Positions 1 through 26,072 of a stretch of DNA of 26,072 bases are shown here, in pieces. The notes under the pieces were generated by a model that made no database searches, was not told the origin of the DNA, and was given only the letters and a program-made list of their open reading frames with translations. A program made the position numbers and the translations under genes. How positions within the stretch are numbered: position 1 is the first letter of the stretch; every line of letters starts with the position of its first letter. This DNA is from a virus, in IMG/VR virus record IMGVR_UViG_3300022907_000886, positions 1 through 26,072 of that record. One strand, written 5' to 3'.

Positions 1-337
1 CTTTATAATTTGTCGCCAGGGGTACATTATGGACGTCACATAATCTCATTAACATTGAGACATCAACGTCATGTGGGTGTTTGTCGAGTGGGTCTCTAAA
101 AAAGATAACTGCATCCATTTCTTTTCGGGCAACCATTGCTCCGATTTCTGCATCTCCTCCAAGAGGACCACTGTTGACGCGCTCTACCTTTTCCACTCCA
201 GCGTGTAAGATGCTTGCTCCCGTCGTTCCAGTTGCTACAAGTTTTACGTCTTCCCGGTTGAAGAAGTCTAGTCTCTTCATTACAAAGGCAACCATATCTG
301 CCTTTTTCCCATCGTGGGCTACTAGTGCTATTTTCAT
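1..337 (-). CDS. mgsA: Methylglyoxal synthase, 3'-truncated by window edge
   Basis: Translating the minus strand from the ATG at 337-335 gives 112 residues that run off the window without a stop. MgsA converts dihydroxyacetone phosphate to methylglyoxal and phosphate. The family landmarks appear in order: VAHDG (6-10), ATGTTG (35-40), SGPLGGD (56-62), FFRDPL (79-84), HPHDVDV (87-93) and PLATN (106-110). Compared with my memory of E. coli MgsA, His8/Asp9, the catalytic Asp62, Asp82, His89 and Asp92 are all kept, so the seen part looks functional. E. coli MgsA is about 152 residues, so roughly 40 are missing here. The ATG overlaps the stop of the upstream gene (ATGA), implying translational coupling. 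Finding it in a phage is unusual; a role in host sugar metabolism is inference. Confidence 0.9.
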
Positions 338-642
338 TCATTTACTATTTTACGTAGTTCGTATTCACTATTTATAGTTTTAAACCTAATTAAATCATCA
401 GTGGCCTCAATTAATTCAGTAATTGTAGTAGTTTGCCATGTGAAAAATTGGTTAAATGGAGACATGATCAGAGACCTATCTATTTCAGGAGTATCATGTT
501 TATCTTTAAAGGTACCGTCCTCATTCCATTCAATCCAGAGGATTTTACTTGAACACTTAGTTAATCCATCACGTTTACGAACAAGTTCCCAATTCATCTC
601 TTCTTGTTCTAGCAATATTTTTGGCTGTACTCCTGTTATCAT
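334..642 (-). CDS. Hypothetical protein, 102 aa
   Basis: I do not recognise a family. The 102-residue product is mixed polar and aromatic, with a segment around residues 57-77 ([17 protein letters not shown]) that could form a beta-rich core, and no signal peptide or membrane helix. The start is uncertain. The first ATG is at 642; a second in-frame ATG at 597 (residue 16, MNWEL) is preceded by AAGAAGAG and may be the true start. The gene follows a strong terminator at 689-720, so it probably opens a new transcription unit. Its stop overlaps the mgsA start by four bases (ATGA), so the two are likely co-expressed. Confidence 0.65.
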
Positions 643-688
643 ATTACTTATATGAGAAGGTTCACGCTTGTTTCCTAAGCTAATATAA

Positions 689-720
689 ACAAAAAAGCCG
701 AGACTAAAAAATCTCGGCTT
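689..720 (-). terminator. Rho-independent terminator after the cargo cassette
   Basis: Read on the minus strand there is a perfect 9-bp stem, AAGCCGAGA / TCTCGGCTT (712-720 and 695-703), with an 8-base loop, followed by TTTTGTTT. It lies 23 bases past the stop of the gene at 743 and ends the long minus-strand run of genes. The rest of the 643-742 gap holds AT-rich sequence that may include a promoter for the next gene, but no clear -35/-10 pair. Confidence 0.88.
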
Positions 721-742
721 AAATTATTTTAAATGATGTGAA

Positions 743-1273
743 TTAATCAAGTGTCATTTCAAATGGTAAATCACTTGGTTCATAATAACCATCATCGCTA
801 TGTAGACCATACCATTTTCTACCATCTGTAAAGTAGAACCAATCGTGAGCTACGTCGTGAATTACCTTAAAAGGTCTTTGATATAGTTCGAACTTGATTG
901 ACTTTGCACTACCTCTAGCTAAATACTTTAGAACTGGAACACCATCATCCCAAGTTTTAGTTGTTGTCGTCGCTTTAATAGTGGCTGATTTGCCTTTTAG
1001 CTTTGCAGTATATACTTCACCACTAACCTCATCTGCTAAAAGTATTGCAGCTTCTGAGTCCATTTCATTAAGTACTGACTCAACAAGTCTTAGCTCTTCT
1101 GGTGAATACTCTTTAGTTTCTCCATTAATAGAGACAATATAGATTTCTTCATCACCTTCTCCTGTAGATCCAATAACTGAACCGATCATTCCGCTATCAA
1201 TACATTCTACGTTGTCACCTGCAGTAAAATGAGATTCATTGATAAACTGTTCGAATAATTTTATGTGTTTCAT
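743..1273 (-). CDS. Putative capsid-targeted internal protein, 176 aa
   Basis: The protein starts MKHIKLFEQFINE, then Ser14. This matches the layout of the T4 internal-protein capsid-targeting sequence, which gp21 removes after (L/I)-X-E. A second candidate site, VLNE (67-70), separates two parts. Residues 14-66 look like a small KOW/SH3-like barrel (FTAGDNVECI ... GSVIGS). Residues 71-176 form an unrecognised domain rich in aromatic residues (DWFYFTDGRKWYG). There is no membrane segment. I infer that the protein is packed in the prohead and cut into two mature pieces; the function of the pieces is unknown. It is the last gene before the terminator at 689-720. No Shine-Dalgarno sequence precedes the start, only AT-rich bases. 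Confidence 0.85.
   Translation of the reverse strand: MKHIKLFEQFINESHFTAGDNVECIDSGMIGSVIGSTGEGDEEIYIVSINGETKEYSPEELRLVESVLNEMDSEAAILLADEVSGEVYTAKLKGKSATIKATTTTKTWDDGVPVLKYLARGSAKSIKFELYQRPFKVIHDVAHDWFYFTDGRKWYGLHSDDGYYEPSDLPFEMTLD
1235..1273 (-). repeat. Dispersed leader repeat, copy 1 (MKHIKLFEQFINE)
   Basis: These 39 bases encode the shared 13-residue leader. The DNA itself is similar to copies at 2185-2223, 7210-7248 and 7561-7599; all four share AA(A/T)TGTTC(A/G)AATA on the plus strand. Confidence 0.8.
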
Positions 1274-1284
1274 AATTAATTTCT

Positions 1285-1884
1285 TTATTTAAGGTCCATT
1301 CTGACTTTAAACTTTCTGTCCCTAATGATTGAATTCATTTCATTAGAAAGGTATGCTAAGATTTCCATTTGAGCATTCTTAGCTGCTTCATCGACTGAAT
1401 CTTCAGCCATATCTTGTGAGAATTCTTTCCAATTGTCTGCAGTATCTTTATACCATTGTTTAAATGCTTCGATTAGGTCAGTTGAAGGTACATCAAGACT
1501 TGGAAGTTCAATGTATTCTTCATTAACTGAAGAGAAAGATTCAAACGTTTTTACATGTTTCATTTTCTTACGTTTCTTTTTGTATTCTTGTTTTGCATCG
1601 CCTTGTCCTGCAGGAACATCACCAGAGCCGTTTGTTGATGAAGTAGGCAGCATGACTGGTCCCATTCCTCCGATATTAGCAGGTGTGATATTTTCCTTAA
1701 CTTCTGGAAGTCCTTCGTGTTTCGTTTCTGCAAAATCTTTTAATTGTTTCAGTGTCATTCCGTCGACTAGGTCTTTTACCTTATCTCGGTAATCACCATC
1801 AACGTCGGAAAGTTGCATATCGCCTTTTTTTACAGCATATGCAACTCCCATTAATCGTTGTTGTGTTTTACTTTGACTCGGCAT
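1285..1884 (-). CDS. Two-part phage protein with internal capsid-targeting-like leader, 199 aa
   Basis: Residues 1-61 (SKTQQRLMGVAYAVKKG ... DFAETKHEGLPE) match a small domain common in phage proteins, which I recall as similar to DUF3008, of unknown function. A low-complexity linker with GGMGPVMLP and GSGDVPAG follows, then a basic stretch KKKRKK (102-107). At Met108 a leader-like peptide begins (MKHVKTFESFSSVNE, then Glu123), like the N-termini of the neighbouring genes. The rest (123-199) is acidic and helical. Either this is a fusion of two former genes, or Met108 (codon at 1563-1561, preceded by an A-rich stretch like other starts here) is an internal start giving a nested product of 92 residues. 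Residue 122 is a candidate prohead-protease cut. Function unknown. Confidence 0.78.
   Translation of the reverse strand: MPSQSKTQQRLMGVAYAVKKGDMQLSDVDGDYRDKVKDLVDGMTLKQLKDFAETKHEGLPEVKENITPANIGGMGPVMLPTSSTNGSGDVPAGQGDAKQEYKKKRKKMKHVKTFESFSSVNEEYIELPSLDVPSTDLIEAFKQWYKDTADNWKEFSQDMAEDSVDEAAKNAQMEILAYLSNEMNSIIRDRKFKVRMDLK
1519..1563 (-). other. Internal leader-like segment, possible nested start
   Basis: Residues 108-122 of the 199-residue protein read MKHVKTFESFSSVNE, a diverged version of the N-terminal leader of neighbouring genes. The ATG is preceded by AAACGTAAGAAA, similar in composition to real starts nearby. Confidence 0.5.
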
Positions 1885-1893
1885 AAATGTATC

Positions 1894-2223
1894 TTAAAGC
1901 TCTTCTTTTACTACTGATTCTTTAATACCTAAGAAATCTGCTGCTGCAGCTTTTAACTCATCATAAGTGTATTTACCACTTAATGCGTCAGCAAGGATAG
2001 TTCCACCTTTTTTACCAGTAGCGTATAATGATACGTGGTCAAAACCTAACCATGGTCCAGTAAATTCATTTTTAGGGTTTAAACCTAAATCTAAAGCTAA
2101 AGTTTTAGAAAGAGATTGTCTTCCTAAAAATTGATCGTTATATCCTAGTTTACCAGCTTTAACGTAAGCTGCAGGATTTACAGCTTCACCGATAAATTGT
2201 TCAAATAATTTAATATGTTTCAT
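1894..2223 (-). CDS. Putative capsid-targeted internal protein, 109 aa
   Basis: The leader MKHIKLFEQFIGE followed by Ala14 is nearly identical to that of the gene at 743-1273 (Asn to Gly at residue 12) and fits the I-X-E cleavage rule. The predicted mature part (14-109) is a single small alpha/beta domain of about 96 residues ending in GIKESVVKEEL, whose ESVVKE resembles the inter-module spacer of the large protein upstream. I recognise no enzyme motif and no membrane segment. Gaps to neighbours are 24 bases upstream and 9 bases downstream, so it sits in the same operon. Packaging in the head is inferred from the leader. Confidence 0.85.
   Translation of the reverse strand: MKHIKLFEQFIGEAVNPAAYVKAGKLGYNDQFLGRQSLSKTLALDLGLNPKNEFTGPWLGFDHVSLYATGKKGGTILADALSGKYTYDELKAAAADFLGIKESVVKEEL
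2185..2223 (-). repeat. Dispersed leader repeat, copy 2 (MKHIKLFEQFIGE)
   Basis: This is the second 39-base copy of the shared leader-coding sequence, differing from copy 1 by one residue and several silent changes. Confidence 0.8.
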
Positions 2224-2247
2224 TTTAGTATTTTACTTATTTTCTGA

Positions 2248-5067
2248 TTACCAAGCGTAATCCATTTTCTCAATTTTAGAGATTCTGTCTTTAATCGACT
2301 TAGCGTAATTCTTTACTTCTCTTGAGTAGTAATTGCTACCATATCCAGCCTCTTCTTCTCGCTTTGCTTGATTTGTATAGTCTACATATCTGTTAAAGTC
2401 ATCTAGAAGATTTTGCATTGCGTTTGAAGCATCTCTTAGTTTAACCTCGCGGCCTTTAGGATCATTTCCGATGACAACATCTCCCCATTTTCCTTTTTTA
2501 CCAGCAGTTAAACCATCTTTAATTTGTGCGGTAACAACATCAATCGCCTTTAGAACCTCTTTGTCAATTGGCATTGCAGCGGCTCTGTTTGCTAAGATGT
2601 CATGGTATCTTGCAAGGTTTTCTTTCTTAAAGTCTTTATCACTCTTAAATGCGGTTGCACCGGCTTTAGCAGCAGTTCTTTTATCTCTTTGAGCCTCTGT
2701 TGAATATCTTGCTCTTAAAATATCTAGGTCTAGAACATATGCTCTATCTGCAAGTTCAGCAACTTTAGATAAACTTGAAATACCTGAACCCCAACTATCA
2801 TTAGCTGCACTTTTTCCAAAACCAGCTCCATCATTTCTCTTAGTTTTAGCTAAACTTTTAGTTCTATTTTTAGATCCAAAACCTCTTGAATATTCTGCAG
2901 CTAACCATTCATTAGAACCATCAGTCACTCCAAGTAATGTATTTCCTGGAATCGTTGTAACTCCCCAAGAATTACTACCAGCATATGGGTTTGGTTTTTC
3001 GTTTGTTGTAAAGTATAGATAAACTGCTCTGTTTCTCTTTTCCTTTCTAGCCTGTTCAGGATCCATTTCAATAATATCAACATCTTGAATTTTATCTAGT
3101 TGAATTTTAGCCATTTGGTAGAAAGTCTTAGCAAAGTCTTTTGGCATAGAACCTGCACTTGTTAAGATTGACTGTAGTTTCATTGAACTAAATGCCTCGT
3201 TAACTGTTGATTCTAGTAACTCTGGAAATAGATCTTCAATATCTCTCATGTCCATGTCATATTGAGGTGACGTTAAGTATGCTAAAATATCTTTTTTATC
3301 GCCCTTTAGCATTACCATTCCTGGGTTATATTCATCAGCTTCAATATTGTACTTTTTAGAAAGTCTTCTTAAGTCTGCTTTTGAACCTGCAAAGTCAATG
3401 TCAATTTCAACCACATCAGATTTAGCTTCAGTAACTGATAAATTATTTACAAAATTGCTGAATGATTCGAACATTCTTTTGTTTTCCATTTTATTATTTT
3501 TTGTTTTATTTTCTTCTTTAAGAGTTACTGGGTAAGATTTACCATCGTATTCGAACTCTTCCTTACCTTCGTCTTTTGCTTTTCTAGCAGCTGCAACAAA
3601 TGCTCTACCTTCTTTAAGAGTTACTGGGTAAGTTTTACCATTGTATTCAAACTCTTCCTTACCTTCGTCTTTTGCTTTTCTAGCAGCTGCAACAAATGCT
3701 CTACCCTCAGTAACTTCTGATTCAACTACAGCCTTGCCTGATGAAATCATCATATCAAACCATGCTTTAGGGTTGTGTCCTTTTTCACGACCATCTCTAT
3801 AATCATACCCATCACCTTTAGGGCCAAGTATAATAATTGATTCACCATTTTTGAACCTAACCTTATCACCCTTTTTTAATACAACGGTTTCGTTAACTAC
3901 TGATTCTTCTAATTTTTTAGCAGCTAATTTAGGATCCTTCTTAGAAACGTTATCTAAGTATGAACCATTACCCCAGAAAGAAACAACTAATTCAGTTTGA
4001 GTAGTTGAATGCATGCCTGGTTTGTAAACTGCAATATCTCTTAGTTTTTTGTTAGAAGCAATAGTTTTCTTCATGAAGTCAAGAGCTTGTGCTTCTGATC
4101 TGAACTTCTTCATAGCACTTACACCGTCGCTATAAATCACTTCGTAGTTTTCAGAAACTGCTGATTCCTCTACATATGTTTTTGCATGCTTCATAATTGC
4201 AGCTTCAGCTTTTTTATAGTCTTCACCGTAGTATAATTCTGTACCGTCGCTCCATCTTTCGATTGCAAACTCACCATTTTTACTTGAAGTATAAGGCTTG
4301 TTTTGTTTTGGTGGGTAATATAAAATAATTAGACCATATGGTGCGTCACCATCTTTAATCATTTCATAACGAATAATATACTCACCAGCATCTGTAACAT
4401 CTTCTTTGCGGCTCCAATATGCTTTACCACCTACTGATTTTCTTAATTTTTCAGCTTCCTTTGAAGGCTCTTGTTCCGTAATCTCTCTTTCGCTGTAAGA
4501 TTCTTCTAATTCGTTAACTACTGATTCTTCAATATATTCAGCTAACTCATCATCACACCAACCATACTCACAATCACCTAATACTTTTTCAAGGTCTTTT
4601 TTCTTGCCTTGCATTGTAATTACCGGGTGACCTCCTGCTGGACCAGACAGTGATTGACCAATGATTTTCACTCTGTTCTTCTTTAAGAATTTTAAGAAGT
4701 CTTTGTTATCTGGATCCATTGCGTCCATTTCAACTTCTGCTTCGAATAGAATTTCTTCGCTTTCATTTACTGTAATCGATGAAAGTGCTCTTTTACCGAA
4801 CTTTGAAAGTGAAATACCATCTTCAGATACTGAGAAGTATTTTGCATTTCTACGCATCCATTTTCCAGAATCTGCAGAAAACTCTTTTAAGATTGCATTG
4901 AATTCTTCTTGAGTAATCTTACCATCAGCAATGGCTTCCAGCATTTTATTTCTAACTCTTGCAACCTTTCCAACCTCAACTGCTGGATGGTTTTCAGTAT
5001 ATCTTCTCTTTAGAGTAATCTTTCTAGACTCGTCTAAGTTGTTGATAAAGTCGTTAAAATTTGACAT
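2248..5067 (-). CDS. Multi-module polyprotein-like packaged protein, 939 aa
   Basis: The start MSNFNDFINNLDE (then Ser14) is a diverged leader. The chain then alternates compact modules with repeated acidic sites: TVNE (99-102), ESVVNE (181-186), ESAVSE (301-306), ESVVNE (388-393), ESEVTE (449-454), LSVTE (543-547) and ESTVNE (619-624). These bound modules of about 60-120 residues and a final domain of 315 residues (625-939). Residues about 111-186 and 548-624 look like diverged copies of one module. Residues 394-448 look KOW/SH3-like. Residues 454-517 are two near-identical 32-residue repeats. A second leader-like peptide begins at Met527. I infer prohead-protease processing into separate small proteins. 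No module has a catalytic motif I recognise. No signal peptide or membrane helix is seen. Confidence 0.85.
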   Translation of the reverse strand: MSNFNDFINNLDESRKITLKRRYTENHPAVEVGKVARVRNKMLEAIADGKITQEEFNAILKEFSADSGKWMRRNAKYFSVSEDGISLSKFGKRALSSITVNESEEILFEAEVEMDAMDPDNKDFLKFLKKNRVKIIGQSLSGPAGGHPVITMQGKKKDLEKVLGDCEYGWCDDELAEYIEESVVNELEESYSEREITEQEPSKEAEKLRKSVGGKAYWSRKEDVTDAGEYIIRYEMIKDGDAPYGLIILYYPPKQNKPYTSSKNGEFAIERWSDGTELYYGEDYKKAEAAIMKHAKTYVEESAVSENYEVIYSDGVSAMKKFRSEAQALDFMKKTIASNKKLRDIAVYKPGMHSTTQTELVVSFWGNGSYLDNVSKKDPKLAAKKLEESVVNETVVLKKGDKVRFKNGESIIILGPKGDGYDYRDGREKGHNPKAWFDMMISSGKAVVESEVTEGRAFVAAARKAKDEGKEEFEYNGKTYPVTLKEGRAFVAAARKAKDEGKEEFEYDGKSYPVTLKEENKTKNNKMENKRMFESFSNFVNNLSVTEAKSDVVEIDIDFAGSKADLRRLSKKYNIEADEYNPGMVMLKGDKKDILAYLTSPQYDMDMRDIEDLFPELLESTVNEAFSSMKLQSILTSAGSMPKDFAKTFYQMAKIQLDKIQDVDIIEMDPEQARKEKRNRAVYLYFTTNEKPNPYAGSNSWGVTTIPGNTLLGVTDGSNEWLAAEYSRGFGSKNRTKSLAKTKRNDGAGFGKSAANDSWGSGISSLSKVAELADRAYVLDLDILRARYSTEAQRDKRTAAKAGATAFKSDKDFKKENLARYHDILANRAAAMPIDKEVLKAIDVVTAQIKDGLTAGKKGKWGDVVIGNDPKGREVKLRDASNAMQNLLDDFNRYVDYTNQAKREEEAGYGSNYYSREVKNYAKSIKDRISKIEKMDYAW
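3427..3489 (-). other. Internal leader-like segment in the 939-aa protein
   Basis: Residues 527-547 begin MENKRMFESFSNFVNN and end LSVTE, before Ala548. It resembles the leaders of neighbouring genes and is preceded by an A-rich stretch coding ENKTKNNK that looks like a former intergenic spacer. Confidence 0.55.
3517..3708 (-). repeat. Tandem duplication, 2 x 96 bp, in frame
   Basis: Copies at 3613-3708 and 3517-3612 differ at about 4 of 96 bases. Each encodes 32 residues starting EGRAFVAAARKAKDEGK; only two residues differ (Asn/Asp and Thr/Ser). The near identity suggests a recent duplication of one module. Confidence 0.93.
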
Positions 5068-5086
5068 TTTTATAAAATTTGTTTTT

Positions 5087-6925
5087 TTATATATTCTTAA
5101 TAAACTCGTTGAACGTCAGTAGTGATGATTCATTAGCAGCCATTGACTGTTCTAGCTTAGCTTTTAGTTCATCATACATTCCATGAATTTCGCTTGGAGT
5201 TAACTTCTTAAATAGTTTCTCATCTCCAGATAACATCGCATTTCTAACTTGAGTTGCTGAAATGTTTTTACCAGTTCTTGGAATTTCGAATAGACCAAAA
5301 TCAGTTCTAACACCTAAATCTTCTCTATAGACTGGCTTATCAACTTGATGTGAATATGTTTTAAGTCTATCAGTTCCAGTACCCCATAGTACAGGCTCAT
5401 ATCCATCTGCTCTCATTGCATTAAATAGATGGTCAATACCTGCAGTTGGTAGTACATAAACCTTTTCGATTGGGTATTTTGCCTTTAACTTATTTAGCAT
5501 TTCAATTTGAGTGTCCTCGTCATAAGGTCTAGAGAATGCGTCTTCTTTCTTTTTGGTCTTTGCCTTAATTAGGAAGATTACAACTGGATGTCCATTTTGC
5601 TTATGGATCGTTTCTAATACCTTTGCATGTCCTAGTGTAAATGGTTGGAATCTACCAACAAACATATTAACTAGCTTCTGTTGTTCAGGATATTTAACAT
5701 TAAGAGCTTCAGTAATTGGGCTCTCTTGGTGTTTTAGTCCTTGGTTTTGTAAATAAGTTTTGAATGTCATAACCGATGCTTCATTGCTTTTTGCCATAAT
5801 CGAATTATCGATCTTGTCGACAATCTCATTGATCTGTCTCATTAGATCGGCATTAATGATCTGTGTTTCTTTAACCCTTCTTTTTCTAAAAGAGCCAAGT
5901 GCTATTTTATATAGTTCCTCAAGAACCTCATTTGAAACATACTCAATTGTCTTCTCGTTCTTAATAAACTTAGTGTTAAGTTTAAATTCTGGAGAAGAAG
6001 CAAAATCAGCTGAATCAAAAGTTACTCCAACATATTTAGCAGCGTTTTCTGAAACATATGAATTAAATAACTTTGAAATTAGTTCAATGTATCTTTGATC
6101 TGCCTTCTCCTCATTTAATTCAATACTTTCAATATCATATGTTGTAAAGTACTCAACTAGATCTAGGAGTGAAAGCTGGTACATATGAGATGGTTCTCTT
6201 TCTTCTTTCTTGATTAAGACATCTTCACAAATCTTAAAGTTTTTAACCGAACTAGAATCAAAAAAGTTAATTACAATTGAATCAATAGTTCCATCAAGAC
6301 CCTCATTTAACGCAGTTGAGTTCATTGCTGGGTTAAAGATATTGTACATTTTTCTTGAGAATGTGATATCTTCAAATACTTTACCATACTCAGCATCTGA
6401 TAGAGCCATTAATTCAGAAAGTTGTTCTCTTTGGAATTCATTTAAACTTCCACTAAATAGAACCTGTGGTCTTTGTACCTCTAGTACATCAGCCCATTTG
6501 TTAAGAATCTTTGGATCTCTAATTACCTTTTTGATAAGAGAATGATCTGCTGGATTTAAAACTTGAATGTGTGTTAACATTAAGTTGTTCTTTGGTATTC
6601 TATCGTATTTGATATTTACCGTTTTTGAATCTGTCATATAGTCAAATCCAAACTTCCAGTCTTTTGGCATTTCCTCTTTGTTATCTTCACTAATTGAATC
6701 AAAGTGGCTAATTGCCGATTCGTAGTATTTTACGATTGTTCTATCGACAGCATTCATCGGCTTTTTACTTCCACTCTTGAAGTAATTGTAGCCTTCTACT
6801 GTTGATTGAACATGAAAAGACGACGCTTGTAACTTCTCAGTAACAACACATGGAAGTTTAAGCATCGCTTGAAAGTCATTAGTATTTGACTCGCTATAAT
6901 ATGTCTTTAAGTTTTGTAACGCCAT
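5087..6925 (-). CDS. Ligase-like nucleotidyltransferase fused to NMN-adenylyltransferase-like domain, 612 aa
   Basis: The C-terminal part (about 417-590) is a nucleotidylyltransferase of the NadM/NMNAT type: GRFQPFTLGH (424-433, the (T/H)-x-G-H nucleotide-binding motif) and ISATQVRNAM (555-564, the I-S-x-T-x-x-R motif). The N-terminal part looks like a diverged ATP-dependent ligase or RNA-ligase fold, with VTEKLQASSF around Lys31 as motif I, NEGLDGTIDSIVINFF (207-222) as motif IV and VKNFKI (227-232) as motif V. These weaker matches are tentative. Between the halves lies MTFKTYLQNQ ... SPITE (386-406) followed by Ala407, resembling a leader plus cleavage site. The C-terminus (LLTFNEFIKNI) is also leader-like. 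It could make NAD or another nucleotide conjugate; the substrate is not determined by the sequence. Confidence 0.85.
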   Translation of the reverse strand: MALQNLKTYYSESNTNDFQAMLKLPCVVTEKLQASSFHVQSTVEGYNYFKSGSKKPMNAVDRTIVKYYESAISHFDSISEDNKEEMPKDWKFGFDYMTDSKTVNIKYDRIPKNNLMLTHIQVLNPADHSLIKKVIRDPKILNKWADVLEVQRPQVLFSGSLNEFQREQLSELMALSDAEYGKVFEDITFSRKMYNIFNPAMNSTALNEGLDGTIDSIVINFFDSSSVKNFKICEDVLIKKEEREPSHMYQLSLLDLVEYFTTYDIESIELNEEKADQRYIELISKLFNSYVSENAAKYVGVTFDSADFASSPEFKLNTKFIKNEKTIEYVSNEVLEELYKIALGSFRKRRVKETQIINADLMRQINEIVDKIDNSIMAKSNEASVMTFKTYLQNQGLKHQESPITEALNVKYPEQQKLVNMFVGRFQPFTLGHAKVLETIHKQNGHPVVIFLIKAKTKKKEDAFSRPYDEDTQIEMLNKLKAKYPIEKVYVLPTAGIDHLFNAMRADGYEPVLWGTGTDRLKTYSHQVDKPVYREDLGVRTDFGLFEIPRTGKNISATQVRNAMLSGDEKLFKKLTPSEIHGMYDELKAKLEQSMAANESSLLTFNEFIKNI

Positions 6926-6936
6926 AATAATTTAAA

Positions 6937-7248
6937 TTAAGCTGGCCAGATCATTACTGTACCTGCATCGTACCATTCACTGTACCATCCTCTTTTTGAA
7001 AGTTCCTTTTCCCATGTTTTTAGAACTCCAAGTTCGTAAGACTTTAAATTTGAATAGTAGTCGTAGATTCTTTTGCCTTTGAATTCATCTTCACATTCTC
7101 CACAAACCCAAATACCACCTTCAGAACCGTTAAACTCTTCTGTTGTTCTAGGTCCGTCAATATACGCTGCGATCCAACCCATCATTGAGTTGCGATCTAA
7201 AACTGAAGCTTCGTTTAGAAACTGTTCAAATAGTTTTACCTTTTTCAT
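6937..7248 (-). CDS. Putative capsid-targeted internal protein, 103 aa
   Basis: The protein begins MKKVKLFEQFLNE followed by Ala14, the same leader as three other genes here and a match to L-X-E cleavage. The mature part of about 90 residues is rich in Trp and Tyr. It has a CGEC pair (around residues 49-52) but no second Cys pair, so a complete zinc site is not evident. It is the first gene after the terminator at about 7260-7297 and ends 11 bases before the 612-residue enzyme gene. I do not recognise a family. Packaging in the head is inferred from the leader alone. Confidence 0.83.
   Translation of the reverse strand: MKKVKLFEQFLNEASVLDRNSMMGWIAAYIDGPRTTEEFNGSEGGIWVCGECEDEFKGKRIYDYYSNLKSYELGVLKTWEKELSKRGWYSEWYDAGTVMIWPA
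7210..7248 (-). repeat. Dispersed leader repeat, copy 3 (MKKVKLFEQFLNE)
   Basis: This is the third copy of the leader-coding sequence. The plus strand shares AAACTGTTCAAATA with copy 4. Confidence 0.78.
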
Positions 7249-7259
7249 AATGCTAATAT

Positions 7260-7297
7260 AAGAAAAAGAATTGACCTAGAAAAATCCAGGTCAATCT
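7260..7297 (-). terminator. Rho-independent terminator inside the cargo cassette
   Basis: On the minus strand the stem is ATTGACCTGG / CTAGGTCAAT with loop ATTTTT (7295-7270), followed by TCTTTTTCTT. In the minus-strand RNA the inner pairs include one G-U wobble, giving a 10-bp stem. On the plus strand the same position is an A-C mismatch, so the minus strand is the likely working direction, although a T-rich run also follows on the plus side. It lies just after the stop of the gene at 7309 and before the gene at 7248. Confidence 0.85.
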
Positions 7298-7308
7298 TTT
7301 TTATTTTT

Positions 7309-7602
7309 TTAAGCCATGTCTCTTGCAGCAGACCAAATTGCATCTTCAATTTCTGAAGAACCCATTCCATCGCAATCAACAAAATCAGAGTCTACTAGAT
7401 TATCGTTGTTATCGAATACTTCAATATCAAATCCAGTATAACCATCATAGGTTGCCTTAAAATAACCGTCATCTAAGTCATCTATGATTTCATCACCGTC
7501 TGCACCTAATTCATCAGCAATGTCTTTTTTCCAATCTCTTTTAGATCTTAGTCTTGCAGCTTCATTTAGAAACTGTTCAAATAATCTTACATGTTTCATC
7601 AT
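7309..7602 (-). CDS. Putative capsid-targeted acidic internal protein, 97 aa
   Basis: Two ATGs are adjacent at 7602 and 7599. The second gives MKHVRLFEQFLNE followed by Ala, aligning exactly with the other leaders, so 7599 is the likely start. After the leader comes a short basic patch (RLRSKRDWKK) and then a strongly acidic region (DDLDDGYFKATYDGYTGFDIEVFDNN is split across residues about 39-64). Such a charge pattern could suit a DNA-mimic or a core-packing protein, but that is speculation. The gene ends directly before a terminator. No family recognised. Confidence 0.83.
   Translation of the reverse strand: MMKHVRLFEQFLNEAARLRSKRDWKKDIADELGADGDEIIDDLDDGYFKATYDGYTGFDIEVFDNNDNLVDSDFVDCDGMGSSEIEDAIWSAARDMA
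7561..7599 (-). repeat. Dispersed leader repeat, copy 4 (MKHVRLFEQFLNE)
   Basis: This is the fourth copy of the leader-coding sequence; it supports translation starting at 7599 rather than 7602. Confidence 0.78.
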
Positions 7603-7625
7603 TTATTATTGTTTTTGTGATATTT

Positions 7626-8909
7626 TTATCTACCGTATTTTATAATACCCATTAGTTGGTTAATTGCAGCAAAAGTACCTGTTAATTTGTAAATTTTGCC
7701 CTTGTACATAAATACTAAACCTTCCGATGGAATAATTGATTCTATACCTCCGATTCTATCAAGTCTTGCTAGTTCAGATTCAACCTTTTCTATTTTGCTA
7801 ATATCTCCAGACTTTCTAATCTTTTCAGCCTCATCTCTAAGTTCTTTATGTAGCCTTTGCATTTCAGCATCTGGATTAGCAGCAACAAAATTAGAAGCAT
7901 TTTTTAGGATAATAGAACCAAGCTCTAAGAATAGATCCTCAAATGGTCTAATATTCTCTTTATATTTTTTGCTAACGTCTTCTTTATCAAACTTCTTAAC
8001 TGCAGCTGCCTGTTCCTTTGTAATTATTTTAACAAGTGACCTCATGTTAAGAGTTTTCTTATCACTATACGCCCATCTTAAAAGAAGTCCCTCTTTAATG
8101 TCTTGTGGAAGATCACCAAAGTTTTCTTCAATTTGTTCTCTCCACCACATTTCATGGTATCTTGAAACCTCATCAGCATCAGTTAGGTTATATCTTTTAC
8201 GTAACTCTTCGATTTTGTTTAGGAACTTTTTCTTATTCTGTTCAAAATTAAGATCTTTACCTAGTTTAATAATTTGAGGTGGGATAATTGTAAATGTATC
8301 TCCAATAGTTGCCTCTACTTTAGCTAGTGCATCTGCAACAGCCTTCGCTGAACCTTTAACATCACCAATGATATTACCTTCACCGTCGGTTTCTTTAATA
8401 CCGTGGAACTGGATTACATCACGGTCATATCTAATTACGTTTGGATTCTTTGAGTAGATTAACTCCATATTCATGAAGTTTTTACCATTAGCAAAAATCT
8501 GTTGATCTTTTGGGGAAAGTTTAGAAAGTTGCTTTGCTAAATCTTCAGCCGCTAATTGGAACGTGTCTTGTACCAGTTTACTTTTATGGCCTTCAAATTT
8601 ATTTTTAAAGGTTGGCAAGTCCATTGGTTCTTTTAGTTCCGTTTTATTACGAGAAAACTTAACCTCACCATCTTGAATGGTTGCAAATACATTTTGACCA
8701 TCAGTCTTTTCAGTAGCATCCTCTTCGAAATTAAGCTCTCCTTTCAGACCGGCCTCTACTAATTTTTTAAAGTCGCCAAAAGTTAAACCCTTGTCATCAA
8801 ATGGATGTGACATATGTCCGGCTGCACCGCCTTCCATAATAGATTGGAGCTCAGTATTCCTGAGCTCTTTCTCTACTAAAAATTGTTCATATGTAAATAA
8901 TTTATTCAT
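7626..8909 (-). CDS. Ligase-like nucleotidyltransferase with capsid-targeting-like leader, 427 aa
   Basis: The N-terminus MNKLFTYEQFLVE (then Lys14) is a diverged leader with L-V-E. A second candidate cut is SIME (23-26) before GGAAGHMSHPFDD, a motif I recall from related proteins in marine T4-like phages. Covalent nucleotidyltransferase (DNA/RNA ligase) motifs follow: TEKTDG with the presumed nucleotide-accepting Lys68, SRNK (86-89), MELIY (148-152, motif III-like), IQFHGI (166-171), EGLVF (396-400, motif IV) and KGKIYKLTG (403-411, motif V). A helical region of about 150 residues with coiled-coil character lies between motifs III and IV, unlike classic ligases. I infer an AMP- or GMP-transferring enzyme, perhaps for nucleic acid repair; the substrate is unknown. 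Its stop is 23 bases before the next start. Confidence 0.82.
   Translation of the reverse strand: MNKLFTYEQFLVEKELRNTELQSIMEGGAAGHMSHPFDDKGLTFGDFKKLVEAGLKGELNFEEDATEKTDGQNVFATIQDGEVKFSRNKTELKEPMDLPTFKNKFEGHKSKLVQDTFQLAAEDLAKQLSKLSPKDQQIFANGKNFMNMELIYSKNPNVIRYDRDVIQFHGIKETDGEGNIIGDVKGSAKAVADALAKVEATIGDTFTIIPPQIIKLGKDLNFEQNKKKFLNKIEELRKRYNLTDADEVSRYHEMWWREQIEENFGDLPQDIKEGLLLRWAYSDKKTLNMRSLVKIITKEQAAAVKKFDKEDVSKKYKENIRPFEDLFLELGSIILKNASNFVAANPDAEMQRLHKELRDEAEKIRKSGDISKIEKVESELARLDRIGGIESIIPSEGLVFMYKGKIYKLTGTFAAINQLMGIIKYGR
8871..8909 (-). repeat. Diverged leader segment (MNKLFTYEQFLVE)
   Basis: This segment encodes a diverged 13-residue leader. It keeps aromatic-Glu-Gln-Phe-Leu-x-Glu at the same distance from the start as in the four closer copies. 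Confidence 0.6.
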
Positions 8910-8910
8910 C

Positions 8911-10425
8911 TTATCCTAAAGAAGCTTTTAGAGTACCTACACATGCACCATAGTCATCTCCACATTTGTCTAAGATACCATCTACTACTTCTTGTGCCTT
9001 TGCTTCGTCAAAATCATCGCCAAATGCTTGCTGAAGTACAGCGAATGCATATTCTTTAAATTCATCTGCTGATTTTACTTCAGCTTCAGAAACTTCTCCT
9101 TCTTCCATTACTTCAACCTCTTCTCCTTCAGTTTCTTCAACATCTTCAGAATCTCCTGATGGAGATGGATAACCTGCTGGGTTTGTGTTGTCTCCGTTGA
9201 TTTCTGACTCATTTGCAAATTCTTCTGCATTTTCTTTGTCATCCGCATCAACATTAGTAACTTTATACTTTTTGCCGCCTACTTCAAATTCATCTTTACC
9301 ATCAGCAATTGCCTTAGCCCTTGCAGCTCCAAATTCATTACCTTCAAGTATTCTAGCCTCTAGTTCTTCAGCACTTTCGAATGTAGCATTAAATGCATTT
9401 AGTAAAGCTTCTGCAAATTTGCCATAGTTAATATGGTCTAAATACATTGCAGTACCTTCAACAATTGCTAGCCCTGACCATTTAGCAGCACCAGCAATAT
9501 TAGAACCATGATCTCTACAAATTTCTGATAATTTACCCGTTGATATTTTAACAGTATAGTTATTTAGTTCAGCAACTTTAACTTCTTTTGCAAATAATCT
9601 ACCTTTCATTTTATTTACAGTCGATGGAACCTCTCTAGAGAAGTTAGCATCTTCCATTGCAGCTGCATATAGTTCTTTAACCGCTCCGATAACGTGGTCT
9701 GCAGGAACTCCCATTGCATCTGGTCCTAGCGCTGGATATTTCTCAAAGAATTTAATATATGTGTTCATTACCTTCTTTGCATCACGCTTACCAGTAACAA
9801 CTACTGCTTCTCCAATAAATGCTTCAAATGCTGGAACCATGTTATCATCTTCATATGTATCAGCCATGTACCATTTACCATCACGCTCATCATATAGGTA
9901 AATAAATTCCGCCCATGATTGTTTTGCGTCGCTAATAAAGTCTCTAATTGAACCAATGTTACCTGTTAATGGTTCATCTCCGTCATTATAATAGTTAATC
10001 TTCTTTGGGTCAGCTTCTAGTCCAGATCCTGCACCATTTTTTAAAACTACATCAATGTTCTTTTTCTTAGCACCACTGTAACCCTTTTGGATTAGGGGTA
10101 GCATATTTTCTGGATAACCATCATAGTGCATGTAAACTGCTTCAATGTCTCCTGACTTTTTGCTTATTTTACCAAAGAAAGAACGTGTACCTTCTGTTAC
10201 AAGAGATAGCGATTCGTTTAGATCAGTTCCGTCTAGTTTACCAAAGAATTCTTCTCTTTGATCTTCATCTAATTCTGAAACCTTAGTAACTCCATACTCT
10301 GCAAGAAGATCTTTAAAACTTCTTACTGTTTCCTCTCTAGCAGCTTCTTTTTGTGCTTCAATTTCAGCTAAAACTTGCTCTTGTCTTATTTTTGCGTAGT
10401 CTTCAAATGAATGTAATTTAGCCAT
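8911..10425 (-). CDS. Multi-module packaged protein with internal cleavage-like sites, 504 aa
   Basis: The start MAKLHSFEDYAKIRQEQVLAE is a looser leader match. Candidate protease sites SLVTE (74-78, before Gly), EAFIGE (201-206, before Ala), ARILE (357-361, before Gly) and GEVSE (443-447, before Ala) separate distinct parts. Residues 79-200 hold VYMHYDGYPENMLP (97-110), part of a small phage domain of unknown function that I recall from other phages. Residues 207-356 form an alpha-helical domain that I do not recognise. Residues 361-392 are a third copy of the EGR-type 32-residue module of the 939-residue protein. Residues 393-450 are acidic and low in complexity, and the tail 451-504 is a helical domain with two Cys. 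A scaffold or core role is possible; the modular layout fits cargo better. It ends 1 base before the ligase-like gene. Confidence 0.82.
   Translation of the reverse strand: MAKLHSFEDYAKIRQEQVLAEIEAQKEAAREETVRSFKDLLAEYGVTKVSELDEDQREEFFGKLDGTDLNESLSLVTEGTRSFFGKISKKSGDIEAVYMHYDGYPENMLPLIQKGYSGAKKKNIDVVLKNGAGSGLEADPKKINYYNDGDEPLTGNIGSIRDFISDAKQSWAEFIYLYDERDGKWYMADTYEDDNMVPAFEAFIGEAVVVTGKRDAKKVMNTYIKFFEKYPALGPDAMGVPADHVIGAVKELYAAAMEDANFSREVPSTVNKMKGRLFAKEVKVAELNNYTVKISTGKLSEICRDHGSNIAGAAKWSGLAIVEGTAMYLDHINYGKFAEALLNAFNATFESAEELEARILEGNEFGAARAKAIADGKDEFEVGGKKYKVTNVDADDKENAEEFANESEINGDNTNPAGYPSPSGDSEDVEETEGEEVEVMEEGEVSEAEVKSADEFKEYAFAVLQQAFGDDFDEAKAQEVVDGILDKCGDDYGACVGTLKASLG
9250..9345 (-). repeat. 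Third, diverged copy of the 32-residue module
   Basis: Residues 361-392 of the 504-residue protein (EGNEFGAARAKAIADGKDEF ... KVT) align with the tandem modules at 3517-3708, keeping EG, F, AAR-K, DGK-EFE, GK-Y and VT. Confidence 0.75.
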
Positions 10426-10458
10426 TTGTAATATCTTATTTTTTGATTAACATACCTT

Positions 10459-11967
10459 TTATATATCTCCATCAAATTTAACCTTTTTGATGTCATATTT
10501 GAACTTTTGTTCTCTGTAAATTTTTTGTCTGGCCTTTGCATGTCGAATAAGGTAGTTGTCCCAATCCGGTGAACTAATATCGTCCACAAAATCAATGATT
10601 GTAACGCTGTCTTTCGATTCATGTTGTCTCAATCCACGACCAATTGATTGACGAATAATTACCTCACTCTTAAACGATTCAGTAAAGAAGATGTTGTGGA
10701 TTTTCTTGATCGAGATACCAGTCGAGAAGGTACCATACGATGCAACAATAACAACTTCATCGCCGGCTTCCATTTTCTTTTTATATTCTTCGCGTATGTC
10801 CTTGTCAGTTCCACCATCAACATAATAGATTGTCTTATCACTTTCCTGTCTAAGCTTTTCATATATCTTTTGACCGTGTTCAATGCGGTGGAAAAGTACA
10901 AGGGAATTGCCGCGTACTCTGGAAATAATGTTACAAATGAAGTTAAGGCGACCTGGTGAATTAATGACATAATTCTGTTCAAATTTGAATACGTCTTTGC
11001 TTTCATATTTATTAAATGCCATTTCCTTGAACGCGTTCTTTGCGCCTTCGGTTGCATAGTCCATCTCAATAACTTTTACGCGACAGTTTGCAATATAACC
11101 CTCAGTTTGAAGGAAATTTGCGCTTACTTCGGTAATTAGTGGACCAGTATAGGCCATTAGTGTTAGTCGATCCAGTGTTCCAGACTTTGGTATAGTACCG
11201 GAAAGGCCATATCGATAGTCGGCATTTTTACACTTCGATAGGATCGTTTTAATTGACTGTGATTTTGCCTTATGTGTTTCATCAATAATCACAGCATCAA
11301 ATTGGTCAAAGTATTCGGCTTTCTTCTTAATTAATGATTGATAGGTACCAATCACTACATTTCTACCAGCTCTGATCTTTTGACCGCTATAAATTTGCTG
11401 AATCTTTATGTTTACCTGGTTTCGATAGTTATAATCTGCAAAATCTTCGCTTGCTTGAATTACAAGTGAAACGTTTGGTACGATAAACAAGATCCTTTCA
11501 GCCTTTTGTTTCTCTAAAATATATGCAACTGTTAAGAATGATATCAGTGTCTTACCAGCAGATGTTGCAAGCTCTGAGAGACACTTTCTAAACTTTAAAA
11601 TGTTATATGCAGCCTCGACTTGATAGTCACGAGGTGTAATGTCTGAATCTTCAAAGAAGTCGTCTACCCAATTTTGAAACGACTCTTGATTAATTCCTCG
11701 GTCAAATAATTCACTGATACCATTAATCTTTAGCTCGAACCTGTACTCTTTACAGATGTCCATCACCTCTTTCCAAAGACCAGCAGGAATCCACTTATCG
11801 TCCTTGATATAGGTAATGTAACCGTCCCATACCCCTTTCTTGACCAAAGGGTTGAATCTCCACGAATCAATTCTCTTGGTCAAGGATATATTTAACTGTT
11901 CAAGCTCTAATGAAGTTGCATCATCAACCCTAAGCAGTTGTTTATTCTCTGTTAAACTGAGCTCCAT
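10459..11967 (-). CDS. uvsW: UvsW-like superfamily 2 helicase, 502 aa
   Basis: This is a DNA helicase for branched structures, which in T4 resolves R-loops, drives branch migration and helps move from origin to recombination-dependent replication. Helicase landmarks are RDYQ (113-116, Q motif), ATSAGKT (134-140, Walker A), DETH (229-232, Walker B; T4 has a similar DE-x-H box), SGTIP (256-260, motif III), ASYGTFSTGIS (409-419, motif V) and QSIGRGLR (440-447, motif VI). The N-terminal 100 residues match the T4-type accessory domain (WRFNP ... GVWDGY). The length matches T4 UvsW (about 500). The adjacent uvsY gene gives the T4 gene order. The start at 11967 has no Shine-Dalgarno sequence; a second ATG lies 4 bases upstream in another frame. 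Confidence 0.94.
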   Translation of the reverse strand: MELSLTENKQLLRVDDATSLELEQLNISLTKRIDSWRFNPLVKKGVWDGYITYIKDDKWIPAGLWKEVMDICKEYRFELKINGISELFDRGINQESFQNWVDDFFEDSDITPRDYQVEAAYNILKFRKCLSELATSAGKTLISFLTVAYILEKQKAERILFIVPNVSLVIQASEDFADYNYRNQVNIKIQQIYSGQKIRAGRNVVIGTYQSLIKKKAEYFDQFDAVIIDETHKAKSQSIKTILSKCKNADYRYGLSGTIPKSGTLDRLTLMAYTGPLITEVSANFLQTEGYIANCRVKVIEMDYATEGAKNAFKEMAFNKYESKDVFKFEQNYVINSPGRLNFICNIISRVRGNSLVLFHRIEHGQKIYEKLRQESDKTIYYVDGGTDKDIREEYKKKMEAGDEVVIVASYGTFSTGISIKKIHNIFFTESFKSEVIIRQSIGRGLRQHESKDSVTIIDFVDDISSPDWDNYLIRHAKARQKIYREQKFKYDIKKVKFDGDI

Positions 11968-11993
11968 TCATAGGCACAGTTTTTTTATTTACC

Positions 11994-12419
11994 TTACAGA
12001 TCTTTTAATGCAAGTCTGTTTCGGATGGCAAAACCCATATTATCTAGAGTTTTTACCGATTCTCTAAAGAACTCTAATTGGTTCTGTAGATGTGAGAGCA
12101 TTATATTTTCATCAGCTAGGTCAGCTTCAATAAAACGATCTTTTTGCTTCTCACTTAATTTATAGTCAAAATTATAGTACTCAAGATATTTTTCTCGGTA
12201 CCTTTCATTTATTCTTCTTTGTTGTTCCTTGATCTTCATGTTTATGTAAGCAATCTGATCAATCATAATCTGGCGGTTAGAGAGCACCATTGCAATAGTG
12301 TCCTCCATACCATTGATATAACGAAGCGACTTAGAAAGATCCTGGATTTTTAGGGTCCATTCCTTTCTTTGCTCACTTAGTTTTCCATCAAGTGCTAAAA
12401 TCTTTTCTTTATTCGACAT
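11994..12419 (-). CDS. uvsY: UvsY-like recombination mediator, 141 aa
   Basis: UvsY loads the UvsX recombinase onto gp32-covered ssDNA. The protein is 141 residues (T4 about 137), almost all helical, with basic helices in the first half. The C-terminal part, LQNQLEFFRESVKTLDNMGF then AIRNR, aligns with my memory of the T4 UvsY end (a helix followed by R-G-F-A-I-K). The YREKYLEYYNFDYKLS segment matches the middle region of T4 UvsY. The position next to uvsW and close to gp32 and primase supports the call. UvsX itself is not in this window. Similarity is by eye, so a different coiled-coil recombination factor cannot be excluded. Confidence 0.75.
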   Translation of the reverse strand: MSNKEKILALDGKLSEQRKEWTLKIQDLSKSLRYINGMEDTIAMVLSNRQIMIDQIAYINMKIKEQQRRINERYREKYLEYYNFDYKLSEKQKDRFIEADLADENIMLSHLQNQLEFFRESVKTLDNMGFAIRNRLALKDL

Positions 12420-12429
12420 CTAATCTTGT

Positions 12430-12645
12430 TTAAAACAACGAACCCTTATTACCTTTAATGAACTTACTAGCCTTTAACTTCTTCTTAAATTTTGGTTTTC
12501 CAAGATCAAGCTTCGGAGCATCATGTTCGTATTCTGATGCGTTGAAATCTACCAGCATTCGCATACCTTTAAATCGGTCACGATCACTATAAAAATCATC
12601 TAGATCCTTTTCAACCATATCTGTAATATCTTCTATATATACCAT
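12430..12645 (-). CDS. Small basic-tailed protein in the replication cluster, 71 aa
   Basis: The first half is acidic (MVYIEDITDMVEKDLDDFY) and the second strongly basic (KPKFKKKLKASKFIKGNK), ending in GSLF. The start overlaps the 3' end of the primase gene by 13 bases, and the stop is 10 bases before uvsY, so it is translated with them. I do not recognise a family. A short hydrophobic C-terminus is reminiscent of sliding-clamp-binding tails in T4 proteins (polymerase, gp33), so a clamp-linked regulator is conceivable; this is speculation. The small size, tight packing and overlap make it a credible gene. Confidence 0.72.
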   Translation of the reverse strand: MVYIEDITDMVEKDLDDFYSDRDRFKGMRMLVDFNASEYEHDAPKLDLGKPKFKKKLKASKFIKGNKGSLF

Positions 12646-13709
12646 AGATCTAACGAGCTAGAGGTGAAATAGTCATCCAACTTTTTAAGGGCTGGATTCT
12701 TTAGTTCATAACACTTGATAACTAAGTCGTTTAGATCCTTTATATCATATGTATCTAATTTATTTTCTTTTAAGAATTTAGACCACATAAATACAGATCT
12801 TCCTTTTTTTAGTTTCTCAATCATTTTCTTTTTACCAGTATCGTCATTATCAAATAGATACCGGACCGTTGCCATTTCATCAAACTCTTCAGTGTTACGG
12901 CCTGCAGTTGCAAGTGCAATACTATTAGTCATGAATTTAGCATCAATTGGACCCTCAAACATTGTTACTGGACGCTGGAAGTTTACTTGCATAATACCAA
13001 ACAGTGTCGATAACTTTGTTACCTTTTCCAATTCTTCCTTTGAGAGCTCTAGTTCTTTACCAAGCTCTTCATATAGTTTAGGTAAATCATACGTTAAGTA
13101 ACGACTACCTTTACCCTTCATTCTTCTACTTTGTGCTGACATAATCTTACCGTCTCCAGTAAAATTAAGAATCCATAAACGATTGTCCCTTGCACTAAAT
13201 AAAAACTCTTCGCTCTTTTTATGAAGCAATCTCTTTTTTAAGTAGAGCCAAATCCAATCTCCAGGTTCTATTTCTCTTGCACCAAATCCTTTTTTAAACT
13301 CATCAACTGTTATTGCTAAGTCACTTACACTTTGAAATACTGAGTGTGTTAGTGTATCTGCCTGTGAAGTTACAGACCTGTTGTGTTTGATATAGTCAAT
13401 AATGGTAAATGAATCCTCTGAACTTGGGAGTCTTACCTCGTGGTCCTTTAAGAGAGTCTTTACATCAGTATGCGTTCCACAGTTATAACAATGATATTGA
13501 AGCGTGTCCCAATACATGTTACCACGTTTCTTGGTATCATCACTATGCGAATCCCCACAATAAGGACATGCCATAGTAATTCTACCAGGCATGTCCTTTA
13601 GCATTTGCTTGTTGGGACTTGAATGCGCCGTCAGACAAACGTCTTTCAGCGCTTTCATAATCTTTAGTTTAAGCTCTTGAGTTATCTGTGGATTAGATGT
13701 CGAGGTCAT
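12633..13709 (-). CDS. 61: DNA primase, T4 gp61-like, 358 aa
   Basis: The primase makes RNA primers for lagging-strand synthesis with the gp41-type helicase. An N-terminal zinc-ribbon has Cys48 and Cys51 (CPYCGDS) and Cys74 and Cys77 (CYNCGTH). The TOPRIM catalytic region has FEGPIDAKF (251-259, catalytic Glu252) and LFDNDDTGKKK (285-295, metal-binding acidic residues). FMWSKFLKEN ... DIKDLNDLV near the C-terminus matches the end of the T4 gp61 catalytic domain. Length 358 compares with 342 in T4. The first ATG overlaps the gp32 stop by 17 bases; Met18 is an alternative start. The partner helicase is not in this window. Confidence 0.92.
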   Translation of the reverse strand: MTSTSNPQITQELKLKIMKALKDVCLTAHSSPNKQMLKDMPGRITMACPYCGDSHSDDTKKRGNMYWDTLQYHCYNCGTHTDVKTLLKDHEVRLPSSEDSFTIIDYIKHNRSVTSQADTLTHSVFQSVSDLAITVDEFKKGFGAREIEPGDWIWLYLKKRLLHKKSEEFLFSARDNRLWILNFTGDGKIMSAQSRRMKGKGSRYLTYDLPKLYEELGKELELSKEELEKVTKLSTLFGIMQVNFQRPVTMFEGPIDAKFMTNSIALATAGRNTEEFDEMATVRYLFDNDDTGKKKMIEKLKKGRSVFMWSKFLKENKLDTYDIKDLNDLVIKCYELKNPALKKLDDYFTSSSLDLWYI

Positions 13710-14601
13710 TCAAGAAAGAATCTAAATCATCATCACTTGAAACTTCTGTAGTTGAACTGCTTGTTGGAGCAGCAACAGCTTCAGCAACTTTTTCTTTCTT
13801 TGGAGCCGACTTCTTTGGAGTTGATGAAGTTGAGATCTCAGAGATTGCATCTCCAGGATTCAAATACATTTTTAGTACTCCATTTACAAAGTCGCGAGTT
13901 TCGCCATCCCATGCTTTGTAGTCGTAAGTTGCGAGAGAAGGTGCCTCATCAAGTTCTGCTTTAATTGCAGCCATTGATTCTTTTGTACGTTCAGCTGGTT
14001 CACCATTAACGTCAACTGCTGAGCGAGAAGATGAGAACTTAGACTTATCGTAGTTGTTGTATTCGCCTTGACGAGTGATAATCAACTCAAAGTTTTTACC
14101 TTCAAATAGGTCAAATACTTGTGTTGGTTCACCGAAGTCTGGCTTCAATTCAGCATCGATCTTTTCTTTAATCTTGTAACCGAACTTGAATACTTTGTAA
14201 GTTCCTTCTAGTGCTGGATTCTGTGGATCCTTAATAATTTTGATTAGTGAGTAGTACTGCTGACGTCTTTTTAGTTTGTCAGAAGCTTTGCGATCTACTG
14301 CACTGTCGCTGTTACGAAGTTTCCAGAATACATCTGCGATTGGGCATTTCTCACCAATAGTTGATGGAGAATCTACCAATTTACCGTTACCATTAGCATC
14401 TGTTAGCCAATGTACGTACTTTTGAATTAGAGAATTACGTGGATTCTCAGGGTTTGGAACGAAGCGAATTAATGCTTTGTAAGTTCCGTCTTTACCATCA
14501 TCGGCGGTTGGTTTATAAACCTCATTTGCTGATGTGTTTGCTTGGGGCTGATGCGTTTCTACGTCTTCTACACCCAAATTGAAAATGTCAAAATCTGCCA
14601 T
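13693..14601 (-). CDS. 32: gp32-like single-stranded DNA-binding protein, 302 aa
   Basis: This protein coats ssDNA during replication, recombination and repair and organises partner proteins. It has the T4 gp32 layout: N-terminal tail, OB-fold core with YYSLIKIIKDPQNPALEGTY (116-135) and KVFKFGYKIKEKI, an FELIITRQGEYNNYDKSKF segment matching the gp32 core, a low-complexity Ser/Lys/Ala linker (about 258-285) and an acidic tail ending DDDLDSFLNDLDI. The length (302) matches T4 (301). The zinc-binding Cys cluster of T4 gp32 is reduced to a single Cys in EKCPIADVF, so metal binding is probably lost. A well-spaced ATG at 14601 follows an AT-rich leader, and the stop overlaps the primase start. Confidence 0.9.
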   Translation of the reverse strand: MADFDIFNLGVEDVETHQPQANTSANEVYKPTADDGKDGTYKALIRFVPNPENPRNSLIQKYVHWLTDANGNGKLVDSPSTIGEKCPIADVFWKLRNSDSAVDRKASDKLKRRQQYYSLIKIIKDPQNPALEGTYKVFKFGYKIKEKIDAELKPDFGEPTQVFDLFEGKNFELIITRQGEYNNYDKSKFSSSRSAVDVNGEPAERTKESMAAIKAELDEAPSLATYDYKAWDGETRDFVNGVLKMYLNPGDAISEISTSSTPKKSAPKKEKVAEAVAAPTSSSTTEVSSDDDLDSFLNDLDI

Positions 14602-14643
14602 AATACTTAAAAATTACCTTTAAAAAATGTTTAATTGTGTACT

Positions 14644-14898
14644 TTATATACCTCTAAATAACAATGTTTCACCGCCATAGGTTGATACTAAATCTTTTTT
14701 AAAGCTTTCGCGCTTGAACGTTTCCTTCTAATTGAGGACCTAATTTAAAGATTATTGTATCGGACGAATGTTGGCTTGTAACATCATCATATATTATATA
14801 TCTAAGAAATAGGAAGTTTCACGCAAAAAGTTAGAACAATTTGAAACCTTTTTCTCAAAGGTGCATATAACTTTCAGGTCTTTGAAGGAGAGATAAGG
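14644..14898 (-). pseudogene. Possible frameshifted small gene upstream of gp32
   Basis: The 297 bases between 14602 and 14898 hold no intact gene. In successive frames, protein-like stretches join up. One frame runs on from the stop of the RuvC-like gene (SFKDLKVICTFEKK ... TSYFLDI, stop). A second overlaps it (YDDVTSQHSSDTIIFKLGPQ ... ARKL, stop at 14701-14699). A third continues past that stop after skipping one T (KKDLVSTYGGETLLFRGI, stop at 14646-14644). The second join is a CTT-TAA-A, where a +1 shift keeps a smooth sequence. No ATG fits the reading. It may be a decayed gene, sequence errors, or less likely programmed frameshifting. The region must also carry the gp32 leader; AT-rich TATATAATATAT at 14792-14805 could be part of a promoter. 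Confidence 0.35.
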
Positions 14899-15552
14899 TT
14901 ACTTGGTTTCAGGGGTTGAAATCATAGCTGCTAGAAAGAACGCGTCTACTAAATCATCAAGCGGCTTTGGGATCTTTTTCCCAAACTCTTGTTCTTTAAT
15001 CCAAGCATATAAAGGGCTCTTCTCTAGATTTTCGTCCCCAATTCGATTCTCTAAAAAAGCTTCAAACAATTGAGACTTATTCATGTTTCCTTTTCCAGCA
15101 AATTTCTTAATTGAGGTTGGAGCAACTGTCATCAAGTCTTCTGGTTTTAAAGTCTTAAGAAGTTTGAGCTTTAGGATAGCGGCGCCAGCAGCCATGTCAA
15201 TCATGTTATTAGTCCCCATCTTTGAACCATAGCTCGTACCTTCAAACGCGATCGTAAAACCATCCTCTTCAAAACAATTTTGTAACACTAGATTAATAAT
15301 GTCGTCCGCCATTCGGTCATATCTTTTGACCTTTGCTAGCTCGACGCTTGAGAATTCTTGTTCTTTTGTAAAATCAGGCTGACTAACAAGAGTGACATCT
15401 TTCAGTAGAGCCATTTCTTCTTGAAGCTTTTGTTCCTTTTTAGTACCGGTACCTGGCTTCATATAAGAGATAAAATAATACCTCTTACTCTTATCATTAT
15501 AGAGACATATCCCTGGAGAATTCAGGGAAAAGTCGATTGAAAGGTAGTTCAT
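14899..15552 (-). CDS. RuvC-like Holliday junction endonuclease, 217 aa
   Basis: This is an RNase H-fold nuclease likely to cut branched DNA in recombination and before packaging. Expected acidic residues are placed as in RuvC: Asp7 in YLSIDFSLNSPG, Glu104 in IAFEGTSYG, and Asp199/Asp200/Asp203 in KPLDDLVDAFFLA. The segment VAPTSIKKFAGKGNMNKSQL (143-162) matches the RuvC P-x-x-V-K-K-x-x-x-G-x-G motif. Length is slightly above bacterial RuvC (about 170). Phages of the T4 type usually use endonuclease VII for this step, so this would be a replacement. The start at 15552 directly abuts the stop of the previous gene (TAAATG). A general RNase H-like nuclease is the alternative. Confidence 0.78.
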   Translation of the reverse strand: MNYLSIDFSLNSPGICLYNDKSKRYYFISYMKPGTGTKKEQKLQEEMALLKDVTLVSQPDFTKEQEFSSVELAKVKRYDRMADDIINLVLQNCFEEDGFTIAFEGTSYGSKMGTNNMIDMAAGAAILKLKLLKTLKPEDLMTVAPTSIKKFAGKGNMNKSQLFEAFLENRIGDENLEKSPLYAWIKEQEFGKKIPKPLDDLVDAFFLAAMISTPETK

Positions 15553-15930
15553 TTATAGCTTTTTACCAAGAGCAGCACCTAAAGCAGCGCCCACAAGTCT
15601 TGAAGTTAATAGATCGTAAAATACTCCTTTCTGAATACCTAATACCTTAGCAATTAATTTACCAACTGATTTACCTAGAGCAAAACCTGTTAAACCACCG
15701 AAAATCGATCCTAATAAACCTTCATTAGTTAACTCATCATTAAATTTATTAATGTCAAGCTCTCCATTTTCGCTAGAATATTCAGCAACGAATTGATCGA
15801 TTGCCTCGTCTACCTTTGATTCAAGTTCTTCAGTCCATTCTGATTCTAACCCTTCAGTTAATATTCTCAGATCGTCTTCAGTAACCTTTTGTTCTTGAAG
15901 GTATTCTTTAAATGTCTTAATATCTTTCAT
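15553..15930 (-). CDS. Glycine-zipper protein with capsid-targeting-like leader, 125 aa
   Basis: The ATG at 15930 gives MKDIKTFKEYLQE followed by Gln, a leader of the same build as the cargo genes at 743-10425. An in-frame TTG at 15948 is also possible but overlaps the upstream gene and spoils the leader. After an acidic middle (residues 14-70, with LTE-Gly at 24-27 and TNE-Gly at 68-71) comes a hydrophobic Gly-rich region: GLLGSIFGGLTGFALGKSVG (71-90) and LVGAALGAALGKKL (112-125). This could insert in or cross a membrane. I infer that cleavage would release a membrane-active fragment packed in the head; that is untested. The gene sits between structural and nuclease genes. Confidence 0.78.
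   Translation of the reverse strand: MKDIKTFKEYLQEQKVTEDDLRILTEGLESEWTEELESKVDEAIDQFVAEYSSENGELDINKFNDELTNEGLLGSIFGGLTGFALGKSVGKLIAKVLGIQKGVFYDLLTSRLVGAALGAALGKKL
15892..15930 (-). repeat. Diverged leader segment (MKDIKTFKEYLQE)
   Basis: This segment encodes a diverged 13-residue leader ending in L-Q-E, the only one found outside the 743-10425 cassette. Confidence 0.55.
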
Positions 15931-15940
15931 ATTGTATATA

Positions 15941-16492
15941 TTAGTCAATTTCGATTTGTAAATCTATCTTGTTATAATAGAATGTAACTTCAAATGTACT
16001 GAAGTCAGCAACATTATCACTCATGTTCAGGGTTAACTCATTAATTGAGTTCATAATTGGGTTTTCAAATTTAAAGAATGCAACACTCGCACCTTCAGCA
16101 TCAAGTACCCTTAGTGTTAGGTCTTGAGTAAACGGATCCTTAGTTCCTCTTGAATAATAATATAAAAGGGTATCTTGCATAATCCAGTAGTTAATGAACC
16201 CGTCAAGCAACTGCATTGTTACTGTAAATTGCCTCTCTACTGTATTCTGAATTGGTTGAGAACCTCGATGATATCTTGTAGTACCATCCCAGTCATTTTG
16301 AGTTACTGGATCAAAGCTAATCCCAGGAACATTAAGACCCTGTACTGAATAATTTACAAAGTCGATTGGCTCCGCCATTATATTACCTGGAATCTTAGCA
16401 AGGTACTTTCTGTACTTATCTGCTACTTCATCTGGGATAAAGTTTCTAGGGAACCTAAAATCGTATGTATTATTTCTACTATTTAGAATCAT
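15941..16492 (-). CDS. Putative tail-tube-fold structural protein, 183 aa
   Basis: The layout resembles T4 gp19-type tube proteins and the tube-like domains of baseplate proteins. There is a beta-strand segment VNYSVQGLNVPGISFDPV (46-63), a strand ERQFTVTMQLLDGFINYW (88-105) followed by a helix, then LTLRVLDAEGASVAFFKFEN and an end TFEVTFYYNKIDL that resembles the gp19 C-terminal TFEVTLALDY. Length (183) is near T4 gp19 (163). Because it lies beside fibre and baseplate-like genes, it could be the tube, a tube initiator or a tail-completion protein. The start overlaps the upstream stop (TAATG). Similarity is by eye only. Confidence 0.55.
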   Translation of the reverse strand: MILNSRNNTYDFRFPRNFIPDEVADKYRKYLAKIPGNIMAEPIDFVNYSVQGLNVPGISFDPVTQNDWDGTTRYHRGSQPIQNTVERQFTVTMQLLDGFINYWIMQDTLLYYYSRGTKDPFTQDLTLRVLDAEGASVAFFKFENPIMNSINELTLNMSDNVADFSTFEVTFYYNKIDLQIEID

Positions 16493-18591
16493 TATTCAAC
16501 TGTAAAGCTTCCTTTGATAACAATAGTTTCTTCACTACCATTATTTAATCCAATATAGAATGAGTTAGTTTGCATTGCTCTAATTTCGATAGCATTTCCA
16601 CTATCTATTTTAAATAGAACCTCTCCTTTACTCATATCAACGTCTCTATTACAGATGTGGTTAAATTTCTTACGAACCTGTCCATCAATAAAATTAAGAG
16701 TCATATTCTCAACTGACGTGAAGTCCATTGCTTCAAAATCGTCGCCATTCTTTCTTACAATCTTAAACTTATAGTAGTTGTCCATTGGATAGACTCCAAT
16801 TTCTAGTTGATTTGAAGCAAGATATTGTGGGCTATTCAAATCTATGATACTATTAAGTTGTCCAAGCTCAGTGATTGAAACTTCTGCAGGGTTAACTGCT
16901 GCAACTACATTATATCTCTCAATAAATGTTTTAACGTTCTTAGTTGATCTTGGTATTGAAGCAACAATTGCCTCTCTAATACTTCTGTTCTGTGAAAGAT
17001 TCGGAAGAGTATTAAATACCTCAGTTACTGTGTTTCTACCAGATATATTTATTGTCTGTAGTTTTTTACCGTATTTAGCTGCTGAATTATAGGTTAAACT
17101 TGCCTTCTTAACGATTTGCGTATTGTCAGTCTCGTTATAAATTCTCATTGTAACGTCGATTGAGAAGTTAACCGCCGTATTCGCATTCATTACAACTGGT
17201 CGGAAAATGATAGGGTTTGCAAAATCTTCAGTTTGAGTAAACGTTGTATCGAACGTTTTAACTTGACCCATCCCGATTTGTTCGTATAATTCTACACCAT
17301 AGATAACGATAATGTCATCTGATGAGGTATTAATCCTGTTTAATACGTAAGCTTCGAATGCGCTTGCACTACCATCTCTTTCTCCATAAATCTTAAAGTA
17401 ATCCCCGTCATTTGCCTCTTCGATAACTGCTGTAAAATCTTGGTATTCGTCCTCTCTTGAAATAGTGAACGCATTTTCCTCAGCAGTATAGATATAATCG
17501 TATCCATCCTCAGTCGATAATCTGTCGATTAGACTAAATACAACTCCATAGTTTGAAGTTGGGTCTAAATCTGAACTATTAGCATTACCATCGCCATAGA
17601 ATACATCATTAAACTGAGGGTTCTGATTTGCTAAAACAGTTGGGAACTTAATTTCAATAAATTTAGAGAATAGTGTCTCTCCAAGAATAAATGGTTTTGG
17701 ATTTGAAATCTCGTAATTAGACTGGTTTAAGTAAACTAATTGAGTTAGGTTATTTTGTACTCCACTAGCTCTATCTGCTAATACTTGGAATAAGAAACCT
17801 TCATATCCTCTACTTGCAAAATTATAACCACTTCTTAAGTGTAGTCTAATTTTATCGTATCTAATAAAATTGATTGATGCTGTAGCATTTGCCTGAGAAG
17901 CTAACAAATCAGTCTCATCTTCCCCTAACCAATCAGTGTTATTATTAATATAGTTAAATTGCTGGTATGCTCCGGTAGAATCATATCCTAGTAGAGCCCA
18001 TTTTGTAGAATCACCAGGAGCTTGAACTGCATGGTATCTACCAATAATTTGATTAATATCATTTCCAGTATTCTCATCTGGATTTGCAAATAATGGATTT
18101 GCCTTTTCAGAAACACTAATAACTCCGCCAATTAACGGAGAAGCTAAGTCATCATAATAATATTCAGCAAGTCCATTAGTTACTGGAGTAAATGTCAAAA
18201 TTGTGTTTCCATTTACGGTTGAATAACTTCCAGTACCTACAGTTCCTTTAATTTTAAAGTTACTAGCAACTGGAATATAATTTCCAGTACCGTCTCCGAG
18301 GTTGAATTTGTAAGTTTTACCTGATTGTAGAAGTAATTTACGAGCTGCAAATCCTTCGATAACAAGATATCCTGCAGAATAGGTAACGTCGAAATTAACA
18401 ACGTCTCCTCCGAGCTCATGAATTAAGTGTCTTTTCGAGAATGGATCCCCATCAACCGTATTGAGAATTTTTATCTCACTACCATTGTCATCGACCTCGA
18501 TGTCATATGCTGCAGGGTTAGACTGATCGTGATATACGAACTCTAACAATACATCTTCGTCAATTCTGTAGTATGTTGATGATTGTGCCAT
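16492..18591 (-). CDS. Virion structural protein, probably baseplate or tail, 699 aa
   Basis: I do not recognise a specific family. The protein is large, rich in Asn, Thr, Tyr and beta-strand patterns, low in Cys and without signal peptide or membrane helix, typical of phage baseplate or fibre components. It has repeated small domains with VEDDG/NG turns in the N-terminal third and a C-terminal beta domain (FYIGLNNGSEETIVIKGSF). It lies in a block of structural genes, starting 1 base after the membrane-anchored protein gene ends and overlapping the tube-like gene at its stop. A baseplate wedge role is an inference from context. Confidence 0.7.
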   Translation of the reverse strand: MAQSSTYYRIDEDVLLEFVYHDQSNPAAYDIEVDDNGSEIKILNTVDGDPFSKRHLIHELGGDVVNFDVTYSAGYLVIEGFAARKLLLQSGKTYKFNLGDGTGNYIPVASNFKIKGTVGTGSYSTVNGNTILTFTPVTNGLAEYYYDDLASPLIGGVISVSEKANPLFANPDENTGNDINQIIGRYHAVQAPGDSTKWALLGYDSTGAYQQFNYINNNTDWLGEDETDLLASQANATASINFIRYDKIRLHLRSGYNFASRGYEGFLFQVLADRASGVQNNLTQLVYLNQSNYEISNPKPFILGETLFSKFIEIKFPTVLANQNPQFNDVFYGDGNANSSDLDPTSNYGVVFSLIDRLSTEDGYDYIYTAEENAFTISREDEYQDFTAVIEEANDGDYFKIYGERDGSASAFEAYVLNRINTSSDDIIVIYGVELYEQIGMGQVKTFDTTFTQTEDFANPIIFRPVVMNANTAVNFSIDVTMRIYNETDNTQIVKKASLTYNSAAKYGKKLQTINISGRNTVTEVFNTLPNLSQNRSIREAIVASIPRSTKNVKTFIERYNVVAAVNPAEVSITELGQLNSIIDLNSPQYLASNQLEIGVYPMDNYYKFKIVRKNGDDFEAMDFTSVENMTLNFIDGQVRKKFNHICNRDVDMSKGEVLFKIDSGNAIEIRAMQTNSFYIGLNNGSEETIVIKGSFTVE

Positions 18592-18592
18592 A

Positions 18593-19417
18593 TTAAAATC
18601 TTAACCATTTTGGTGACCAGATTAGGTGTGCTCCAATTGTTGGGCCAAATCCTAATTGCTGTCCATTATTTAACATAACCCCATATCCTACTCCAATTCC
18701 AACTGACCATCCAGCTTTCTTAGTATATGGTGCTGCGTTTAACTTATTATTTATCAAATTTATATTCTCAATTGAACCGATCGTTAAACCAGGGTAGCCT
18801 GTAGAAATCTTAATTTGATCCCTTCCATCGACTTCTTCAACTGCTGCTCTTAGTGTAATTGATTGACTTAATCTAATCTTAACATCAGATGCTGCAAGAG
18901 CACTATCAAGTTTAGTTACAATTAACGAACCTGAAAGGTCTCTAGAATTGCCATCTCCATAGTCTACATAATCTTTAAACTCGATTAAATCAGTGCTGTC
19001 GCTTAATCTAGTTGAACTGGTAGATGCAATAATGCTATCCTTTATTTGTAACTCGCTCTCAAGCAGATTCTTAACCCCTTCAAGTTCTTTATTTAATTGA
19101 AGCGATCTTCTGTATTTTTTCAACAAGTTACCGTTTGCCCTTTGTAAATCCTCAACAGTGAATTGGTAGCTTGAAATTTGAGCGACCATATCTCCGTTTA
19201 AGGTTCTAAAATACTTAATTGAGTCATTTGCTGCAATGTAGTTGTTTAGATTATTCTCAGCTTGAGCCTCAACTTGCTTAATTTCAGTTTTTAACTCACT
19301 GATACGATTACATTGCTGCATCATAAATAAAACAAGTATCGCCCCTCCAATAAAGGCGATTACTTTTTTATCTAGGGTTCGAACCCAATTTACTATGTCT
19401 AAAATCTTAGTTATCAT
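18593..19417 (-). CDS. Membrane-anchored coiled-coil protein, 274 aa
   Basis: One transmembrane helix near the N-terminus (VIAFIGGAILVLFMMQQ, 19-35) is followed by a long coiled coil (about 40-135) and a C-terminal beta-rich domain with WSVGIGVGYG (about 240-249) and GPTIGAHLIWSPKW at the end. The helix is preceded by Lys residues, so the N-terminus is likely cytoplasmic and the rest periplasmic. Proteins of this design occur beside tail genes in Bacteroidota phages, as I recall. A spanin-like lysis role is possible because of the anchor plus coiled coil plus periplasmic domain, but no partner lysis gene (holin or endolysin) is in the window. No lipobox is present at Cys36. Confidence 0.7.
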   Translation of the reverse strand: MITKILDIVNWVRTLDKKVIAFIGGAILVLFMMQQCNRISELKTEIKQVEAQAENNLNNYIAANDSIKYFRTLNGDMVAQISSYQFTVEDLQRANGNLLKKYRRSLQLNKELEGVKNLLESELQIKDSIIASTSSTRLSDSTDLIEFKDYVDYGDGNSRDLSGSLIVTKLDSALAASDVKIRLSQSITLRAAVEEVDGRDQIKISTGYPGLTIGSIENINLINNKLNAAPYTKKAGWSVGIGVGYGVMLNNGQQLGFGPTIGAHLIWSPKWLRF

Positions 19418-19420
19418 TTA

Positions 19421-21259
19421 TTAATTTGATGTTGGCGGTCCTGATGGACTTGAAGTAACTGAAGAATCTGTAATGCTTTGATATGATTCAGTATCAGTAG
19501 GCATTGAGAAGCTAAATCTAAGAATAGAAGGAACTACTGCCGAACCAGTGTTGTATACTAATAAATGTTCAGGCTGTACAGGTTCAGCTATAGTTACACC
19601 ACCTCCATTAGTTGGACTAGTTGGCATACTAGGTATACCAGTAGACGCAGATGAATACTTTCTCCAGTAAAGTCGGATTGTGTTTTCTCCTGGTCTAATA
19701 AGTCCAAAATATGTATATGGCTTGTGATCTGCTGTATTTTCAGCAGAAGTCATTGACATTTGGAAATTGTGAACTTCTACGTTAACAATAATATCAAACC
19801 CAGTGTCATTCTTATAATTAAATTCATCAACACTTCCTAGTTTTAATCCAAAGTCTCCAGATGTGTATGATGACCAGTTGCCAACTTGAAACTCATATTG
19901 ACCGAATACATTAACTAGGTTACCAACTTTAGTATAGTTTACTTCAAAATTTGAGTTACTATAGCTGCTTGACGGTATTGTTGTAGTCCCTGGCAAAGAA
20001 GGATTAACTTGAACTAATGGATTAGTAGGAGTGTAATCTCCTCTTTCAAAATAATCTTTAAATGCTCTTTGGTCTAATGTAGAGTCATGGTTACCTGCTG
20101 TAAATCCAGTTCCACCGGTGCTTCCAGTTTGTCCAGTTTGATCTGACCCTTCTGGGAAAATAATACCCTTATCTTTAGTAAGAAAATATAGATCTGCTGT
20201 CGTTAGTTTAGTATCTTTAATAATATTTACGTCAGAAGTACCAACACTAACAGTTTTAGTTCCAGAAGCAACTAGATTAACTTTACCAGCATCACTTAAT
20301 GAATAATCAGCATCTAATTGAACTGAAACATATGTTGTTTTATCTGAATTAGAAAGTCTAGTTAAATCTATCCATTCTGTTGATGAAGTTGAATCATATC
20401 CTTCAAATTTTCCAGATGTTGAATTATATCTAATTGCTCCAGTTGGACTTCCAGCGGTTCTTTGTGCTGTTGTTCCAGAAGGAAGATTAATAGAACCGGT
20501 TCCGTTAAAGAATGAATCGGTTCCGCCAACCGTTAATTCTCCAGTTATTAAAGCATCAGCATTAACGGTCACATTATCATTAAACGTTGAAATTCCATCA
20601 GCTGTAAAACTAGGTTTAACTACAATTGCTCCACCTGCTAAAAATTCTACTCCACTTGTACTAGAAATATTCAGCTTCTCATAAGCATCTAATTTTAGTA
20701 CATGTGACTGGATAGTTAACTTAGTGTTTGCCCCTCCAAAGTTTGGTTGTATAATCCAATTTGTACCTGCGGTACCACTACCGTCATAATCTGATGTAGC
20801 CTCTCCTCTAATTGCAATGTCAGTTAATCCACTTCCATATGCTAACCATTTTTGTGCATAGAATAAAGAACTACTTTGACCAACTACAAATTGTGCATTT
20901 GGATCTAAATCACCAGCAGCAGAACCTTCAGTATATGTAGTATCGCCAATAAACACTACAGTCTCTTGACTATTTGTTCCGTCTTTTGGTTTTAAAACGT
21001 TTGCGCTAATTGAATCATGTGTAAACTGATCCCAAAAATTGGTTGAAATACCAGTTTCACCTTTAATTCCTTGGTCTCCCTGGTCTCCTTTGTCTCCTTT
21101 AACACCAGTAGCACCAACTGCTCCAGCGTCTCCCTTGGTCCCTCTCGGTCCCTCTTTACCGCCATTTGCTAAGATTTGGTCAAAGTTATAATTGACCTTC
21201 TCCCATTTAATGGTATCAGTATCATTAGGGTAAAGTATTTCTCTAATGTTAATTGGCAT
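19421..21259 (-). CDS. Collagen-like tail fibre protein, 612 aa
   Basis: The N-terminus (WEKVNYNFDQILANGG, 19-34) matches a motif I recall in T4-like marine phage fibre or baseplate proteins, followed by Gly-X-Y collagen-like triplets (about 37-69, e.g. GPRGTKGDAGAVGATGVKGD) that would form a trimeric triple helix. A long beta-rich shaft follows, with GAIRYNSTSGKFEGYDS (about 273-289), a motif of phage fibre shafts. A C-terminal domain (about 410-600) may be the receptor-binding tip. No chaperone-like or peptidase domain is seen. It directly follows the giant structural gene (1-base gap). Receptor binding is inferred. Confidence 0.82.
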   Translation of the reverse strand: MPINIREILYPNDTDTIKWEKVNYNFDQILANGGKEGPRGTKGDAGAVGATGVKGDKGDQGDQGIKGETGISTNFWDQFTHDSISANVLKPKDGTNSQETVVFIGDTTYTEGSAAGDLDPNAQFVVGQSSSLFYAQKWLAYGSGLTDIAIRGEATSDYDGSGTAGTNWIIQPNFGGANTKLTIQSHVLKLDAYEKLNISSTSGVEFLAGGAIVVKPSFTADGISTFNDNVTVNADALITGELTVGGTDSFFNGTGSINLPSGTTAQRTAGSPTGAIRYNSTSGKFEGYDSTSSTEWIDLTRLSNSDKTTYVSVQLDADYSLSDAGKVNLVASGTKTVSVGTSDVNIIKDTKLTTADLYFLTKDKGIIFPEGSDQTGQTGSTGGTGFTAGNHDSTLDQRAFKDYFERGDYTPTNPLVQVNPSLPGTTTIPSSSYSNSNFEVNYTKVGNLVNVFGQYEFQVGNWSSYTSGDFGLKLGSVDEFNYKNDTGFDIIVNVEVHNFQMSMTSAENTADHKPYTYFGLIRPGENTIRLYWRKYSSASTGIPSMPTSPTNGGGVTIAEPVQPEHLLVYNTGSAVVPSILRFSFSMPTDTESYQSITDSSVTSSPSGPPTSN

Positions 21260-21260
21260 T

Positions 21261-24200
21261 TTATGCTTGTATTTTTATCAGCGCCTTCATGCTATATGAA
21301 TAGCCTAACTTTTTATTATATATTAGTCTAAAATTCAGTGGCTTTTTACCATGTAATTGATATGTAAAATCGCTTGCTTTAGTATATCCATTGTCGATTG
21401 TATCAATACTATCTGCTGAAACTACTTCTGATGGAGAGCCTTTGTACTCTTTAACATAGATTTGAATATCATCAAGTCTATATAGTCCAACCATATTGTT
21501 AGCAGCATACAATGTTACATCGTCATCAATTGTCGTTTTATCTCCTGCACTATTTGCTGGATCGACAAACTTTTGAATAGTTTCAAATAATCCATCTTCA
21601 CCAATTGTTTTTGCGGCGATTCCTCCTAAATAGAAGTCAACAATCAAATTATTAGCATCTTCAAAATAGACAACGTCTGTTTTATTTGAACCATTTTTCA
21701 ATATAACATCCAAATCAGATGCAGAATTCACAGAAGAAGAGGTAAACTCATAAATCGAATACGATGGTTTGTATTTTATTACCGTCGAACCAAGGTATGA
21801 TTTTTCTTCAAGAGTTGAAATAGTACCTGGAATAAGTTCTGTACCTCCTCCACTCAGAGACCTAACATAATAGTTATTTTCCCATGAAGACTTAAAGACA
21901 TTAATATCTCTTTTATCAATTGCAACCTCATTAATTAATGGGTATTGCGGTAAGTATTCACTACTTTCTGAAAGTTTAGTTACACCAAGCGTATTGATTT
22001 CATTTACCTTATGGTAGAAATGGTTTTTAATCTTTCCCCATTTAGCATCATGAGTACCTTCGTCACTAATAAATCCAACGTTAAATGCAGTACCCATTCT
22101 ATTGTACCTATTATAGAATGCTAGTGATTTATTTACATCATAGTTGGTTGATAGATTTAGTTTATAAACTGGTTCTTTGAACATTTTAAACTCAGTATCA
22201 TAGGTTAGCTGGTCTCTAATTACCTTGTTGAACCCATAAATATCAGTAAATGTAACTACCGGATTTAAATCAACAGTATACCTTCCATTGTGTCTAACTA
22301 AGAACGGATAGTATTCAGTTCCCTCTTCGATAACATATCCAATAGTTTCCTTTTTAAGTTTGTAACTTTTTGGAGTGTCTCCGTCAATCGAGGTAACCAG
22401 TTTAGAATGCTTAATAATTTCATTACCATCGTCCATTCTAACTGAGAACTGATTAGTAAGTTCAGTACCATCTTCTAAAACTGTAGTGTACTTAATTTCA
22501 GTTGAATTATTATTTACCTTATCAAAAACTTTATTTGCTGAAAGTTGTGATAATAATAATTCATGTGCATTAACACCACCACCTTCGTAAACATATCTAG
22601 CATTTAGTTGTGCTTGATATGGAATAGTGTATGGATTTACTGGTTGCTTAACGCCTAAACTATCAATCGTATAAGGAACCCCTAAGACTTGAAGTTGGTC
22701 AATACTAATAACCTTAACAACATCCATATAGAAATCTCCGCCTAATCCATAGTTAATTTTTAACCTTCCATATGTACCATCAGCCTGTGCTGGCATTTGA
22801 TTAGAGAATGCAGGAGAAGAACCATCATTATGAATAACACCATTCAACGTATATGGACCCTGTGCTGCCCAGTTAACTGAAGAAAGTTCAATTGCGCCAT
22901 CGATATTAACATCAGCATATTTGTAGAAGTTTTGACCATTTTGATCAGTATCAACGACAATCTTATGCTCTAATTCATATAGGTACTTTCTATTAATATA
23001 ATCACCAATAAACGAGTCCTCGATATTTAACTGAATAAAGAATATAACGTATTCGAACTTATCGTTCTTGATAAACTCATATTCAATGTTATTAGTATCG
23101 GCATTTGTATTTACCTTAACAAGTGTCGAGAATCTGTAGTTATTAAATTCAGAATTCTTAACAAACTCTGCAGTATTTTGACTAGAACCATCCTTTCTTT
23201 TCTTAAATTCAAATCTAAGACCTTTAAAGATTGTACTTGCAAAATCAATATCGCTACCACCTTTAATTGGAGTGTACTTTTTAGTCAATTCAGTTTTAGT
23301 GTAGAATATAGTCTCTTTATTCTGAGTTGGATCTAATGGGTCAATAAACGGTACTACAAGTTCATGTCCTTCTGAAACCATGAATCGATCAAAATAATCG
23401 TGGTCGACATTCTTGAAAATATCTTTCGTAACATCAAATCCTTCTACAAAATCAATATAACTAAAACCGTCATTGTATTGGTTATACGTTAAGTATTCTG
23501 GCCATTTATCTAAATAGAACCATTCATGTGAGAATGCATCTCTATTTCTACCCTCAACTGTAACATCTGGTGAGAAGTTCGTTTTACCAAATGCCTCATT
23601 AGTATTTAAGTAATATGGCTGCTCTCTAACATTTAACATGTCCTTTAGGACCCACTTATTAATGTTAGGCACAACTCTTGAATCAGTTGAGTATTCTTTG
23701 AGGTAGTTTTCTTTTAATCTATCGTATTCTGAAGAGATTCTATCAACTTTAAGAGTTTTTGAGTCCTCTCCACCTAAAACAGGTAAAAGATTAGCAAAAT
23801 ATTCAATTGGGTTCAGTAAGAAATCTTCAGAAATCACATTGTCTGGTAAAATATTACCAACTCCCAGTTCTGCTTGCACATATGGCTCGTAGTCCATATT
23901 TTCTCTAGTCTCGTACTTTAATTCTTTTAGTTCAGAATTTGAAGTATCGTAGAAATCAAAATTCATGTCGTGGATATCATACGCTGAGAATAATCCAAGA
24001 GCCATTAAATTCTTAGAGAACACATTGTAATTACCAGCAGTTAGCGATGATTTGTCTTGTAAAATTATCTTATTAAAATTACCAGACCTTTCAGTTGTAT
24101 CTTCAACAACATCCAATACTAAATTGTATTTACCACTATATTTAGTAGGTAGGTAATCTCCAGCTTGAATTTGAGAAACTACATTTGAATCAACATATAC

Positions 24201-26072
24201 TGACTTTCCAGCAGAGTGTCCACCATTAAAGAAATAACTTGAGTAATTTAAAGTTAGATCAGAACTTAAGTTTAATTCATTATTAGTGTCACTGTTTTCG
24301 GCAGTAATAAAATCTATTTGATTACTATCTGCTACAAGCAACGTACAGTTCATCAGTTGATAGCCGTTCACTTCGCTAATAATATACACATGTTCATTCA
24401 CACTATACGCATCAAAGTCCGTATAGTTTCTGATTGCACCTGCGATTGCGAACGCTACATCACTCTTTTCACCAATTGCTGAGAAAAAGTCTTTGTTAAA
24501 CTTTCTTTTTCCTAAACTTCCAGTATTATCTGCTCTAAATGTACCAATTGTTTGGTTAACATTTGTGTAGATTTCTTTAACTCCAATAATTGAAGTTACA
24601 GTGGTTACAAAAATACCATTGTCGACTAGATTAGCCGACCTTTCTCTAAGAACAATACTGTTAATTTGTGTATTATCTGCCTCTACGCTTAACTCATATC
24701 TGTTGTAGAAGTCAATTGTTTGTTGTGGAGATGTTTGATTAACTGAATTCCATGCTGCTTCAAAGTTTGCCCAAGAAATACTTCCAGTCGCACCCATTGT
24801 AAAATCAATGTAATTGCCTAGAGCGTCTTCAATTCTAACAGTTTCTCCACTAACATTTGCAACGATTTTTAAACGTACTGCTTCTCTCTTAACTGCAGTT
24901 ACTCTAAATAAATCATTGTTTCCTGGAATATCAATTACAGTTGCTTTTAAATAGTCTCCACCTGCAGTTTCGTTAGGTTTAATTTGAACTGAAACGCCCT
25001 TACTATTAATACCAAGTTTAGAATTAATTTCCTCGTCAGTTGCTTTAATGGCAACATTATAACGATTAGCATTATATGCATTTGAACTATCTAAATTATA
25101 GAAGTTCTCTTTAATTCTAGCATATGCAAGTACTCCTGTGTTTTGTAATAGACTGTATTCTGGAATAGCATATGTTGGATCGTTACCTTGTAAATATGAT
25201 TCAATATTCTTAAATCTAACTAGACCATTTTTAATGTTTGATATTTCACCAACACCTGAATCTAAGTCATCGACATATAAACCAAAATATCTGTTAACTG
25301 AATAGTCAGTCGCGGTTGGGTCATTAAACATGAACTCTAAATTAATTAGATTAGCACACGCAACTTTATTTCTTCTGAAACCATCAGTTATAAAATTATT
25401 TGCATCTATTAAGGTAGTGTCTTGCTTAACAAAATCATCATAAATATATTCGCCTTTCTCAACGAATCCACCCTTAACCAAATCAATTCCATTGAAATTT
25501 GATTTTTGATTTTTCTCCATTGTAATTGTAAGTGGAGAGTCTGGGAAGAATTCATCTTGAACATGATTTCTTAAGTATTTACCAATCGAAGAGCTACTAC
25601 TTAAATCAAACACTTTAACTATTCTAGAATTTCTAATCATTCTAGTAACTCTAGTTAGCTTATCAGTAGCACCTTCAGTATAGTCAAATTCTGGTGTTGG
25701 ATCCTCAACCCTGTAGATCACGAACTTTTTAGGCATATTAACATCCAACCAAATTGGCGCCATCATCCTAAAGTCTTCTGAGTATAACTTAGAAGCGTTC
25801 AGCTTAGTTCCGTATTGATAATCTTCCTCGAACTGTTTTGAATAGTCATCAAGTACTGAAAAATCAGAGTAATCTCTTTTCGTATCAAACGCAGAATCTA
25901 GAGGTGTATTATTTTCGTTGTAATATCTTGATAGGTCATATGCATATCTAGAATCAGAACTTAACTCGTACTTTTTGTAACTAGTATTCGATAAGCCTTG
26001 ATTTGCATTAATCGAATCTAAGTATATTCTACCCTCTGAATCAACCACCATCTTAACATTTGTGCTAAGTTT
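21261..26072 (-). CDS. Giant virion structural protein, 5' end beyond window
   Basis: The frame is open to the right edge: seven codons (KLSTNVK) precede the first internal ATG at 26051, and the sequence KLSTNVKMVVDSEGRIYLDS reads as one continuous protein. The true start is therefore probably outside the window and the visible length is 1603 residues. The protein is rich in Asp, Asn, Tyr and beta-strand patterns, has no signal peptide or membrane helix and carries no enzyme motif I recognise. Very large size and position directly upstream of a fibre gene suggest a baseplate wedge or tail protein (in T4 gp7 is the largest such protein, about 1030 residues), but the family is not identified. 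Confidence 0.8.
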   Translation of the reverse strand, partial: KLSTNVKMVVDSEGRIYLDSINANQGLSNTSYKKYELSSDSRYAYDLSRYYNENNTPLDSAFDTKRDYSDFSVLDDYSKQFEEDYQYGTKLNASKLYSEDFRMMAPIWLDVNMPKKFVIYRVEDPTPEFDYTEGATDKLTRVTRMIRNSRIVKVFDLSSSSSIGKYLRNHVQDEFFPDSPLTITMEKNQKSNFNGIDLVKGGFVEKGEYIYDDFVKQDTTLIDANNFITDGFRRNKVACANLINLEFMFNDPTATDYSVNRYFGLYVDDLDSGVGEISNIKNGLVRFKNIESYLQGNDPTYAIPEYSLLQNTGVLAYARIKENFYNLDSSNAYNANRYNVAIKATDEEINSKLGINSKGVSVQIKPNETAGGDYLKATVIDIPGNNDLFRVTAVKREAVRLKIVANVSGETVRIEDALGNYIDFTMGATGSISWANFEAAWNSVNQTSPQQTIDFYNRYELSVEADNTQINSIVLRERSANLVDNGIFVTTVTSIIGVKEIYTNVNQTIGTFRADNTGSLGKRKFNKDFFSAIGEKSDVAFAIAGAIRNYTDFDAYSVNEHVYIISEVNGYQLMNCTLLVADSNQIDFITAENSDTNNELNLSSDLTLNYSSYFFNGGHSAGKSVYVDSNVVSQIQAGDYLPTKYSGKYNLVLDVVEDTTERSGNFNKIILQDKSSLTAGNYNVFSKNLMALGLFSAYDIHDMNFDFYDTSNSELKELKYETRENMDYEPYVQAELGVGNILPDNVISEDFLLNPIEYFANLLPVLGGEDSKTLKVDRISSEYDRLKENYLKEYSTDSRVVPNINKWVLKDMLNVREQPYYLNTNEAFGKTNFSPDVTVEGRNRDAFSHEWFYLDKWPEYLTYNQYNDGFSYIDFVEGFDVTKDIFKNVDHDYFDRFMVSEGHELVVPFIDPLDPTQNKETIFYTKTELTKKYTPIKGGSDIDFASTIFKGLRFEFKKRKDGSSQNTAEFVKNSEFNNYRFSTLVKVNTNADTNNIEYEFIKNDKFEYVIFFIQLNIEDSFIGDYINRKYLYELEHKIVVDTDQNGQNFYKYADVNIDGAIELSSVNWAAQGPYTLNGVIHNDGSSPAFSNQMPAQADGTYGRLKINYGLGGDFYMDVVKVISIDQLQVLGVPYTIDSLGVKQPVNPYTIPYQAQLNARYVYEGGGVNAHELLLSQLSANKVFDKVNNNSTEIKYTTVLEDGTELTNQFSVRMDDGNEIIKHSKLVTSIDGDTPKSYKLKKETIGYVIEEGTEYYPFLVRHNGRYTVDLNPVVTFTDIYGFNKVIRDQLTYDTEFKMFKEPVYKLNLSTNYDVNKSLAFYNRYNRMGTAFNVGFISDEGTHDAKWGKIKNHFYHKVNEINTLGVTKLSESSEYLPQYPLINEVAIDKRDINVFKSSWENNYYVRSLSGGGTELIPGTISTLEEKSYLGSTVIKYKPSYSIYEFTSSSVNSASDLDVILKNGSNKTDVVYFEDANNLIVDFYLGGIAAKTIGEDGLFETIQKFVDPANSAGDKTTIDDDVTLYAANNMVGLYRLDDIQIYVKEYKGSPSEVVSADSIDTIDNGYTKASDFTYQLHGKKPLNFRLIYNKKLGYSYSMKALIKIQA

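Follow-up and report, generated by a model that had tools for sequence, protein, structure and literature searches.

Analysis of a 26,072-nt stretch of viral DNA (positions 1-26,072 of the IMG/VR record IMGVR_UViG_3300022907_000886, hereafter the window) and of related phage contigs points to an expanded capsid-targeting system of the T4 type, whose cargo polyproteins are probably cut by the prohead protease; we give this reading a probability of about 80%. The leader would be a T4-type capsid-targeting sequence that brings unrelated proteins into the prohead core, the S77 prohead protease would cut it off after (I/L/V)-x-E, and the mature proteins would travel in the head alongside the DNA, most likely to become active in the next host right after injection. 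Such a system would be wider than that of T4 in three respects: a far larger number of cargo genes in each genome, often arranged as tandem cassettes; polyproteins of small domains joined by ESV(V)(N/T)E, which would be separated inside the head; and a cytidylyltransferase that carries the targeting motif at its C-terminus as well. The relevant features of the window are:

743..1273, minus strand: leader protein of 176 aa (leader, domain A, linker, domain B at residues 71-176)
1235..1273, minus strand: leader MKHIKLFEQFINE of gene 743-1273
1064..1081, minus strand: internal site ESVLNE preceding domain B, gene 743-1273
1285..1884, minus strand: DUF3008 protein with an internal leader copy and a cargo domain (EYIELPS...)
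1519..1563, minus strand: internal leader copy MKHVKTFESFSSVNE inside gene 1285-1884
1894..2223, minus strand: leader protein of 109 aa
2185..2223, minus strand: leader MKHIKLFEQFIGE of gene 1894-2223
2248..5067, minus strand: putative cargo polyprotein of 939 aa with a diverged N-terminal leader and a conserved C-terminal domain (residues 625-939)
5029..5067, minus strand: diverged leader MSNFNDFINNLDE of gene 2248-5067
4510..4527, minus strand: linker site ESVVNE in the 939-aa polyprotein
4150..4167, minus strand: linker site ESAVSE in the 939-aa polyprotein
3889..3906, minus strand: linker site ESVVNE in the 939-aa polyprotein
3196..3213, minus strand: linker site ESTVNE preceding the C-terminal domain of the 939-aa polyprotein
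5087..6925, minus strand: cytidylyltransferase-like protein of 612 aa
5090..5122, minus strand: C-terminal leader-like motif LLTFNEFIKNI, which ends the cytidylyltransferase-like protein
6937..7248, minus strand: leader protein of 103 aa
7210..7248, minus strand: leader MKKVKLFEQFLNE of gene 6937-7248
7309..7599, minus strand: leader protein of 96 aa
7561..7599, minus strand: leader MKHVRLFEQFLNE of gene 7309-7599
7626..8909, minus strand: leader protein of 427 aa, conserved in the phage group
8871..8909, minus strand: diverged leader MNKLFTYEQFLVE of gene 7626-8909
8911..10425, minus strand: protein of 504 aa
10387..10425, minus strand: weak leader MAKLHSFEDYAKI of gene 8911-10425, with family support only
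10460..10467, minus strand: GATATATA, putative late promoter; the ATG at 10425 lies 34 bases downstream
15553..15930, minus strand: leader protein of 125 aa, outside the operon
15892..15930, minus strand: leader MKDIKTFKEYLQE of gene 15553-15930

The motif M-K-x-(I/V)-(K/R)-L-F-E-Q-F-(I/L)-(N/G)-E opens the four minus-strand genes starting at 1273, 2223, 7248 and 7599, and, as the original prediction held, these near-identical leaders stand on unrelated bodies, which fall into four separate families (10, 11, 3 and 12, respectively). Diverged leaders had been proposed at 5067, 8909, 10425 and 15930. These were scored with a rigid profile made of the four leaders only, P being taken against 20,000 shuffles of each protein's own N-terminus, and with a sliding core profile built from 62 other families. 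The leaders at 8909 (P = 0.0002) and 15930 (P = 0.0001), neither of which was used in building the rigid profile, are recognized by it, the latter more weakly by the sliding profile (P 0.013); for that at 5067 (MSNFNDFINNLDE), the sliding profile gives P 0.0002 and the rigid one 0.066, and its counterparts in relatives read MNFDQFLNES and MNFNEFLNEG. The proposal stands for these three genes; the N-terminus at 10425 (MAKLHSFEDYAK) does not reach significance by itself (P 0.066 and 0.068 with the two profiles) and joins them only via its family, with MQKLKSFDQFAT and MERLVTFEQFAE as counterparts in relatives. In addition to the starts listed originally, we found the leader copy within 1285-1884, the C-terminal copy at 5090-5122 and the ESVxxE linkers within the proteins 743-1273 and 2248-5067. 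Because matches of the core profile inside proteins are non-specific (the best one in the window lies in a RuvC-like enzyme), we name internal leader copies only if they have the support of a family or a junction.

Searching related phages with the leader profile, as had been suggested, revealed a set larger than first noted: 97 of the 1144 ORFs of six large contigs carry an N-terminal leader (0.08-0.16 per contig in shuffles), i.e. 11-27 leader genes in each large relative. The 111 leader proteins collected represent 66 body families, 41 of which are singletons in the contigs compared. Glutamate occupies position 13 in 56/65 family representatives, and conservation stops there: the next residue, position 14, which took no part in hit selection, is A/S/K/G in 45 of 65, and beyond it the sequences hold no information. 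F/Y at position 7 and F/Y/W at position 10, the places of T4 residues 4 and 7, are found in all 65 representatives, both positions being within the selecting profile. No ORF with a score of 6 or more was found in 42-50 kb of Tenacibaculum PTm1 and pT24 and Prevotella Lak-A1; two ORFs in the LR756500 region scored 8.7 and 8.9 and were rejected, as they bear no likeness to leaders of the present type. A tblastn search with the window polyprotein gave zero matches at E 1e-5 among 50,697 phage records, and in titles and abstracts of open-access PMC articles we found no description of the leader, the cargo polyproteins or a packaged Acb1.

The capsid-targeting interpretation made originally is supported by sequence tests that mostly agreed (residue spacing, head gene cluster, protease and Gp23, matches in T4). 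The capsid-targeting sequences of T4 IPI, IPII, IPIII and Alt, cut by gp21, are likewise short N-terminal peptides on unrelated bodies, and share with the leaders the spacing aromatic-x-x-F-(I/L/V)-x-E↓A (here and below, the arrow marks the known or predicted cut), equivalent to T4 Y4, F7, I8 and E10. According to an excerpt of PMC9026906, residues 4 and 7 serve targeting and residues 8 and 10 processing; all are matched at equal spacing in the leader logo, with I/L/V in the place of I8 in 58/65 representatives and E in the place of E10 in 56/65, at positions that also selected the hits. A profile without T4 input ranks IPIII, IPII, the scaffold gp22 and IPI as the top 4 of 64 T4 ORFs; with 10.6, IPII and IPIII score above the 95% point of the maxima from shuffled T4 (9.0; largest of 200 shuffles 13.2), while gp22 (5.7) and IPI (2.8) remain under it. 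The T4 sequence has 10 residues and the present leader usually 13; three IPs and Alt are named for T4 in the same excerpt (PMC9026906), against the 11-27 leader genes per large contig here; and the putative cargo polyproteins with internal sites, the C-terminal copy and the fusion of the protease to the scaffold also set the present phages apart from T4.

No S77 match lies in the window record, which is a fragment, and the protease and capsid genes were therefore taken from relatives, which share T4-type head genes and an S77 protease with T4: of 15 records from relatives, 12 contain the prohead protease and 9 contain T4-type Gp23. In the three contigs read for gene order, a leader protein lies between the portal gp20 and the protease-scaffold fusion, i.e. 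in the place of T4 67/68; 9/9 non-redundant members of this family begin with a leader-like peptide. The border of protease and scaffold reads RVNE↓(S/A)YGF in 6/6 spanning sequences and is a predicted site. A capsid site following another rule would speak against the original prediction; gp23 instead keeps HKLYE↓DA, a predicted (L/I)-x-E site, in 6/6 non-redundant sequences, albeit with D at P1', outside the A/S/K/G usual in leaders.

New here is the recurrence of the (I/L/V)-x-E site inside ORFs, in linkers of the form ESV(V)(N/T)E. Some of the body domains that follow a leader in one phage follow a linker in another: domain B is preceded by SVLNE↓MDSEAA in the window and, right behind the leader, by FINE↓MDSDAA in L354, and the body of 1894-2223 stands behind VINE↓ or ELNE↓ in other ORFs. 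The C-terminal domain of the polyprotein starts anywhere from residue 19 to residue 768 among homologues, and the junctions before it read (L/V/I)(N/T/A)E↓A in 38/38 unique cases; the domain after ESAVSE (4150..4167) is preceded by V(T/S)E↓ in 5/5 unique junctions. Junctions were counted in 25 of 44 unique rows, those with an alignment reaching body residue 1 or 2; in a general junction test, E is absent at the aligned P1 in 7/19. Relatives of the 8911-10425 protein reach 1029 aa, and some contain several ESVxxE linkers. Judging from these alignments, leader ends and internal linkers are equivalent at the same domain borders, and if both share one cut site, domain-by-domain reshuffling would be possible. 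We see a somewhat better than even chance that polyproteins cut in the prohead by its protease supply a virion-borne, reshufflable set of many small, independently folding proteins, including anti-defence enzymes such as Acb1 that would reach the host ahead of all phage gene expression.

Functions could be suggested for a few cargo families. Family 22 of the relatives is, by its sequence, a homologue of the anti-CBASS protein Acb1 (PF23474; 30.0 and 31.3 bits against a Pfam cut-off of 27), with the HxT motifs HCT and HMT; two HxT motifs mark 2H phosphodiesterases. It differs from the known Acb1 family in bearing a putative capsid-targeting leader: this cargo sits behind several different leaders, and in 22/22 scored relatives an (I/L/V/M/F)-x-E site precedes a common anchor by 4-6 residues. 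T4 57B, which we take to be Acb1, starts with MMEFKDFSTG and contains no xxE site within its first 40 residues. Zeta-type kinase and GNAT families also occur among the cargo. ADP-ribosyltransferase cargo (families 24, 50 and 51 of G012) is a tentative lead, the likeness being by eye: family 24 resembles an R-STS-ExE motif, with no ART match in Pfam and a poor structure model (pLDDT 35); family 50 has Tpt1/KptA as its sole Pfam match, below the cut-off (E 0.023); and PDB sequence searches with both gave no convincing match. For the window genes 743-1273, 1894-2223, 2248-5067, 6937-7248, 7309-7599, 7626-8909 and 8911-10425, Pfam returned zero families at E 0.01. The 2248 and 8911 proteins have weak matches to unnamed PHROGs, with a phrog_5922-type domain in the polyprotein; domain B has a confident predicted fold with zero matches in PDB and BFVD at E <= 0.001, and a PDB sequence search with 1894 gave no convincing match.

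Several alternatives have to be weighed against this reading. We consider it rather improbable that the internal ESVxxE stretches are ordinary linkers kept by descent, only the N-terminal leaders being cut. The compared junctions are, it is true, mostly homologous to one another, and the excess of motifs is uneven: clear in G009 (17 vs 2.5 in shuffles), G007 (10 vs 1.6) and G004 (8 vs 1.3), moderate in G005 and G012 (5 vs 1.8 in each, some in leaderless ORFs), and small in G001 (4 vs 2.0, merely twice the shuffles); the counts also include some leader ends (FESFVNE). Against descent alone stand the 270 motifs observed vs 25 in shuffles over 2249 proteins, the location of 17/17 motifs of G009 in leader genes, in 8911 and 2248 homologues and in the cytidylyltransferase homologue, the interchange of leader end and linker at one domain border, and the constancy of E at P1 and A at P1' in 38/38 junctions despite changing upstream sequence. 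Far less credible is an origin of the leaders as relics of a recent duplication of a single gene start. It would agree with the 63-74% identity of leader DNA within a genome, compared with 27-33% over the 39 bases that follow (four contigs), but most leader positions use both synonymous codons, i.e. a peptide conserved in distant phages is written with largely freely differing codons, and this peptide is retained across 66 families of bodies and agrees with T4 residues of known function.

The leader might also be an uncut docking tag for a replication or transcription complex, with xxE as part of a docking helix, and genes that we take for replication genes do adjoin the operon; the sharp fall of conservation past E13, with A/S next, the replacement of the leader by quite different peptides having only (I/L/V)-x-E in common, and the T4 internal proteins as best cross-matches make this explanation decidedly unlikely. 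Closer to our reading, the leader could target the prohead and be cut there, with structural core or DNA-packing proteins for head assembly as its cargo in place of effectors. The leader protein in the 67/68 place is indeed acidic and core-like, and an insert in the G005 scaffold looks, by eye, like the phrog_5922-type domain of the window polyprotein. The 41 singleton families among 66 fit host-directed factors better than shell building, as do the Acb1, Zeta-type kinase and GNAT cargo, and T4 Ip1-3 are described as anti-restriction proteins in an excerpt of PMC12373910; we regard a purely structural role as unlikely.

The proposed system has partial parallels elsewhere. The ip loci of T-even phages, with at least 10 IPs reported (Repoila 1994, via PMC12373910), are likewise genomic hot spots of variable genes marked by a common signal sequence, but belong to enterobacterial phages, and polyproteins are not mentioned in the excerpt of that article. 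The Dar proteins of P1 are also virion-carried and anti-restriction, and DarB needs no more than its N-terminal 30 residues to be packaged; the authors saw no consensus among the Dar N-termini (PMC9024508, in excerpt), whereas here one leader extends across dozens of families. In the giant phage SPN3US, a gp21-like protease similarly cuts head proteins at a short motif and two paralogues have an identical N-terminus, but several propeptides exceed 100 residues, and 8 of about 50 head proteins were found processed (PMC5694885, in excerpt). If our reading is true, the leader is a readable tag by which candidates for injected effectors can be listed from sequence in a large uncultured phage group, and the leader-cargo pairs form a natural library for protein delivery work; it would also suggest that an anti-CBASS enzyme can be delivered together with phage DNA, and that the head of a virus can offer a chamber in which cargo polyproteins mature.

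The window operon (10425 to 743) is putatively headed by the late promoter GATATATA. The same sequence also precedes head genes, and in each large contig it stands before 3 to 5 of the leader genes. Such a minority share would be expected of leader genes grouped into operons. The T4 late promoter TATAAATA was also considered and rejected, since it precedes 0 to 2 leader genes per contig, with no overall enrichment. In G001, two GATATATA sites lie only 4 bases from a leader gene start, an odd position for a promoter.

The leader (a short N-terminal peptide, M-K-x-(I/V)-(K/R)-L-F-E-Q-F-(I/L)-(N/G)-E, then S or A) was analyzed together with the remainder, or body, of the proteins that carry it. 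All genes discussed in the window lie on the minus strand, and gene calls are simple longest-ORF calls. Those needed below are:

743-1273, minus strand: leader protein with domains A and B
1285-1884, minus strand: protein with a DUF3008-like N-terminus
2248-5067, minus strand: 939-aa putative polyprotein
5087-6925, minus strand: cytidylyltransferase
7626-8909, minus strand: 427-aa protein
14899-15552, minus strand: RuvC-like enzyme (by eye)

The original prediction named four leaders (starts 1273, 2223, 7248 and 7599), which were found as described, and four diverged versions, which fared differently. With each N-terminus shuffled 20,000 times for comparison, a four-leader profile recovered those at 8909 and 15930 (P = 0.0002 and 0.0001); the latter gave P 0.013 with a sliding core profile of eight columns, built from 62 other families. 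The version at 5067 was missed by the four-leader profile (P 0.066) but recovered by the sliding core (P = 0.0002), and relatives of this gene start MNFNEFLNEG or MNFDQFLNES. The version at 10425 does not stand alone (P 0.066 and 0.07, respectively) but is supported through its relatives, which start MQKLKSFDQFAT or MERLVTFEQFAE. The top internal match of the core profile, LFEAFLEN at residue 162 of the RuvC-like enzyme, is probably due to chance.

Relatives of the 427-aa gene were collected from the IMG/VR stretches scanned (best 80 of 234 confirmed), and the contigs of seven of them were searched with the leader profile at a score threshold of 8. This search, proposed originally, returned many leader ORFs in every relative's contig.

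Table. Leader ORFs at score 8, of all ORFs
G001: 11 of 144
G004: 17 of 152
G005: 16 of 194
G007: 15 of 212
G009: 27 of 288
G012: 11 of 154
G015 (overlapping leader genes equal to those of the window): 8 of 68
Window: 6 of 23

Shuffled N-termini gave 0 to 0.16 matches per source, and internal methionines, used as controls, 0 to 3 per 112 to 880. At the same score the rigid profile matched none of 64 ORFs in a T4 fragment and none of 40 in a Mel-JY01 fragment; T4's own leader is three residues shorter. The leader DNA pattern occurs in at least 120 IMG/VR stretches, and tandem runs of leader genes are frequent, e.g. six in G009 (147548-151503) and six in G012 (101694-106765).

At score 8 there are 111 leader proteins, whose bodies form 66 families (41 singletons). 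Among 65 representatives, positions 1-13, on which hit selection was based, carry 1.5 to 5.2 bits each, with E at position 13 in 56. Position 14, which like later positions played no part in selection, carries 0.67 bits, with A in 16, S in 14, K in 8 and G in 7; beyond it there is almost no information. Since both synonymous codons occur at most leader positions, it is the peptide and not the DNA that is conserved. F/Y7, F10, I/L/V11 and E13 are spaced as residues 4, 7, 8 and 10 of the T4 leader, of which, according to the relevant section of PMC9026906, the first two act in targeting and the last two in processing. A core profile made without T4 input ranked IPIII, IPII, gp22 and IPI as the top four of 64 ORFs in the T4 fragment; of these, IPII and IPIII (10.6) score above 9.0, the 95% point of the maxima from shuffles, and gp22 and IPI below it. 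T4 gene 57B (L167 13953-14411), which adjoins ipI (MKTFKEFTST), begins MMEFKDFST, with aromatic residues at 4 and 7, possibly by chance, and no xxE site nearby.

In T4 such leaders are cut at (L/I)-x-E by the prohead protease gp21 (S77 type), and cleavage after (I/L/V)-x-E is predicted here. The original proposal to locate this protease succeeded in the relatives (S77 peptidase above the Pfam cut-off in 12 of 15 records) but not in the window, a 26-kb fragment, which has no S77 match; the window record contains neither protease nor capsid genes, and both are known from relatives (Gp23 capsid protein in 9 of 15 records). In the three contigs in which gene order was read (G001, G005, G009), a portal-like protein is followed by a small leader protein, a protease-scaffold fusion and gp23; in T4, genes 67 and 68 stand where the relatives have the small leader protein. 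All 9 non-redundant members of this small family that were located next to the protease begin with a leader-like peptide, some longer or less regular at the end. Predicted sites (the arrow marks the cut) are RVNE↓(S/A)YGF directly C-terminal to the protease domain of the fusion, in 6/6 sequences spanning this border, and HKLYE↓DA, kept in 6/6 gp23 sequences. The fusion joins the counterparts of T4 gp21 and, putatively, gp22 in a single ORF (G001 93458-95458 and relatives); its G005 version (104769-106973) contains an inserted domain that looks similar, by eye, to the phrog_5922 domain in the polyprotein of the window. Three records closely related to each other have another, short S77-like frame of 132 aa (31 bits), which lies well away from the head cluster and may be a protease paralogue:

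G010:C1:36115-36369
G011:C1:57359-57613
G009:C1:156418-156672

Among the matches listed at the top of a GenBank capsid-protein search were a 462-kb huge phage, Prevotella Lak phages and Tenacibaculum phages, which suggests, rather than shows, Bacteroidota hosts.

Candidate sites are found within ORFs, too. The pattern ES(V..)(.)(N/T..)E was found 270 times, part of these being leader ends, in 127 of 2249 non-redundant proteins, with a maximum of eight in one ORF, vs 25 in shuffles. The 17 linker motifs of G009 are confined to leader genes, the cytidylyltransferase homologue and homologues of the window genes named 8911 and 2248; G005 and G012 also have some in other ORFs.

Table. Linker motifs, observed vs shuffled
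G001: 4 vs 2.0
G004: 8 vs 1.3
G005: 5 vs 1.8
G007: 10 vs 1.6
G009: 17 vs 2.5
G012: 5 vs 1.8
T4 fragment: 1 vs 0.6

Domain borders provide the strongest evidence for internal sites. The C-terminal 315 residues of the 939-aa protein are conserved and the upstream part varies between relatives, so that this domain begins at residues 19 to 768 in ORFs of 353 to 1076 aa. It is preceded by (L/V/I)(N/T/A)E↓A in 38/38 unique junctions (44 proteins), many compared junctions being homologues of one another, and in the two shortest members the leader runs directly into it (MKHVQLFEGFVASQKLNE↓AFSS). In protein 743-1273 the leader and domain A are followed by SVLNE↓MDSEAA, where locus L354 has MKHIKLFESFINE↓MDSDAA. 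By hand count, 14 of 15 unique domain B rows have (I/L/V)-x-E within 6 residues of the aligned border; in L375 it lies nine residues upstream. Domain B is modeled as a confident compact unit starting immediately after the site (pLDDT 91.4, pTM 0.84), and no relative was found at E <= 0.001 in PDB or BFVD. The body of the 1894 gene is preceded by VINE↓ in L016 and by ELNE↓ in G005. A general test, covering unique junctions that reach body residue 1 or 2, is less perfect: P1, the residue before the cut, is E in 18 of 25, or in 12 of 19 after removal of 6 junctions with an upstream leader-like peptide; 11 of these 12 are [ILVMA]xE (expected 0.021).

The cytidylyltransferase ends in ...NESSLLTFNEFIKNI. 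In 45 of 47 unique tails of its family this aromatic core lies within the last 18 residues, and in 38 an xxE site occurs at most 14 residues upstream of the core. A stricter C-terminal form picked 42 of 1695 proteins longer than 100 aa, all from this family, vs 0.35 in shuffles. We infer that the tail is a C-terminal targeting peptide; C-terminal processing has been described also for T4 Alt and gp21 (in part of PMC9026906).

Of the putative cargo families, single ones gave matches above cut-off to Zeta toxin/AAA kinase and to GNAT acetyltransferase, and a match below it to ATP-grasp. Two of the families have leaderless homologues in other phages, the kinase in Pelagibacter HTVC008M and the 2H enzyme in Maribacter Molly_1. 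Acb1 is an anti-CBASS enzyme, and family 22 (G007, G009; 54 relatives in the IMG/VR scan) matches it with 30.0 and 31.3 bits (curated cut-off 27); Acb1 is also its best solved structure by sequence, with a weak E of 0.028. Among the loci compared, 35 unique ORFs match this family at E 1e-5, and all 22 that fit the anchor used have (I/L/V/M/F)-x-E ending 4 to 6 residues upstream of it, behind very different leaders, e.g. MKHIKLFEEFVTE, MIKLKDLITE and MELNEQLTKIKTMMGINE. Among the 13 unanchored ORFs, 7 close homologues have MNE↓A at the same place, that of L296 starts MKLKKYKQFIKE↓S, and the remaining 5, all remote, have none of these leader kinds, three beginning MLTEN or MLLQES. In L312-L327 other leader kinds, MIKLKDLIxE and MxLNExLxKxKxxMGINE, stand upstream of the Acb1-like domain, and judging from these, several targeting-peptide families may exist in other large phages. 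Two huge phages (L296 and L291; LR745206, LR756502; 635 and 642 kb) have diverged leader-like starts in tandem, MKHLKKFNES or MKYIKLFES, perhaps a shorter form of the leader that ends in F-N-E↓S. In the window (1285-1884) and in L356, L371, L379, L381 and L382, cargo domains are preceded by a DUF3008-like N-terminus (MPSTSKxQQRLMG...), which may be another packaging element.

The principle of modular capsid-targeting leaders is already known, because T4 Ip1-3, which block different type IV restriction enzymes, have the leader alone in common, at least ten IPs are reported from T-even phages (both in the relevant part of PMC12373910), and in phage P1 a packaging signal sits at the N-terminus of DarB, no consensus having been found among the Dar proteins (both in part of PMC9024508). 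Among the open-access PMC titles and abstracts listed, none describes the scale of leader use, predicted polyproteins whose sites are interchangeable, a C-terminal copy or an Acb1-like cargo, which would be new here.

The motif GATATATA, the putative late promoter of the phage group, is strongly strand-biased (forward:reverse 23:0 in G001, 32:1 in G005, 1:36 in G009, 0:32 in G012, 34:6 in G007 and 24:1 in G004) and mostly intergenic, e.g. at 16 of 23 sites in G001, whose sequence is 5% intergenic. In this contig 19 of the 23 lie at most 90 bases upstream of a gene start, including 22 bases before the protease-scaffold fusion, 84 before gp23, 28 and 18 before the putative sheath and tube genes and, twice, just 4 before leader genes. 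The window has two copies, 14795-14802 and 10460-10467; the second sits 34 bases upstream of the ATG at 10425, so that the genes running in close succession from 10425 to 743 appear to form a single late unit.
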